The notes beneath the pieces are model-generated. The model worked only from the letters and a program-made list of their open reading frames with translations. It was not told the DNA's origin and did not search any database. Positions 1-64,000 of a stretch of 64,000 bases of DNA are shown one piece after another. Within the stretch, counting starts at the first letter, position 1. Each line of letters opens with the position of its first letter. The stretch covers positions 1 through 64,000 of the forward strand of contig JAPPMB010000006.1 in NCBI GenBank assembly GCA_028819255.1, read 5' to 3'. Both the position numbers and the translations under genes were made by a program. The DNA is from Bryobacterales bacterium. Its GTDB lineage: Bacteria > Acidobacteriota > Terriglobia > Bryobacterales > UBA6623.

Positions 1-431
1 TCACGGGCCGGAATTTCCAAATCCCTTACGAACGCTTATACGAATGCCATTGGCGTCCCCGGGGAGTGAGACACATGGGACTCAATGCGATCCTGAACCG
101 GTCTGGCCACTGCCCGAATTCGCGTACAGCAGGATCCGGCGGGAGCGGGCCAGGAAGGTGGACGAGCGGAACCGCCTGGAGGGCAAAGTGCGAACGCGCT
201 CCAATGGCCGGCCGCCATTCTCCGTCTTGAGCCAAGCGGCCAAAGGCTGCGACCGCCGACAGGCGCAGCGCTTCCAGTTCATGCAGGTGCCAGCCTGCCC
301 ACCTGCTCCGTCCCCGCGGTCTGGCGCGGCCCTAGCCCGCGCGGCGGCAAAGTGCAATTGGAGCGTGTCCGGTGGGCTGATTCCCCCCAGCGGGGCCAAC
401 GGTGGTCGCGGAAGGAGACCGAAACGTTCTC
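1..431. other. Left-edge stretch without a recognisable gene
   Basis: No reading frame here has a recognisable domain or signal peptide. The overlapping frames on both strands are Arg/Pro/Ala-rich, which is usual for random frames in high-GC DNA. It may hold the downstream flank of a gene lying outside the window. Confidence 0.4.
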
Positions 432-644
432 TTACTGGGCGGCGTCCCTGTTCAAGTGCCCTTCGAAGAGTCCTTCCAAGCGAGCCATGCGCTCACGGAG
501 GTCGGCGACATCTTCCTGCAATACGCGAATGTCGGAGTTCATGCGCGATTGCCCACTTAGGATCAATCCGCCAAGAGTTGCGGTGAGGGCTGCAAGGGCG
601 ACGCCTACGGAGACAACCGCAATGATCAATCCCTTGCCGTTCAC
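432..644 (-). CDS. Small membrane-anchored coiled-coil protein
   Basis: A 70-residue protein. Residues about 7-29 form one hydrophobic membrane segment rich in Val, Ala, Leu and Gly. From about residue 34 an acidic/basic helix follows (VLQEDVADLRERMARLEGLF) with the heptad spacing of a short coiled coil. It is probably anchored in the inner membrane with the coiled coil able to oligomerise. Similar tiny proteins are common in bacteria and have no assigned role. No operon partner is visible on either side. It could be the anchor of a multimer or a remnant; the clean amphipathic pattern favours a real gene. Confidence 0.6.
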   Translation of the reverse strand: MNGKGLIIAVVSVGVALAALTATLGGLILSGQSRMNSDIRVLQEDVADLRERMARLEGLFEGHLNRDAAQ

Positions 645-1331
645 TTGCCTAATGCTAGCATCGGTGTTCTGGCAAGAAAGGGTGTCGCGATCACTCTTGC
701 GTTATTCGACCGCTCTCGGGAACTGTCGGCGAAACCGCTTCATTTGAGCCTCTTCCGCAAGACTAATGGGCTGGAAGCGAGTTTCTCCGCTTCCGGCAGC
801 ACGGTTCCGTCACAGGCGTCCGGCGGCTGCGCCATCGTGCTTCAGGTCGCGTTGAGGATTGGGCGAGACCGGAAGGGGGCGGCGTCAGCCGTGCGCCCAA
901 GGCGGTCCTCGGCGTGTGCCGGAGCCGGATCCGTGCGCGGTCGGGGCGGCGGTGTCTTGGGGCGGGAATACGCGTCAGCGGAAGGGTTCTCTACGTCCGG
1001 CACGCACGAGGTCCCTAAGCATAGCGGGCGTCGCTGCCTGACATTGGATTCGGGCGTTGCCCCCGGAATGGAGAAGGCTGCTCGCGGAAATGCATCCGCC
1101 CAACGGACATGAGGCTTCCTTGCGGGAACCCGCAAACGGGTGCAAATAGTGGATCGTTGAGCTTCACGCTGGCCGCTGCTCCCCCAGAGGACACCTCGGA
1201 CACGGCCCCGCTTGGCTGTCGGAGCGGACTGCAGCCCTCCCAAGGAGCCAGCCCAGCAGCTTCAGTCGAGAGAACTTCGTTCCGAGGACCGGACTGGCCG
1301 AGCGGACACCGACAGTCACAGTCTGGAGGTG
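645..1331. other. Intergenic stretch, no gene recognised
   Basis: Frames on both strands are open, but the translations lack hydrophobic cores, motifs or family likeness. I see no convincing hairpin or promoter. Confidence 0.4.
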
Positions 1332-2885
1332 TCAGTGAGCGCCAGACTGTAGTGATCCCGACCAATGAACCCGCTCGGCGACGAATCGTGCGAAGGCACC
1401 GACGTCCTGATCAATACTCGCGCCGTCCAGGGCGTTCAGGTACTCCGCCCGATCCTCAACACGAATGACTGTCCATGGATGGCCCCCGGAGGCCAGCATG
1501 GTGTTCATCAGGAACCGAGCCATGCGTCCGTTCCCGTCCGGATAAGGATGCACATAACCCATGAGCCAATGCCCTAGGACGGCTCTGACACCTGGTACCG
1601 GCTCGCTCCTCAGCAATTCGAACACCGTAGCCATGGCATCGCCGACCACTTCCCAGCGGGGCGGCACATACCGTGAAGTGCGAATGTACACCGTGTCGTT
1701 GCGATAGCCCGCGAGAGCGGATGCCGGGATCAAGCCCGCCGCCACACATGGCCGGAAGAGTTCCCGGTGCCATTCGCGGTGGCTCCCTTGCACAAGGTCC
1801 GCAGGCTCCGCTCCGGCAATGATCCTCGCGATGTCTCGCTTAACGAGTTGAAACGCCTGCCAGTACCCTCGCGCGGCCAATGCGTCCCGGTCCGCCCGGT
1901 CTGTGTCGTTGTCGTCCGAGTTCCAGTTCCCGGAGGCGACGCGCGCGATCAATTCCGGCGACACGCGATAACCCTCGATCGACAACGAGTGATAGGCGTC
2001 GCTTTGGTAGACGCCATCGATGATCTCCAGATAGGTGCCAGGGTTGTCCGGCAGCCCCGGAGGGTCTGGGAACGACCTGAGGACATCCGCCCGCATGGTC
2101 TCCCACATGGCCTCGATTCGGCTGGCTATCGGAGGCGCACGTCTGGTCACCGTCAATGCGCCGGCCCGCCCGTCCGGCGCGAAGGGGTCCCTTTCCCGGA
2201 CGTCGTATCCGGCTGCCCTCATGGCGCTCAGGATTTCATCCGCATCGTCTTCCCGGCCGATCCTTCGGCACGCCCCTGCCAGCCGGCCGGCAACGACCGA
2301 GCGCCCGGCTTCCAGCAGACAACGCAAGATTTCCGAGATGTCGGTGACATTGGCGAGAACTACACGGGTCTCGACCGGATTGCGACCAATGAACCTCTCC
2401 GAGATGCGCACGAGGGCCGCGGACGGCGAATACAGGCGCAAACCGTCTCGTTCGGTGAGGTCCGAAGCGCGCGGCTGATCTCTCACCTTCAGGTCGAAGA
2501 GCGACGTTCCGAACGGCAGTTCGATCTTGTTGTTCGCCCCGTTCGGACTATGCACGACCACCAGTGCGGGAATGACCGTGTTGTCGGCATGCAGCAGGAG
2601 GGACTGCTCGGGCGAGAGACGCCATCTCCCTTGGAACCGAGCATCGCAGTAGCGAGCGCAGAACTCCCAGAACGACGCGTACCACGGAGTGCTGTCGCCG
2701 GCGCGTGTGCCCGGGTCCGAAGAAACCAGCCAGCCCTTCATGACGTTCCGCAAGAAGCCGTTCCGCATCAGACGCTCCCGGTGGACGCGGGTGAGCTCTT
2801 TCGACTCGAACACGCGCCGCCCGTCGTGCTGAAGCCTTCTGAGGACGGCCAGTGAAGCGGCGAGCTTTTCGTTCGGTGTGGGCAT
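1332..2885 (-). CDS. Fic-domain protein with N-terminal AbiEi-like winged-helix region and class II inhibitory motif
   Basis: A 517-residue protein. The Fic active-site loop HPYPDGNGRMAR lies at residues 446-457 with the catalytic His446. Fic enzymes transfer AMP or related groups from nucleotides to hydroxyl side chains of target proteins. SLSIEG at about 300-305 matches the inhibitory (S/T)xxxE(G/N) motif in front of the Fic core (Glu304), so this is a class II self-inhibited type. The first about 90 residues (RLQHDGRRVFESKEL and GFLRNVMKGWLVS) resemble the winged-helix region of AbiEi-type antitoxins, which suggests DNA binding or autoregulation. I chose the ATG at 2885 because it follows AGGGAAG at a fitting distance; an ATG at 3014 would add 43 unlikely residues. 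It stands alone, with no Fic antitoxin gene beside it, consistent with built-in inhibition. Confidence 0.85.
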   Translation of the reverse strand: MPTPNEKLAASLAVLRRLQHDGRRVFESKELTRVHRERLMRNGFLRNVMKGWLVSSDPGTRAGDSTPWYASFWEFCARYCDARFQGRWRLSPEQSLLLHADNTVIPALVVVHSPNGANNKIELPFGTSLFDLKVRDQPRASDLTERDGLRLYSPSAALVRISERFIGRNPVETRVVLANVTDISEILRCLLEAGRSVVAGRLAGACRRIGREDDADEILSAMRAAGYDVRERDPFAPDGRAGALTVTRRAPPIASRIEAMWETMRADVLRSFPDPPGLPDNPGTYLEIIDGVYQSDAYHSLSIEGYRVSPELIARVASGNWNSDDNDTDRADRDALAARGYWQAFQLVKRDIARIIAGAEPADLVQGSHREWHRELFRPCVAAGLIPASALAGYRNDTVYIRTSRYVPPRWEVVGDAMATVFELLRSEPVPGVRAVLGHWLMGYVHPYPDGNGRMARFLMNTMLASGGHPWTVIRVEDRAEYLNALDGASIDQDVGAFARFVAERVHWSGSLQSGAH

Positions 2886-3562
2886 GCAGCGCACTTCCCT
2901 GTGTATGCTTACAAGTGTATAATGTTGCGGAACAACAAGTTCTTCCTGTCGTAGCATTCCAAGTGAATAGTGCTGTACAGGCATGAGTGGATTCCGCTCC
3001 GCAGGCCCGCCCACAGGTTGGGGAGGCTGGCGGTGGCTTGGCGGAACCAGTTCAGCAGGGAACCAGGGACTGGGAATCGAGAGTCCGAATCAGGTCCCGC
3101 CGCGTGCAAGAAGCAAGACCCGACTGAACCGTGTGCGCGGTCCAGTCTCCGAAGACGACCATCGGCGCTGACGAGACCCAACTTGAGCGATGCTGAGTCG
3201 CTGACCACGTCCCGCGGCGATTCGATGTAGAATCGCAAATGCGGAAGCGAGCAATCCGGCTGCCCGGACGGGCGGGCCCCTTGTGGGGCACCTCTGAAAG
3301 ATAAGACCCCTCTCGTCTTTCGTCTCCGTATTGAATCGAGTGGCGAATTCCGGCAACTGTCCTGAACCCGACCGGGCTTCCCGCTGCACCGTCGATGTCG
3401 CGGACAGGCTTCTGGCTGTCAGCTCTGCCACGGTACACCCGCAATCGCGCGGCCTCATCGTCCCCGGGGTGGCCCGCGAACACAAGATCCGCGGGCAACA
3501 TGACAGCGGTCGCCGAGTACGCCAGATGGCCTGACATGACGGAAGTCACACGAATCGTGACG
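2886..3562. other. Upstream region of the Fic gene, otherwise empty
   Basis: The part next to the Fic start is AT-richer (TGTATA at 2916-2921, which is TATACA on the minus strand and a possible -10 box). The remainder to 3562 carries only long frames without family likeness. Confidence 0.3.
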
Positions 3563-5185
3563 TCATTCCGGCAGGGCAAAAGTGAATACGGCGTGACCTG
3601 ACGCGACAGTCACATACTGCTTGCCGTCAGCCTCGTATGTGATGGGGGACGCTGCGATCTGTCCGCCTAGATAACGCTCCCACAGCATCTCTCCGCTGGT
3701 GGCGTCAATGGCGTAGAAGTACCCCTCCCTGCTGCCCGAGAACAGGACATTGCTGGCGGTCGTCAGCAGACCCGAGTCGGTGACATCGGTCATGGAAAAC
3801 TCCCAGACCATCTCGCCGGTGAGCGGGTTCAGTGCTCGAATCGCACCATACCCGTCATCCTCGGTGTAGTTCATGAAGCGACGGCGCGATGTCGCCGAAA
3901 CAGGACTCCGGGGCGACCCGCCGAGATAGCGGGTGCCGGGCTCGTACTCCTGCTCCCACTTGAAGTAAACCGAGTAGTACCCCTCCCACACGGGAAGGTA
4001 GAACAGCTCCGTGACCGGGCTGAACGACGGAGCGTACCAGTTCGTCGCGCCCTGCACTCCCGGCCAGGTCTTGGTTCCCTCGCTGCTGGGTCCCTGCCCA
4101 GGAATCTTCACCGGGCGTCCATCCTCGTCCAGGCCCGCCGCCCAGGTCTGCTTCACGAACGCCTTGCCGAGCAGAAACTCCCCGGTCTCCCGGTCCAGCA
4201 CGTAGTAGAACCCGTTTCGATTCCCCCACAGCATCAGCTTGCGGGGACTACCCTCCCAGTCCATGTCGACCAGGACCGGGATCTGCACCGCGTCCCAGTC
4301 CCATTCGTCGTGCGGCGTGAACTGGAAGTGCCAGCGCAGCTTTCCGGTGTCCGGATCGAGAGCGATTACGGAGTCCGTGTAGAGGTTGTCGCCCGGCCGC
4401 ACGTCCGGGTTCCAGTCGGGCGCGGGGTTCCCGACGCCCCAATAGGTGAGGTTGAGGTCCGGGTCGTAGGATCCCGTGAGCCAGATCGAGCCGCCCCCGG
4501 TCTTCCAAGCGTCGTTCTCCCAGGTCTCGTGTCCTGGTTCGCCGGGGCCGGGAATCGTGTAGAAACGCCACTCCTCCTCGCCGGTCTCGGCATCGTAGGC
4601 AGCAAGATAGCCGCGGATGCCGAACTCCCCGCCGGCCGTGCCCACGATGACCTTTCCGTTGATGATCAGCGGCGCCACCGTGAGCGCGTAGCCCTTCTCG
4701 TAGTCTTCGACAACCGTGGTCTGCCAGACCTTGTTCCCCGTCTTGGCATCGACCGCGATGAGTTTCGCATCGAGGGTGCCCCAGTAGAGAGTCTCGCCGA
4801 GGATGGCTGGCCCGCGGTTGACGCGGCCGCAGCACGGATAGATCCGCGTCGGCAGCTCGTGCTCGAACACCCAGAATTCACGTCCGGTCCGGGGGTCGAG
4901 CGCGACCAGCTTGTTGGGCGGCTCGGTCAGATACATCACGCCGTCCACCACCAGCGGCGTGGTCTGGAACTTGTCGGTGGAGGCGGCCTGATAGACCCAT
5001 TCCAGTTCGAGATCGGCGACGTTGGTGAGGTGCACTCCCTTGAGGCCGCTGTGGTGCTGGCTGAAGTAGGTCCCGTTGTAGGTCAGCCAGTTGTGCGGTT
5101 CGGAAGCCGCCTGCTCCAGGCGGCGCTGGTCCACCTGGGCTCCAAGGCCGGTCGCGGCCAAGACCGCAAGAATCCAGAAACGCAT
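3563..5185 (-). CDS. PQQ-dependent (quinoprotein) alcohol dehydrogenase, lanthanide-type active site
   Basis: A 540-residue quinoprotein beta-propeller that oxidises primary alcohols in the periplasm using PQQ. The N-terminus MRFWILAVLAATGLGAQ is a short export signal. Adjacent cysteines 118-119 (YPCCGR) match the disulfide ring over PQQ. Metal-ligand stretches GGEFG and GVGNPAPDW are present. The catalytic aspartate is D296 in HDEWDWDA, followed two residues later by D298. In the family, Asp at that +2 position (XoxF, PedH) coordinates a lanthanide, whereas calcium enzymes have a smaller residue. There is no C-terminal cytochrome c domain, so a separate electron acceptor is required. Start chosen at the ATG before the signal peptide. 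It is transcribed divergently from dtd, 66 bp away. No PQQ biosynthesis genes are nearby. Confidence 0.88.
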   Translation of the reverse strand: MRFWILAVLAATGLGAQVDQRRLEQAASEPHNWLTYNGTYFSQHHSGLKGVHLTNVADLELEWVYQAASTDKFQTTPLVVDGVMYLTEPPNKLVALDPRTGREFWVFEHELPTRIYPCCGRVNRGPAILGETLYWGTLDAKLIAVDAKTGNKVWQTTVVEDYEKGYALTVAPLIINGKVIVGTAGGEFGIRGYLAAYDAETGEEEWRFYTIPGPGEPGHETWENDAWKTGGGSIWLTGSYDPDLNLTYWGVGNPAPDWNPDVRPGDNLYTDSVIALDPDTGKLRWHFQFTPHDEWDWDAVQIPVLVDMDWEGSPRKLMLWGNRNGFYYVLDRETGEFLLGKAFVKQTWAAGLDEDGRPVKIPGQGPSSEGTKTWPGVQGATNWYAPSFSPVTELFYLPVWEGYYSVYFKWEQEYEPGTRYLGGSPRSPVSATSRRRFMNYTEDDGYGAIRALNPLTGEMVWEFSMTDVTDSGLLTTASNVLFSGSREGYFYAIDATSGEMLWERYLGGQIAASPITYEADGKQYVTVASGHAVFTFALPE

Positions 5186-5251
5186 CGAAATAGCATAGCC
5201 AACCGCAGCGAGGCACCCGCTTCCACCGGACACCACTACAATGGCGCTGTT

Positions 5252-5701
5252 GTGCGGGCGGTGATCCAGCGTGTCAGCTATGCGGAGGTCGTGATCGACG
5301 GTAGGTCGGAGGCCCGGATAGAGGACGGTCTCCTGGCGCTGGTGGGCGTTGGGGGCAACGACACGTCCAAGGACGCCGCCTATCTCGCGGCCAAGACTGC
5401 GGGCTTGCGGATTTTTGAAGGGGACAACGGCAGGATGACGAAGTCGGTCCGCGATGTCGGGGGCGAGATCCTCGCCGTCCCGCAGTTCACGCTCTACGGA
5501 GACGTGAGGCGGGGCCTGCGCCCCAGCTTCGACGGCGCGGCACCCCCGGCTGCGGCGAAGCGACTCTACGACGAGTATCTCGATCGACTGCGGGCGGAGA
5601 ACCTGACGGTCAAGACCGGCGTGTTCCGTGCAATGATGCGGGTCGCCCTTGCGAACGAGGGGCCGGTCACAATCCTGTTGGACTCGACGAAGCTGCTGTA
5701 G
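5252..5701 (+). CDS. dtd: D-aminoacyl-tRNA deacylase
   Basis: A 149-residue protein, the usual Dtd length. It hydrolyses D-amino acids (and glycine) from mischarged tRNA in the cytoplasm, protecting translation. The start reads as RAVIQRVSYAEVVIDG after a GTG initiation codon, matching the near-universal N-terminus. The two signature active-site motifs are present: PQFTLYGDVRRGLRPSF (usually SQFTLYAD...RRPSF) around residue 80, and NEGPVTILLDS near the C-terminus (the Gly-Pro motif that reads chirality). The first motif has Pro-Gln instead of Ser-Gln. It is a single gene, divergent from the PQQ dehydrogenase. Confidence 0.93.
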   Translation: MRAVIQRVSYAEVVIDGRSEARIEDGLLALVGVGGNDTSKDAAYLAAKTAGLRIFEGDNGRMTKSVRDVGGEILAVPQFTLYGDVRRGLRPSFDGAAPPAAAKRLYDEYLDRLRAENLTVKTGVFRAMMRVALANEGPVTILLDSTKLL

Positions 5702-6217
5702 GAACACACACCGAGTCCCGGCCGCCCGGTTTGGGTTCGCGGCCAGTCAGCGCTCTACGATGTTCGGTAGCGACTTCCGGTTGACAAGGGAGCAAGACGG
5801 AGGGGTGGACAGAACAGGTGTCTGCCCTTGCGCAAACCGAACATTGAATCTGGCTGCCGGACGCAGCGGTTCCCAGAGGACATCGATCCCGTGGCTGGCC
5901 CAGGCGCATTCTCCGACGCAGACTGGGCATGCGAAGTCGCATCGGGCCGGATACGCCCACGCTCGCACTTACCGGGCGTTCCACATCCTGGCGCGCCCAT
6001 CCGGAAGCTCTTGGAAGCGGCCAGTAGCTCGGGGAATCCCGGTGACCTGGGGAACTCGCAACGCGCGAAGGAGATACCGTTTTGAGGCCGGGCCGGAACC
6101 GGCTGTCCGGTCGCGACGGAACGTCAAATCAACCGATCGAGGCGCAGCTGGGAGTCAGCGCATGGCTCAGCCCCTTGGCTGACGGGCCACTGCGCCTTGC
6201 GATGGAGAGACTCGCCC
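5702..6217. other. Intergenic stretch, no gene recognised
   Basis: Between dtd and the Uma2-family gene, which reads towards it. Frames are open but featureless. No clear terminator hairpin with a T-tract was found. Confidence 0.35.
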
Positions 6218-6973
6218 TTAGGATTCGTGGCCCGTCCAAGTGGCACGAGCCGTGACGCTCCGCAGTCGCTCCTCCAGTGCCCGTATCCGCTCCTCCGCGA
6301 TCCGCAACCGTCGCTCGGCTTCCTTCAGGTCGCCGGTGAACTCGTTCCCTGTGTCCGGGTCCCGGAATACCACCACCGTCGCCCCGTCCTGCCTGAGGCT
6401 GCGCAGATCCAACGCCAGCACTTCGCTCCGTAGCCAGATGCCCCTGCCCTCGCGCTCCACGGCTTCCACCGGGCCGAACCGCCCCCCGCTCGCCGCGTAG
6501 CCCTCCAGTGGCCTCCCCATCAGGGACCCTTGTGGATCCAGCCGCCAGTACTCGCGCACCCCGATCCGGGCGTACTCCGTCGCCTTGTGCCGGGCGTCGT
6601 TCTCCGCCGTCGACGGTGACGCCACCTCCAGCACGAAGTCCGGCGCCTTGCCGTCCTCCCAGACCCTGAACGAGCTGCGGTCCCCGCCGCGGCCGACGCC
6701 GAACACCACCTGCAGGTCCGGCTGCAGGCGCGCCCTGTTGTTGCCGCGCTGGTAGTACACCACCAGCTCCATGGCCACGAGCACGTCCTTGCGCCCCCTG
6801 AAGTGGCTGTCCAACGCCACCTTGGCCCGGCTGACCGCGTCGCCGTGCCAGACGCTCTGGGCGATCCAGCGCCCCTCCGGGTACTCGACGCCGTCGGGCT
6901 CCGGCAGCGCCGCATCCCGGGCATCCGTGGCTGCAGAGGGGAATCGCTTCGTGATCGTGGCCGTGGCCGGCAT
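6218..6973 (-). CDS. Uma2-family (DUF820) putative nuclease with C-terminal coiled coil
   Basis: A 251-residue protein. The Uma2/DUF820 core runs from about residue 40 to 200 and shows the PD-(D/E)XK-like signature: PDLQVVFG, then APDFVLEVASPS, then a helix KATEYARIGVREYWRLDP. Restriction-like catalytic residues of this fold are the Asp of PDF, the Glu of LEV and the downstream Lys/Tyr helix. The last about 45 residues (LKEAERRLRIAEERIRALEE) are a coiled coil, common in Uma2 proteins. Biochemical function is unknown for most members; they occur in many copies in genomes and are often linked with mobile DNA. No partner gene is adjacent. Confidence 0.85.
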   Translation of the reverse strand: MPATATITKRFPSAATDARDAALPEPDGVEYPEGRWIAQSVWHGDAVSRAKVALDSHFRGRKDVLVAMELVVYYQRGNNRARLQPDLQVVFGVGRGGDRSSFRVWEDGKAPDFVLEVASPSTAENDARHKATEYARIGVREYWRLDPQGSLMGRPLEGYAASGGRFGPVEAVEREGRGIWLRSEVLALDLRSLRQDGATVVVFRDPDTGNEFTGDLKEAERRLRIAEERIRALEERLRSVTARATWTGHES

Positions 6974-7628
6974 GTCGGGCCTGAGGCCGCGCGGGCGGCC
7001 TTCCTTCCCATCCTACTCCAGCCCAAGTGCGTCCGATGCCACCGAACTGAGGCCGCCCGGCCTCCCCACCGGCATTCGATCGCACCTGCGAGCACGAGCT
7101 GGGGCCCCTGGAGGAACGGCAAATGGGACGGTGCTCTTGGAGGATCGTAAGCCTGCCTGCACCTATTCCGGCACGGCCCAAGGGTTACGAGGGTGAACAA
7201 GTGAGCCAGCGCCTCGTCGAGGATCTCTGCCGGGCGGCCGCACAGCGGCACCCGGCGCTTGCGCTCTAATCTTCGTGCGCGTGGTCAGGACGGTCCGAAT
7301 GCGACCGGCCGTGTCAATCTCGGTCCGCTCGCCGTCGCGCACCTGATGGGAAACCGAACCCAAGCGGCGCACACACCAGTTCGGAAGTCGGCGCCAGCTC
7401 GGGTTGCTCAGCAAGCCCACCTCGCCGACATGGTGTGAAGCGATGTGCGAGCGCCGGCACGGTTGCCGTGCGTCGCGGCCTCGAAGGCCTCCCCCGATGC
7501 TCGATCCCGGCGTGAGAACCGAGGACCGCCGTGACATCTTGCCCGAGTCGCCGGTCGCCTTGTTGGAACGACGGGGCCACACTGAGCATGGCGACGGATC
7601 TCAGGCTCTGGAAATTGGCGACGAGGCT
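6974..7628. other. Intergenic stretch, no gene recognised
   Basis: Between the Uma2-family gene and the OLD-like nuclease. The open frames here give low-complexity Arg/Pro/Gly-rich peptides with no family likeness. Confidence 0.35.
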
Positions 7629-9425
7629 TCACACGGACTCGCCGGAGCCGCGCGCCCCCCCGAACAAGTCGACCAGCAGCCCCAGCTTTTCGGAGACCTC
7701 CTCCGCGACGGCCTCCGCGTCTACGAAGGTGACCAGCCGGTGCAGGTCGCGCTTCCGCAGCAACATGGCGTGGCCCATCTTGTCGGCCAGCCGCCGAAAG
7801 AACTCCTCGGCAAAGTCGCTCAGCTTGAGCTGTTCGGTTCTGGCTTCCCACAACAGCCGCGCCGCATCGGGATTCATTCCCTTCCACGTCTGAAAGTCAC
7901 GTTCGCGGTCATCGAACACCCTCTCCAGCACCAGTTCGTCGAGAACTTCGTTGGTTTCGTCTCGAGTCGGTTTGAAGAGCGGCGTGTCTCGGTATGCGTG
8001 AGCCGTGTATGCCCGGAGAACCTCGGGGCTGACGATGTAGTTCTCGATCTCGTACCGTTTCCAATAGGACGTGATCAGGCCTCCGTTCTCGGAATCCTCC
8101 CGCAGGCGTCCGTTGCGGTCACGGATCGCCAGCCCCTTCAGCTTCGGCAGCATCGGCCGAAGCGCAAAGAAGTGTCGGTCGGGGCTGAACCCGAATCCTC
8201 CTTCGACGCGCTCCAGTTCGGAATCCTGATCCGGCTCGGGATAGTTGTCCTGGACGTAGTACACGTTTGCGTTCTCGTCCCACAGATCGGCGGCAGGATG
8301 GCGCAGTCTTGTTGCGAGTGCCTGCAGCACGGCAAGGTCGGTTCCGCCCTCAACGTAGAGCACGTATCCCCGCTGCCTCGCCCGGATGTAGTGCTCTGCC
8401 CCGAAGTGCCGCAGCGCAGAGACGATGTCGGTCTTGGATGCCAATTGGTCGGCCCCTCCGCCGAAGAGCAACGTCAGGTTGCGGTCAAGCGCCTCGTTCA
8501 GAATGACTTCGGAGTGGGTTATGAGGACGACTTGGGAGTTGTTGCGCGCTGCTTCATCGCGCAGCAGGACATAGGCCTGTCTCTGGCGAAGGATCTCGAG
8601 ATGCGCATCCGGTTCGTCGATTAGAAGAACACTGCGAGGATGCGAATGCAGGTACGCGAGAATCAGAAGCATCTGCTGAAGGCCCCGACCCGCAAGGGCG
8701 ATGTCTACCGGCCTGTGAATCTCGGGCTGACGATAGAAGAGGTCGATCGCTCCTCTCCCCGTCTCACTGGGATCTCCCAAGTCCACGGCGAACAGACGTT
8801 TCATCAGCCTCCCTATTTGTGACCAAGCCTCGCGGTCCTTCCGGCGCACCATCAGACACAGGTTGCGCAGGACCTGAGCCGTCTGACCCTGCCCAAGCAG
8901 AACATCGATTCGGCCGGGTTGAATGATCGGCTCCTCGGTCTCGATGCCGGACATCGGGTAAAGCAGCCGGACATCCAGCCTCGCTGCCGCCTCAATGAAC
9001 TCGGGGGTTTCCAGAGTCGCTTCGTCGGGCGTGCAGTACACCGCCTCATCCCCGGAACAGCGAAACCGCATGGTTACGGGTTTGACACGATTGTCGTGAA
9101 GGACGCCGAGCGTGATTTCGAGCGGTGTGTTCTTGGGACCGGTTCTGACGACCATGTTGTGCCAGTAGTCGCGCGCGCTTCGGACCGGAACCGCAACGAC
9201 GGCTAGTCGGCTGAGGCCGGTCGCGGTGCGCTTCCTGGGAGGAGCCCCGCCCTTACGGTGGAACCATGTCCGCACCGCCTGAGACCAAAGCGCTATCGAC
9301 TGAAGCACCGTCGTCTTGCCGCAGTTGTTGGGGCCGACCAGGACAGCGGGATGGTCGAGTTCGATGTGAGTGCTGTCGCCAAACCCCTTGAAGTTGCGGA
9401 CTATTAGGTAGTGCAGGTGTCTCAT
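7629..9425 (-). CDS. OLD-family-like AAA ATPase with C-terminal TOPRIM nuclease region
   Basis: A 598-residue SMC/AAA-like protein. Walker A GPNNCGKTT is at 31-39. The signature-like LAGRGLQQML is at 244-253, Walker B VLLIDEP at 266-272 and the sensor LITHS at 301-305. The C-terminal half has a TOPRIM-like pattern: LYVEGGTD at 356-363 (acidic Glu359), then LAIRDRNG at about 432-439 and RYEIENYIVSPE at 457-467, the ExExY-like element common in OLD-type proteins. Single-gene (class 1) OLD nucleases of about 550-600 residues act against phage or foreign DNA, and the length fits. Start is the ATG before a typical HYLIVRNFKGF beta strand. No UvrD-like helicase (Gabija) or reverse transcriptase (retron) partner lies beside it, so a stand-alone defence nuclease is the inference. 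Confidence 0.8.
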   Translation of the reverse strand: MRHLHYLIVRNFKGFGDSTHIELDHPAVLVGPNNCGKTTVLQSIALWSQAVRTWFHRKGGAPPRKRTATGLSRLAVVAVPVRSARDYWHNMVVRTGPKNTPLEITLGVLHDNRVKPVTMRFRCSGDEAVYCTPDEATLETPEFIEAAARLDVRLLYPMSGIETEEPIIQPGRIDVLLGQGQTAQVLRNLCLMVRRKDREAWSQIGRLMKRLFAVDLGDPSETGRGAIDLFYRQPEIHRPVDIALAGRGLQQMLLILAYLHSHPRSVLLIDEPDAHLEILRQRQAYVLLRDEAARNNSQVVLITHSEVILNEALDRNLTLLFGGGADQLASKTDIVSALRHFGAEHYIRARQRGYVLYVEGGTDLAVLQALATRLRHPAADLWDENANVYYVQDNYPEPDQDSELERVEGGFGFSPDRHFFALRPMLPKLKGLAIRDRNGRLREDSENGGLITSYWKRYEIENYIVSPEVLRAYTAHAYRDTPLFKPTRDETNEVLDELVLERVFDDRERDFQTWKGMNPDAARLLWEARTEQLKLSDFAEEFFRRLADKMGHAMLLRKRDLHRLVTFVDAEAVAEEVSEKLGLLVDLFGGARGSGESV

Positions 9426-9600
9426 CTTCTCGATCTACTCGATACCGGAAGGCCAGGCCCCATCGCCAAGAAGAGCACTTCACAGAATTGGCGGCGATAG
9501 CGCCAAGCATCCTCTTCCTCGCATCGCATCAGAGGCTCCGAGTCGCCGTTGAGAACGGCCCGAACGGACCTGTCGGAACTACCGGGACCACTTCGGCTCC

Positions 9601-11184
9601 CTATTCCTGACGCTTCGCGTGCCCGACGGCATGCTTGCCTCGCTCCCTGGCGGCAAGTCGCTCTTCCTCGCTCAGAGTGCGGTTGTACGTGGCCCCAAAA
9701 CCGTCGGTCTGCCGATAGGCGTAACCCTGCCAGGGGTCCCGCCCGAACACCCGTGGGTCCTCTCCCTTCCGAAGCAGGGACTCGAGCCTTGTCCAGAGAC
9801 GCTCACGCACGTCGGCGTGGTCGGGGTCGGCTGCAAGGTTGCGCATCTGGTGAGGATCGGCTCGGCAGTCGTACAGTTCCTCCAGCGGACGCTTGCCCAG
9901 GCCCGCCTCGACTTCGCCGGGATACCTGCTGCGGGTCTCGGGGAGGAGCAGGAAGTCCTTGAACGGGCCGTCGTCAAGGTCGCCATGAGGGGCCTTGTTC
10001 GAAGAGATGAACTCCGGTCCGCCCGTAGGCCACCGGTCCGGCTCGAAGTTCCGGATGTATAGATGGTCATGCGTGCGGATCGCCCGCATCGGGTACGTGG
10101 CCCCATCGGGACGGCACCATGTGTGACGCTCGATGGCGGTCACGATGTGATCCCGGCCCGGATCGATGCGCCCTTGCGCGGAACTCTCGAGCAGCGGCAG
10201 GATGCTGTGGCCGTCGTGGGCCTCGACCGGCGGCAGGCCGGCCGCGTCGAGAAACGTCGGGGCGAGGTCGATATGGCTGACGAAGTCCTCGATGCGCCGG
10301 CCTCCGGGCACGCGCTCGCCCCACCGAACTGCCGTCGGCATGCGAGTGCCGCTGTCGTAGAGCGTCGCCTTCGTGCGGCTGAACGGCATCCCGTTGTCCG
10401 ACGTCACCACCACGAGAGTGTTGTCGAGTTCGCCGATCCGCTCGAGCGCATCCAGCATCCGTCCAAGATGCCTGTCGAAGTGCTGGATCTCGTAGTAGTA
10501 GTCGAGGATCTCCGAGCGAACCTCCGGCGCATCCGGCAAGTAAGGCGGGACCTCGACGCTGGCCGGGTCCAGCCCGCTCCGCTCGCCGATCCCCGGCTCG
10601 TAGTCGCGGTGCGGCTCGGTTGCTCCGAGAAAGAAGAAGAACGGGGCACCTTCGGGCCGGTCCGCCAGAAAATCCTCGAAGTTCGCGGCGTAGTCTCTCG
10701 TATCAATCCCGTGCGGCGGAGCCGGCTCCAGCCGCTCCGCGTACTCCCTTCCGAACGGGTGTCGCGTCAGCCCGCCGGCCCGCCAGTCTCCGGGCGCCCA
10801 CGGCTTGCCCACGAAACCAGTGTGATAGCCGGCGTCCTCGAGAACATGCGTAAAGAGCGGGTGCTCCGGATGCAGCGTGCCGTACAGCACTCCACCTTCG
10901 CCGATCCTCCAGATCGGCCGGCCGGTGAGAAGGGCGGACCGCGAAGGCGTGCAGGAAGGGCACGCCGTGTAGGAATGCGCGAGCACCACCCCCTCTCGGG
11001 CAATCCGGTCGAACGCAGGCGTCTCTACGACCGGATCTCCCAGTGCCGAGGCATGGGGATACGACTGGTCGTCGGAGTAGGCAAGAAGGATGTTGGGTCG
11101 GCGGCTCTCCGGCCGGTCTGCACAGGCGATCCCGCACATCGCGACCGAGGCGGTCAGCAGTTCCCTTCGGCTGAACCGGTCCAT
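9601..11184 (-). CDS. Exported S1 sulfatase, N-sulfoglucosamine-sulfohydrolase-like
   Basis: A 527-residue formylglycine-dependent sulfatase that removes sulfate esters or N-sulfates from sugars outside the cytoplasm. The leader MDRFSRRELLTASVAMCGIAC has a twin-arginine SRRELL motif and a lipobox-like Cys21. The catalytic signature CTPSRSALLTG is at 78-88, with Cys78 the residue converted to formylglycine. Metal ligands are seen in YSDDQ (about 36-40) and TSDNGMPFSRTK. The layout (short metal loop, GKPWAPGDWRAGG and a short C-terminus) resembles heparan-N-sulfatase-like subfamilies more than arylsulfatase A, but the substrate is inferred. The start at 11184 is chosen because the Tat leader begins there. 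The PhyH gene starts further upstream on the same strand with a 4-bp gap, so the two are probably co-transcribed. Confidence 0.9.
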   Translation of the reverse strand: MDRFSRRELLTASVAMCGIACADRPESRRPNILLAYSDDQSYPHASALGDPVVETPAFDRIAREGVVLAHSYTACPSCTPSRSALLTGRPIWRIGEGGVLYGTLHPEHPLFTHVLEDAGYHTGFVGKPWAPGDWRAGGLTRHPFGREYAERLEPAPPHGIDTRDYAANFEDFLADRPEGAPFFFFLGATEPHRDYEPGIGERSGLDPASVEVPPYLPDAPEVRSEILDYYYEIQHFDRHLGRMLDALERIGELDNTLVVVTSDNGMPFSRTKATLYDSGTRMPTAVRWGERVPGGRRIEDFVSHIDLAPTFLDAAGLPPVEAHDGHSILPLLESSAQGRIDPGRDHIVTAIERHTWCRPDGATYPMRAIRTHDHLYIRNFEPDRWPTGGPEFISSNKAPHGDLDDGPFKDFLLLPETRSRYPGEVEAGLGKRPLEELYDCRADPHQMRNLAADPDHADVRERLWTRLESLLRKGEDPRVFGRDPWQGYAYRQTDGFGATYNRTLSEEERLAARERGKHAVGHAKRQE

Positions 11185-11188
11185 CGCC

Positions 11189-12052
11189 CTAGTTTGCGCC
11201 GTTTCCGGCCTCCCCCTCCGACAGGATCGACTCCCTGCTTCGTGCCCCTTCCGAACTTCGGCCCGGCAGCGCATCCATGACCGCCGGGTACGGATAGTTC
11301 ACGCCCAGCAGGCCCTGCATCGTTTCGTCGTAGCCGAGGGCCTCATCCCTGCGGATGCAGCGGCTCCAGTCCTCGATCGGTTTGATGGACTTGATCGTGT
11401 AGGAGCCGAGCAGTGTCGCCCTTGACGCGCCGGACCGGTTGGTCTGGCCTGCGTGCCAGAGCAGCGCGGGAAACAGGAGAAGGGCGCCGGGACGCATGAT
11501 CGCCCGGATCTGGCGTGCTGCGAACTCGGCTGGGTCGGGCCAGCAGGCAAGCTTCTGGCTGCCGGGCACGATCGCCGTGGCCCCGTTATCCACCGTGAAC
11601 TCGTCCAGAGGTATCACGGACTCGACCGCCAGATGGTAGCTCGCATTGAGGGCGCGCGGCCAGCGCTTCCTCGCGTGCAGGTCCCAGTAGGGATAGTCGA
11701 CATGGGGCTCCTGCGCCTGTGCACCGGGATGCAGGACGTTGGCCGCGAAGGAGCTCAGCATCAGGTCGTCGCCCAAAATCGGGCGCATCAGCGCCAGCAT
11801 CCGCTCGTCGGCACAGAGATCGCGGAAGACCTGACCCTTGGCGGGGAGATTCCAGACGCGGGCCTGGGCCGCATTGACCTCGTCGCCGTAGAAGTGCGAG
11901 GTCCGCGCGGGCTCCTCCTCAACACGGCGGTAGATCCGCTCGCGAGCCTCCGCGACGAGTTCTCGTGGAAAGAAGTCCTCCAGCAGCAGGTACCCCTGCC
12001 CGTTGCAGAGTTCCTCGACGGCCGTCTCCACGTCAGGGACGCCGGAACACAT
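11189..12052 (-). CDS. Phytanoyl-CoA dioxygenase family (PhyH) Fe(II)/2-oxoglutarate oxygenase
   Basis: A 287-residue non-haem iron oxygenase. The facial triad is visible: His117 and Asp119 in EPHVDYPYWD, His200 in LLWHAGQ. Arg211 is placed to bind 2-oxoglutarate (SGASRATLL). It hydroxylates an unknown small molecule; the family covers lipids, alkaloid-like compounds and amino acids. The start at 12052 (MCSGVPDVE) avoids overlap with the divergent gene that starts at 12086; an ATG at 12094 would give 14 extra residues. It precedes the sulfatase by 4 bp in the same direction. Confidence 0.85.
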   Translation of the reverse strand: MCSGVPDVETAVEELCNGQGYLLLEDFFPRELVAEARERIYRRVEEEPARTSHFYGDEVNAAQARVWNLPAKGQVFRDLCADERMLALMRPILGDDLMLSSFAANVLHPGAQAQEPHVDYPYWDLHARKRWPRALNASYHLAVESVIPLDEFTVDNGATAIVPGSQKLACWPDPAEFAARQIRAIMRPGALLLFPALLWHAGQTNRSGASRATLLGSYTIKSIKPIEDWSRCIRRDEALGYDETMQGLLGVNYPYPAVMDALPGRSSEGARSRESILSEGEAGNGAN

Positions 12053-12085
12053 GCCGCTAGGATAACGGTTTCGCGAGGGAGTGAG

Positions 12086-13129
12086 TTGAGCCATCTGCAC
12101 ATTGCCGTTCTGGAGGGGGACGGGATCGGGCCCGAGGTCACTGCGTCGGCCGTGCGGGTCCTGAAGGCCGTCGAAGCGCTGTCGGACGATCTGGACTTCG
12201 ACTTCGAGCACATCTCGGTCGGGGCCGGAGAGTACCTGAAGTCAGGAAACCCGCTTCCGGCACAGGCGCTCGACCGGATGCGCGCGTGCGACGCCATCCT
12301 CCTGGGCGCAATGGGCCTGCCGCATGTGCGCTGGCCGAACGGAACGGAGATGGCGCCCCAAGTCGAGATCAGGGAGGTGCTGGACCTCTACCAGGGCATC
12401 CGGCCCGTGCGCCTCTACCGTCCGTCCCTGACGCCCCTGAAGGGTCGGCAGCCGGACGACATCGACTTCGTCCTGTTCCGCGAGAACACCGAGGGCCTGT
12501 TCTGGGAGCGCAAGTGCAGTCACGATCCCCGAGCAGATGCGGTGGAGAACGCGATGCGCGTCACGCGACACGGCACCGAGCGGATCGTCAGAGCGGCATT
12601 CGAGGCTGCCCTGCGGCGGCGCCGGAAGGTCAGCCTGGTCGACAAGGCCAACGTGCTGCCCGCCATGGCGTTCTTCAGGGCGGTGTTCGACGAGGTCGCC
12701 GAAAGCTATCCCCAAGTCGAGACGGAGCGGCTGTACGTGGACGCGACCGCGCTCTACCTCGTGCAGCAGCCGGAGCGGTTCGACGTGCTCGTCACGGAGA
12801 ACATGTTCGGCGACATCCTCTCGGACCTCGCCGCGGGCATCGTCGGCGGCATGGGCATGGCGCCGTCAGCCGACATCGGCGACACATACGCGGTGTTCCA
12901 GCCGGCCCACGGCACCGCCCCCGACATCGCGGGCAAGGGCATCGCTAACCCGCTGGCCACAATCCTCTCGGCGGCGATGATGCTCGACTGGCTGGACCAC
13001 GGGGCAGCGGGCCACGCGATCCGCGATGCGGTCGAGGGCGCCCTGAGAGATCCCGCCTGCCGGACGGCGGACATCGGAGGAGGGGTGACGGGCTTGGAAA
13101 TGACTGACGCCGTGATCGGGAAGCTCTAG
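12086..13129 (+). CDS. Isocitrate/isopropylmalate dehydrogenase family enzyme (TTG start)
   Basis: A 347-residue beta-decarboxylating dehydrogenase. It oxidises a 2R-hydroxyacid with NAD(P) and decarboxylates it. Visible motifs: [13 protein letters not shown] at 6-18, substrate arginines 106 and 109 ([10 protein letters not shown]) and 132 ([10 protein letters not shown]), catalytic Lys187 (VDKANVLP), metal aspartates 219, 243 and 247 ([11 protein letters not shown]), and the dinucleotide motif [15 protein letters not shown] from 275. The FRENTEG loop is neither the canonical LeuB (VRELTGG) nor Icd form, so tartrate- or homoisocitrate-like substrates are possible. The start is a TTG preceded by GAGGGAG; no ATG or GTG in frame gives a better N-terminus. 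No leuCD genes are nearby, so a leucine role is doubtful. It is divergent from PhyH and convergent with the next gene, 10 bp away. Confidence 0.87.
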
Positions 13130-13139
13130 TCCGGCGGGC

Positions 13140-13532
13140 TCAGTCCAGCCAGTGCTCCGGAGGGCCGAGGAGGTCCGGCAGGACCGTGGCCCCGTCGCCA
13201 CGGGTTTCCGCCAGCTGCTCCGGTGTCAGGTCCTCGGCGGTCCGGATGTCCGCGCCGCGCAGGTCGGTGTCGGCGATGTCGATGCCGATCATCCTTGCGC
13301 CAACCAGGTTCGCGTTGCGGAGGTCGGCCCCGCGCAGATCCGCTCCACAGAGATCCGCCATGATGAAGTTCGCCTCGCGAAGGTCTGCGTCCCTCAAGTT
13401 CGCCAGGCGCAGGTCCATGTGGGCAAGATCCGCCTTCCGCAGATCCACTCTCACAGTCGGGTTCTCCTGGCGCCAGAGATTCCAGGCCTCCGGGTCCCGC
13501 CTCAAGCGTCGCAGCTGCAGTGGATCCGCCAT
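13140..13532 (-). CDS. Pentapeptide-repeat protein
   Basis: A 130-residue cytoplasmic protein. From about residue 28 to 92 it consists of A(D/N)LRX-type pentapeptides (ADLAH, MDLRL, ANLRD, ADLRE, ANFIM, ADLCG, ADLRG, ADLRN, ANLVG), which fold into a right-handed quadrilateral beta-helix. The C-terminus (DLTPEQLAETRGDGATVLPD) is a tail seen in many such proteins. Some members shield DNA gyrase, but most have no known job; nothing here points to a target. About 13 turns' worth of helix is too short to be a full gyrase mimic. Confidence 0.85.
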   Translation of the reverse strand: MADPLQLRRLRRDPEAWNLWRQENPTVRVDLRKADLAHMDLRLANLRDADLREANFIMADLCGADLRGADLRNANLVGARMIGIDIADTDLRGADIRTAEDLTPEQLAETRGDGATVLPDLLGPPEHWLD

Positions 13533-13861
13533 AACCGTCCCGTCACCCGGCCGCGTTCGCCATGCCGAACCGGCTATGGGCGAGGGTGCAGCCCATTTAA
13601 ACAGATATCCCGATCATGGTTGGGAAGCCGCGGGCTTGCACAGTTTCGATCTGCCGCTCCGGATTCGCCGAACCGGCCGTCAGCCAGAACCTCTTCCCGG
13701 GCCTCCAGGGCAGCATTTCGTCCATCGCCCCACGCGCGTGAGGGCCTTCAATCGAACCGGACGGGTTCCCCGCCGGGCCGCAAGCCGAAGGCTGGTCCCT
13801 CGGAGGTTCGCGGAAGAACCCGCTACAATGCGGGCGGCCCTTGCGGGTGAACAGGAACATC

Positions 13862-14335
13862 ATGCTTCGAGCAATCGCCTTGACCGCCGTAGTCGTCGCC
13901 GCAGGCTGCGGCGCCCCAGAGCAGGCGTCCCCGCCGGAACCCGAACAGGCCGCGGCGCCTGTCGAGCAAATCCGAGACGAGACGCATCGGTTTCGCAAGG
14001 AGGGACTCGTGGAAGCCAAGGTCGTCCCCAACAACCTCGCAGGCAAGGACTTCATGCCCGGCGGCAACTTCGCCGAATACGAGAAGGACGGAAAGAAGTA
14101 CCAGGTGTTCTTCACTGTCCGCCGGAATGCCGAGGTAGCGACGTTCCTAGCGATGGACTACAAGGCGATCCTGTCCGACGCGAAGTTCATCCCGCATTTC
14201 GGCGGGTACTTCGGCATGGACGGAGAGACCCCGACATTCATCTTCCCGAAGCAGAAGTACGTGGTCGGAATCACCGGACTCGATCAGGAGGACGCGGACC
14301 AGGCGGGGCGCGTGATCGCGGGATATCTGAACTAG
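13862..14335 (+). CDS. Small exported lipoprotein of unknown function
   Basis: A 157-residue protein. The leader MLRAIALTAVVVAAGC ends in a lipobox with Cys16, so it should be a lipid-anchored periplasmic or outer-membrane protein. A Pro/Glu/Ala-rich linker follows to about residue 38. The globular part has alternating charged and hydrophobic segments (PGGNFAEYEKDGKKYQVFFT, then HFGGYFGMDGETPTFIFPKQ) and looks like a small alpha/beta domain, unrecognised. ATG at 13862 is chosen because AGGAA lies 4-8 bases before it and the leader begins there. It is followed 208 bp later by the cytochrome/DUF1501 pair in the same direction. Confidence 0.7.
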   Translation: MLRAIALTAVVVAAGCGAPEQASPPEPEQAAAPVEQIRDETHRFRKEGLVEAKVVPNNLAGKDFMPGGNFAEYEKDGKKYQVFFTVRRNAEVATFLAMDYKAILSDAKFIPHFGGYFGMDGETPTFIFPKQKYVVGITGLDQEDADQAGRVIAGYLN

Positions 14336-14543
14336 CCGTCGGATGAAAGGGGCGGCGGCCTGGTCGGCCCGTCGCGCAGAGGCCTCTGCCGTGTTGCGGA
14401 GAGCGGCCGTCGGCGAACCGGAAAGCACGGTGCCTGGCCCGAGGCAATCGCCTAGCTCGGAGCCTTGCGCCGGTGCGGAATGGCGGCTTTCGACGGCGCA
14501 TTCCCTAACCGGATCGCGGGTTGTTGCGGGTATATTGTGAACA

Positions 14544-17018
14544 ATGCCTCGTTTGCTGGCGCATCTCGGCATCCTCCTCGCTCTTCCGGCCTTGGGTGCG
14601 GAGGCGGACACGACCCGATTCTTCGAGAATGAGATTCGTCCGATCCTCGCTACCCGCTGCCTGAGTTGCCACGGCGAGCAGGTCAAGACCAGCGGACTCT
14701 CCCTGGCCAGCCGGGAGGCTGCGCTCCACGGCGGCGCCCGTGGGTCCGCAATCGTTCCGGGAAGCCCCGACGAGAGCATTCTGCTCACCGCGATCGAGCG
14801 GTCCGGGGATCTCAAGATGCCGCCGACGGGACCTCTTGCGAATGACGAGGTGGAGGCATTCAGATCCTGGATCCGGGCGGGCGCCGTCTGGGGGCACGAG
14901 GCCGGCGAACCTGTCGCCCCCGAATCCCTTTGGTCGCTCCGTCCCGTGCAGCGGAGCGAGGCGCCAGCCATTCGCGATCCGGGGCACGCGCGAAACAGCA
15001 TCGACCGGTTTGTCGTCGCCGGACTGGAGCAGGCCGGGCTGGCGCCCTCGCCCGCAGCCGACCGGCGAACGTTGATTCGAAGGGCAAGCCTCGACCTGAC
15101 AGGCCTCCTCCCTTCCCCCGAGGATGTCCAGGCGTTCGTCGACGACACGGCGCCCGGGGCGTACGCAAGGCTTGTGGACAGACTGCTCGACTCGCCCCAC
15201 TACGGGGAGCGGTGGGGGCGCCACTGGCTCGACATCGCCCGCTACGCGGACACGAACGGATACTCGATCGACGGACCGCGTTCGATCTGGCGCTACCGCG
15301 ACTGGGTGATCAAGGCGCTCAACGACAACATGCCGTTCGACCAGTTCGTGATCGAACAGGTCGCGGGCGACCTCCTGCCGAGGCCCACGCGGGAGCAGCT
15401 GACCGCCACGGGCTTTCATCGCAACACGATGATCAACCAGGAGGGCGGCATCGACTTCGAGCAGTACCGTGTCGAGGCGGTCGTCGACCGGGTTCGCACG
15501 ACGGGCGCCGCGTTCCTCGGCCTCACGCTGGCATGCGCCCGCTGCCACGATCACAAGTTCGACCCGATCTCCCAGCGCGAGTTCTTCCAGATTTTCTCGT
15601 TCTTCAACAACGTCGATGAGCTCGGAGGCAATCTCGAAGAGCGGCTCGGCCGCTCGCGCATGATGGAGCCGATCCTGGAGTTCGGCGATCCGGAGACGCT
15701 CGCAAAGCGCGACGCGATCAACCGCGAGATCGGCGCGCTCAAGGACAGGGCGAAGGCCCTCCGGACCACCTTGGAATCCGAGTGGAACGAGCGATTCCCT
15801 CCCGGCGACGAGCCGAGCATCGAGAGGGCCAGAGAGATCATCGCAACCCCTGCTGCGGAGCGGTCATCGGTTCAGGACGGCGTCCTGGAGCGCGTCTTCT
15901 CGACCCAAGTCGAGGAGTACAAGGCAATCGGCGACGAGATCGGGGAACTGCAAAGGAGCCTGCCCACAGTCGACTGGACGATGGTCATGCGCGATCTTCC
16001 CGAGCCTCGCGACTCATACGTCCATGTTCAGGGAGACTTTACCCGGCGCGGCGACGCCGTGGAGCCCGGGACCCCCTCGGTGCTGCCGCCCCTGCCGTCC
16101 GGCGCCCCGCGGAACCGGCTCGGCCTGGCGCGCTGGCTGGTCTCGGACGACAACCCGCTGACGCCCCGCGTCACCATGAACCGCGTGTGGCAGCGGTACT
16201 TCGGCCTGGGAATCGTCGAGACCGAGAACGACTTTGGAACCCAAGGCTCCCAGCCGAGCCACCCGGAGCTGCTCGACTGGCTCGCGTCGGAATTCGTTCG
16301 GCGGGACTGGGATCTCAAGGCCATGCACCGGCTGATCCTGAACTCAGCCACCTACAGGCAGGCTTCCGCCTACCGCACCGATGCCGCCGCGGTCGATCCG
16401 GGCAACCGGCTCCTGGCCAGACAGAATCGCATCCGTCTGGAAGCCGAGGCCATCCGCGACGCAGCCTTGTCCGCGTCAGGTCTGCTCTCGGATGAAATCG
16501 GCGGCCCGAGCGTGTACCCGACCCAGCCGGCCGGAGCGGGCCAGTTCACCCAGGTCGACCGAAAGTGGAAGGCGGACGAGGGTCCGGACCGCTATCGCCG
16601 GGGCATGTACACCTACTTCATCCGGTCGGCGGCCCACCCGGGGCTGGTGCTGTTCGACGCTCCGATCGCGCAGGAGAGCGTGACCAGAAGGAACCGCTCG
16701 AACACGCCGCTTCAGGCCCTCACCCTTCTCAACGACGAGTCCCAGACGGAATTCGCCGCCGCGCTGGGCCGACGCATCCTCGACCACCCCGGTGGCCGCG
16801 ACGATCGGATCCGGTACGCCTTCGAGATCTGCCTGGCCCGGCCTCCACGGGATTCCGAGCGCGACCGGCTCGCACAGTTCGTGGGAACGATGGCCGACAC
16901 GTTCGCGACGGAACCGGACGCGTGGGAGAAATCCGGCGCGGACTCTGCGGATGCCGCCGTGTGGACCGCCGCCGCGCGGGTCATGATCAACCTAGACGAA
17001 TTCATCACCAGACAATAG
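14544..17018 (+). CDS. DUF1549/DUF1553 protein with N-terminal PSD1-type cytochrome c domain (first copy)
   Basis: An 824-residue exported protein. Leader MPRLLAHLGILLALPALGAEA. The haem-c motif CLSCH lies at 39-43 in a planctomycete-type cytochrome domain (FFENEIRPILATRC...). A DUF1549 domain occupies roughly 145-360 (RYGERWGRHWLDIARYADTNGY-like, with CARCHDHKFDPI as a second CxxCH near residue 332). DUF1553 covers about 530-790 (NRVWQRYFGLGIVETENDFG...). Such proteins come paired with DUF1501 proteins and are thought to take part in extracytoplasmic breakdown of complex molecules, but no enzyme activity is established. The DUF1501 gene follows 18 bp later, so this is an operon. It lies with a second similar pair at 39.3-43.1 kb. 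Confidence 0.92.
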   Translation: MPRLLAHLGILLALPALGAEADTTRFFENEIRPILATRCLSCHGEQVKTSGLSLASREAALHGGARGSAIVPGSPDESILLTAIERSGDLKMPPTGPLANDEVEAFRSWIRAGAVWGHEAGEPVAPESLWSLRPVQRSEAPAIRDPGHARNSIDRFVVAGLEQAGLAPSPAADRRTLIRRASLDLTGLLPSPEDVQAFVDDTAPGAYARLVDRLLDSPHYGERWGRHWLDIARYADTNGYSIDGPRSIWRYRDWVIKALNDNMPFDQFVIEQVAGDLLPRPTREQLTATGFHRNTMINQEGGIDFEQYRVEAVVDRVRTTGAAFLGLTLACARCHDHKFDPISQREFFQIFSFFNNVDELGGNLEERLGRSRMMEPILEFGDPETLAKRDAINREIGALKDRAKALRTTLESEWNERFPPGDEPSIERAREIIATPAAERSSVQDGVLERVFSTQVEEYKAIGDEIGELQRSLPTVDWTMVMRDLPEPRDSYVHVQGDFTRRGDAVEPGTPSVLPPLPSGAPRNRLGLARWLVSDDNPLTPRVTMNRVWQRYFGLGIVETENDFGTQGSQPSHPELLDWLASEFVRRDWDLKAMHRLILNSATYRQASAYRTDAAAVDPGNRLLARQNRIRLEAEAIRDAALSASGLLSDEIGGPSVYPTQPAGAGQFTQVDRKWKADEGPDRYRRGMYTYFIRSAAHPGLVLFDAPIAQESVTRRNRSNTPLQALTLLNDESQTEFAAALGRRILDHPGGRDDRIRYAFEICLARPPRDSERDRLAQFVGTMADTFATEPDAWEKSGADSADAAVWTAAARVMINLDEFITRQ

Positions 17019-17036
17019 TCCGCCACGGAGACAGCC

Positions 17037-18473
17037 ATGCATCCCAACCGTCCGATCCTCGCCCGGCGCACGCGGCGCCAGCTCTTCGAAGACTGCGGCA
17101 TCGGCGTCGGCAAGCTGGCCCTGACTTCGCTGTTCGTAGGGGACTCGCTCTTCGGAGAGCGGTCCGGAAACGCCCGCGGCACTCATCACCCGCCGCGGGC
17201 CAAGAGCATCATCTATCTGTTCATGGCCGGGGCTCCGAGCCAGTTCGAGCTGTTCGAGCCGAAGAGGGAACTGCAGAAACTCAACGGCCAGCCCCTTCCG
17301 CCGTCCCTGATGGAGGGCAAGCGCTTCGCCTTCATGGAGTCGTTCGCCAGGAAGCCCCCGAAGCTGCTGGGAACGCAGCGCAAGTTCGCCCGCCACGGCG
17401 AGTCCGGCCAGTGGGTCTCCGAGTGTCTGCCCCACACCTCGCAGATCGTGGACGACCTGGCGTTCGTCCGCACCGTTCACACGGAGAACTTCAACCACGC
17501 GCCGGCAAAGATCTTCATGAACACCGGCACGCCGTTCTTCGGCCGGCCGAGTATGGGCTCCTGGGTGAGCTACGGCATCGGCAGCGAGGCGAAGGACCTG
17601 CCGAACTTCGTCGTCCTTCAGTCCGGCCCGCGCGGCCCGCGGGGCGGGGCCATGAACTGGACGAGCGGGTTCCTTCCCACGGCCCACCAGGGCGTGCCGT
17701 TCCTCGGAGGCGGCGCCCCGATCCTGAACATGACCAGTCCCGCCGGCTACGAGGGCGGGCGCCAGGCCGAGACCGTGGACGCGATCCTCGACCTCAACCG
17801 GATGAACATGCAGAAGGCCGGAGATCCCGAGATCGCCACGCGGATCGCGGCCTACGAAATGGCGCACCGAATGCAGACCAGCGGTCCCGAGCTGATCGAC
17901 TTCTCCGCGGAAAACCAGTCCACGCTGGATCTCTACGGCGCCAAGCCGGGCGAGCGGTCGTTCGCCAACAACTGCCTTCTGGCCCGGCGCCTCGTGGAGC
18001 GCGGCGTTCGCTTCGTGCAGCTGTACCACTCGAGCTGGGATCACCACGGAGGCCCGGGCGAGACACTCGACAAGGATCTGGACGAAGTCTGCCTCTCGGC
18101 GGACCAGGCCTGCAAGGCGCTGATCAGGGACCTCAAGCAGCGGGGGATGCTGGACGAGACGCTGGTGGTCTGGGGCGGCGAATTCGGCAGGACGCCGATG
18201 GGGGAGGTGCGCGACACCGTCGGCCGGAACCACCACATCGATGCCTTCACGATGTGGTTCGCCGGCGGCGGGACCAGACCGGGACAGAGTGTCGGCGAGA
18301 CGGACGAGATCGGGTTCTCCGCGGTCAAGGATCCCGTGCACGTCCACGACATCCAGGCGACCATCCTGCACCTGCTGGGCATCGACCACACGAAGCTGAC
18401 GTTCCGCTTCCGCGGCCGGGACTTCCGGCTGACGGATGTCGGCGGAAACGTCATCCACAAGCTCCTCGCATAG
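17037..18473 (+). CDS. DUF1501 Tat-exported protein (first copy)
   Basis: A 478-residue protein of the alkaline-phosphatase-superfamily-related DUF1501 group. The N-terminus RTRRQLFEDCGIGVGKLALT is a twin-arginine-type leader. Core motifs seen: IIYLFMAGAPSQFELFEPK, LPHTSQIVDDLAFVRTVHTE, DHHGGPGETLDKDLDE and VVWGGEFGRTPMGE followed by NHHIDAFTMWFAGGG. These contain the metal-type Asp and His residues of the superfamily. It is co-transcribed with the preceding haem protein and probably acts with it in the periplasm. The reaction is unknown; hydrolysis of sulfate or phosphate esters is only a superfamily-based guess. Confidence 0.9.
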   Translation: MHPNRPILARRTRRQLFEDCGIGVGKLALTSLFVGDSLFGERSGNARGTHHPPRAKSIIYLFMAGAPSQFELFEPKRELQKLNGQPLPPSLMEGKRFAFMESFARKPPKLLGTQRKFARHGESGQWVSECLPHTSQIVDDLAFVRTVHTENFNHAPAKIFMNTGTPFFGRPSMGSWVSYGIGSEAKDLPNFVVLQSGPRGPRGGAMNWTSGFLPTAHQGVPFLGGGAPILNMTSPAGYEGGRQAETVDAILDLNRMNMQKAGDPEIATRIAAYEMAHRMQTSGPELIDFSAENQSTLDLYGAKPGERSFANNCLLARRLVERGVRFVQLYHSSWDHHGGPGETLDKDLDEVCLSADQACKALIRDLKQRGMLDETLVVWGGEFGRTPMGEVRDTVGRNHHIDAFTMWFAGGGTRPGQSVGETDEIGFSAVKDPVHVHDIQATILHLLGIDHTKLTFRFRGRDFRLTDVGGNVIHKLLA

Positions 18474-18554
18474 ACTCGGCGCCCCGGGCTCTGGAGCACC
18501 GGAGAGGGCATTCGCTTCCCGGCGGGAGGCCGCGCGGCTCCGAGCGAAACTTCC

Positions 18555-19277
18555 ATGAGCACACTCACACTTGTCCGTCACGGGCAGGCTTGCGCCTTCT
18601 CCGACTCTCCGGACCGGCTGAGCCCGACCGGCCGGGAGCAGGCCCGGGCTCTTGGCCGACACTGGATCGAGGCCGGAACCAGGTTCGATGCGGCCTACCA
18701 CGGAACGCTGCGGAGACAGCGGGAATCCTGCGAGGCCGTGGCGAACGAGTTCCGGAAGGCCTCCGTGCCGTTTCCGCAACCGGAGATCCGTCCGGGTCTG
18801 AACGAGTACGCAACCCAGGATCTGCTCACCAGCATTGCGCCGAGGGTCGCGGGCCGCGACCCGGAATTCGCGCCGCTGTGGCATGACTGGCAGACAAACC
18901 CCGACAGCGCGGGCCGCAACCGTCGGTTCCAGCTCATGTTTGAGGCGATCGCGACGCGCTGGGTCAGGGGCCGGCTGGGCGAGCCCTCGCTGGAACCCTG
19001 GGACGAGTTCCGCTCAAGAGTCCTGAGTGCCCTCCTCCTGATCAGAGAGGCGAACAAGGGCGGCAGGCGGGTGGTCGCGTTCACTTCCGGCGGGCCCATC
19101 GGCGTCGCCGTCCAGACCTGCCTGAAGAGTCCGCCGACAACGGCGCTGGAACTCAACTGGCGAGTCCGCAACACGTCCCTGACCACGTTCCTCTTCAGCG
19201 GCACGCGCATCTCGCTCGACGGCTTCAACGAATTGCCTCATCTGTCTCGGAAACCGGACCTCGTCACGTTTCGATAG
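18555..19277 (+). CDS. Histidine phosphatase superfamily (phosphoglycerate-mutase-like) protein
   Basis: A 240-residue protein with the RHG motif at 8-10 (LTLVRHGQA), the phosphohistidine that carries phosphate through the reaction. LSPTGREQARALG follows at about 24-36. The second catalytic His of the family is usually in a HG-type loop near residue 175; here the corresponding stretch reads VVAFTSGGPIGVAV, where His is replaced by Ser. That lack of the second histidine raises doubt about catalysis, or the acid role is taken by another residue. It lies 81 bp after the DUF1501 gene and may belong to the same transcript. Confidence 0.8.
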   Translation: MSTLTLVRHGQACAFSDSPDRLSPTGREQARALGRHWIEAGTRFDAAYHGTLRRQRESCEAVANEFRKASVPFPQPEIRPGLNEYATQDLLTSIAPRVAGRDPEFAPLWHDWQTNPDSAGRNRRFQLMFEAIATRWVRGRLGEPSLEPWDEFRSRVLSALLLIREANKGGRRVVAFTSGGPIGVAVQTCLKSPPTTALELNWRVRNTSLTTFLFSGTRISLDGFNELPHLSRKPDLVTFR

Positions 19278-19397
19278 CGCAGGATCAGCCCTGCCGCCCA
19301 CCGGACGGAACGAGGCGGGAACCGCCGCTCTGCGTCCAAGTTCCCGAGTCTCATCCGGATTCGGGCCGAAACCTCCCGAATTGGGGGCGATTTGCCG

Positions 19398-19426
19398 TTG
19401 TAAGAATCCTGGCCGGTCGATAGACT
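19398..19426 (+). promoter_or_regulatory. Candidate sigma70-type promoter before E1 alpha
   Basis: TTGTAA (19398-19403) and TAGACT (19421-19426) are 17 bp apart, each 4 of 6 to consensus, 80 bp before the E1 alpha ATG. A GGGAGGA ribosome-binding site lies at 19491-19497. Consensus match only. Confidence 0.35.
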
Positions 19427-19505
19427 ACGGGCGGTCCGGCAAACGGCAACCCCGCCAACTGGACCGGACCAGTCGCCCAGCGAGGCCAGAGGGAGGACAA
19501 GACTG

Positions 19506-20813
19506 ATGGAGGATCGACGCGGCAGGGTCGACCGGCGCACCCTGCTGAAGACAATGAGCGCGGCGGGCGCGACCGCGACAGTGATGTCCGCCTGCGGCGA
19601 CAGCGGGGCCAGCCCGCCGGGAATCGCCGGCGGCGCCTTCAACAAGACGGTAAGGCTTGGCACCGAGGGTCCGGGCGGCCGCAAGGACTGGAGGCCGGGC
19701 TATGCCTTGGAGTTTCTGCCGCCGGAAGACATGCCCGCCGGAGGTGCGGCGTCCAGGACGCTCGCCGGCGAGCCGAAGGAGAGGCTTCTCGACTTCTACC
19801 GGCTGATGAGCACGAGCCGCAAGTGGGAGACGACCATGAAGGATCTCTTCCTTGCCGGCAAGGACGGGCTCTACGGCGCGTTCCACACGTATGTCGGCGA
19901 GGAGGCGGTCGCGGTCGGCGTGATCGGGGCGCTGGCCGAAGACGACTACATTGCCAGCACGCATCGCGGGCACGGGCACCTGATCGCCAAGGGGGGCGAT
20001 CTGAACCGCATGTCGGCGGAGATCTTCTTCAAGGAGTCCGGCTACAACAAGGGCTACGGCGGCTCGATGCACATCACGGACATGTCCAAGGGCATCATGG
20101 GCATGAACGGGATCGTCGGGGCCAGCTTCTACATGGCGGCCGGGGCGGCTCTGCGAGGCATGATCCGCGGCACGAAGCAGGTCGCGGTGGCGTTCTTCGG
20201 CGACGGAGCAGCAGCCTCGCCGTACTACTTCAGCGCGGTGCGAAGCTGCAGGAATCTCAACATCCCCGTCATTTTCGTCAACGAGAACAACTTCCAGTAC
20301 ATGGCGATCCCCGTCGCCGACACGGTGCCGACCAAGTACATATCGGACTACACCAAGGGTCTGGACCTGCCGCACCATCTGGTCGACGGGAATGACATCG
20401 CGGCGGTCTACCACGCCACGAAGCAGGCCGTCGACTGGGCGCGGGCGGGCAACGGGCCCAGCGTGATCGAGGGCCTGACCTACCGCTGGTACGACCACAG
20501 CGGATTCGCCGGAGCCCGGGCCGACACGGACGGGGCAAGCGGGCTCCCGTACCGCACCGACGCCGAAGTCCAAGCCTGGATGACCAGGGACCCGATCCCG
20601 CGGTACAGGCGCTGGCTGGTCTCGAAGGGTCTGGCCGGCGAAGAGGAGCTGGCGCAGATCGAGGCCGAGGCGCAGGCGGCGGTCGACGACTCCGTGACGT
20701 TCGCCCGCGAGGGGCGCGATCCCGATCCGGCCGCCGGCGTCCTCAACACGCATGCTGACGGCGCGGTGCTCGCGAGCCAGTTCTACAACCGCAAGGGCAC
20801 GGTCGCGAGCTAG
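19506..20813 (+). CDS. Thiamine-diphosphate-dependent 2-oxoacid dehydrogenase E1 alpha subunit with Tat-like leader
   Basis: A 435-residue protein. From about residue 85 on it is a standard E1 alpha: it decarboxylates a 2-oxoacid on thiamine diphosphate. GDGAAASPYYFSAV starts at 232 and NENNFQYMA completes the ThDP-Mg motif. HRGHGHLIAKG and KGYGGSMHITD are typical loops. The unusual part is the first 30 residues: DRRTLLKTMSAAGATATVMSACGD carries a twin-arginine motif, a hydrophobic stretch and a lipobox-like Cys30, followed by a Gly/Pro-rich linker. Normal E1 alpha subunits are cytoplasmic. Start is fixed by GGGAGGA nine bases upstream. E1 beta follows 16 bp later, but no E2, E3 or lipoate genes are in the window. 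Confidence 0.88.
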   Translation: MEDRRGRVDRRTLLKTMSAAGATATVMSACGDSGASPPGIAGGAFNKTVRLGTEGPGGRKDWRPGYALEFLPPEDMPAGGAASRTLAGEPKERLLDFYRLMSTSRKWETTMKDLFLAGKDGLYGAFHTYVGEEAVAVGVIGALAEDDYIASTHRGHGHLIAKGGDLNRMSAEIFFKESGYNKGYGGSMHITDMSKGIMGMNGIVGASFYMAAGAALRGMIRGTKQVAVAFFGDGAAASPYYFSAVRSCRNLNIPVIFVNENNFQYMAIPVADTVPTKYISDYTKGLDLPHHLVDGNDIAAVYHATKQAVDWARAGNGPSVIEGLTYRWYDHSGFAGARADTDGASGLPYRTDAEVQAWMTRDPIPRYRRWLVSKGLAGEEELAQIEAEAQAAVDDSVTFAREGRDPDPAAGVLNTHADGAVLASQFYNRKGTVAS

Positions 20814-20829
20814 AGCAGGAGAATCCACC

Positions 20830-21813
20830 ATGGCCAACAAGTCCTACTACTACGCACAGCTCGAGGCCGTCGCCCAGGAGATGCGGGCCGATCCGGAGAT
20901 GGTCTATTACTACGAGTACCAGAAACCCACCACGATCGGGCCCACCGGGGAGGTGTTCGACCTGGTGGGCGAATTCGGCGACCTGCGCACGTCCGGCCGG
21001 GGCTGGCCGATTGACGAGTCGTGGATCGCCGGCGTCGCGATCGGGGCCGCCGCCGCCGGTTCCAAGGCGATCGCCAGGCTGCCCTCGATGGCGCAGATCT
21101 TTGCGATCGAGTTCGTCTACAACCAGGCCGGCAAACTCCGCTCCATGACGGGCGGGCAGGCCAGCATGCCGTTCGTCCTGTGGGTGGACGGTGCCGGCCG
21201 GCGCAGAGGCAGTGCGGGACAGCACACCGATGTCGGGGCGGAGTGCCTCTTTGCGAATCTTCCCGGCATCAAGGTCGTGGCTCCCAGCAACGCCTACGAC
21301 GCCAAGGGCCTGCTCATCTCGGCCATCAGGGATCCCGACCCTGTCGTCTACATCGACTACCCGGAGGTCAAGTCCGGTCGGCAGCCCGATGTCCCGGACG
21401 AGGCCTACGAGATCCCGCTGGGCGAGGCTGTGGTTCGTCAGCGAGGCAGCCAGGTCACGCTCGTCGCCTGGTCGCCGGCAACGGTCGATGCCGCCAGAGC
21501 CGTGGCGGAACTCGCCAAGGCGGGGATCAGCGTGGAGTTCATCGATCCGAGGTCGCTGAAGCCGCTCGACACGGACACGATTGTGGCCTCGGCCCGCAAG
21601 ACGCGGAGGCTGCTGGTCGTCGAGCACGGCCACTACACGGCTGGTTTCGGCGCCCATGTCGTTGCAGAAGTCGCGCAGCTGGTGCCGGGAGTCAGGACGC
21701 GCCGACTCGCGTTTCCGGACGTGCCGGGACCGGGCGCCGCCGGGATGATGACGTGGCTTCGGCCCGACACGCCGAAGATCGTGGACGCGGCGATCCAGTT
21801 GGTGAGGTCCTGA
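20830..21813 (+). CDS. 2-oxoacid dehydrogenase E1 beta subunit
   Basis: A 327-residue transketolase-like beta subunit that completes the alpha2beta2 E1 active site. Motifs seen: GPTGEVFDLVGEFGDLRT, PIDESWIAGVAIGAAAAG, IFAIEFVYNQAGKL and a C-terminal transketolase domain beginning near VPDEAYEIPLGEAVV. Start is ATG at 20830, preceded by AGGAGAATCCACC; upstream frame extension overlaps E1 alpha and is unlikely. There is no leader, in contrast to the alpha subunit. Likely substrates are pyruvate, acetoin or branched-chain oxoacids; the sequence alone does not decide. Confidence 0.9.
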   Translation: MANKSYYYAQLEAVAQEMRADPEMVYYYEYQKPTTIGPTGEVFDLVGEFGDLRTSGRGWPIDESWIAGVAIGAAAAGSKAIARLPSMAQIFAIEFVYNQAGKLRSMTGGQASMPFVLWVDGAGRRRGSAGQHTDVGAECLFANLPGIKVVAPSNAYDAKGLLISAIRDPDPVVYIDYPEVKSGRQPDVPDEAYEIPLGEAVVRQRGSQVTLVAWSPATVDAARAVAELAKAGISVEFIDPRSLKPLDTDTIVASARKTRRLLVVEHGHYTAGFGAHVVAEVAQLVPGVRTRRLAFPDVPGPGAAGMMTWLRPDTPKIVDAAIQLVRS

Positions 21814-22056
21814 GACGCAGGCGGTCGCTCGGGATTCCCCGCCATCGGGCGGTCCGGACGGCCGTGGCAGAGGGATGGTGCCACTACCGTTGCCGAGCGT
21901 GTCTCCAGTTCCTAGCTCCGGCAATGACCGCAAGCCCGGGCGCTTGACGACCGAACAGTGTTCCAAGAGCGATGAGGGCGGGCCATTCGCGCTTCGCTCC
22001 TCGGTACCTGCCGCCGACCCCGATTGTGTTTAAGCTGAACTTCATTCGCTGATTAT

Positions 22057-22079
22057 CTACCGCGTCAGAATTCGGTTAG
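22057..22079 (+). repeat. Left 23-bp terminal inverted repeat of MITE-like element
   Basis: Begins CTACCGCGTCAG and ends TTCGGTTAG. Its exact reverse complement is at 22496-22518. A TA dinucleotide sits at the outer end. Confidence 0.9.
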
Positions 22080-22495
22080 CTCCTGTGGTGCGGGGCGGAT
22101 TTCGGGTGTGGTTTGCGGTGTCATCGGCGGACACTGCCCCCAGTCCTTGGCCCATGCCCGGTTTCGCCACCGCAGTTCTGCATCGCGTCTCTTGCGCCAC
22201 AAGGGCAGCGGATTGAAGGGTTTCCGGCGGTCAAGTTTGGCGAAGGCGTGAGAAGTTGGTCCAGCGTGCCACATAGGAAGCGCACGTAATCGGGGATCGG
22301 GCGACCATGATATCCGAGTATGCCAAATACCGAACAAATCCGGTATACCATGACATTCCAAGGGCGGAAACGAGCGTCCATGGAAGGGAAACAGCCCAGA
22401 ATCGAGGGCTGCCGACGATCCAGCCGCACGAAAATGGCAGAGTATGCCAAACTTGGGTGTGTCTAACTATATCTATATCAACAACTTAGCAGTGC

Positions 22496-22518
22496 CTAAC
22501 CGAATTCTGACGCGGTAG
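22496..22518 (-). repeat. Right 23-bp terminal inverted repeat of MITE-like element
   Basis: Exact reverse complement of 22057-22079, ending GACGCGGTAG. Imperfect matches continue a few bases inward. Confidence 0.9.
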
Positions 22519-22622
22519 TCAGTAATTCCCAAAGTAATTGCTGCGTCTGGAGTTAGTCCCGTTTCTGTCTCTATCATCTGTCGGATTCAGGTTCATGGCT
22601 TCCTTGCTATGCTAGGCACGCC

Positions 22623-22772
22623 GTGAAACTGATCAGTCCGCCCGTGGCGAACGACCCCGAGCGCTTGGCCAGAACCCTGTTTCGCAAGCCGCTCGCGAAA
22701 CCCGATCCGAAGGGACCTCGACGGCGGGCGCAAGATGCGAGAGGTCCGCGACGCTGGGGAGCCAAGGGTTAA
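22623..22772 (+). CDS. Possible 49-residue basic peptide
   Basis: GTG-started frame reading KLISPPVANDPERLARTLFR then a Lys/Arg/Pro-rich tail, ending at TAA 22770-22772. The composition looks coding-like (basic, helix then proline-rich tail), yet I recognise no family. It lies between the MITE-like element and the P450 operon and overlaps nothing. It could be a small leader ORF or chance. Confidence 0.3.
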   Translation: MKLISPPVANDPERLARTLFRKPLAKPDPKGPRRRAQDARGPRRWGAKG

Positions 22773-22824
22773 CGAGGCATTTGATTCCCTTGGAGGAAGC
22801 GCAGCATCAACGAACCGGGTTGAC

Positions 22825-24861
22825 ATGACGAAAGCTCTTACCTTCGCCGAAGACCTCTGCCTGCTCTTGCAGGATAACGCCTCGGGTGACCTCTATCCGC
22901 TCGAGGGGCGGACCTTGGACTTCGGCCTTGCCACCGCGACGTTGCTGGAGCTGGCTCATCATGATCGCATAGACACCGATCTCGACAATCTTCTGCTCGT
23001 CGATCCGACGCCCCTGGACGACCCCATCGCTGATCCCGCCTTGGCCCTGATCGCGGGAAACTCGGAGACCCTTAACCCAGGAATCTGGATCCGTCGCATA
23101 GGGTTGCAGTTGGGCTCGCAGATACTCGACGCGGCCCTAAACCGCCTGTGCGAGCGGGGCATTCTGGAACGGGATCCCGGCGACAACTTCTTTCTGAGCC
23201 CCGTCGTGGCGCACGCGAAGCGCTATCCCGGCGTGGAGGGGGACAGCGCGGAAGAGGTCAAGGTGCGCGTCATGCGGATTCTCTTCCGCGAGGAGATCCC
23301 CCATCCGTGGGAGGCCGACCTGATCGGTCTCGCCTCCGCCTGCCGCGTATTCGAGAAGGTGCTGAGCCCACGGGAACTCGACTGCGTGGACGCGCGGGTC
23401 GAAGAGGTTGAGTCGCTGAATCTCCTGTGCCGAGCAGGCCGCATCGCAATCGACGAGGACTTGGAGGCGAGCCGGATCGCCCCACAGCAACGGTACAAGC
23501 CGATTCCCAAGGCGCCGGGGTTGCCGTTACTGGGGAACGCCCTAGGCATGACCGGCGACCTGAACGCTTTCTTTACCAAGCGTTATCGTCGACACGGGCC
23601 CATCTTTCGCATTCGGTTGCCGGGACGTCGCATCGTCGTCTTGGCCGGCCGGGAGGCGAATTCCTTTGTGCTTCGGCACGCCCGCACGCACTTGCGCTCA
23701 AACCGCGAGTTCAGCGGATTCTGCCGGGCCATGGAGACCGATCGCGCCATGATATCGATGGACGGTGCGGATCACGTGAGGCTCAGGCGCGTGGCTCAGG
23801 CGGGTTACTCGCGGGCGGTCATCGAGCGTGACATAGACCAGGCGATCAAGATAGCCCGGCACCATGTGTCCTCCTGGTCCGTGGGACCACGGTTGCGGGC
23901 ATTTGAGACCATACAGCGGATCGTAACCGAGCAGGTGGGCGTTCTGGCAACGGGCCTGCTGCCTCGCGAATACTTCGAAGATCTCAAGTACTTCTTCGAT
24001 TCGTTGGTTTTTACCGTCCGGCGCGACCGTCCCCGGTTCATGTACGCGCATCGCATGCCCCGGGTGAGGGGCAGGATCCGGGAGCTCTGCGCGAAGGTGG
24101 TCGAGTTGCACCATCCCGACCTCCGGAAGGGATGCCCGCATGACGTCGTCGACGCCTTCTTGGAGTTGCACCGCAAAGATCCGCAATTCCTGCCCGAAAC
24201 AGACCTCATGTCCGCCATGGTCGGGCCGTATATTGCAGCCATGGATACCGTGGCCGGGACGCTGAGCTTCGCTGTGCTGAGGCTTTTCTCCGAACCCGGG
24301 TACTTGGAGATGCTCAGGGCCGAGGCGGACGCGCTGTTCGCAAACGGCATGCCCAACGCCAGGGACGTTCGCGCATTGGCCAACACCCATGCCTTCGTAA
24401 CTGAGGCGCTTCGCTGTTATCCGACCGTGCCGGTGATGATGCGCACCGTTTGCAACGGCTTTGAGTTCCAAGGGCATTGGGTTCCCGCCGGAACCTCGCT
24501 CATGGTCGCGACCACGGTGGTTCACAGGGATCCCGAGCACTACCCGGATCCCGACCGTTTTGAGATCGAACGGCACCTTCCCCCCCGCAAGGAATCAAAG
24601 CAGAGGGGTGCGTTTGCTCCGTTCGGCATCGGGCCGCACACCTGCTTGGGCGGCGCGTTCGCTCAAGTGCAAATGGCCACGGTCATCGCCACGATGCTGC
24701 GCTATGGGGAGTTCGAGCGCGACCCCGCGCCCGAGGACGGCGTGATCCGAGCCACGGGCTATCCTTCGTATCGTCCGCACCGCCAGGTCGGATTCCGTCT
24801 CGTCCGCCGCAGAAACGAGGTCCGGACGCGTGGCTCGACCGAACCGGAGGCCCAGTCATGA
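22825..24861 (+). CDS. GPP34 (GOLPH3-like) domain fused to cytochrome P450
   Basis: A 678-residue two-domain protein. Residues 1 to about 215 match the GPP34/GOLPH3 fold: LTFAEDLCLLLQDNASGDLY, TLDFGLATATLLELAHHDRI, VDPTPLDDPIADPALALI, a WIRRIG helix, LNRLCERGILE and RYPG. In eukaryotes this domain binds phosphatidylinositol-4-phosphate at Golgi membranes; bacterial copies have no proven ligand. Residues about 235-660 are a cytochrome P450: I-helix AAMDTVAG (Asp474, Thr475), ExxR at Glu527/Arg530 (TEALRCYP), and the haem loop FGIGPHTCLG with ligand Cys607. It hydroxylates a hydrophobic substrate with electrons from an unidentified redox partner. Start is ATG at 22825 because the GPP34 fold begins there; GGAGGAA lies about 30 bases upstream. 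It overlaps the next gene by 4 bp. Confidence 0.88.
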   Translation: MTKALTFAEDLCLLLQDNASGDLYPLEGRTLDFGLATATLLELAHHDRIDTDLDNLLLVDPTPLDDPIADPALALIAGNSETLNPGIWIRRIGLQLGSQILDAALNRLCERGILERDPGDNFFLSPVVAHAKRYPGVEGDSAEEVKVRVMRILFREEIPHPWEADLIGLASACRVFEKVLSPRELDCVDARVEEVESLNLLCRAGRIAIDEDLEASRIAPQQRYKPIPKAPGLPLLGNALGMTGDLNAFFTKRYRRHGPIFRIRLPGRRIVVLAGREANSFVLRHARTHLRSNREFSGFCRAMETDRAMISMDGADHVRLRRVAQAGYSRAVIERDIDQAIKIARHHVSSWSVGPRLRAFETIQRIVTEQVGVLATGLLPREYFEDLKYFFDSLVFTVRRDRPRFMYAHRMPRVRGRIRELCAKVVELHHPDLRKGCPHDVVDAFLELHRKDPQFLPETDLMSAMVGPYIAAMDTVAGTLSFAVLRLFSEPGYLEMLRAEADALFANGMPNARDVRALANTHAFVTEALRCYPTVPVMMRTVCNGFEFQGHWVPAGTSLMVATTVVHRDPEHYPDPDRFEIERHLPPRKESKQRGAFAPFGIGPHTCLGGAFAQVQMATVIATMLRYGEFERDPAPEDGVIRATGYPSYRPHRQVGFRLVRRRNEVRTRGSTEPEAQS

Positions 24862-26138
24862 TCGACGGCCCCGAGGCCATCACCCCCCGGTGGCTTGCCG
24901 AGGCGATCGTTCCCCAAGGCCCTGCTCGGCGGCGGAGCCGGGGAGGCATTGAATCGGTCCATGCGCGGGAGATAGGCACGGGAGTCGGGCAACTCAGTCG
25001 CATATTCCGGGTCGAAATCAGCGGGGGGGAGGACTTTCCGGCCAGCGTGGTGGTCAAGTTGCCCAGCGACGATCCGCAGGCCTTCCGCATGTGTCGGCGG
25101 ATGTCGCTTTATCGGCGCGAGTTCCTCGCCTACCGGCGCGTGACTCCCGCACTCGGAGTGGAGACGCCGAGCCTGCTTTTCGGTGCATTCGACATGCGCA
25201 CACATCGCTTCGTACTCGTGCTGGACGATGTGGCGAACTGGTGGGACGGCCAGGCCCGCGGAAGAGACCAGCTCCAAGGAGCCGACGCAAGCGAGGCGCG
25301 GCTGGCCGCCCGCGCGGCCGCCGACATTCACGCACCCTTCTGGGACCGGACGGACCGGACCATCGTGCGGCGCTACGGGGGCGGATCGGAGTCGCGGGTC
25401 GCGCAAGCATCATCCGAGCACACCCTGTCGGGGTTCAGGGAGATCTTTCGCCCTCTCGTCAGATGGGCTCTTCAGTTCGTATACGTGAAGAGCCTCCCTG
25501 TTGCCCACGCCCGGTTTCCCGAAGCCTTCGGCTCCCGTCACCGCGAGCTCGCCTCTGCGTTCGGTCCGCTCGTGGCGGCTCAGCTTGCCGCCGCGTCCTC
25601 CGGCCCGAAGACCTTCATTCACGGTGACTACCGGCTTGACAACATGTTCTTCTCTCCGCGCGAAGACGGGCGTTTCGCGATCGTCGACTGGCAGGCTGCC
25701 GCCACCGGGTGCGGCCTCTACGATCTGGCCTACTTCGCATGCACCAGCGTGAGACGCGCCTCGCGGCCGAGGATCGAGGGGGAGCTGCTGGAGGAGTATC
25801 ACGGCCGGCTCCGCGCGCTGGGCGTCCGCGATTTCAGTATCGAGGAGTGCCGGGTGCTTTACCGCGCGTCGGTGCTCGCCTGTCTCGTCCGGCAGGTGAT
25901 CGTGGCGGGCTCGGCGAACCTCGACCACGAACGGGCGCATCGGTTGGCCCGGACCTGTCTGAGACGCACGCTCCACGCGATCGACGGCGTCGACGGCTGG
26001 GCGCACATCGCTTCCGCCGGGCGGAGCTCGGCCATGGGCTGGGCCGTCACCCGGCTGGCGCATCACGTGGCGACGCGAAGCTCGGCCGGAGGGCGCACAC
26101 AGGCCGGGCCGGGCCGACGAAGCGTCGGTTCGCGTTAG
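24858..26138 (+). CDS. APH/ecdysteroid-kinase-like small-molecule phosphotransferase
   Basis: A 426-residue kinase of the aminoglycoside-phosphotransferase/ecdysteroid-kinase-like fold. The catalytic loop HGDYRLDN is at 255-262 (catalytic Asp257, metal ligand Asn262), and the metal-binding motif VDWQ has Asp277. The N-lobe shows VVVKLPSD, with the ATP-binding Lys. These enzymes transfer phosphate from ATP to hydroxyl groups of small molecules; in insects the close EcKL family phosphorylates ecdysteroids. The gene starts inside the last codons of the P450 gene (ATGA overlap), so it is translationally coupled. It could equally be a kinase for a hydroxyl that the P450 has just made. The C-terminal about 45 residues are basic and low-complexity. 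Confidence 0.85.
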   Translation: MIDGPEAITPRWLAEAIVPQGPARRRSRGGIESVHAREIGTGVGQLSRIFRVEISGGEDFPASVVVKLPSDDPQAFRMCRRMSLYRREFLAYRRVTPALGVETPSLLFGAFDMRTHRFVLVLDDVANWWDGQARGRDQLQGADASEARLAARAAADIHAPFWDRTDRTIVRRYGGGSESRVAQASSEHTLSGFREIFRPLVRWALQFVYVKSLPVAHARFPEAFGSRHRELASAFGPLVAAQLAAASSGPKTFIHGDYRLDNMFFSPREDGRFAIVDWQAAATGCGLYDLAYFACTSVRRASRPRIEGELLEEYHGRLRALGVRDFSIEECRVLYRASVLACLVRQVIVAGSANLDHERAHRLARTCLRRTLHAIDGVDGWAHIASAGRSSAMGWAVTRLAHHVATRSSAGGRTQAGPGRRSVGSR

Positions 26139-26169
26139 TCGATCACATTGCATTTGGGAATTCACTACT

Positions 26170-27291
26170 ATGACTCGGGCTCAGCGAGAAGAATTCAATC
26201 CGATGTCGATGGCCCCTCTGCGTGTTTGGCTGCGGCTTCTCGCCAAGGCGGGCGGCGTGAAGCATCCCTACCGAGCCAGACTCAGGCAGGCACTCATCAC
26301 CAGTCTGATCACGACCATTCCGCGCTGGCTGGAATGGGCTTTGTACGGCCTGCCAGTCGCGCGTACCCGAATCACCAAGCCCCCTATTATCATCCTCGGC
26401 TTTCCGCGCTCGGGCACGACTTTCCTCCATAATCTCCTGGCGCACGATCCCAACTTGGGCTATTGCTCCAACTATCAGGCCGCGATTCCATTCTGTCTGG
26501 TTGGCGGGGAGCGCTTGAAGAAGAAGCTGGCGTCCCGGGTGCCCGAGAATCGGGGCATAGACAACGTGGCTGCCGATTTGGATCTGCCCCAGGAAGAGGT
26601 CTTCGCGCTCGCGATGCATTCGCATCGTTCGGTCGCGCACGGGTTCACCTTCCCCTCGCTGAGGGAAGAACTGCACCGGAAGTACGTACTCATGGAGGCC
26701 AGCGACGCCGAGGTTCGCGCATGGCGCAGGGGATACATGAAGGTCGTAAGAAAGGCAACCTACATGCACGGCGGCAAGCGAGTGGTTCAGAAGGCCACTC
26801 CGAATCTCGGACGACTCCCCCGGATCATGGAAATGTTTCCGGGGGCTTACTACATACACATCGTTCGCAATCCCTACGATCTTTATCCGTCGTACATGCA
26901 CATGCTGTCCACGCTGACCAGGTCGTATGCCATGGAGGAGTATGATCCGGCCGAGTTGGAGGCCGGGGCCGTCCGCATGTACCAGAGAATCATGCGGAAC
27001 TACCTGAGGGACCGATCATCTATTCCGTCCGACCGTTTCATCGAGATTCGCTTCGAGGATTTGCGCGGGGAGCCGATTGGGGAGATCGGGCGGATTTACC
27101 GAAGCTTTGGCCTCAACTGGGAGAGAGCCGAGCCCCCGATCGCGGAATACGCGGCCACGCTCTCGTCGTACAAGCAGAACCGGTACGAGCCCGATCCCCG
27201 CGTGCGCGAGCAGGTCGATGCGCACTGGAAATTCGCGGTCGATGAGTGGAACTACGGCTCGTCGCCATCCGAGACCCGTACCGTGCCATGA
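26170..27291 (+). CDS. PAPS-dependent sulfotransferase
   Basis: A 373-residue sulfotransferase. The 5'-phosphosulfate loop PRSGTTFL is at 79-86 (PIIILGFPRSGTT) and the 3'-phosphate loop region HIVRNPYDLYPSY is seen at about 233-245 (RNPYDLYPSYMHM). It moves sulfate from PAPS to hydroxyl or amino groups of lipids, sterols or sugars. The enzyme is soluble or peripherally bound; no signal peptide. It lies 31 bp after the kinase and overlaps the exporter gene by 4 bp. Together with the P450 and kinase it provides a second conjugation chemistry. ATG at 26170 is used; an internal ATG at 26203 is a possible alternative. Confidence 0.88.
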   Translation: MTRAQREEFNPMSMAPLRVWLRLLAKAGGVKHPYRARLRQALITSLITTIPRWLEWALYGLPVARTRITKPPIIILGFPRSGTTFLHNLLAHDPNLGYCSNYQAAIPFCLVGGERLKKKLASRVPENRGIDNVAADLDLPQEEVFALAMHSHRSVAHGFTFPSLREELHRKYVLMEASDAEVRAWRRGYMKVVRKATYMHGGKRVVQKATPNLGRLPRIMEMFPGAYYIHIVRNPYDLYPSYMHMLSTLTRSYAMEEYDPAELEAGAVRMYQRIMRNYLRDRSSIPSDRFIEIRFEDLRGEPIGEIGRIYRSFGLNWERAEPPIAEYAATLSSYKQNRYEPDPRVREQVDAHWKFAVDEWNYGSSPSETRTVP

Positions 27292-28844
27292 CCAGCGGGA
27301 GGATGAGTCACGGGCAGCCGCAACGGGTGCTCGGAGGGACGATGGCCGCACTTTTTCTCGCGGCGTTCGGGAACACCATTGTGGCCACCCTCCTGCCCAC
27401 GATCATCGCCGACCTGGGAGGCTTCGAGCTCTACGCCTGGCCCTCGACCGCGTACATGGTCACGTCAACGACCGCCCTGCCGATCGCGGGGAAGCTGGGC
27501 GATCTGTACGGGCGCAGACCGGTCTTCCTGTTCGGCGTCGCCGCGATCACGATCAGTTCGCTGCCGGTCGCGCTGAGTCAGAGCATGGACCAACTCATCC
27601 TGTTTCGCGCCATCCAAGGGATTGGGGGGGGCGCGATCATGGTGACCAGCATAGCGGCAGCGGGCGACCTCGCGCCTCCCGAGGAGCGGGGGAGGTATCA
27701 CGGAATCGTCGGCGCGGTGTTCAGCCTCGCCGCGTTGGCGGGTCCGCTCGTCGGCGGATTCATCATCGATCACTTTCATTGGCGCTGGGCATTTCTGATT
27801 AATCTGCCGTTGGGGATGGTGGTGTGGATCATGCTCGCGGGCGGCTATCCGCATCCGTCGGGGCAGGGAGAGGAGCGGCTCCGAGTCGACTATCCGGGCA
27901 TCGCCCTGCTGGTCGTGGCCACCATATCTTCGCTTCTCGCACTCTCGGCGGCAGGCGTTCTGTATCCGTGGGGATCCCCGGAGATCCTGGGTTTGCTGGC
28001 TCTCGGCGCGGTTGCGGGCGGCCTCCTTCTCGTCGTGGAATCCCGGTCCTCCCATGCCATCATTCCGCTGGGCATCTACCGGATCCGGACGGTGGTTGTT
28101 GCGCTGGCGGTCAGCTTCCTCACCGGATTTGTTGTTTACGGCAGCATCCTCTTCATCCCTCTCTTCTTTCAGGCGGTGCAGGGAACCTCCGCCGGACGGA
28201 GCGGTGCCCTGCTGGTTCCAGTCACCTTCGGCATCGTGACCGGCGCCGTGCTCTCGGGGCGGCTGCTATCCCGCTCCGGCGGACGCTACTACGTGCATGC
28301 GCTGTGGAGCACTGCGCTGGCTGCGGCGGGAATGTTCCTGCTCTCCACCCTCAACCCCGAGACCGGTCTTGCCGCCGCCGTCGCCCGCATCTTCACGCTG
28401 GGCGTCGGGATCGGTGGCGTGATGTCGATCTTCACGGTGGCGGTGCAGAACACGGTGGCTAGCCGCGATCTCGGCGCGGGCACCTCGACCTTGCAGTTCC
28501 ACAGGGCTGTAGGGGGCACGGTGGGCATCGCCATCATGGGAGCCGTGGTCGCCCAGCGCACCAGATCGAGACTCGGCGACCTCCTGCCCAAGACATCCGG
28601 CGCCCAGCTTCCGGAGGGGTGGTTCGAGTCGGCAATGGGTGCGGGCACACCCATCGTTTCGGGACCCTCGGCGGGCACCGGATTGGCGGATGCTGTCGCG
28701 GACCACTTCACCCACGCTCTCGCGGGTGCCCTCGGCGAAGCCTTTGCGTTGGCCGCCGCGGTCGCAGGCCTTTCGCTGGCTGCAACGTTGTTCCTCCCAC
28801 GGCGGTCCAAACCGCCGCACTCCGTTTCGCTGCCTCCATCGTGA
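27288..28844 (+). CDS. DHA2-type MFS drug/metabolite exporter
   Basis: A 518-residue proton-driven exporter of the 14-helix EmrB/QacA (DHA2) class. Motif A, GKLGDLYGRRPV, is at about 68-79 between helices 2 and 3; motif C AGPLVGG is seen at about 146-152. Two segments after residue 170 add the extra helix pair of this class. It is probably the exit route for the product of the preceding enzymes. It starts at the ATG overlapping the sulfotransferase stop codon by 4 bp, so it is the fourth gene of the operon. Substrate unknown; DHA2 pumps export drugs, dyes, bile acids and lipophilic conjugates. Confidence 0.9.
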   Translation: MTSGRMSHGQPQRVLGGTMAALFLAAFGNTIVATLLPTIIADLGGFELYAWPSTAYMVTSTTALPIAGKLGDLYGRRPVFLFGVAAITISSLPVALSQSMDQLILFRAIQGIGGGAIMVTSIAAAGDLAPPEERGRYHGIVGAVFSLAALAGPLVGGFIIDHFHWRWAFLINLPLGMVVWIMLAGGYPHPSGQGEERLRVDYPGIALLVVATISSLLALSAAGVLYPWGSPEILGLLALGAVAGGLLLVVESRSSHAIIPLGIYRIRTVVVALAVSFLTGFVVYGSILFIPLFFQAVQGTSAGRSGALLVPVTFGIVTGAVLSGRLLSRSGGRYYVHALWSTALAAAGMFLLSTLNPETGLAAAVARIFTLGVGIGGVMSIFTVAVQNTVASRDLGAGTSTLQFHRAVGGTVGIAIMGAVVAQRTRSRLGDLLPKTSGAQLPEGWFESAMGAGTPIVSGPSAGTGLADAVADHFTHALAGALGEAFALAAAVAGLSLAATLFLPRRSKPPHSVSLPPS

Positions 28845-29444
28845 CCGGCTGTAGGCGGCAACATCATTTAGGCGAGTGGCGGTCAAATTACTCCGGCGGG
28901 AGAAAGGGTGGAATTGCCGGATTGTTCTTGACTTGCTATCGCCGAAAGGAGGCAGAGCATGGGCTGGAGATCACGGGCAACGCGGATCCAGGGTTGCAGG
29001 AGGCGGGTGTTCGCCGTTGGTGTCGCTTGGGCCGCACGAAAGCTCCAGCGCGGCTGCGAAGGGCTCCCTTCGCTCCTAGCGGCCCCTGCAGGCGGCCGCC
29101 GCTGCCCGAAGGGAGTTTTCGGAATCCGACTCATCTTCAGTCATTTCGCGAAAATGCAATCAGACCAAAATCCCCCGTCTCAGGCCGAGCCAATCTGACC
29201 GCCCACACTTCATGAACGACTGTTGCCGGTGGCGCAGCGGTCGAGATGCCTCCAAGAAGCTTCCAAAGGAGCGTGCGCTCGGGCTCGGCAGTCTGATCAT
29301 GACGCGGCCCCATGTCCGATGCGGACGCGTTTCGCGGCTCCGGTGATGACCCAGTCTCGGCGCCAGGCGTCGCCGCAGACCCCTTGTGCCGCAATCCGGG
29401 CCATCTCGCGGGCGCAGACTTGCTTGCTATTCTCCTCTGCGGTC
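28845..29444. other. Intergenic stretch, no gene recognised
   Basis: 600 bp between the exporter and the fucosidase. The frames are Arg/Gly/Pro-rich without motifs. The last about 60 bp precedes the fucosidase leader. Confidence 0.4.
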
Positions 29445-31739
29445 ATGAGACTCCTCACCCTGCCTCTGCTGCTCACCCTTCCGCTCTCGGCGGAGCCGGT
29501 CCTCTGGTACTCGAGCCCCGCCCAGGAGTGGGTCGCGGCACTGCCGGTCGGGAACGGGCGACTCGGAGGCATGGTGTTCGGCGGCATCGAGAGCGAGCGA
29601 ATCCAGCTGAATGAGGACACCGTGTGGGCTGGGGCACCCCAAGAGCGAGACATCCCAGGCGCATACCGGCATTTGCCCGAAATCCGGGAAATGCTGTTCG
29701 CTGGAAAGTACGTCGAAGCCGAACGGAAGATCGAAGAGACGATCATGGGCCCACGGATCTTTCCCAAGGGCTACCAGACCCTCGGCGACATCCGGCTTGA
29801 CTCAGCGTCTCCGGATGAACTGACCGGCTACCGGCGCGAACTGGATCTGGAATCGGGGATCGCCCGAACTGTGTGGACCCAGGGAGGCGTCAGGTTCAGC
29901 CGCGAGGTCTTCTCGAGCGCCACTCACGATGTCCTCGTCGTTCACTTCGAGGGAGACCGTCCCGGCTCGGTCACGACGCGGGTTCGCCTCGATCGGCCGG
30001 TCGGCGCCACCACGAAGTCATCGGGGGACGAGCTGATCCTTGCAGGTCGCGCGGGCCATGACGGCGAGCAGCTCGGGGTCCGGTTTGAGGCCCGGCTGAA
30101 GGTCCTCCATGAACGGGGGGAGGTGCAGCCTGACGGCGACGCTCTCCAGATCCGGGAAGCCGATTCCGCCACCCTGATCCTCGCCGCAGCCACAGACTAC
30201 CGGAGCAAGGACCAGCGCAATGAGCCTGCACAGCTGCTGGCGACCGCCGCGGCAGCGGGATACGCGCAGCTGCGCGAGGCCCACGTCAGCGATCACAGTG
30301 CGATCTTCAACCGGGTCTCGATCGATCTGGGCGGAACCGAGAAGCGCGGCCTTCCCATTGACGAGCGCCTGCGCTCCGTCCAGGCGGGCGGACATGATCC
30401 GGACCTCCTGGCGACCTATTTCCAGTTCGGACGCTACCTTCTAATGGGCTCGTCGCGGCCCGGCACGATGCCCGCCAACCTCCAGGGGATCTGGAACGAC
30501 AAGATCGCACCTCCCTGGAACTCCGACTACCACATCAACATCAATGTGCAGATGAATTACTGGCCGGCGGACGTGACCAACCTCTCGGAAATGCAGGAGC
30601 CTCTCTGGGACTTTCTCAACAACCTCCGCGTGCGTGGCCGGAAGACCGCCCGGGACCATTACGACGCCCGCGGTTTCGTCGCGCACCACACGACTGACGC
30701 CTGGTGGTGGACCAGTCCGATCGGGCGCGCGCAGTACGGCATGTGGCCGGCAGGGGCGGCATGGACCACACGGCATCTCTGGGAGGCGTTCCTCTTCAGC
30801 CAGGACGAAGCCTTCCTCCGCGAAACGGCCTTTCCGGTCATGAAGGAGGCGGCGGAGTTCTTCCTGGACTGGCTCGTCGAGGATCCCAGGACGGGGGAAC
30901 TCGTAAGCGGCCCGTCAACGTCGCCGGAGAACGTCTTCCTCACCGCGGAAGGGGAGCGCGCAAGGATCACCATGGGGCCGGCCATGGACCAGCAGATCGT
31001 CTGGGACCTGTTCACCAATGTCCTCGCCGCGGCGGGCCGACTCGGCGTCGCCGACGAATTCACCGCGGAGGTCCGCGACAAGCTCGGCAGGCTGGCCGGC
31101 CCGCAGATCGGAAGCGATGGCCGACTGATGGAGTGGCGGGAGGAATTCGCCGAGGCAAATCCGGGGCATCGACACATCTCGCACGCCTTCGGCCTGCACC
31201 CTGGGGAGCAGTTCACGCTCCGCAGGACCCCGGCACTCGCCGGCGCGATTCGCAAGTCGATCGAGCACCGCCTCGCCAACGGCGGCGGTCATACGGGCTG
31301 GAGCCGCGCCTGGCTGATCAACCTTTGGGCTCGCCTGGAGGATGCGGAGAGGGCCTACGAGAACCTCCACGCGCTGCTTGCCAAATCGACGCTGACCAAC
31401 CTATTCGACACCCATCCGCCGTTTCAGATCGACGGGAACTTCGGAGGCACCGCCGCCATTGCGGAAATGCTCCTGCAGTCCCACGGCGGGGAACTCCACC
31501 TGCTGCCGGCACTGCCGGCCGCTTGGAGCAGCGGCGAGGTCCAAGGGCTCAAGGCCCGAGGCGGATTCGAGGTCTCGATGGCGTGGTCGGACGGCAGGTT
31601 GAAGGAGGCTTCGATCCTGTCGCGGTCCGGGAACGAGTGTCGCGTGCGGGTCGCAGGCTCTGCCGACGTGCGATCGATCGAGACCGCTGCCGGGAAGTCG
31701 TATGCACTTGCTGACGTATCGCCGACCGCGTCGAAGTAG
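29445..31739 (+). CDS. Glycoside hydrolase family 95 (alpha-L-fucosidase/galactosidase-like), exported
   Basis: A 764-residue inverting glycoside hydrolase. Leader [16 protein letters not shown], then [12 protein letters not shown] and [11 protein letters not shown] (family landmarks). The catalytic (alpha/alpha)6 barrel carries [20 protein letters not shown], with the conserved asparagines at the substrate, and [17 protein letters not shown] plus [20 protein letters not shown] near the end; the catalytic Glu/Asp pair belongs to this region. GH95 cleaves alpha-1,2-L-fucosyl or galactosyl residues from glycans or algal polysaccharides outside the cell. ATG at 29445 starts the leader; upstream frame codes nothing sensible. 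With the S1 sulfatases in the window it fits sulfated-fucan use, an inference. Length is normal for the family (about 750-800). Confidence 0.9.
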
Positions 31740-31966
31740 ATCATCAGTGCCGCGGACGCCGGCGCGGACGCCGAGCACGCCAAACCGCCCGCGGATTCGC
31801 AGTCGATCCCGCTTCTGCCTGCGCCGGTCCACCCGCGATTCATTGGGAGACCGCCCTCGACCAGGTTTCGGGCGAATCCCGTCGTCGGGATCGGATGTCA
31901 TTGTTCCCAAGTCGGTATGCTTGTGGACCGGCGGGCCCTGTTCGCAGACCGCCTGATGCTACGAGG

Positions 31967-32278
31967 ATGCCAGCCAATCCGCCTAATGGGGACGACGTCC
32001 CCTGCCCTCGCTGCGGCAAGGCCACGGTTCCAATGAGAATGCGAACGGCGATCTGGCAGGGGGAGCGTGTCGCAATTGTGGAGGACATTCCGGCGCATGT
32101 GTGCCAGGCCTGCAGCGAGCAGTGCTACGACGGGCCCGTGAGCGACGCGTTGCGACGCCTCGCGGAGGCAGGCTTTCCGCCTGAGGAGGCGAAAGCGAAG
32201 ATCACGGTGCCCGTGTTCTCCCTGGACGGCCGCATCAGGAGGCCGGCTGTGATATCGGAGGATGTCTATGTGGACTAA
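31967..32278 (+). CDS. YgiT/MqsA-type zinc-finger protein
   Basis: A 103-residue protein. A zinc knuckle is formed by CPRC (13-16) and CQAC (46-49), the pattern of MqsA/YgiT-type antitoxins, with a basic tail (KITVPVFSLDGRIRRPA). MqsA proteins bind DNA and repress the mqsRA operon, but here there is no mqsR-type toxin next to it and no helix-turn-helix domain, so it is a lone YgiT-type protein. The gene after it overlaps its end. Start at the ATG at 31967 is modest: no good ribosome-binding site spacing; the zinc motif begins 12 residues in. Confidence 0.75.
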   Translation: MPANPPNGDDVPCPRCGKATVPMRMRTAIWQGERVAIVEDIPAHVCQACSEQCYDGPVSDALRRLAEAGFPPEEAKAKITVPVFSLDGRIRRPAVISEDVYVD

Positions 32279-32681
32279 CGGGAATCCCGTCGCCCTGTCC
32301 GTCGCCCTGGCGGGACTCATGGCGGTGGGCTGCGAGAACGGAGTCGAACAGGAAGCCGAGGTTCAGACGCCGACGACTGCTGCTCCGGTCGCGGAGGCAC
32401 CTGCTCCCACGTCGCTTCTAGACATCTTTCCGGAGGGTCTTGGACGCTCATTGGTGATCGGTTCGTGTGGGAGCTGTCACGCAGCGGCGTGCTCGGCGAT
32501 CGGACAACGCACAGCGGCGCGCTGGACCGCACTGGAGGCTGACCACAGGGATCGCGTGGCGGACATGGCCGACGCGGACTACCAGGTCCTCTTCGAGTAC
32601 CTGGCTGCGAATTTCAACGACACGAAGCCGCAGCCGAACATCCCTCCGCAGTTCCTGGAGGGCGGCTGCACTCCGTTCTGA
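32268..32681 (+). CDS. Mono-haem c-type cytochrome lipoprotein (first of tandem pair)
   Basis: A 137-residue lipoprotein. Lipobox LMAVGC ends at Cys22. A Thr/Ala/Pro linker leads to the haem motif CGSCH at 67-71. The ATG at 32268 is preferred to 32262 because GGAGG at 32256-32260 is then 7 bp away. It overlaps the zinc-finger gene by 11 bp, so the two are translationally coupled. The paralogue follows 8 bp after the stop. Role: small periplasmic electron carrier, probably for an exported oxidoreductase; partner not identified. Axial Met is not obvious from sequence. Confidence 0.75.
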   Translation: MWTNGNPVALSVALAGLMAVGCENGVEQEAEVQTPTTAAPVAEAPAPTSLLDIFPEGLGRSLVIGSCGSCHAAACSAIGQRTAARWTALEADHRDRVADMADADYQVLFEYLAANFNDTKPQPNIPPQFLEGGCTPF

Positions 32682-32689
32682 GGGGCAGG

Positions 32690-33136
32690 ATGAATCGTCC
32701 CCGGCTGCGTCAGGATCGTTTCAGGCGAGAGTGGCTTCGTCGAATCGGCCAAGCCCCGGTGTTCGCCTTGGTGGCGGCGCTCCTCCTGGCATCGTGTGGA
32801 AGGCCGCCCACAGTGGCCGAGGCGGAAACCGAGGCGGCCTCTCAGCGGGCGCCCGGAGCCAAGCCGTTCAACATTCGAGACGTGTTCCCTGAAGGGGCCG
32901 GTCGCGAGCTGGTGCTCGAGAACTGTCAGAGCTGTCACGTGTTGGTGCCAATCCTCGTCCTCCGCATGGACGAGGCCGCGTGGTATCGAAGCGGCATCGA
33001 GCACCGCGAGCGCGTCGAGGGATTGACCGATCAGGAGTTCGAGGTCCTTTACGACTACCTCACATCGGAGTTTCCCCCGGACCGACCGATTCCAAAGTTG
33101 CCTGCGGCCCTCCTCGATTCCTGGACAACCTACTGA
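32690..33136 (+). CDS. Mono-haem c-type cytochrome lipoprotein (second of tandem pair)
   Basis: A 148-residue lipoprotein. A basic N-terminal stretch precedes the hydrophobic leader; LLASC (Cys36) is the lipobox. Haem motif CQSCH is at 79-83 with the shared pattern (I/F)RDVFPEGAGRELVLENCQSCH; the first copy reads DIFPEGLGRSLVIGSCGSCH. The alignment shows one duplication event with later divergence. A Met lies ten residues after the haem His (LRMDEAAW) and could be the distal ligand. The gene begins 8 bp after the first copy, preceded by GGGGCAGG. Same electron-transfer role as its neighbour. Confidence 0.75.
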   Translation: MNRPRLRQDRFRREWLRRIGQAPVFALVAALLLASCGRPPTVAEAETEAASQRAPGAKPFNIRDVFPEGAGRELVLENCQSCHVLVPILVLRMDEAAWYRSGIEHRERVEGLTDQEFEVLYDYLTSEFPPDRPIPKLPAALLDSWTTY

Positions 33137-33345
33137 AGTGAGACACTGGCATTCTCGCTACGGACAGATTCGCGCCGGGCCAGAATGGGGGTGCCGAACA
33201 GATTCGGCATAGGGCATGAACCGGCCCCTGACCTAGATGCCCCGTGGAGGGCTCGCGGGCGATGCGAGCCGGCTGAACCGGGTTCGATTCCCTCGCCATT
33301 GGGCGGTCAATCCGGAGTGGGCGGAGACCTCATGAGTCATCCGGG

Positions 33346-35289
33346 CTAGAATGACACGTCCCACTGGACCCGAACCTGGACCGCAGTCTGGCCGAATCCG
33401 TTTGTCTGGGCTAGTCGAAAGCGCCCGACATCGACGGTCAGCTTGTTGGCGTGCCCTTCCATGAACCAGTTGGCTACAGCAGCCCACTCCGTGATCCTGT
33501 CGTACTGCCGCGCATGATCCTGGTCGACGATGGCATAGCGCAAGCCCAGTTCGAGAGCTTCAGGCACCCACGGAGCCGCATGGTGCGGAAAGTACCCGCC
33601 CTGGACGTACGCGCCGCTCATGCGGGTGATGCGATGCTGGATGCGATCGCGGATCTTCTTCCAGTGATACTCGTGCTGAATGAATAGCCCGCGGTATTTC
33701 AGGACAAAGTCCTCCGCGACCTGCCTGACCGCAAACTGCCCCGGAATGCCCACTTCGAATCCGTCCAGGCTGCCGCCCCCGCTACCTGAGAAGCGGGTGA
33801 ATCTGCTCCGGTTGCTCAGCCCGGCGATCGCGATTGCTGCAACCGGGGCCTCGTGGTACTCGAGATCCGACTGGGAGAAGCCGGGGTCTTCCTTCAGGAA
33901 GTTCCATTGGTAGCGCGACACCCACATGGGGGCGCCGTCTCGATTGTCGAGGCTTCCCGCGCTGCTCGAGCGGTAGCCCCTCCCGTTCCCGGTGAATACG
34001 CCCGCGTAGTATTGCGAATCTGCCCGCGTGCCCTTGGCTACACGGCCCATGAGCATCACTCCCTTCTGGCGGTCAGCCGTGAACTCCCGGTTCACGATGC
34101 TGCGCTCCACGAACTCCTGGCGTCCCGAGGAACTTACCCGTTCCCGGCCGAATTCCGTCTTCCATTGGCCGAATCGGATCTTGAGCCATTCCCACTTCTG
34201 CACCGTGATTCGCGAGTCCAGCATTCGAGTGCCGACGAGATCGTATTCCGTGGCGTAGCGAATCCAAGGCCGGAAGATGTGGCCGGAGGTCTTGAATCGG
34301 GCCCTCCGGAACCTCATGTCATTCTCGCCGGCTCGATGGAAGTGCTTCTCCTGGCGGGGCACGCTGGCGAATGGCGAGGAAAACCGGATCTGGGAGCGGA
34401 GATGCATCTCGGAGGTGAATGCCCCATCGCGACTCTCGAGGCGCAAGCCATTGCGACTGACTCGAACACTGCCGCGTGATGCGATGGCAGAATCCACCGC
34501 TTGCTGCACACCCTGATGATCGTCTGCGGGTGGATTCGGCAACGGCTTGTGCACGCGTGGCTCGATGCCAGTGGCTAATGCCACGCTGGCACCTGCCTCG
34601 GCGGCCTCGGAGTCGAGAGCGCTGCGCCGCAACTGGAAGCCGAATTTGCTTGCTGAGTTCACCTTGGTCCACGCGGTGACGCCGGTGACACGCGCAATCA
34701 CCCCTGCGACGCGGGAGGAGCCCGCCTCCAGGCCCTCCTCGGGATCGCCCCCGTGGCCGCCCGGGAAGTGTGCCACGCTCTCGGCAGGCGAGGTGGCCCG
34801 GACCAGGGTGGATGAGGTCCGCGCCGGCGGGTCCCGTCTTGACATGCCGGTGTTGGCGTCCGCGACTGCGCCGGCGACAACCTCCAGACCCCGGACCCGG
34901 ACCGGCTGGTGGCGGGCCGATACGTAGCTGATGGCGTAAGTCCCGGCCGGCACGCCCTCGATCGTGAAGCGGCCCGCCGCTGTTGTCGTGGCCGCAACCT
35001 TCACCTCGCCGGTCATCTCAACCTGGACCTGCGGCAGCGGGCTGCCCGTGGTGGCGTCGTACACGAATCCCTGGACGGTTCCTCGGCTCTCCTTCGCTAG
35101 CAGGCTCGAAGGGGCCCAGGAAAGAGCGGCCAGCAGGCCAATGGCGGCGCCCGCCCGCCGCCCGCGCCAGGCGGTCGGTCCCTCCGCAGGGTGCGACGCC
35201 CCGCCTGAACCGGGCGGGCGGGGCCTGGTCGGTGCCACTGCACTCAACGTTGGGTCCAGTGAGGAAACCGCTTCTCTGGCTCTACTCAT
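33346..35289 (-). CDS. Phosphate-selective-porin-like (OprO/OprP) outer-membrane protein with N-terminal carboxypeptidase-regulatory domain
   Basis: A 647-residue outer-membrane protein. After a leader (AAIGLLAALSWAPSSLLAKE) comes a beta-sandwich carboxypeptidase-regulatory domain at about 68-140 (GFVYDATTGSPLPQVQVEMT then GRFTIEGVPAGTYAISYVSA). A less conserved linker follows, and the last about 350 residues are a 16-strand porin O/P-type barrel (FRRARFKTSGHIFRPWIRY, GQWKTEFGRERVSSSGRQEF) ending in WDVSF, the C-terminal Phe typical for outer-membrane barrels. The carboxypeptidase-regulatory domain is normally on TonB-dependent receptors, so this fusion is odd. ATG at 35289 is used; 106 upstream residues are not signal-like. 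Function: probably anion or oligosaccharide passage. Confidence 0.78.
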   Translation of the reverse strand: MSRAREAVSSLDPTLSAVAPTRPRPPGSGGASHPAEGPTAWRGRRAGAAIGLLAALSWAPSSLLAKESRGTVQGFVYDATTGSPLPQVQVEMTGEVKVAATTTAAGRFTIEGVPAGTYAISYVSARHQPVRVRGLEVVAGAVADANTGMSRRDPPARTSSTLVRATSPAESVAHFPGGHGGDPEEGLEAGSSRVAGVIARVTGVTAWTKVNSASKFGFQLRRSALDSEAAEAGASVALATGIEPRVHKPLPNPPADDHQGVQQAVDSAIASRGSVRVSRNGLRLESRDGAFTSEMHLRSQIRFSSPFASVPRQEKHFHRAGENDMRFRRARFKTSGHIFRPWIRYATEYDLVGTRMLDSRITVQKWEWLKIRFGQWKTEFGRERVSSSGRQEFVERSIVNREFTADRQKGVMLMGRVAKGTRADSQYYAGVFTGNGRGYRSSSAGSLDNRDGAPMWVSRYQWNFLKEDPGFSQSDLEYHEAPVAAIAIAGLSNRSRFTRFSGSGGGSLDGFEVGIPGQFAVRQVAEDFVLKYRGLFIQHEYHWKKIRDRIQHRITRMSGAYVQGGYFPHHAAPWVPEALELGLRYAIVDQDHARQYDRITEWAAVANWFMEGHANKLTVDVGRFRLAQTNGFGQTAVQVRVQWDVSF

Positions 35290-36015
35290 GTTCTGGATAC
35301 TTCCTTGTTCGTCGCGACATCCGAAGTTCTGGCGCCTGGGCGGAAACCGCAATCCCGCCGGCCGCGTTCCCTTGCTCACTCCACCCCTCGCAGAGTGTCG
35401 GCTCGTCTCGCCGGCCCGAAAGGGAGGTCGGAAACCTGCGTCGGAATCCGCTATCCCCGAGGGGTGGCTTGAAGCCAGGCGCCGCGTTCCAACCAGGCAG
35501 CGCTGCCCTTGCAACGCTTCCTCCGGAATCCCATCGATGAGGAAGTCGGGGAGAATCGTCCCGTCATGGATGCCCGAGCTTCCGAAGACCTTGTTCGCGA
35601 ACGTCAAGGGGACGGCTTACGCGGCGAGCCCGACGGTCCGCAGTTGCCGATGGTGCTCTCGCTTGATCCAACACTAGCGTCCAAAGGTTAAGGACTCGTT
35701 TATGAGCCGTTAATAGTCAATGAATTCTCTTGGCGCTGCCCTCTACGGGAAACCGGGAAGTGGAGCACGCGCATGTACCGCGGCGGCTTCTGGCAGGCAC
35801 CGCCCACTCCCCGACAGCCGGCCTGCCGGCCGCCGCCCCGGCTGGCCCAGCACGTGCGAGGCCAGGTTGGGCACCCGCACCCCCTCCACCGCCTGCCGCC
35901 GTCTTGATCGCCTCCACGGCCTGCATCGACTGGCTCCCCACCTTTCCTCCCAGCGCCATCTTCTGCGGCTACGATTCCGCCCCCCCCCGGCGAACGCGCA
36001 GCTGCCGCCCTGTCC
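35290..36015. other. Intergenic stretch, no gene recognised
   Basis: Between the porin start and the HTH remnant. The sequence is Gly/Arg/Pro-coding in every frame and shows no domain. It probably contains the porin promoter. Confidence 0.35.
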
Positions 36016-36220
36016 GTGACGGGCTTGACCGAGCGGCAACGGGAGATCCTTGCGTTAATCGACCGGGCGGGCCGCGCCATGGCACTGCGCGAAGTCCTTG
36101 CCGCGTTGGGGCCACAAACCAATAGGCGCCAATTGCGTGAAGATCTCGCCACGCCAAGGGCTCAAGGTTCGGTTGCACACCTGTGGGGCGCGGTCGGGGG
36201 AGCGCTGGAAAAGCTTCTGA
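36016..36220 (+). pseudogene. Remnant of a winged-helix domain (Fic C-terminal or DeoR-like)
   Basis: The frame begins LTERQREILALIDRAGRAMA and runs to about TPRAQGSVAH, a winged-helix pattern. From there the same frame becomes nonsense, while the shifted frame reads GARSGERWKSF before a stop at 36218-36220, close to the GRGRGARW ending of such domains. I infer a single-base frameshift in a formerly complete winged-helix tail. The N-terminal catalytic part is missing. The match is by eye. Confidence 0.4.
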
Positions 36221-36347
36221 GACTGTGGTCCGGCCCATTATCGGCGTGTCACTGTTTCGCACGGATTCGAGCCGGTGCCCGGAGGTGTTTGACGTCAGAG
36301 GATCGGGCTCTCTTGCGCCGTAGCCGGACCAAGCCTCCCCCGAACTC

Positions 36348-37502
36348 CTACCAGAACAGCATGTCGGAGTAGTTGCCCGCTGGGATCGGCGTCCCGCGCG
36401 GAATCTCGTAACGGGCGACAATGTCCTCGTTCAACTCGACGCCGAGACCAGGTCCCGTGGGCACTCTCATCTCGCCGTCCCGCAAATTGAGCGGCCGAGT
36501 CAGAAGGTCGTCAATCAGCGGATTGCCCGTCTGGTCGACTTCAACCGTCACGGCGTTGGGCAGGGACGCAACCAGATGAATGTTTGCCGTGAGAGCCACT
36601 GCATCGCTCCATGTGTGGGGAGCGACCTTGAGGCCGAGGGTTCCCGCTTGCTGGCCGATCCGCCGGGCTTCGGTGAATCCCCCGCAGCGGCAGCAGTCCG
36701 GCTGGACAACCTGCACCGCTCCCGAGTCCATCAGCTCGCGAAAGCCCTGCATGCCGAATTCGTTCTCGCCAGCGGCAACCGGAATCCCGCGCGTTGCCGG
36801 ACGCAGCGCGACGAACAGCCCGAGGTCTTCCGGTGCGAACGGTTCCTCAAGCCAGAAGATGCCGGCGTCCTCGAAACGCGGCATCATCGCCTGCGCTTCC
36901 CGCAGCGTATACCGGGCATTGCCGTCGATCATCAGGCGGCGCTCGCAGCCAATGGCATCGCGAACAGCGATCAGGGCGGAACTGTCGTAGTCTCTGCTCC
37001 GCCCGAGCCGCATCTTCATGGCCTCGAATCCGTGCGCGAGGTGCCGCTCCGCCTCTTCGGCGAGCTCGCGCGTGTGGGCCTTCCAGAGCAGCCCGCTCGC
37101 ATATGCCGGCACGGCGTCGCAGGTGGCCCCTGCAAGCTCCGAGATGGACTTGCCCTCGGCCTTGCCTCTCAGATCCCAGAGCGCGATGTCGATGCCGCCC
37201 AAGGCGGACATGGCGACACCCTTCCTTCCGTACCAGCGCGTCAGCCTGTAGCAGAGATCCCAGATGCCTTCGACATCGAGTGGGTTCCGTCCCGCAAGGG
37301 CCGGCCCGAGATGGTTCTCGACGACCGTGCGCGTCAGGTCCGGGTGCGAGTAGACGGAACCCAGCCCCGTCAGGCCCTCATCCGTGCGGACCTTGACCAG
37401 GCTGGTCAGCCTGCCCGTGCACACACCTCCTGCGTAGCGGAAGCGACGTTCCGGCGGATATTCGAACTGCAGATTTGTGACGGTGATGTCCCGGATTCGC
37501 AT
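36348..37502 (-). CDS. Enolase-superfamily dehydratase, mandelate-racemase subgroup
   Basis: A 384-residue enzyme. The active-site set nearly matches mandelate-racemase numbering: metal ligands Asp193 (MIDGNARY), Glu219 (WLEEPF) and Glu246 (AAGENEFG), the Asp269-His296 dyad (QPDCC, APHTWSD), and Lys163-x-Arg165 where the racemase has Lys-x-Lys. Arg in place of the second Lys occurs in several acid-sugar dehydratases, so dehydration of a sugar acid (galactonate/fuconate type) is more likely than racemisation. It is a cytoplasmic enzyme. The SSS symporter gene lies 50 bp upstream on the same strand and probably imports its substrate. Confidence 0.85.
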   Translation of the reverse strand: MRIRDITVTNLQFEYPPERRFRYAGGVCTGRLTSLVKVRTDEGLTGLGSVYSHPDLTRTVVENHLGPALAGRNPLDVEGIWDLCYRLTRWYGRKGVAMSALGGIDIALWDLRGKAEGKSISELAGATCDAVPAYASGLLWKAHTRELAEEAERHLAHGFEAMKMRLGRSRDYDSSALIAVRDAIGCERRLMIDGNARYTLREAQAMMPRFEDAGIFWLEEPFAPEDLGLFVALRPATRGIPVAAGENEFGMQGFRELMDSGAVQVVQPDCCRCGGFTEARRIGQQAGTLGLKVAPHTWSDAVALTANIHLVASLPNAVTVEVDQTGNPLIDDLLTRPLNLRDGEMRVPTGPGLGVELNEDIVARYEIPRGTPIPAGNYSDMLFW

Positions 37503-37552
37503 GCGACAGATTTGGACGCCGGGAATGGGGTGCCCGACTGGGATTGGTCAGC

Positions 37553-39301
37553 CTACCAGAACACCACAAAGCTCAGGAATGCTCCGACCAGGAATGTCGC
37601 CGCGCCCAGAGCAACAGGAAGTCCCAGGCCTTTGGGCGAAGCCGGCTGATTGGCCCACGCCCCGAGCTTGCTGCTTGCCAGCCAGCCTTTCTCTTTGAGC
37701 GCCCGAGGCTCGCGGGTCGCCTCCGCGCCTCGCACCGCAGTCACCGCCACCATGACTCCGGCGGTCAGCAGCAGGCTGATCACCGTGCTCGCATAGTTGT
37801 TCAGGAAGAGCGGCGGGAGAATCGCAACTCCATGCGCGGTCGCGAAGAAGGGAGCGAGCAGCTTGAGCGTGCCGTAGAGAATTCCCGCCAATAGGCCCCA
37901 GACCGCACTCGACCTATGGACCCGCGTAAACGCTCCCATCAGGTACACTGCCAGCAGCGGCACGACGAATGCTCCGATCCAGTCGACCAAGACCATCAGC
38001 ATTCCCCGCTCCTGGAGCAGCAGAGGCACGAACGCGAATGCCCCGAAGATCACCAGCGGCGTGAGGATCCGGCTCGTAGCAACGTAGTACCGATCGTCGC
38101 GGTATGGAACGAAGATCCTGGCGAAAATGTCCCGCACCAGCAGTGAGGGCACCGTCGAGCCGATCGAGTCGAACGTCGAGAACGACGCCGCGACGACGCC
38201 CGCCACCACAAGGCCGCGCACGCCTGTGGTGGTCAGCTCCGAGACGAGCAGCGGAAACACCGAGTCCCGGACCTGAAGAGCTGCGGACAACGGCATCAGG
38301 CCCGGCTCCGGGTACAAGGCGCGTCCCATGATCCCGATCACGAGGTTCGTGAAGTTCACCCCAAGCAGGATGAGGCCCGAGACCACCACTGCCATCCTCA
38401 TGTCCCACTCCGAGCGGGCACCGAACAGCCGCATCGACTGCGTGTGGTTCACGACGGCGTAGCCCAGGCCGATGATGATCCAGGCGAGGGCCGCCAGCCA
38501 GCTGGGAGTCACGCTGAAGATCTCGGCGGACTCGGGGTCATGAGTTCCTCCCAGAAGCAGCCTGCGGTCGATGGCGTCCGGGGACTCGCCGGCGACGGAC
38601 TGCCTCGAAACGTCGTCGCTCCCGACCCGGAGCAGCTCTTCGCCGAGACCGTGACGGTGGGCGTCGAGCTTGGCGTCCATGCCGCTCCAGCCCCCAACCG
38701 CCGCCCACGCCGCGAGAAAGAGCGCGATCGATGACGCGATCATGATGAGGCTCTGCAGGGCGTCCGTCACCGCGACGGAGCGCAGGCCGCCGAAGGCGGT
38801 GTACGCGGTCGCAAGGGCCGCAATCGCGACCACTCCCCACCACGCGGACACTCCCCAGCCGCCTACGATGGACAGGACAAGGTAAAGGGTTGTGGCAATG
38901 ATGCCCAGCACGAGCGTGCGATAGAGCGCCTGAACCAGCGCCGACACGACACGGGTCGAAAGGTCGAACCGCGCCTCGAGATACTCGGCATTCGTATACA
39001 TGCCGGCCCTGTACATGGGAACGGCGATCCAGTTGGCCAGCAGAGCCCAGCCTCCCGTGACGCCGACCCAGTTGGTCACCAGATAGCTCACTCCAACCGC
39101 GTACGTGCCGCCCGAATCGGCAACCAGATCGCTGGCATCGATGACCGTGGCGTACAGCGAGAGCCCGATCATCCACCAAGGAAGGGTCCTGCCCGCCAGG
39201 AACCAGTCGGCACTCGATCTGGTGTCGCGGCCGCGCAGCAGGCCGTACAGGATGATCCCTCCGTTGAGGGTCAGGACGATCGTCCAATCGAGGGGATCCA
39301 T
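37553..39301 (-). CDS. Sodium:solute symporter (SSS) family transporter
   Basis: A 582-residue Na+-coupled transporter with about 13-14 membrane helices. The beginning (DWTIVLTLNGGIILYGLLRG) and the family stretch ADWFLAGRTLPWWMIGLSLYATVIDASDLV are typical; the WWMIGLSLYAT region lies at helix 2, the Na+ binding area of the LeuT fold. Start ATG at 39301. It sits immediately upstream of the enolase-type dehydratase (50 bp) and reads away from the second cytochrome gene at 39322. Its substrate is likely the sugar acid or glycoside used by that dehydratase. Confidence 0.88.
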   Translation of the reverse strand: MDPLDWTIVLTLNGGIILYGLLRGRDTRSSADWFLAGRTLPWWMIGLSLYATVIDASDLVADSGGTYAVGVSYLVTNWVGVTGGWALLANWIAVPMYRAGMYTNAEYLEARFDLSTRVVSALVQALYRTLVLGIIATTLYLVLSIVGGWGVSAWWGVVAIAALATAYTAFGGLRSVAVTDALQSLIMIASSIALFLAAWAAVGGWSGMDAKLDAHRHGLGEELLRVGSDDVSRQSVAGESPDAIDRRLLLGGTHDPESAEIFSVTPSWLAALAWIIIGLGYAVVNHTQSMRLFGARSEWDMRMAVVVSGLILLGVNFTNLVIGIMGRALYPEPGLMPLSAALQVRDSVFPLLVSELTTTGVRGLVVAGVVAASFSTFDSIGSTVPSLLVRDIFARIFVPYRDDRYYVATSRILTPLVIFGAFAFVPLLLQERGMLMVLVDWIGAFVVPLLAVYLMGAFTRVHRSSAVWGLLAGILYGTLKLLAPFFATAHGVAILPPLFLNNYASTVISLLLTAGVMVAVTAVRGAEATREPRALKEKGWLASSKLGAWANQPASPKGLGLPVALGAATFLVGAFLSFVVFW

Positions 39302-39321
39302 GTTAGGCTGGACCTGAATTC

Positions 39322-41658
39322 ATGGTGTTCCGGGTGGCACTGGGGCTTGCGGCGGCTTTGTCGCTTGCCATTCCGATTCCCGGTGCGGAGCCGGATTCGG
39401 GCTTCTTCGAGAAGCGGGTTCGCCCGATCCTAGCGAATCGCTGCTTTGCCTGTCACGGCCCGCACGCAGGCGAAGGACAGGCGGGATTGAGGCTTGACAC
39501 GCTGGACGGGATGCTGCGGGGCGGCCGCTCGGGACCGGCCATTGTTCCCCGGCGGGCCGGCCAGAGTCTGCTGATCCACGCCGTCAACCACGACACGTCG
39601 CTGCAGATGCCGCCGAAGGCGAAGCTCTCCATCGACGAGGTCGCCGCACTGACCCGCTGGGTCGACGAAGGTGCCGCCTGGCCGAACGCGCCCTCGCCGA
39701 ACGCTCGCGCCTCAGGTTCACGGGAGGAGCAAGGCGGATTCACTGCAGAGGAGCGGGCTCACTGGGCCTTCCAGCCCATGCGAGATCCACAGCCCCCTCC
39801 TGGCGGCGAAAGCCCCATCGACGCGTTTATTCGGAACCGGCTGCGGGCGAAGGGCCTCGAACCGGTCCCGGCAGCGGACAAGCGGACCCTGATCCGCCGG
39901 GCGACGATGGACCTGCATGGCTTGCTTCCCTCCCCTGACGAGATCCGCGACTTTGTCGCGGACGAGTCCGAAGCGGCATTCGAGCGCGTGGTCGACAGGC
40001 TGCTCGCGTCGCCGCGCTACGGGGAACGCTGGGGACGCCATTGGCTGGATGTGGCCCGCTACGCGGACAGCAACGGCATGGACGACAACATCGTCCACGG
40101 CGATGCGTGGCGCTACCGCGACTATGTGATTCGGGCGTTCAACGAGGACAAGCCCTACAGCCGGTTCGTCCTCGAGCAGCTGGCCGGCGACGTGATCACC
40201 GCATGGGGCGACGCGAACCGTGAGGAGGGCCTGGTCGCGACAGGCTTCCTGATGCTCGGCCCCAAGATGGTCGGGGAGGACGATCCGGTCAAGCAGAAGC
40301 TCGACTTTGCCGACGAGCAGCTCGCGACGACCTCGAAGGCGATCCTGGCCCTGTCGGTCGATTGCGCCCGCTGCCACGACCACAAGTTCGACCCGATCCG
40401 GTCCTCGGACTACTACTCGCTGCTAGGCATGTTCACCAGCACCAAGACGGTCCTGACCTACCGGGTTACCTCGAAGCTCAACGCCACGGCGCTGTCGGGT
40501 CCCCAAGAAGACCGCCGCCTGTCGGAGATCGAGCGCAGATTCGACTACCACAGCGACTTCGTGACGAACTACAACCGCGCCACAACCCCCCAGCGGGTTG
40601 TTGACGCGCAGCAGGAGGCCCTGCAGGACGCGCTCGAGGAGTACTTCGAGATTCCCAAGGCAATGGCGGTTGCCGAGGGAGCCATCGCGGATCTCACCGT
40701 AATGATCCGCGGCAACCATCTGACGCCGGGCCCGCCGGCCCCCCGTCAGTTTCCTGCGATCCTGGCGGGCGAAAGCCAGACTCCGATCAGAAAAGGCAGC
40801 GGCCGCCGCGAGCTGGCGGACTGGCTGACGCGGGCCGACCATCCCCTGACCGCTCGCGTCATGGCGAACCGGATCTGGAAGTGGCACCTCGGACACGGGA
40901 TCGTCCGCACGACCGACAACTTCGGTGTGCTCGGGGACCGCCCCGACCATCCCGAGCTGCTCGACTGGCTCGCGATGCGGTTTGTAGAGGACGGCTGGTC
41001 GGTCAAGTCGCTGCACCGCAGGATCATGCTTTCAGGCGCCTATCAGCGCTCCTACTCCCAGGATGCCGGGGCCGCTGGAATCGATCCGGAGAACCGGCTG
41101 CTCTGGCGCGCGAACCGGCGCCGAATGGAGGCGGAGGCGATTCGTGACAGCCTCCTGGCCGTGTCAGGACAGCTGGACCCGGCAATGGGCGGCAAGACCA
41201 TGCGGCACAGGAACTTCACCAATCTCAACGCCAACGCGCTCTCGCGCGATCCGAGCCTGTACGAGTCCCGGCGACGCAGCGTGTACCTTCCAGTCCTGAG
41301 GAGCGCACTCTACGAGGTGCTGCAGGCATTCGACTTCGCAAACCCATCCACTTCCAACGGGATGCGCGGAAGCACGATGGTGGCCCCGCAGGCCCTCTTC
41401 ATGATGAACTCGGGCCTGATCGAGGACGCATCCCGCATGTTCGCCCTGCGCATCCAGCACGAAGGATCCGGCGGGGACTCCGGGCGCATCCAGCTGGCCC
41501 ACGAGATCGCCTACGCGCGACCCGCGGCTGATGACGAGGTCTCGTCCTGGACAGACTTCCTGGACCGCTACGAATCGATGGCGGGAAACCGTGCCGCGGC
41601 ATGGCAGGGCCTTTGCAGGATCCTGCTGTCCTCGAGCGAGTTCCTCTACGTACAATAG
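39322..41658 (+). CDS. DUF1549/DUF1553 protein with PSD1-type cytochrome c domain (second copy)
   Basis: A 778-residue exported protein of the same architecture as the one at 14544. Leader to about residue 22 (VALGLAAALSLAIPIPGAEP). Haem-c CFACH at 41-45 in the planctomycete cytochrome domain. DUF1549 at about 150-360 (RYGERWGRHWLDVARYADSN, CARCHDHKFDPI), DUF1553 at about 490-740 (NRIWKWHLGHGIVRTTDNFG). The DUF1501 partner follows 8 bp later. It is divergent from the SSS transporter with a 20-bp gap, so both may share a regulatory region. The role is inferred: extracytoplasmic carbohydrate or aromatic degradation with an unknown reaction. Confidence 0.92.
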   Translation: MVFRVALGLAAALSLAIPIPGAEPDSGFFEKRVRPILANRCFACHGPHAGEGQAGLRLDTLDGMLRGGRSGPAIVPRRAGQSLLIHAVNHDTSLQMPPKAKLSIDEVAALTRWVDEGAAWPNAPSPNARASGSREEQGGFTAEERAHWAFQPMRDPQPPPGGESPIDAFIRNRLRAKGLEPVPAADKRTLIRRATMDLHGLLPSPDEIRDFVADESEAAFERVVDRLLASPRYGERWGRHWLDVARYADSNGMDDNIVHGDAWRYRDYVIRAFNEDKPYSRFVLEQLAGDVITAWGDANREEGLVATGFLMLGPKMVGEDDPVKQKLDFADEQLATTSKAILALSVDCARCHDHKFDPIRSSDYYSLLGMFTSTKTVLTYRVTSKLNATALSGPQEDRRLSEIERRFDYHSDFVTNYNRATTPQRVVDAQQEALQDALEEYFEIPKAMAVAEGAIADLTVMIRGNHLTPGPPAPRQFPAILAGESQTPIRKGSGRRELADWLTRADHPLTARVMANRIWKWHLGHGIVRTTDNFGVLGDRPDHPELLDWLAMRFVEDGWSVKSLHRRIMLSGAYQRSYSQDAGAAGIDPENRLLWRANRRRMEAEAIRDSLLAVSGQLDPAMGGKTMRHRNFTNLNANALSRDPSLYESRRRSVYLPVLRSALYEVLQAFDFANPSTSNGMRGSTMVAPQALFMMNSGLIEDASRMFALRIQHEGSGGDSGRIQLAHEIAYARPAADDEVSSWTDFLDRYESMAGNRAAAWQGLCRILLSSSEFLYVQ

Positions 41659-41666
41659 GGCCGGGG

Positions 41667-43073
41667 ATGCGCACGATGCCACAGTCTTGGCGCCGATGGT
41701 CACGCCGCGAGGCGTTGAAGCAGATGGGCGCAGGGTTCGGCGGTCTTGCGATGTCCGCGCTGCTCGCCGATGAGGCGGTTGCGAAGGGGCCGCTCGCCGT
41801 TCGGGAGCCGCACTTTGCCCCCCGTGCCAAGCGCGTGATCATGCTCTTCATGTTCGGCGGACCGTCGCACATCGACACTTTCGATCCCAAGCCCATCCTG
41901 AATCGCGACAGCGGCAAGCCGCTTCCGTTCGCCAAGCCGCGGATCATCTCGTTCCCGCGCCGCGGCGGCGACCTGATCGGCTCCCCGTTCGAGTTCAAGC
42001 GGCACGGCGAGAGCGGCGCCGAGGTCAGCGAACTGTTTCCGCATGTGGCCGGGGTCGCCGACGAGCTCGCCATCGTGAGGTCGATGCACTGCACCAATCC
42101 GCGTCACGGGGGCGCGGTCCTCGAGTGGCACACGGGCAGCGACACCTTCATCCGGCCGGCGATGGGCTCGTGGCTCACCTACGGCCTAGGCTCGGAGAAC
42201 CAGAACGTGCCGGGCTACATCACGATCTGCCAGGCGCTGGCCGAAGGCGGGGCCAACAACTTCGGGTCCGCATTTCTGCCCGCCGCACACCAGGGAACGC
42301 CCCTCGGCTACGGCAACGTCAAGGCAAGCGACGCCCAGTTCCCGTTCATTGGCGACGTGGATCGAACACGTCTCCAGAGGCTCGAGCTGGACATGCTGTC
42401 GGAAGTCTCGCGGCGGCAAATTGACCGGTCGGGTCCGGACAGCGAACTGGAGAGCCGCATCGCGACGTTTGAACTGGCTTTCCGGATGCAGACCGAGGCG
42501 CCGGAGATCCAGCGCATCGACGGGGAGAGCGAGGCAACCCGCCGGCTCTACGGTCTGGACGACGCGGTGACCGAGGACTTTGGTCGGCAATGCCTCATGG
42601 CACGGCGATTCAGCGAGAGCGGAGTGCGTTTCGTCCAGTGCAACAGCAATGGCTGGGACCACCACTTCGACTTGACGAATCTGCTCCGGAAAATGTGCGC
42701 GCAAGTCGACAAGCCGATTGCGGGCCTGATCAGGGACCTCCGCGGACGGGGCCTGCTCGATGAGACGCTGGTCATTTGGGGCGGCGAGTTCGGGCGCACG
42801 CCCACAGCAGAGAATGCGGACGGCCGTGATCACAACCCGCACGGCTTCACAATGTGGCTGGCGGGCGGTGGCATCAAGCCCGGAATCACCTACGGCCGAA
42901 CCGACGAATACGGCTACTACAGCATCGAGGACAAGGTCCATTTTCACGACCTGCATGCGACAATCCTGCATATGCTCGGCCTGGACCACACCAGACTGAC
43001 ATTCCGGCACGCCGGCCGGGACTTTCGGTTGACCGACGTACACGGCGAGGTGGTCCGGGGCCTGCTCGCGTGA
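41667..43073 (+). CDS. DUF1501 Tat-exported protein (second copy)
   Basis: A 468-residue protein. The leader SRREALKQMGAGFGGLAMSAL is a twin-arginine signal. Conserved stretches IMLFMFGGPSHIDTFDPKP, GWDHHFDLTNLLRKM, VIWGGEFGRTPTAENADGRD and NPHGFTMWLAGGG correspond one to one with the first copy, so the pair is duplicated. Start at 41667 gives a good leader and follows GGCCGGGG; a GTG/ATG further upstream would place the leader too far in. It is co-transcribed with the haem protein 8 bp upstream. Confidence 0.9.
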   Translation: MRTMPQSWRRWSRREALKQMGAGFGGLAMSALLADEAVAKGPLAVREPHFAPRAKRVIMLFMFGGPSHIDTFDPKPILNRDSGKPLPFAKPRIISFPRRGGDLIGSPFEFKRHGESGAEVSELFPHVAGVADELAIVRSMHCTNPRHGGAVLEWHTGSDTFIRPAMGSWLTYGLGSENQNVPGYITICQALAEGGANNFGSAFLPAAHQGTPLGYGNVKASDAQFPFIGDVDRTRLQRLELDMLSEVSRRQIDRSGPDSELESRIATFELAFRMQTEAPEIQRIDGESEATRRLYGLDDAVTEDFGRQCLMARRFSESGVRFVQCNSNGWDHHFDLTNLLRKMCAQVDKPIAGLIRDLRGRGLLDETLVIWGGEFGRTPTAENADGRDHNPHGFTMWLAGGGIKPGITYGRTDEYGYYSIEDKVHFHDLHATILHMLGLDHTRLTFRHAGRDFRLTDVHGEVVRGLLA

Positions 43074-43392
43074 GCCGGCCGCGAATGTCCTTCGAGACTA
43101 CCGGCTTCTGCAGTCTGTCCCGGGGAGTCGCGCTGCGAAGCCTCCGCATGCCCGAGGCGGCCTGGGCGCGCGACTTGTCCTTGGAGGCGACGTGACCCAA
43201 CCAGGGCGTTGTTCCTTGGAGGCAGCGCCGGTAGAAGTCCTCGACCTTCACTAGCTGGGCCTAGTTCTTCCGCTTCATGCTCTTTCGCCAGTCTGTGGGA
43301 ACTCTCCCCTGCCATCCAGAGAGGGATGGACGGCAAGCGGTTGACCTAACAGCATCTCACCGCCGACATCTGAGTCACTAGGCCCGAGCATG
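43074..43392. other. Intergenic stretch, no gene recognised
   Basis: Falls from the GC-rich second DUF1501 gene into a lower-GC island. No frame is convincing. Confidence 0.35.
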
Positions 43393-43644
43393 CTACGTGT
43401 CATTGGTCCTCCTAGCTTGCTTTCTTCGTTTCCGTCGAAGTCTCTGATCCAGTCGCTCTGCCTCCAAGGGTAGAGTATGGCCGACAATTTTCGCTTGGCC
43501 TGGACTCATCAGACAGTATCGACCTTCTCCCCGTCCGTGTCCCCCAATGCGGACGCACACTGAATCCCTCTGCCATCCCGGACCTGCATCTATGTAGATT
43601 GGATCGAGAGAACTGTTCGTCTCAAGCTTGATCTCTTCTCCCAC
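43393..43644 (-). CDS. Small unknown protein with strong ribosome-binding site
   Basis: An 83-residue protein, GTG start, preceded by AAGGAGGAG six bases before the start, the strongest Shine-Dalgarno in this stretch. Sequence contains RIGGHGRGEGRYCLMSPGQA and ends in a very basic LRRKRRKQARR tail, suggesting nucleic acid or membrane-surface binding. No family recognised. It lies in a low-GC island and reads in the same direction as the secreted protein upstream. Confidence 0.5.
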   Translation of the reverse strand: MGEEIKLETNSSLDPIYIDAGPGWQRDSVCVRIGGHGRGEGRYCLMSPGQAKIVGHTLPLEAERLDQRLRRKRRKQARRTNDT

Positions 43645-43848
43645 AACACTCCTCCTTCGCCGTCAAGTCCAAGGGGGGAGGCTACAGACCAAACCGCCCC
43701 CTGGACATCGCACCAGGGACGGAGCGAAAGGTAGTTCCCCGTCCCCATGTGGGTGCGAATACCCTTCTGTCCACGGTTTCGCATGCACGATCGTGAATCC
43801 ACCGTCAATCCAAAGCCACTGTCCTTCGTAGCAGTTGAACTCCAAAGA

Positions 43849-44715
43849 TCAATGACTTCCTCTTGCGGCTGGGACACTCGTCAACTGCACTGACCCTCCC
43901 TCAACATATTCCAGGCTTAGCCCAGTAACGGAGAGTCTGCCGTTTTCTCCACGGACGTGAACCGATCCCACAAATTCCTCACCGATCTCATCCGACGCTT
44001 CGTGAAAGAATTCTGTAATGAACCTCGCGTTGTGGAAGTGTTCTGAAAATGGTTTGATGGATGCATCGAACTGATACACTGGGACTGCATTGCTTATCGC
44101 ACAATGGCCAGAATCATCGTATAGCTCCATGGACACAAAGGTTCCTATGGGGAAGTCGCGCCGACCACGAAGTGTCCAAGCAAGTCCGGTATTGTGTTCT
44201 CCCGCCTTGTAGCTCACGGGAAGCTCGAAAATGTGACCAAGATTGGAGACTCCGTCATCGTAAGAAACACCGACCGAGTCCATAATCCGTACATCACGGA
44301 CGATACGGAACAACATCGACGCTGCGATTTGACTTTCTCCTAGCCCATAGTCTGGAGTGTGCCTAGTGATGACCAAGAAGCCAGTTCGGATTTCTTCATC
44401 GCCTCGGAGAATGAGCGTCCTTGTTCCCTTCGATGGAAAAGACGGTATGGAATGTAGAGGAGCAGCAAGGCCCTTGCTATACCGTCTCCCGTTGATACTC
44501 AATGTGCCTTCCCATCGAGCGCCTCCCCGCGTAGGGTAGAGTACAACATCACCGGCCCACAGCGGCACATAAGCTTTGTCCCCGTTGGTGATCTGGACTT
44601 GGACTTGATACTCCAAGTCCGTTCTTACCCCGCCCAATGCAATGTGCGGAAACACCGCGCCACGGACATTTAGGCTCGAAAACAAGGATAGAAATACGAT
44701 CAACAGCAGGCTCAT
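43849..44715 (-). CDS. Secreted protein of unknown function
   Basis: A 288-residue protein. The leader MSLLLIVFLSLFSSLNVRGA is a classic signal peptide. The mature part has many beta-strand-like segments (EYQVQVQITNGDKAYVPLWA, RTLILRGDEEIRTGFLVITR, SYKAGEHNTGLAWTLRGRRD) and no Cys-rich or catalytic motif that I recognise; it looks like an immunoglobulin-like or lectin-like beta-sandwich. The ATG at 44715 is preceded by AAGGAG. GC content is about 43-50 percent, lower than the neighbours, suggesting import by transfer. Confidence 0.65.
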   Translation of the reverse strand: MSLLLIVFLSLFSSLNVRGAVFPHIALGGVRTDLEYQVQVQITNGDKAYVPLWAGDVVLYPTRGGARWEGTLSINGRRYSKGLAAPLHSIPSFPSKGTRTLILRGDEEIRTGFLVITRHTPDYGLGESQIAASMLFRIVRDVRIMDSVGVSYDDGVSNLGHIFELPVSYKAGEHNTGLAWTLRGRRDFPIGTFVSMELYDDSGHCAISNAVPVYQFDASIKPFSEHFHNARFITEFFHEASDEIGEEFVGSVHVRGENGRLSVTGLSLEYVEGGSVQLTSVPAARGSH

Positions 44716-44973
44716 CCCTTTCTCCTTCTTGCGGTGGTAAACTGGGATGGCGAGGAACATGCGAACCGAAACCGTTCCTTCCGACCAGAATTCAACTAGA
44801 ACAGAAGGTGAGTACCGAACCGAAAATCGCACCCTCCATCATCATTTGATACTCGGAGTTCCACGGATCATTCCGATTCCCGGATCAGGAGCCCGCGCAC
44901 GTCATTCATCACCAGCTTCGAACCCCATGGCCTCGCTCGGAATCGAGCGTAACTTGGGCGAGTCTAACCTCTT

Positions 44974-46062
44974 CTAGTCTGTCATCGCTTCCTGATTAGA
45001 GGGTGAATTTTCCTTGTCGTCAGTAGCACTTCGTTTCCAACCATCGACTATCGCTGAAAGCAGGTCCTCAAGAGGCGGGGCCATCGTTGTCCATACGTCT
45101 CTGGACATACCGACATCTAAGGCACTGTAGCTTTTCTGGTTCCTGACAGCTGCTGGCACATCTACACAGAATTGGTTTACGGCATCACCGGCAACTTTTT
45201 CTGCCCTCGGGCTCAGAGTGAGAAGCAAAGAGCCGGGCTTTTGTGTGTCGAGGTAAAGGGTAGCGTACGAACGCAGCGTCGGCCTGCCCTCACTTGTCTT
45301 TTCCTGTAGGCTAAAGGAGTAGGATGTCTTACCGGGCCACCGGTAGCTGCTGGGCATTCGAGTCTCTATGAAGCTTGCCGTCTCCTCAAGAAAGTTCTTA
45401 ACGCCGAGACGCTCGGCCGCTTCGTGTAGACCCGCTTGATTGCTCACTTTCGTTGAGCGGTTCCTAGTGGGGGTGGGCGCAATGCTCTTGGCTTGGCGTG
45501 CCAAGAGAAGCTTCCCTTCGTGCGTGAAACCATGGAATGTTAGAAGCTGGATCTCGACCCCGCTCTGGGCTAGGAAGTCCACGATGCGATGAGCGCGTTC
45601 ATCCGCTCCCAAGCCGACAAGCACGATCTTCGGCGGATTGATCAGAAAACCAGTTTCATTCGGAAATTCTTGCTGATACCAATCCGCGAAGTCCTCTCGC
45701 GACTCAATGCCATTCTGACCAGAATGCTCGTCGACCAATCGCGCAAACTTGTCCTCTCCATGCACGGCAAGATCGGAAGCGTAATCGAGCGCCTGGGCGA
45801 CTGCATCACGAGTGAGCGTACCGCGCTTCAACTCAAACACAACCAGACGTCCGTCGGCGTCTACGCCCAGAAGATCCAGTGGGCCGCCCTCGGTTGGCAA
45901 TTGACGTCCGACGAGGGTGAGATTGTCCATCAGGAGGTCCGGCGAGCTGACCAGTAGATCCTCAAGTTGTTGTTCCGTTTCGGCGGTATCGATGTCCGTA
46001 ACAGCGGTAGCTTTACGAGTGCCACCCGACGACTCCACTGACCATAACTTGATTTTCTGCAT
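44974..46062 (-). CDS. NucS/DUF91-like PD-(D/E)XK nuclease
   Basis: A 362-residue protein. The N-terminal part holds the restriction-type core: LEDLLVSSPDLL at 33-44, Asp63 (PLDLLGVD), and Glu77-x-Lys79 in VVFELKRG, the PD-(D/E)XK residues, followed by ALDYASDL. This resembles NucS/DUF91 proteins, which cut at mismatches or flaps, though true NucS has an N-terminal dimer domain not clear here. The C-terminal 180 residues (GLHEAAERLGVKNFLEETAS onward) form a separate alpha/beta region unknown to me. It sits at the low-GC island together with the secreted protein, and may be accessory defence or repair. No partner methylase. Confidence 0.75.
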   Translation of the reverse strand: MQKIKLWSVESSGGTRKATAVTDIDTAETEQQLEDLLVSSPDLLMDNLTLVGRQLPTEGGPLDLLGVDADGRLVVFELKRGTLTRDAVAQALDYASDLAVHGEDKFARLVDEHSGQNGIESREDFADWYQQEFPNETGFLINPPKIVLVGLGADERAHRIVDFLAQSGVEIQLLTFHGFTHEGKLLLARQAKSIAPTPTRNRSTKVSNQAGLHEAAERLGVKNFLEETASFIETRMPSSYRWPGKTSYSFSLQEKTSEGRPTLRSYATLYLDTQKPGSLLLTLSPRAEKVAGDAVNQFCVDVPAAVRNQKSYSALDVGMSRDVWTTMAPPLEDLLSAIVDGWKRSATDDKENSPSNQEAMTD

Positions 46063-46783
46063 TCAGTGCCCCTCCGGTGATCCGTCTGGCCTGCTCCGGC
46101 TCAGTCCCGCGTAAATTCGTGAGAATCAATCCTGCTCGCGTTTCACTCACCGCCACCATCGACATGGGCTCTCCGCTCATGCCCTTGGAATCTATTCTCC
46201 CACAACCCAAGAGCACGAACCACACTGGACTGGGGCAGGCAGATCGGCCACGGCTTCCGCGATCGGAACTAATCTGTCTCGTTCGTGGCTCGCAGTGATT
46301 CTCCTCTGTTTGCCACTCACCACTGAGGGCGAGCGAGATGCTACCTGGGCATTCACCGGTGGCGCTTAACCGACCCCCACGCTAGGCGGCTTGGTCTTGA
46401 GTTGAGGCTCGAAACTCGTCCATGAAGTCCACGGCTGGACCGAGCGGTCACGTCCATTCACGGTCACGAAGGGCCAAGGACATCCGTATCATCCCGGTGG
46501 AAAGAATAGTGGGGAGAGAGGTGACAGAAGATTCATAACTCGTTTATATCGAATGGTTTACGGAACTTATTAAAACAGTCCGCAGAATAGCGGAGGCTGG
46601 TCACCAATCGGGACTCAAGACCGCCGTTAGACCGCCTAGCCGCCCGGTAGTCGGCGGGACTGGGCCACAAGCGCCACGCGCGATCGCACGAATAGGGGTC
46701 GGCAACCGGAGCATCCGGATGCCACTGGCAGGATGTGAATCCCTCGCGGCGGAGATAGGTGTCTCGAATCCCTGCCCTCCCAA
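46063..46783. other. Intergenic stretch, low in GC around 46.5 kb
   Basis: Contains no recognisable gene. A 30-bp stretch near 46535-46585 is AT-rich (ACTCGTTTATATCGAATGG, ACTTATTAAAACAG), a plausible promoter region for either side. Other parts are of mixed GC. Confidence 0.35.
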
Positions 46784-47797
46784 GTGCCGACCCCTCGGGT
46801 GTGGCAGGTCGCCGAGAGCGCGTGGCAAGTCCGCCTCCCGCTTCCTTCGGTTCAGGCCGGCGTCAACGTGTTCGTGGTCCGCGACCGGAACGGGTACGAA
46901 CTGGTCGACACAGCCATTTGGAGCGGAGACTGCCTCATGGGGCTCCAGACGTCGCTGGAGAGCCTTGGAGTCTCTTGGCCCTCGATCAGGGAGATTCTCT
47001 TCAGCCACTTCCATCCCGACCATCTCGGCGCTGCGGCCGAGATCCGCAGGCGATCCGGCACCCCGGTACGCATGCCCTGTCGCGAGGCGGAACTGGTGAG
47101 ACCGCCGGGGCCGAAACGGAAGTTCCTTGGCGAGGCGACGGAATTCCTAGTCGAGCACGGGATGCCAAGGACCGGGTAGCGACCGTGCGCGAACGAGCCA
47201 AGGCTGGGTAGGGCGCGTCCGAGCGGCTCGTGGTCGACGGGAGCATCGGCATGGGCGAGACGATCGAATTCCAAGGGAGTACGCAGGAAGCCGTGCCGGC
47301 GGCGGGCCACTCGCCCGCCAGGTGTGCCTCCACGGCCCCGATCAACGCGTCCTGTTCTCGACCGACGCCATCCTTCCCCGGGTCACGCCGAAGATCGGCA
47401 CGCACTGGTACCACCTGGACGATCCCCTCGGGGATTACCCTGGACGATCCCCTCGGGGATTACTTCGAGACCCTGTCTGTTCTGGAGGGGCTGGAGGTCG
47501 ACACTGGAAGTCGACACGCTCGGGCCCTCGCATGGGAAGCCTTTCCAAGGCGATCGCGAGTGGAACGCCAGCACGCGTCGTCATCATGAGCGGCGCTGCG
47601 GAACCATCCTCGAGTCGATGCCCGAAGCTCCTGTCGGCGCCTACGAGATCGCGGACGCCGTGTGGGGCGATGACATGAGCTTGGTGGACCATCGATTCGC
47701 GACAGCCAGAGCGCTGTCGCACCTGCACTACATGGCCATCCGCCGGCCAGTCGAGTGGGTCTCGTCCGATGGGACCACGCACTGGAAGCGGAGGTGA
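46784..47797 (+). pseudogene. Frameshifted MBL-fold metallo-hydrolase
   Basis: The first 131 residues are a metallo-beta-lactamase-fold N-terminus with the metal motif HFHPDHLG. The frame then stops at 47179. Downstream pieces in other frames continue the fold: GSIGMGETIEF, then QVCLHGPDQRVLFSTDAILP and VTPKIGTHWYHLDDPLGDY, then FETLSVLEGLEVD, and finally ADAVWGDDMSLVDHRFATAR to 47797. At least three frameshifts/stops are needed to join them. One is explained: a 25-bp tandem duplication at 47414-47463 shifts the frame. So this is a recently broken hydrolase. The intact form would be about 330 residues; homologues hydrolyse thioesters or lactones. Frames and boundaries between fragments are approximate. 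Confidence 0.8.
47414..47463 (+). repeat. 25-bp tandem duplication
   Basis: Two adjacent identical 25-bp copies, each beginning CCTGGACGATCCCCT. Because 25 is not a multiple of three, it destroys the reading frame of the MBL-fold gene. Downstream, GTCGACACT/GTCGACACG at 47498-47520 looks like another small duplication. Confidence 0.95.
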
Positions 47798-47833
47798 CTG
47801 CGGCTGGCCGGGTGTCTACGATAGTCGATTCCA

Positions 47834-48778
47834 ATGCCTGGGTTCAGAGTCATCGCCGACGGCCCCCTCGATGACATCGTGCTCGGTTTCGCGGGTCCGT
47901 CAATCGAGTTCCTGCCGTGGGATGTGGCCGTCAACGGCACCTCCGAGCCCGTCGACGGAATATACACGTACGGCCATCCCCGCTTGGACGGTGCGATGCT
48001 TGACGGGATCGCCGGCGTCAGAATCATCAGCAACTACGGGGTCGGCGTCGATCACATCAACGTGCCGGACGCCGAATCACGGGGCATCCCCGTCGGCAAC
48101 ACGCCCAACGTTCTGGACGGAGCCACTGCTGACGCCGGCTTCGCGCTGCTGCTTGCAGCTGCCCGGCGGATCGTCGAAGGGGACCGCTACGCCCGCTCGC
48201 CGGAATTCCTGCACTACGACCCCGGCTTCATGCTCGGCCGGGAAGTACACTCCACCACCCTCGGCATCGTCGGTCTGGGCAACATCGGCCGCCAGGTCGC
48301 TCGCAGGGCCCTAGGGTTCGACATGCGGGTGCTCTACAGGAACCGGAACCGGAACTTCGACGCGGAATCGGAACTCGGCGTCGAGTACGCGACCTTGGAC
48401 GACTTGCTGCGCCGGTCCGACTTCGTGGTCCTTACCTGTCCTCTGACTGACGAGACAGAGCACCTGATCGATGCCTCGGCGCTGCGCAAGATGAAGCGTA
48501 CGGCGACGCTCGTGAACATTGCCAGAGGGCCGATCGTCGACACGCAGGCCCTGTACGAGGCGCTGCGCAGCGGCGTCATCGGGAGCGCCGGGCTGGACGT
48601 GACCGATCCCGAGCCCCTGCCCCGGGACCATCCGCTGCTGGATCTTCCCAATGTCACCATCCTGCCCCATCTCGGGACCGCGACCACCGAGACGCACCGC
48701 AGGATGGCAGAGATCTCGATGAAGAATCTGCGGCGCGGGCTCGATCGCAAGCCGCTGCTGCACCAAGTGCGCATCTGA
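47834..48778 (+). CDS. D-2-hydroxyacid dehydrogenase (hydroxypyruvate/glyoxylate reductase-like)
   Basis: A 314-residue NAD(P)-dependent dehydrogenase. The dinucleotide fingerprint GLGNIG is at 147-152 followed by LYRNRNRN, whose arginines after strand 2 favour NADP(H). Catalytic residues are Arg231 (NIARGPIVD), Glu260 (DVTDPEPL) and His279 (PHLGTAT), the family triad. YGVGVDHINVPDA at 68-80 is the substrate-side loop. Likely reduces glyoxylate, hydroxypyruvate or a 2-oxoacid to the D-hydroxyacid in the cytoplasm. ATG at 47834 is in place. It begins 36 bp after the broken MBL gene. Confidence 0.88.
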   Translation: MPGFRVIADGPLDDIVLGFAGPSIEFLPWDVAVNGTSEPVDGIYTYGHPRLDGAMLDGIAGVRIISNYGVGVDHINVPDAESRGIPVGNTPNVLDGATADAGFALLLAAARRIVEGDRYARSPEFLHYDPGFMLGREVHSTTLGIVGLGNIGRQVARRALGFDMRVLYRNRNRNFDAESELGVEYATLDDLLRRSDFVVLTCPLTDETEHLIDASALRKMKRTATLVNIARGPIVDTQALYEALRSGVIGSAGLDVTDPEPLPRDHPLLDLPNVTILPHLGTATTETHRRMAEISMKNLRRGLDRKPLLHQVRI

Positions 48779-48818
48779 AGAGGGGACTCCGCGAGCCGCC
48801 CGCCGGCTGCGACGCGCC
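48779..48818. other. Short gap
   Basis: 40 bp between the dehydrogenase stop and the redoxin remnant; nothing seen. Confidence 0.3.
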
Positions 48819-49292
48819 TCAGAGAAGCGCCTCGATGCGCCGGGCAAGGTCTGCCTCGCCCATGGCGCCGTGGTGGTGGAGGCGGGCCACGCCGGATCGA
48901 TCCACCAGCACGACCGCGCTGAACGACACAGGCACGCTGAGCACGAGACTGTCCTTGGAGATGTGCGACTCGATGTAGGCGCGATCGGGTGAGGCGTCGG
49001 CCCTTGCGGCAGGTAGTCGGGAATGAAGTTCAGCCGAACCTTGGCCCACACAATTCCGGACGAGGTGCTGGATCTCCGGCCCGACTTCATTGAGCACTAG
49101 CTTGCCCACCGGGCCCGGGACCCCAACGACCGGGCCTAAGGCCGTACGAAGTTCCTGTCTGAGTGGAAGCACATGATCCAAGTCTGGGCGGACTAGCTGG
49201 ACTGGCTCGAGGCCGGAGCAGAAACTGAGTAGGCACTTCGCGCGGCTGCCGCCTCGAACATCCGAAGAATTCCCAAGAGTTCCAGCACGCAA
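48819..49292 (-). pseudogene. Probable remnant of a thioredoxin/TlpA-like redoxin
   Basis: The last about 45 residues read VPVSFSAVVLVDRSGVARLH then GAMGEADLARRIEALL, the familiar C-terminal end of redoxin-type proteins (VPVTFLIDRSG... then EEDLxxRIxxLL). Upstream, DRAYIESHISKDSLVL fits the region after the active-site helix, but the CxxC active site is not found, and the N-terminal half does not fold as a thioredoxin domain. I read it as a decayed copy, with the frame broken or extensively mutated. Evidence is by eye only. Confidence 0.4.
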
Positions 49293-49448
49293 AGTTGGAG
49301 CCCGCCGTTTCCGGATACGTGAACCACGCCCCCACGGTGTGGTGCGGCCCTAGGCGGTGCGCAACTGCCTTCCTGCGAAGGATCGCTGGCTCCGGGAGCG
49401 GCCGCGGCAAGAATTGACCCCTTATCCGGCCTGCGGGTATTCTGAGAC
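49293..49448. other. Upstream region of the DUF433 gene
   Basis: Non-coding as far as I can see; presumably holds the promoter of the toxin-antitoxin pair. Confidence 0.3.
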
Positions 49449-49676
49449 TTGAACCGAATGGATCGCATCACCGTGGATCCGGAAAAGAGAGGGGGAAGGC
49501 CTTGCCTTCGCGGGCTCAGGATCACCGTGTACGATGTCCTTGACTATCTGGCGTCCGGGATGGCGGAAGCGGAGATCCTAGCGGATTTCCCGGACCTTGA
49601 GCGCGAAGACATCCGGGCTGCGCTGGCGTTCGCTGCGGAGCGCGAGCGCAGGCTCGTTTCAATCCCGCCCGTGTGA
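49449..49676 (+). CDS. DUF433 antitoxin-like protein
   Basis: A 75-residue DUF433 protein (RITVDPEKRGGRPCLRGLRI then YDVLDYLASGMAEAEILADF and FPDLEREDIRAALAFAAERE), a VapB-like helix-turn-helix antitoxin that binds its own promoter. It overlaps the next gene by 4 bp (GTGA), the usual arrangement of a toxin-antitoxin pair. Confidence 0.85.
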   Translation: MNRMDRITVDPEKRGGRPCLRGLRITVYDVLDYLASGMAEAEILADFPDLEREDIRAALAFAAERERRLVSIPPV

Positions 49677-50005
49677 AGCTCCTCCTTGACGAGAACCTGT
49701 CCCCGCGTCTCGGCGGCGGCTTGGCAGACATGTTCGAGGGGTCCGTCCACGTGCGGCATGTGGGGCTGGCGCGAGCGACGGATGCCGCGATCTGGGCCTA
49801 CGCCGGGGACCACGGCCTAACCATCATTTCGAAGGACTCGGATTTCCACCAGATGAGCTTCGTGTGGGGTCCGCCTCCCAAAGTCATTTGGATTCGGCGG
49901 GGCAACTGTACGACGGCGGACATCGGGGCGTTAGTGCGATCCAACCGAGACGTGATTCTGGCGTTTGGGGCCGATCCGGAGGCGGCGTTCCTAGCACTCT
50001 CGTAG
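49673..50005 (+). CDS. DUF5615 PIN-like toxin
   Basis: A 110-residue protein with LLLDENLSPRL at the N-terminus (the acidic Asp-Glu pair of the PIN-like site), then VGLARATDAAIWAYA and LTIISKDSDFHQMS (Asp of the second acidic cluster). Members are ribonuclease-type toxins neutralised by DUF433 partners. It starts with GTG inside the antitoxin stop codon and has no separate ribosome-binding site, so translation is coupled. Confidence 0.85.
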   Translation: MKLLLDENLSPRLGGGLADMFEGSVHVRHVGLARATDAAIWAYAGDHGLTIISKDSDFHQMSFVWGPPPKVIWIRRGNCTTADIGALVRSNRDVILAFGADPEAAFLALS

Positions 50006-51003
50006 GCAATCGCGGACATTGGCGGGGGTTTGCCGCCTCCGGTTTCGGCCCTGCCACGCGGATGCTCCGAACCCGTCCGTCGTGTCGCCTCCCGAAGTTG
50101 CCGGAACATGCTCCGCGTTGGACACAACTCTCGGGAAGGCCCGATGACCAGATCGAACGAGAAGCTGATCGCTGCAGGCTGGGCGTGGTCGCCGGTCGAT
50201 GCGGGGTGTGTGCACCGGTCGGCGGAATAGGCGAGCGATCCTGCTCGCCGCGGTCAGACGCACGCTCAAGCCTTAGAGGTTCTGCGTTCTCGAAGGTGCG
50301 GATCAGGGTGCCGGCCATCCGGACTATGCCCTCAACGCGGTGAAGCGGCTGCAGAAGGTCCACCCAACAAGGGGACAGATTCCCGAGCGCGCCTTGGCCG
50401 AGGTGAAGGAGGTGGAGGAGGACGCTCGGGCGACCGCCAAGTCGAATCAGGTCCGGCGGTTCCGACTGGTGCACGTGTCGAACCTACGCAACGCCGTTCT
50501 GGCGGGCTCGGACGGCTTAGGCGGTCGAGCCAAGCTAAGGGAATCCCGGCTGGCGGGTGATACGGACGACTTCTGGAGCAACGTGAAGAGACCCCGCAGC
50601 TTCGCCCGCGAACTCGGCGCGAGCGACGGGGAGCATTCTTGCCATCCTCTCTCGCGCCGCGTCGCTCTGGCCTTCTCCAAGGCCCGTTTCATGTGTCGCA
50701 GACGGCACCGATCCTTGGGGCGAGCACACCCGCGAGGCTCTGCGTCGGCCGGCGACGGCGATTTCCCGATCCAATGCATACGATGTTGACTGCGTCGTTC
50801 GCTGGATAGCCGATGCGGAAGTGACAGAGCTGCTGCTGCCGCGGCAGCAGCAGGGACTTCGCAACGACGGAAAACCGGGTTCATCGGAATCCTCCGAGCA
50901 CGACCAACCATGGAATCGGCTGCGCCGGCATCCTGCAAGCCAGACATTCCGCGAAACCCGTGAACACGATCGAGTGACGAATCGTGGCAGGAACCGGTTG
51001 TGG
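50006..51003. other. 998-bp stretch without a convincing gene
   Basis: Frames on both strands are open but give no domain. A perfect 24-bp palindrome lies at 50830-50853. This might be decayed coding DNA. Confidence 0.35.
50830..50853. repeat. Perfect 24-bp palindrome
   Basis: CTGCTGCTGCCG followed by its exact mirror complement, centre between 50841 and 50842. It consists of CTG triplets and may be a protein-binding site, a transcription hairpin or triplet slippage. There is no T-tract beside it. Confidence 0.8.
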
Positions 51004-52839
51004 TCAGGCAGTCGGCATCGGGTTTCGCAGCGGCCTGAATTCTTCCCTGGCCCGGTCGATCGCGTCGGTGATCGAGTCCCCTTCCTGAAACCAGAGACGT
51101 CCCCGAAGACGCACCGTCTCTGCTGGGGCGCAGTCGGGAAAGACCGGATCCGAATGCAGGCATGGGCAGCGGTCGTTTCCCCAGCATCGGCCGGAGCGTT
51201 CCCATGCAGTCAGAATCCATCGGCCTCCGTCGTCGGAACGGACCGCCGCGACGGGAGGATCGAAGACCTTGTTCCCCACAGTCTGAGCAGTGAATCCAGC
51301 CGCGCCCTTGAGCATCACACAGAGCTGCGTCCTCAAGCCGGCGAGTGTCCGATCCAGACCGTTGCGGAGCCAAAGACCCAGCTCCACAGCATCGGGACCG
51401 GGCCGCAGCGACGATCCAAAGGCCACTCCGTTTGGAAGCGTCCATTCGAGGTCAAGTCCGCCTCCGGGAACCTCTCGGAAGTCGACGTTGTCCAGCCACA
51501 CGTTCCGATCGTTCCAGATCGTTGGCACGTGGGTATGCGCCAAGAACAGGTGGCCCATGTCCGACGTGATGAGTTCCGGCAGGTCGATGACGACGTAGCT
51601 GTCCGGATCCCATGGCAGGAACACGCTCGCTTTCGTACCGCGCAGGGGGTCGATTGCCCCTTCGAGAAACCCGATGCGAGGGTGGCGCCCGCCCGGATAG
51701 GGCATGATCTCCACCGCTCCGGGACTGCGGGCGCTCTCCGCGGCGGCCTTCTGTTCGTACTCGGACACCTCCGGTTCCGTCAGGCTCGCCACGGCGACAG
51801 CCTCGTCCGACGTATAGCGATGTCTCGCCATGATCCCCATCCAGCGGGACAGGTCTGCGCGAGTCTGGACCAGTTCGATGGGCTGATCGAGGTCACTGTC
51901 CAGAACCGGAGGATTCCGGAGATGCTCGGTCGGGTCATTCACGCTTGACGCCGGCAGCATGTCTTCCAAGTCCCTCAGGGCAAGGACTCTGAACCCTTGG
52001 CGCCGCAATTCCTGCATGCACTCGCGAAAAAGCGCAGGCGGGGTATGGACCCAGGCGTGCGCGACGTCCGGCACCCCGTGAAACTGCAGGACGACGACCC
52101 CCTCTCTGCGACGGTCCAGGATGCGTCGGAAAAGGTCGAGCGACCATCCGGGCACGGAGTTTCCGGTCGAAGGAATCAGCAATGCATCGTGGCGGGCCGG
52201 GTCAAAGGCGAGGCCCGCATCGAGGGCGCGGTTGTCGAGTTCGGGCGAGAGGCCACGACGCGCCAGCCGGTAGCCGAGTCCGCGCAGCTTCTTCAGTGCC
52301 TCGGGGCCGAAGCGATTCCCGCACCAAGCGAAGCTGACCGGCTTCTCGACCCCGACCTTGGCGAGCTCGTTCTCGACCAGCGCCAGCTCGCCCTCCAGCC
52401 GCGCAGCGTGCTTGGGAACGGAGAAGTCGGCATGCGACCAGGAGTGGTTTCCGATCTCGAACCCCATTCCGGCGATCTCGGCGATCTCGTCCCACGACAT
52501 GAAATTCTCGCGGTCGTCCATCCATCGATGGGTGACGAAGAATGTCCCGGAAAAGCCCAGATCCGCCAAGTATGGCGCAACGAATCGCCTGTGAGACGTC
52601 ACCGCATCATCAAAGGTCAGTACCGCGATCGAGTCGGGCGCAGAGCAACCGAACAGCGCCGATGCTCCGGCTGCGGAAGCGCTTCCCAAGAGCTCCCGGC
52701 GGGATACGACGGCGCTCGTCGCGCCGCTGATCGAGCAACGCGCCGGCCTCTCTCGCAGCCGAACGCCGCGATCGATTCCCTGTGAATTACGGGCGCTCTC
52801 CTGCTGGCGGCGCCCATCGCTCGGTTTGGGTGATGTCAT
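51004..52839 (-). CDS. Polysaccharide-deacetylase (NodB) family lipoprotein
   Basis: A 611-residue exported protein. The N-terminal tail contains SRRELLGSASAAGASALFGC: twin-arginine motif at 47-48 and a lipobox Cys65. NodB domain follows: metal aspartates 77-78 (LTFDDAV) and histidines 132 and 136 (NHSWSH). These deacetylate acetylated sugars in glycans. The C-terminal 270 residues are an extra beta-rich region (LPWDPDSYVVIDLPELITSD, WNDRNVWLDNVDFREVPGGG) unknown to me. ATG at 52839 starts inside the sulfatase gene (53-bp overlap); an ATG at 52854 is possible. The very long N-terminal tail before the Tat motif is unusual. Confidence 0.82.
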   Translation of the reverse strand: MTSPKPSDGRRQQESARNSQGIDRGVRLRERPARCSISGATSAVVSRRELLGSASAAGASALFGCSAPDSIAVLTFDDAVTSHRRFVAPYLADLGFSGTFFVTHRWMDDRENFMSWDEIAEIAGMGFEIGNHSWSHADFSVPKHAARLEGELALVENELAKVGVEKPVSFAWCGNRFGPEALKKLRGLGYRLARRGLSPELDNRALDAGLAFDPARHDALLIPSTGNSVPGWSLDLFRRILDRRREGVVVLQFHGVPDVAHAWVHTPPALFRECMQELRRQGFRVLALRDLEDMLPASSVNDPTEHLRNPPVLDSDLDQPIELVQTRADLSRWMGIMARHRYTSDEAVAVASLTEPEVSEYEQKAAAESARSPGAVEIMPYPGGRHPRIGFLEGAIDPLRGTKASVFLPWDPDSYVVIDLPELITSDMGHLFLAHTHVPTIWNDRNVWLDNVDFREVPGGGLDLEWTLPNGVAFGSSLRPGPDAVELGLWLRNGLDRTLAGLRTQLCVMLKGAAGFTAQTVGNKVFDPPVAAVRSDDGGRWILTAWERSGRCWGNDRCPCLHSDPVFPDCAPAETVRLRGRLWFQEGDSITDAIDRAREEFRPLRNPMPTA

Positions 52840-54361
52840 AACGGATTTCCGCATCGTTCGCAGACTCGATCCCAGGTCGACTGGCGCCTCTTTCGATCAG
52901 CTCATCAAACCGCCTTTGAAGCCCGGCCACCTTGTCCGGGTGATCGGCCGCAAGGTCGCGTTCCTCTGCAATGTCCGACCGAAGGTCGTAGAGCTCGGTA
53001 ATCGTCGGCTGACCACGGGACTCCTCCAGATTCGGACCGCCCCGACGGAATACCAGCTTCCAAGGACCGTGCCGGTACGCGAACTCGCCGTGATTCGAAT
53101 GACTGACCAGCGAAGTCCGACCGCCGGCCCCGTCCTGGCCGGTCATCGCACCGAGAAAGCTCATGCTGTCCTCGGCCCCGGCATCGGGAAGATCCGCGCC
53201 GATGACCTCCAGGCTTGTGGCAAAGATGTCCGTGAGACTGACGAGCCGATCGCTGCTCGAGTTCGGCTCGACGCGTCCGGGCCAGCGCACTAGGAGCGGC
53301 ACGCGGTGTCCACCCTCCCAGATGTCTCCCTTGTGGCCGCGATACGGACCGCTCGGCATGTGGCCGGCTTCGACCAGTTCGTCCCAGCCGGTGTAGTGGG
53401 AATGCCCGTTGTCCGCTGTGAAGATGACGATCGTGTCGTCAGCGATGCCGGACTCGTCGACGGCTTCAACGACCTGACCGGCCGACCAGTCGGTCTCCAT
53501 CACGAAGTCGGCGATCGGTGCTATTCCGCTCCGACTCATGAACCGGTGCGACGGGGAAACCGGCTCGTGGGGCGAGGTCATCGAGTAGAAGAGGAAGAAT
53601 GGCCTGCCCGCCTTTGCGCGGTCACGAACCTGCCGCACCGCCCGCTTCGTGAGCTCGGGAACGATCTCGCGGAATCGCCAGCCGGGAGCCATGGGGCTCC
53701 CTTCGAACCCTCTGGGCATCACGACACCCTCCGTGCTGTCGTAGACGTAGCGAGCGGTCGGCAGCGGATCGACGGTCTCGTTCTCGATATAGGAGAACGG
53801 CGGCATGTTGGGGAGGTCCACTCCGAAGTAGTAGTCGAATCCCCGCGAAGTCGGGCCTTCGCTCACTGGCTCGGTGAAGTCCCACTCCAGTGTCTTCTGG
53901 CCGTTGCGGACCTTGGTCATCCTGCTCGGCTGCGGACCCGCCCACTCCCAGCCGAGGTGCCACTTTCCGATCAGCGCCGTGTCGTAACCATGGTCACGCA
54001 GCACTCCGGGCAGGGTCGGGCGGTCCGGAGCGATCAGGGGCGGTTCATGCGCTGCGAGCACCCACTCCTGGAGTCTGGTCCGCCAGGAGTACCGGCCGGT
54101 TAGGAGGCCGTAGCGGGTCGGCGTGCATACGGCCGAGGGGCTATGGGCATCCGTGAAGCTCATGCCTTCGCTTGCAAGCCTGTCCAGGTATGGCGTTGGG
54201 ATCTTGTTCTGAGGATAGTGGGCCTGTATGTCGCCAACCCCGAAGTCGTCCGCGAGGATGACGACAATGTTGGGATGCCGGTCGGATGTCTCCAGGCAGG
54301 CTGAGGCAAGGAGGGCTGCACTGACCGTGGCGATGATCGCGGAAAGGCGGATGCCAATCAT
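52787..54361 (-). CDS. Exported S1 sulfatase, arylsulfatase-A-like lipoprotein
   Basis: A 524-residue sulfatase. Leader with LLASAC lipobox (Cys22). CTPTRYGLLTGR at 79-90 with formylglycine precursor Cys79, Asp39/Asp40 metal ligands (ILADDFG), GKWHLG, and ADNGHSHYTG, HKGDIWEGGHRVP (C-terminal metal-site loop). It hydrolyses sulfate esters of polysaccharides. It is followed by, and overlaps by 53 bp, the deacetylase gene, so both act on the same substrate (inference). The start at 54361 is set by the signal peptide; 56 more upstream codons are not signal-like. Confidence 0.88.
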   Translation of the reverse strand: MIGIRLSAIIATVSAALLASACLETSDRHPNIVVILADDFGVGDIQAHYPQNKIPTPYLDRLASEGMSFTDAHSPSAVCTPTRYGLLTGRYSWRTRLQEWVLAAHEPPLIAPDRPTLPGVLRDHGYDTALIGKWHLGWEWAGPQPSRMTKVRNGQKTLEWDFTEPVSEGPTSRGFDYYFGVDLPNMPPFSYIENETVDPLPTARYVYDSTEGVVMPRGFEGSPMAPGWRFREIVPELTKRAVRQVRDRAKAGRPFFLFYSMTSPHEPVSPSHRFMSRSGIAPIADFVMETDWSAGQVVEAVDESGIADDTIVIFTADNGHSHYTGWDELVEAGHMPSGPYRGHKGDIWEGGHRVPLLVRWPGRVEPNSSSDRLVSLTDIFATSLEVIGADLPDAGAEDSMSFLGAMTGQDGAGGRTSLVSHSNHGEFAYRHGPWKLVFRRGGPNLEESRGQPTITELYDLRSDIAEERDLAADHPDKVAGLQRRFDELIERGASRPGIESANDAEIRYDITQTERWAPPAGERP

Positions 54362-54667
54362 GTCAATTCCTTGACTGCTGCAAGCTCGAATCGCATAGGC
54401 TGCGAGGCTCTCCCCGGACCGGCATCCGGATGGGTGGCAAAGGAGAGGATCCAGCCTACCATGTGGAGCGTCGCGGACCTGACGATTCCAGGAGACGCGA
54501 ATGCACCAGTCGATCCATGCTCTAGGCAAGACAGCAGCCGCCCAATGCCAACACGTTGCTCCTGAGATTGTCCAGACCGGACCGTGTCCAGAATGCGCTC
54601 GTTTGAGGCTCGTCTGAGGCTCGTTTGAAGTGGCGAACTTGAGGGACGGCGCTCAATAGCATCCAGT
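54362..54667. other. Intergenic stretch with short direct repeats
   Basis: At 54601-54633 an 11-bp unit (GTTTGAGGCTC, GTCTGAGGCTC, GTTTGAAG) is repeated two and a half times. No gene recognised. Confidence 0.35.
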
Positions 54668-54868
54668 TCAGCTCTCGCACGGGGGCTTGTCGATGTAGTA
54701 ATTCTCCATCGGTTCCATGAGTCTGCGGGCAGCCTCCTCCATTGACATCTGCGGTACCGCGATCGACGCCTCCAACTCGGCCCTGTTTGGCTCGCAGGTC
54801 GAATCCACCAGTTCCACTCGGTGCAGATCGAGTCTGATCACTGGCTTCGGTGGCTCGGAATCCTTCAT
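54668..54868 (-). CDS. Small unknown protein
   Basis: A 66-residue frame from ATG 54868: VIRLDLHRVELVDSTCEPNR, MSMEEAARRLMEPMENYYID. It looks coding-like (acidic/basic helices, no low complexity). I know of no family. Upstream in the same direction are fragments of other frames (DGKRLKFTDVIRNNG near 55060, NDQWVERIAPDGRLWP near 54920), which also look coding but are in a different phase, suggesting a disrupted longer locus. Confidence 0.4.
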   Translation of the reverse strand: MKDSEPPKPVIRLDLHRVELVDSTCEPNRAELEASIAVPQMSMEEAARRLMEPMENYYIDKPPCES

Positions 54869-55402
54869 CGACGATCGTCGTGGTTCTGCGTTTCTGGTGG
54901 CCAGAGCCGTCCGTCGGGGGCGATCCGTTCGACCCACTGATCGTTCCGCAGACGCATCCGGTCAAGGCAGTCGCCACGGTCGCGCATGTCCCGGTCCACG
55001 ACGCTTGTCCGCGGGCTCCGGAATCCCGCCCGTTGTTCCGGATCACGTCCGTGAACTTGAGCCGCTTCCCATCCATGCCCAGCACGACGGCGCGCATCAT
55101 GTCGATGGTGTGGTCCTCGCGCAGGGTGTGACGGCCGGCGAACTGCAGTGCCTCCCGTTCGGTGGACTGTTCCATGGGCGGCGGCTGCGGTACATGCCGA
55201 CCATGGCGGCATCGCGTTGCAGTGCCGACGTGGCCGTTTTCTCCAAGCGGCTTGGCCGTGCCGGAGAGCCACCCAAGGTGGCCTCGGCCGGAATCATGCG
55301 AGAGCTGCTGCTGGTCGTCGCACCGCTGCGCGAAGACCGCGGATCGTCGCCGTCGGGTCCCTGCAAAGCGGCCTGGGCCGGGTGGACTCAGTCCTGAGCC
55401 AA

Positions 55403-55435
55403 GGCCCGGCAGCCCCCTACGGGGGGCTGCGGGCC
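55403..55435. terminator. Candidate GC-rich hairpin
   Basis: GGCCC then GCAGCCCC pairs with GGGGCTGC then GGGCC around a 5-6 base loop with one mismatch. It would make a strong stem but lacks a T-tract on both sides, so transcription termination is only a possibility. Confidence 0.3.
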
Positions 55436-55925
55436 GGATGTGGGCCGTAATCCTGGGCAGATGGGTCTTCACCCTCGTTCCCAGCGACTGCTCCCGAACG
55501 CTGCATAGGTGCCGGTCACTGGTGCTCGACCGGCTCCGCGTACAATCTGCAGCTGCGAACTGCGCTCACTAGCACGTCGGGGCCGCCTGCCCGGGAACAC
55601 TTCCGCCAGCGCGCTGCGGCTCATTCCGTTGCGCACTGGGCAAGCCCAGACCGCGGCTCATGCCACAATCTCCCTCTCCAGACTCAGGCAAAAGACCTGT
55701 CTCCCCAACCGCGCCTGTCTCTCTTCGCTCGCTCCTGCTGAGGCCGCTGCTGCACCGCACGGCGCCCGGACCCGCCGGCTTCACCCACCCCGCGCGGAGT
55801 GCTCCGAGATCTCCAATTCCTCAGCAGTCTCGGCCACCTTCCTACCCGCCCACGCGCGCTCCGCCCACCAAGAAAAGCCCCTCCTCCTCGAGAAAACGCC
55901 ATGCGCCGCCAACGCCTCCCCTCGC

Positions 55926-55952
55926 TTGACATATGGATATTTCTCATATAAC
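55926..55952 (+). promoter_or_regulatory. Candidate promoter of the TonB receptor gene
   Basis: TTGACA (55926-55931) perfectly matches -35; TATAAC (55947-55952) is 5 of 6 for -10; spacer 15 bp, slightly short. The AT-rich surroundings (GGATATTTCTCATATAACG) contrast with the GC-rich neighbourhood. A strong AGAAGGAGGA ribosome-binding site follows before the ATG at 55996. Confidence 0.55.
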
Positions 55953-55995
55953 GTTGCATACGCGAGTTCCCAACCCCTGAAGAAGGAGGAATCAC

Positions 55996-58900
55996 ATGCA
56001 GATGCCACGTATGATCAGCGCCACCTGTGCAGCCGTGTTTCTAGCCAGTCTCGGCACAACAACGTTGTTGGGGCAATCTTCGACGGGAACTGTGGTAGTC
56101 AACGTCGTCGATCCCGTCGGTCTGGCAATCCCCGGAGCACGCGTAACCTTGACAGACGAAGCGACTGAGATACAGACTTCGAGAGAATCCATCGAACAAG
56201 GCATTGCTCGCTTCACTTCCATCAAACCCAGCACGTATACCGTCAATGTCAGCTCCCAAGGCTTCCGGCAACATGCACAGTCCGGCGTCATTGTGCATGT
56301 GGCTGAGTCGGTTACCTTAACCACGCAGCTTCAGATCGGCGAGATAACCGAGACTATCGAGGTGACCGGAGCTGCGCCACTGCTCCAAACCGAGGGCGGT
56401 GAGATGGGACAAGTTGTGGAAGAAAGGAAGATTCGTGAACTGCCGCTCAATGGCCGTAACCCCTTCGCGCTGGCGGCGTTGACTCCGGGAGTTGCTCCTG
56501 GGCAGAATTTCGGGAGCAATCCGCTACTGCTTTCCAATCTTGGAATCAACGGCGGACGGGGAGGAGCAACCGAAATCCTTGTCGACGGATCGCCTGTGAC
56601 TGTACCGGAGAACAGCCCTGGCACTTACGCAACAGCAATCATGCCCTCGGTGGATCGCATTCAGGAATTCAAGGTTCAAACGAACTCGTTCTCTTCTGAA
56701 TTCGGACGCACTGCCGGCGGCATCATCAACGTCGTGGTGAAGTCCGGTTCGAATGATTTCCATGGGTTGGCTTTCCAATACATCCGAAACAGTAAACTGG
56801 ACGCAAATAATTTCTTCTTGAATCGTGCAGGGCGCGAACTAGGAGTCTTCCAGAGGAACCAGTTCGGGTTTACTGTCGGAGGACCAATCGTCCGAAACCG
56901 GACATTCTTTTTCGGAGGATATGAAGGACTGAGGGAACGTCGCCAAGCGACCAGCGCGGTCACGGTTCCGACGGCGGCTCAGCTTGGGGGCGATTTCTCA
57001 TCCACACTGAATGCCGGAGGCAACTCGATCACGATCTACGATCCGCTCACGACAAGTGACGACCCATCCGGTAGCGGCAAGATTCGAGATTCCTTCCAAG
57101 GCAATGTGATTCCAGCGCATCGGATCGATACGGTCGCTCGGAAGGTGCTCAGCCTTTACCCTCAGTCGAACACCGCAGGCCGGGGGGCTGCGAACGTAAA
57201 CAACTTCATTGCAGCCGGCAGTGCGGCCACCGACGATGACAATCTTGACGTCCGTGTCGACCATCAGCTCTCGAGCAGCCAGTCGATCTTCGGCAGGGTC
57301 AGCTACCGTGACTTCCGGCAGGCTCGACCGAACTTCTACGGCACGCCGGGACAGCCTGGTCCGGCCGCGATCCCGAGACCTGGCCGCAGTGCCGTACTTC
57401 GTCATTCTCAAAGCTTGAGTCCGAGCCTTTTCTCCGAGTTGGGAGTTAGTTATTCGGATCTTTGGACGGTCCGACGCTCACACTCTTTCGGCCGCAACAT
57501 CGCCGAAGATCTCGGGATGCCACAAGACTTCGCAAACATTGCCGAAGACCGAGGATACACGCGTTTATTCATTGCCGGATTCGGCAGGATCGGGGAATCT
57601 TTCCTTGCCCGGTTTCGGCTGCAGTCGTACGGACTTCAATACAAGATGACTTGGATTCGAGGCAAGCAAACCTACAAGTTTGGGACAGAATACCGGGTCA
57701 ACCGCACACACTTTTTCCAAGGACTTGATCCGGCCGGGCAGTTTCGCTTCTCACCACGCTTCACGCAGGGTCCGGATCCCAATCGTGGGACGCGTGTCGC
57801 GGGGCACTCGATTGCATCTCTCTTGCTGGGAGTCGCGGATCGAGGCTTTGTTTCGCACGACGAAGCTGTTTCAACCCAGAGCCCCTATGCCGCTTGGTTT
57901 ATGCAAAATGACGTCAAAGTCACTTCGAAATTCACTTTGAACTTGGGTTTACGCTACAGCGTGGATTGGCCGCGCAGCGAACGGTACAACCGGCTGAGTG
58001 TGTTTAATCCGGAGGTCAACTCACCTTTAGCGGTGCCGGGATTCTCGGATTTGCGTGGTGGTCTGGAGTTCGTCGGCATCGATCGTGACGCTCAGTTCGA
58101 TCTCGACAGAAACAATTTGTCTCCCCGGTTCGGGTTTGCCTGGCGCACTTTCGGTGAGACAGTGATCCGAGGGGGCTACGCCATTTTCTATCCGCCCCCA
58201 GCCGTCACGGCTGCCGGCACATTGGGAGGCGGGGGCGTGGCGGGCTTCAGTTCACAGACCCCGTTCGTCGCATCGCTAGACGGGGGGCTGACACCCAACG
58301 ACTTTATCTCCAACCCGTACCCCAACGGCTTCACATTGCCCCCGGGCTCGTCGCAGGGACTACTTTCGTTCGCCGGGCTGAACTTCCAGAGCAACAGAAT
58401 CTCGGATCGCAGTCCCTACGTGCAACAGTGGAATCTCAACATTCAACATGAATTGGCCCCCAATCTGCTGTTGGAAGTGGGATACACAGGTGCGAAGGGC
58501 ACCAATCTATCTGTGGTCTTCGGCTCGCCGAACATGTTGGCTGCCGAGCAACTGGCGATTGGAAACGCTCTTCTGCAGCGAGTGGACAACCCCTTTTTCG
58601 GGGTCATTACGAGTCCTGCCTCACCGTTGAGCCGCCGCACAGTGACCCGCAATCAACTACTTCGTCCCTTCCCGCAATTCGGGAACATCTCCCTTGAGAA
58701 GGGCTCCTTCGCCAGCTCGATCTATCATGCAGCTCAGGTGCGGCTTGACCGACGATTCTCGAATGGGCTGACACTTCTGACTTCGTACACGGCGGGGAAG
58801 CTCATTGATGATTCCTCGACCTCCGGGACGGGTTTGCTACCACCGTTCGCGTTTATTCAGCAATGGCATAACCGGGCCGCGGAGCGCTCACTATCGGTGA

Positions 58901-59481
58901 CTGATGTCTCCCAACGCTTCGTACTCAGCTTCTTGTACGAATTGCCTTGGGGCCAAGGCAGATCCTTCGGTACGAATATGGGCCGTCTGGCGAACTTTTT
59001 GGTGGGAGGGTGGCAGATCAACGGGATTTGGACTCTTGCGACGGGAACGCCGCTGATTGTCGTCAACGCTCAGGACAATTCGGGAGCACTCAACTTTGCC
59101 GGCCTGGCTGAACCGGGAACGCAGCGGCCGAACAACAACGGAAGCAGCCCGCGGAGAAGCGGATCCGTCGCGGACCGACTCGGGGAATACTTCGACACCT
59201 CGACGTTCAGCCAGCCGGAGCCGTTCACATTCGGCAGCACTGCACGCACACTGCCTGACACTCGCACACCGGGAGTCGGCCAATTTGATTCTTCCATTTT
59301 CAAGGACTTTCCGATCACAGAGCGAACCAATCTTCAGTTTCGCGCGGAGTTCTTCAACCTGACAAACACGCCAAACTTCAATGCGCCGAATACACGATTC
59401 GGTACGGGTGCGTTCGGAGTGATTGGGCGCCAGAGGAACACACCGCGACAGGTCCAGTTCGCACTGCGGCTCAGCTTCTGA
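55996..59481 (+). CDS. Oar-like TonB-dependent receptor with carboxypeptidase-regulatory domain
   Basis: A 1161-residue outer-membrane receptor. Leader to about residue 26 (ending TTLLGQ). Carboxypeptidase-regulatory domain at about 30-115 (VVDPVGLAIPGARVTLTDEA), plug domain with LPLNGRN at 149-155, then a 22-strand barrel ending in ALRLSF, the C-terminal aromatic residue of outer-membrane proteins. Such receptors take up large substrates with TonB energy and are greatly expanded in Acidobacteria. AAGGAGGAATCAC precedes the ATG. GC is locally lower (near 42-55 percent) than for most genes here. No sugar-binding or regulator gene is beside it. Confidence 0.92.
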   Translation: MQMPRMISATCAAVFLASLGTTTLLGQSSTGTVVVNVVDPVGLAIPGARVTLTDEATEIQTSRESIEQGIARFTSIKPSTYTVNVSSQGFRQHAQSGVIVHVAESVTLTTQLQIGEITETIEVTGAAPLLQTEGGEMGQVVEERKIRELPLNGRNPFALAALTPGVAPGQNFGSNPLLLSNLGINGGRGGATEILVDGSPVTVPENSPGTYATAIMPSVDRIQEFKVQTNSFSSEFGRTAGGIINVVVKSGSNDFHGLAFQYIRNSKLDANNFFLNRAGRELGVFQRNQFGFTVGGPIVRNRTFFFGGYEGLRERRQATSAVTVPTAAQLGGDFSSTLNAGGNSITIYDPLTTSDDPSGSGKIRDSFQGNVIPAHRIDTVARKVLSLYPQSNTAGRGAANVNNFIAAGSAATDDDNLDVRVDHQLSSSQSIFGRVSYRDFRQARPNFYGTPGQPGPAAIPRPGRSAVLRHSQSLSPSLFSELGVSYSDLWTVRRSHSFGRNIAEDLGMPQDFANIAEDRGYTRLFIAGFGRIGESFLARFRLQSYGLQYKMTWIRGKQTYKFGTEYRVNRTHFFQGLDPAGQFRFSPRFTQGPDPNRGTRVAGHSIASLLLGVADRGFVSHDEAVSTQSPYAAWFMQNDVKVTSKFTLNLGLRYSVDWPRSERYNRLSVFNPEVNSPLAVPGFSDLRGGLEFVGIDRDAQFDLDRNNLSPRFGFAWRTFGETVIRGGYAIFYPPPAVTAAGTLGGGGVAGFSSQTPFVASLDGGLTPNDFISNPYPNGFTLPPGSSQGLLSFAGLNFQSNRISDRSPYVQQWNLNIQHELAPNLLLEVGYTGAKGTNLSVVFGSPNMLAAEQLAIGNALLQRVDNPFFGVITSPASPLSRRTVTRNQLLRPFPQFGNISLEKGSFASSIYHAAQVRLDRRFSNGLTLLTSYTAGKLIDDSSTSGTGLLPPFAFIQQWHNRAAERSLSVTDVSQRFVLSFLYELPWGQGRSFGTNMGRLANFLVGGWQINGIWTLATGTPLIVVNAQDNSGALNFAGLAEPGTQRPNNNGSSPRRSGSVADRLGEYFDTSTFSQPEPFTFGSTARTLPDTRTPGVGQFDSSIFKDFPITERTNLQFRAEFFNLTNTPNFNAPNTRFGTGAFGVIGRQRNTPRQVQFALRLSF

Positions 59482-60412
59482 GGCGCTGGCGGTCTCCACC
59501 AGCATTTCGGAGAGGATCATCCGAAGCGAAGCATTCGGAGTGTCATGCACAGGAGCTGCGGTGCGTCGCGAGTCATACTGATGCTGGTGGTGGTCGCTGC
59601 GGAAACGATGCCGGTCGGCATCGGCCTTCAAGCGGAGGGCGGTCCGAAGCCATACCCCATCGATAGGGCTGATTACCTGGCCGGTACCATGGAGACCGTC
59701 GGCGCGAGCTTCGCCGCGGCGACGCGGGCGACTAGCCTGCGGCGAGTGTGCGTCTCGCCCGCGAGCAGCTTGCCACCACAATTACCTCTTGGCGGCAGCA
59801 CAATTGGGACGACGGCATGGCATTCGTCCGAGCCGCCGTGGGCGCGATGGACGATCCTGACAGGGTGATGTCCATGGTTGCCGTCGGCACCGCAGCCACC
59901 GTGGGGCTGCTCCACAGTCTTTCCGGCCATCTGCAACGCCTGCCGCGACATCTACCGCGAGCCGGATCCGGAGGGCGGCTTCCGACCACGGCCTGGCGGC
60001 GGACATCACACACGCCACCGTCTTCCGGTTCCTGACAACATGCCGTCCGCAGGCACTCCGGAGGTGGACTGCAAGCCCCGATCGTACTAGAAATGCCCTA
60101 ACCCTCATGATCGGCAGTTCGGCCACCCCACTTGCATGAAACGTCTCGCATCCGAACTGCCGCAGGGCATGACGAGATCCGTGCCGTCGTCGCGTCCGGC
60201 CTCTGTGCCAGAATAGGGTCGGCGGAAGCGGGGCCAAGATCGTAACGCGTACCGGGTCGGTGCGGAGCGTCGCTCAGCGTCCCCGGAATCCAAACTAACT
60301 TCAGTCGTCCGCATCGAGACCCGCCTCGTGCCCTGGCTGTGCAGTGGACACACCATGAATAAACACTTGATTATCAAGAGATACGATTTTTTGTCTCAGG
60401 TACTGACAAGTG
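59482..60412. other. Stretch with possible fragments of a decayed gene
   Basis: Two adjacent plus-strand frames look coding: GGPKPYPIDRADYLAGTMET (from about 59640) and REQLATTITSWRQHNWDDGM plus DDPDRVMSMVAVGTAATVGL (from about 59755), but they are in different phases. No family recognised. The remainder to 60412 shows nothing. Confidence 0.35.
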
Positions 60413-60877
60413 TCAGGCAAAACGCAGATGCTCGAAATTGATAGAAGCATTGAAATCCTTCAGTAGACCGGCGTAGTAGAGATTCACGTCAACCGTAAGG
60501 AGAGGCTTGTCAGCCGAAATCTCCTCTAGCAGGGCTGCATCTGTCAATCCCAATCGATTGAACGTATTGTTCCGACTGGCAACACCGCTCTCCACATAGA
60601 TTTCATTGCTGCCTGTAATAAGTTCCGCAAGCTTGTCTAGAATCCGGAATTTTTGCGGCTCACCGTGCTGAGCGAGCAGGTTCGAGGCTTCGGTCAAGGT
60701 GTTGGGTGTAACTAGCACGCGAGGATATTGGTTCACAATACGATATAGGAGTTCGAAGTCGCCAGCATCAAATCTCTGTCTTACTCTCTTGTGCTTGGAA
60801 ATCAGATTCTTGTCCGTCAGGCCTACCACAAGCAGGACTAAGAGGTTGGCATCCACAAATATGCCGGAGGCAGCCAT
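60413..60877 (-). CDS. PIN-domain protein (likely ribonuclease toxin)
   Basis: A 154-residue PIN domain. The acidic site is complete: Asp9 (FVDAN), Glu63 (TEASNL), Asp113 (LGLTDAALL) and Asp130 (LLTVDVNL), which bind Mg2+ for RNA cleavage. It lies 4 bp after a small gene in the same direction, in the order antitoxin then toxin. Length is slightly above the usual 130. An RNase toxin is the best guess, but defence-type PIN proteins are possible. Confidence 0.8.
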   Translation of the reverse strand: MAASGIFVDANLLVLLVVGLTDKNLISKHKRVRQRFDAGDFELLYRIVNQYPRVLVTPNTLTEASNLLAQHGEPQKFRILDKLAELITGSNEIYVESGVASRNNTFNRLGLTDAALLEEISADKPLLTVDVNLYYAGLLKDFNASINFEHLRFA

Positions 60878-60881
60878 GGAA

Positions 60882-61169
60882 TCAATCGACGCCGATCACC
60901 GACCGGTGCTTGACAGAGAGGATTTTCCCATCACTATCCCGGATACGCACGACCTTGAATGAGCGCTGCCTTCCTATCAGCTTGGAAATCGACCCAGCGA
61001 TAGATTGGGAGTCCATTTCAGCCTGCCGAAAGAATCCTACCGTTATGCTCCAAGTGTCCGGGAGTTCTTCGAAATCAACTTCTTCAAGCATAATGTTGGA
61101 AATTTGTTGGTCTTTGAACAGTGAGGCAACGGTTGCCGTTGCGATCCGTGCGGCTTCCTTGACGTCCAT
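60882..61169 (-). CDS. Small partner protein upstream of the PIN gene
   Basis: A 95-residue protein ending 4 bp before the PIN gene. N-terminal helix MDVKEAARIATATVASLF, then beta-rich segments (SNIMLEEVDFEELPDTWSIT, RSFKVVRIRDSDGKILSVKH). It has no helix-turn-helix I can recognise, so it is not a standard VapB/PhD antitoxin, but its place suggests a function linked to the PIN protein. ATG at 61169 chosen; a TTG at 61187 would add six residues. Confidence 0.6.
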   Translation of the reverse strand: MDVKEAARIATATVASLFKDQQISNIMLEEVDFEELPDTWSITVGFFRQAEMDSQSIAGSISKLIGRQRSFKVVRIRDSDGKILSVKHRSVIGVD

Positions 61170-61631
61170 TAGACTAAATTCTCTCAATTGGCTCGCGGTC
61201 AGGCGAAACTGCGATGCTCACCATCATAGAGTTGAATCAGAGTACGCGAGCTTTCCCGAATTGTCAAGCGGGCGGGGAGAGGGGGAGAGGCGGCCAGTGT
61301 GGTAACGGATTCGTCAAATGTAACTACCCAGGTAGCCTCTGGGCAGGCACTTGCTCGGCAAGCGTGATGAAAGGGCCGAGAGGCCGTTGGGAGTGGGGCG
61401 AACCACTGCCCTGGAGAAGAGGCGACGGGCAAGGATCGCCCCGTGAAGGGGCTGACCACAGGTGGCACTTGACTGGGCGGCCAAGATCTTTGCAAGAGCA
61501 AAATGTCATGCGGGGTGAGGTCCGAGTCGGGGAGATGCTCAGCCTTCCAAGGCGGGTCTCCGTCGCCAGCGGCACGATGCCGAACCAGCCCCACAGCGTT
61601 TTCGAGCCAGTGTCGAGCCGAGCGACGCCGG
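61170..61631. other. Intergenic stretch, no gene recognised
   Basis: Separates the PIN pair from the AAA-ATPase-like gene. Nothing conserved was seen. Confidence 0.35.
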
Positions 61632-63179
61632 TCAGGCGAACTCGACCGTAAACCCCTCCACATTCCGCGTCTCCGCGCTGAACTCCACCGCCACCAGGTG
61701 GATCGGCTCGCCCAGGTGACGGTACTTGTCCGCGTAGCCCCGTTCCTTCAGCTGCCCCATCGCGGCTCCCGGCCCTGTGCGCTCGAGCACCTTGAATTCC
61801 AACAGATAGACTCGGCTCCCCGCCCTCACTGCCATGTCCAGCCGCCCGCCGCTCCCGCTCTCCTCCACCGTCACATCCAAGCCCAGCCCTGCGAAGTACG
61901 AGTAGAATATGCTCGCGTAGTACCCCTCGTATCGTGCGATCTCGTTGCGTGTGTGCCACTCGTACGGGATACTCGCAAAGAAGGCGTGGAACAATCGCTC
62001 GAGCCCTCCGAAATCAGCAGCTTGCAGCAGATCGTACAGGCGGATGCTGTTCGCCGTCTGGCGCGACCGGTCCTTCACCAGGTGCCGCAGCAGGCTTGTG
62101 TTCAGGCTCAGGCGCACCTCGCGATTGGGATAGCCCAACCGGTAGAACAGATTCCCCCCGCGGTCCTCTCGGCCCAGGATCGTCAGATAGCCGGTCTGGA
62201 ACAGCAGCGCCTCGGTCGCGATGTCGCCTATGTCGAAGGTCGACAGTAGGTCGTCGCTGGCAACCATTCCGTCCAACTGCGGGGAAGGAACGCCGCGCTC
62301 GACCAGCGTCTCGACCAGGAACGTCGGCGTGCCGGTCTCGAACCACCACGCCTTGAACTGGTGCGTGCGGAACAGCAGCAGCGCGTCAAAGGGGTTGTAG
62401 ACCTTCTCCTCGCCGCCCCAGCTGTAGCCGTTGTACCAGTCGCGGATCCGATTCCGGTCAAGGTCCCCGAGTTCCGGCGCGAACACTGCATCGAGATCCC
62501 CCTCCGTGTAGCCGCAGACGTCCGAATAGGGCGGTTCCAGCGTAATGTCGATGAGATTGTTGAGGCCCGAGAACAGGCTGACCTTGGAGAACTTGCTCAC
62601 TCCGGTCAGGAAGCAGAACCGAACATTGGCGTCGCAGTGCTTGATCACGGAGTAGAGCCCCCGCAGATACTCGCGGTTCGCCGCTGCTATGTCCGGCTGA
62701 TCGAGAGCGTCCAGGATCGGCTTGTCGTATTCGTCGACCAGAACGACGACACGACGCCCGCTTCGGCGATGCAGGGTTCGGAGAAGGTGCTTCAATCGCT
62801 CGGGCCCGGTGTCGTAGCGCCGCTCCACCTCGGCATCCCTTTCGATGGCATCGAACTCCGCCATCAGGTTTGTGTGGAGGTAGCCCCGCTCGCCGAAGTG
62901 CCCCCCGCCGAAGCTCAGGTGGACTACCGGATAGCACACGGACCAGTCCCAGCGGTCCCAGGCCTGCAGCCCCTCGAACAGTTCCCTGCTGCCTTCGAAC
63001 AGTTCCTTCAGCGTGTCGAGGAACAGGCTCTTGCCGAAGCGCCGAGGGCGCGACAGGAAGTAATGGGTGCCCTCCTCGACGAGCCGCACGGCGTAACCGG
63101 TCTTGTCCACGTAGTAGCAGTTGCTTTCGCGGAGCTTGCGAAAAGTGTGGATGCCGATCGGCAGGAGGCGCCTAGCCAT
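61632..63179 (-). CDS. AAA-ATPase-like / PD-(D/E)XK nuclease (DUF1703) protein
   Basis: A 515-residue protein. The N-terminal AAA-ATPase-like domain has the atypical Walker A RPRRFGKS at 44-51 and Walker B VVVLVDEYDKP at 144-154. The C-terminal DUF1703 domain is nuclease-like with Asp448 (GRLDMAV), Glu461-x-Lys463 (LLEFKV), a PD-(D/E)XK set. Such proteins are numerous in bacteria, often in mobile or defence contexts, but function is unproven. The start MARRLLPIGIHTFRKLRE is typical of the family. It is alone in its direction. Confidence 0.9.
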   Translation of the reverse strand: MARRLLPIGIHTFRKLRESNCYYVDKTGYAVRLVEEGTHYFLSRPRRFGKSLFLDTLKELFEGSRELFEGLQAWDRWDWSVCYPVVHLSFGGGHFGERGYLHTNLMAEFDAIERDAEVERRYDTGPERLKHLLRTLHRRSGRRVVVLVDEYDKPILDALDQPDIAAANREYLRGLYSVIKHCDANVRFCFLTGVSKFSKVSLFSGLNNLIDITLEPPYSDVCGYTEGDLDAVFAPELGDLDRNRIRDWYNGYSWGGEEKVYNPFDALLLFRTHQFKAWWFETGTPTFLVETLVERGVPSPQLDGMVASDDLLSTFDIGDIATEALLFQTGYLTILGREDRGGNLFYRLGYPNREVRLSLNTSLLRHLVKDRSRQTANSIRLYDLLQAADFGGLERLFHAFFASIPYEWHTRNEIARYEGYYASIFYSYFAGLGLDVTVEESGSGGRLDMAVRAGSRVYLLEFKVLERTGPGAAMGQLKERGYADKYRHLGEPIHLVAVEFSAETRNVEGFTVEFA

Positions 63180-63700
63180 GGCTCGTTTTCTACCTTACAG
63201 TTGCTCCGGACGCGTTCCAGCCCCCGCACGCTCCCGGGCCAGGTGGGTGGCCTTCGCACGCGGTTCAAGCGCCAGGCACTGCGGCCAGAGGCGGTATCTG
63301 TCCAGCCCCGAGGCGGAGGCGTCCACCGAAGTTTGTCGATCCCCACTGGGCCTTCCGAACTTACTCGTCACCGGACTCAAGAGCAACGGTGCCGGAAAGC
63401 CGCGAAACCATGCGTGCCTCTCCTCGCGACGGTTGCGACAGCCGCGGCCCGACCGCAGGCCGCTTCAGCCTGCCCGCTCAAAGCCCTCGTCGGAACCACG
63501 GGCTCGGTCGAACGCGCAACATCATCACAACTCCAAGAAGGACCTGCGTTGGATGCCCGGAACGCAGCAAGCCCGCCCGACAACCAGATCATGGCCACAC
63601 GCACCGGCGTCGGCGAGCAGCCGGACCACGCGCGGTCTACAACCCCCATTCGCGGATTGGCTCCGGGGCCCCGGATCCGTCGCGTTCGCCACCGGCGCGC
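63180..63700. other. Intergenic stretch, no gene recognised
   Basis: Frames are open but low in motif content. No terminator found. Confidence 0.35.
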
Positions 63701-64000
63701 CTATCGGCTGGCGAAAGCGCTGCTTCCGACCAAGCTGGTGACCAGTTCAAGCAGTCCGTATCCCTCCTCCGGCTCCGCCGCGACGATGTCCCTCAAGACC
63801 CTCTTGTCATGGGATGTGGGCTCGCGACCGGTTCCGTACTGAAGCAACAGCCCGGCAAGGGCTCTGGTGAATTGCCCAGGGCGCTCCGCGAGGTAGTCCT
63901 TGAGTCCCTGGGCGCCCTCCAGGCTGGTCCCATCCGTCATGGTGGCCGTGGCCGTAACAGGTTTCGCAGTGCCGTTCTCCGGATCATCCCGGAAATACTC
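63701..64000 (-). CDS. C-terminus of a DUF1592/DUF1588/DUF1585-type haem protein (partial at right edge)
   Basis: The last 99 residues of a protein that continues beyond the window. DGTSLEGAQGLKDYLAERPG, then QFTRALAGLLLQYGTGREPT, then VAAEPEEGYGLLELVTSLVG ending in SSAFASR, match the DUF1585 domain at the end of PSD2-type cytochrome proteins (GTxFEGPxGLRxxLLxRPExFVxxLTEKLLxYALGR). The upstream 20 codons to position 64000 stay open and continue with EYFRDDPENGTAKPVTATAT. The N-terminal haem part is not in the window. This is a third member of the exported cytochrome-degradation-type family in the region. Confidence 0.8.
   Translation of the reverse strand, partial: EYFRDDPENGTAKPVTATATMTDGTSLEGAQGLKDYLAERPGQFTRALAGLLLQYGTGREPTSHDKRVLRDIVAAEPEEGYGLLELVTSLVGSSAFASR

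Follow-up and report, generated by a model that had tools for sequence, protein, structure and literature searches.

We read four adjacent genes on the forward strand of the window, a stretch of 64,000 nucleotides from a Bryobacterales bacterium, as a horizontally mobile operon from symbionts of marine invertebrates whose products modify a polycyclic triterpenoid, with a sterol as the likeliest candidate, and give this reading a probability of roughly 0.55. That the four genes constitute a real operon and a cassette is almost certain. It is very probable that the products jointly perform oxidation, sulfation or phosphorylation, and export of a lipid, and a sterol or another triterpenoid is the probable substrate.

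The first gene (22825..24861) codes for a GPP34-P450 fusion protein of 678 amino acids, assigned by Pfam, motif alignment and an AlphaFold2 model. It is followed by genes for an EcKL-type small-molecule kinase (24858..26138, 426 amino acids; PF02958, 58.9 bits), a sulfotransferase of the Sulfotransfer_3 family (26170..27291, 373 amino acids; PF13469, 127.9 bits) and an MFS exporter of the DHA2 family (27288..28844, 518 amino acids from the ATG at 27288; MFS_1, 162 bits; EmrB model TIGR00711, 239.0 bits against a cut-off of 230.2). An ATGA at 24858-24861 overlaps the stop codon of the fusion gene with the start codon of the kinase gene; a second ATGA at 27288-27291 connects sulfotransferase and exporter in the same way and sets the exporter start. 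Kinase and sulfotransferase genes are separated by a 31-bp gap (26139-26169). The initial annotation had described four open reading frames with two 4-bp overlaps and one 31-bp gap, and all of these coordinates as well as the assignment to P450, kinase, sulfotransferase and MFS families were borne out. A sequence scan of the operon detected no internal promoter-like site, and terminator-like sites were rarer than in shuffled sequence. Together with the gene overlaps, these results support the earlier claim of a single operon, and the four genes are predicted to be read as one transcript. No Rfam RNA was present in the window. An origin of the cassette from a defence system or a phage was rejected on the basis that there was no PADLOC match and that the single PHROG match was limited to the MFS protein.

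The initial annotation had regarded the first gene product as a P450. The P450 domain is indeed present (residues 229-634, 23509..24726; PF00067, about 188 bits), but the fusion to an N-terminal GPP34 (GOLPH3-like) domain had been omitted. This domain spans residues 8-203 (22846..23436) and was matched by PF05719 with 102.6-104.6 bits (E 3.7e-29 at 102.6 bits; curated cut-off 29.1). A profile built from 29 rows of the N-terminal region retrieved the structures of human GOLPH3 and yeast Vps74; the GPP34 part as a single-sequence query found no relative in the PDB. Human GOLPH3 has four residues, W81, R90, R171 and R174, which we take to be those that bind PI4P. In the profile alignment the window protein has alanine in the R90 column, serine and leucine in place of R171 and R174, and a residue other than tryptophan in the W81 column. 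A PI4P-binding role of the GPP34 domain is thus unsupported. Bacterial GPP34 proteins such as SCO4440 (PMC12402492) share the GPP34 fold with GOLPH3, Vps74 and the window protein; the fusion to a P450 distinguishes the window protein.

All relevant P450 motifs of the fusion are intact, namely the haem-ligand Cys607 (FGIGPHTCLG), the ExxR motif at 527-530 (EALR) and the acid-alcohol pair of the I-helix (DT in AMDT). The AlphaFold2 model of the fusion has a pLDDT of 86.9 and a pTM of 0.82. CYP51s are the solved P450s closest in sequence, and CYP184A1 and CYP51 were on top of the fold search, which is a weak clue because the identity amounts to only 23-24%. The CYP51-ferredoxin protein of Methylococcus capsulatus is likewise a sterol-type bacterial P450 in a fusion and is one of the closest solved proteins in both sequence and fold; however, its partner is a C-terminal ferredoxin instead of an N-terminal GPP34 domain, and the identity is about 23%. 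No redox partner is encoded within the operon. Searches of the open literature for GPP34 with P450 gave no report of a GOLPH3-like plus P450 architecture, and those for sponge symbionts with P450, sterol and sulfotransferase returned nothing relevant.

The two conjugating enzymes likewise have intact catalytic motifs. The kinase has intact HGDxRxxN and DWQ motifs, and H255, D257, N262, D277, W278 and K67 are invariant in four homologues, with L093, L101 and L146 as alignment partners (L numbers denote loci of our comparison). Its profile score, the EcKL motifs and the ATP-binding lysine K67 agree with the ecdysteroid-kinase-like fold that had been claimed before. In the sulfotransferase the PRSGTT loop is intact and R80, G82, T83, T84, R233 and S241 are invariant in 11 homologues; R233 and S241 are the residues that bind the 3'-phosphate. 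A supply of PAPS in the cell is indicated by an APS kinase encoded on contig C59 of the window's own genome. Domain content and intact catalytic motifs support the oxidation-conjugation-export logic that the initial annotation had proposed.

According to the initial annotation, its reading would be refuted if the four genes were not kept together in related genomes. The outcome is split: taken alone, the family would refute it, but across a phylum border the quartet is kept together. In a comparison of 18 genomes of the family (the window's genome and 17 relatives), the kinase was found in none of the 17 relatives, and a sulfotransferase with 42% identity in three other family genomes. Fusions are present in most members of the genus, with the other cassette genes not adjacent; the exception is G402, in which one sulfotransferase adjoins the fusion. 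In contrast, all four genes in the same order are present in L093, a locus on the complete chromosome of an uncultured Latescibacteria member (OX638377.1). Window and L093 share one blastn alignment of 5990 bp (22817..28805 on the forward strand) with 88.9% DNA identity, sharp borders and unrelated flanks. This identity starts 8 bp 5' of position 22825 and so supports the start codon of the fusion. The 1,981 aligned codons are free of gaps, and dN/dS values of the four genes are 0.28, 0.39, 0.14 and 0.33. That a second phylum has the same four genes in unchanged order is more than chance, and the intact copy between unrelated flanks, the absence of insertions or deletions and the low dN/dS values (0.14-0.39) indicate that the genes move together and that selection acts on them as a unit. 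As judged from these sequences, the simplest account would be that the whole block passed from one phylum to the other, or reached both from a third donor, and that each gene then came under purifying selection.

The upstream region shows two peculiarities. About 300 bp 5' of the cassette and outside the block shared with L093 there is a MITE-like element of 462 bp (22057-22518) with perfect terminal inverted repeats of 23 bp, of which diverged partial copies (66-78%) are found on other contigs. Further upstream (19506-21813) are genes for both E1 subunits, alpha and beta, of a dehydrogenase of the pyruvate/acetoin type; at the N terminus of the alpha subunit an extension begins like a twin-arginine signal (RRTLLK), which is odd for a cytoplasmic enzyme.

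A scan with one genome per species yielded 548 relatives of the fusion, of which the best 80 were kept. In 79 of these 80 the match extends over both domains; in L146 it covers the P450 part only. They come from metagenome-assembled genomes of at least eight phyla, with Acidobacteria, Gemmatimonadetes, Latescibacteria, Proteobacteria, Chloroflexi, Acidimicrobiia, Bacteroidota, Binatia, Truepera and others in the record titles. Many isolate codes look like those of sponge projects (RHO, COS, IRC, APA, SB06xx) or of a coral project (Plut); read from these codes, the related fusions are apparently mostly from sponges. The sponge reading is supported by the presence of Palauibacter rhopaloidicola among the fusions listed (PMC8163846, PMC10469786). 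Among 399 genomes of the window's class, only a few genera have matches of near-full length, and the other matches mostly cover the P450 part alone; a search of 396 genomes of its phylum found full-length fusions in the window's genome and in three other genera. In-frame TGA codons in some homologues were considered as recoding and rejected, as they are normal stops just before the end of the alignment. In a tree of 86 rows, the window's fusion falls into a clade of 37 (clade A), and the other 49 rows form clade B; SH-aLRT support is 100% on both sides. Clade A retains the haem-cysteine and ExxR motifs and mostly the acid-alcohol pair of the I-helix, which clade B has lost by a one-residue deletion. 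Clade-B fusions such as L053, L055, L129 and others lack this pair but have the haem cysteine and the ExxR motif, and may perhaps not be ordinary monooxygenases. The window's own genome has a second, broken GPP34-P450 copy (L040:481-1571, G000:C75) with the GPP34 part and the P450 start in different frames and the remainder missing; three sulfatase-like genes follow.

The gene neighbours of the best 80 of 548 fusions were counted for 34 clade-A and 46 clade-B loci. A sulfotransferase adjoins the fusion in 13/34 clade-A but 0/46 clade-B loci (p 2.9e-6), and a Rieske gene in 0/34 versus 32/46 (p 2.1e-11); both p values are too small, since related loci were counted as independent. Acyltransferase-3 genes (8/34 versus 0/46) and kinase genes (three of 34 loci) also adjoin clade-A fusions, and an enzyme that caps hydroxyl groups with sulfate, acyl or phosphate is a common theme of this clade (23/34). 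At L095:12010-13500, between the fusion gene and its sulfotransferase gene, an acyltransferase-3 domain is joined to ankyrin repeats. Fusion and sulfotransferase diverge together (Mantel r 0.76 without L093). Five clade-A loci have a squalene-hopene cyclase (SHC) next to the fusion, in the order SHC, fusion, sulfotransferase at L116 and L120-L122 and fusion, SHC, sulfotransferase at L136. At one locus, L114, genes for PAPS synthesis are in the same run (CysD, CysNC, fusion, sulfotransferase), and L101 has the order kinase, exporter, fusion, sulfatase and a second sulfatase-like gene. Sterol methyltransferase genes adjoin the fusion in 16/46 clade-B and 0/34 clade-A loci; the clade-B neighbours comprise Sterol_MT_C proteins, KshA_C or KshA-type Rieske oxygenases and transporters with a sterol-sensing domain. 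In the same genus as the window, L090 combines a clade-B fusion with squalene epoxidase, an oxidosqualene cyclase (OSC) and an MMPL protein that contains a sterol-sensing domain, and L089:7086-12849 encodes a fusion, an SdmB-like reductase, a steroid 5-alpha-reductase, a KshA-type Rieske protein and an RND pump, a possible steroid-modifying cluster. Steroid and triterpenoid genes dominate the recurrent neighbours of the 80 fusions, which independently favours the sterol, hopanoid or terpenoid substrate suggested by the initial annotation.

We assume the following sequence of events. The fusion protein would hydroxylate the lipid, with the GPP34 domain as a presumed membrane or docking module; the kinase and the PAPS-dependent sulfotransferase would then cap hydroxyl groups with phosphate and sulfate, and the DHA2 exporter would remove the amphiphilic product. 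The order of the steps and the formation of a product rather than detoxification are assumptions of this model. A role in which a hydrophobic toxin from the sponge or from symbionts nearby is inactivated and exported, with no dedicated product, appears unlikely to us, even if the succession of phase I, II and III functions, the EmrB/DHA2-type exporter, the patchy occurrence and the transfer between phyla would fit. The operon also contains no sterol, triterpene, cyclase or other skeleton gene, cyclases being found only beside related fusions, and the Latescibacteria host has no triterpene cyclase. However, relatives of the first and third gene are part of runs with a cyclase or PAPS synthesis, which resembles production, and acyl groups also serve as caps.

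The origin of the lipid separates two further possibilities. Tailoring of the cell's own hopene or diplopterol to a sulfated hopanoid is suggested by the five SHC-containing clade-A loci and by the SHC of the window's genome, but this SHC is on a different contig from the cassette, and neither SHC nor OSC was found in the complete Latescibacteria chromosome, which lowers the case for a purely hopanoid substrate; we consider it improbable. Since the near-identical cassette cannot use a triterpene of the cell's own in the Latescibacteria host, we favour a sterol obtained from elsewhere; this host probably acquires the lipid, perhaps from the sponge. The Latescibacteria genome has an isolated sterol methyltransferase gene, and none was found in the window's genome. 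Several points speak against a sterol: the window operon without a sterol gene, its genome with SHC and without sterol methyltransferase, the occurrence of the full quartet in only two genomes among the matches listed, which form a long branch of their own, and the location of the sterol-rich neighbours mostly in clade B, the sister of the window's clade. Moreover, a very long reading frame for a type I PKS immediately precedes the gene of a 42% sulfotransferase relative in two genomes of the same genus (L087:1-10500 and L088:8922-19901; G379 and G401), PKS sulfotransferases are among the solved relatives of the sulfotransferase, and the best NCBIfam matches of the P450 are sesquiterpene oxygenases, far under cut-off. 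A polyketide or a class I terpene alcohol in place of a triterpenoid is nevertheless hardly probable, as the recurrent neighbours of the 80 fusions are mainly of the steroid and triterpenoid type and no PKS family recurs among them.

The cassette can be compared with known systems. In mycobacteria the CYP128-Stf3 operon for sulfomenaquinone employs a P450 and a sulfotransferase to oxidise and sulfate a lipid, as proposed for the pair in the window, but the substrate is menaquinone and kinase, GPP34 domain and exporter are absent. Steroid gene clusters of Ircinia symbionts (PMC9531527) and the functional sterol methyltransferases of sponge symbionts (PMC10070321) belong to the same kind of host and to sterol genes that move between phyla, and sterol methyltransferase is shared with the neighbours of clade-B fusions. 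These clusters lend plausibility to the class of the precursor. Unlike the window cassette they represent ERG24-CYP51-OSC biosynthesis, and a same-genus genome encodes CYP51 as a gene of its own; the main texts of both papers contain no GPP34, no sulfotransferase and no description of the fusion family. Sponges contain phosphorylated sterol sulfates, the haplosamates (PMC10384810), which carry both groups expected from the cassette. We hypothesise that haplosamates are candidate products, the decoration being in line with kinase and sulfotransferase, although haplosamate A carries a methyl phosphate and the cassette is without a methyltransferase. At its widest, the idea would be that the GPP34-P450 fusions form a so far undescribed family of enzymes in symbionts of sponges and corals, spread over many phyla and dedicated to sterols and triterpenoids of host or symbiont, with GPP34 docking at the membrane and the cassette making haplosamate-like phosphorylated sterol sulfates from an acquired sterol; we regard this as speculative and rather improbable in its entirety.

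The GPP34 fusion, the distribution among marine-invertebrate symbionts and the link to PAPS genes go beyond the initial annotation. The GOLPH3-like plus P450 architecture is unreported as far as the open literature searched is concerned, and the operon crossed phylum boundaries intact, with purifying selection acting on it, which would be in keeping with a benefit inside the host. The cassette provides concrete genes for the question of which partner of the sponge holobiont is responsible for making or modifying the sulfated and phosphorylated sterols and triterpenoids found there, and chemists could use it to test whether symbionts produce the unusual sulfated or phosphorylated sterols of sponges.
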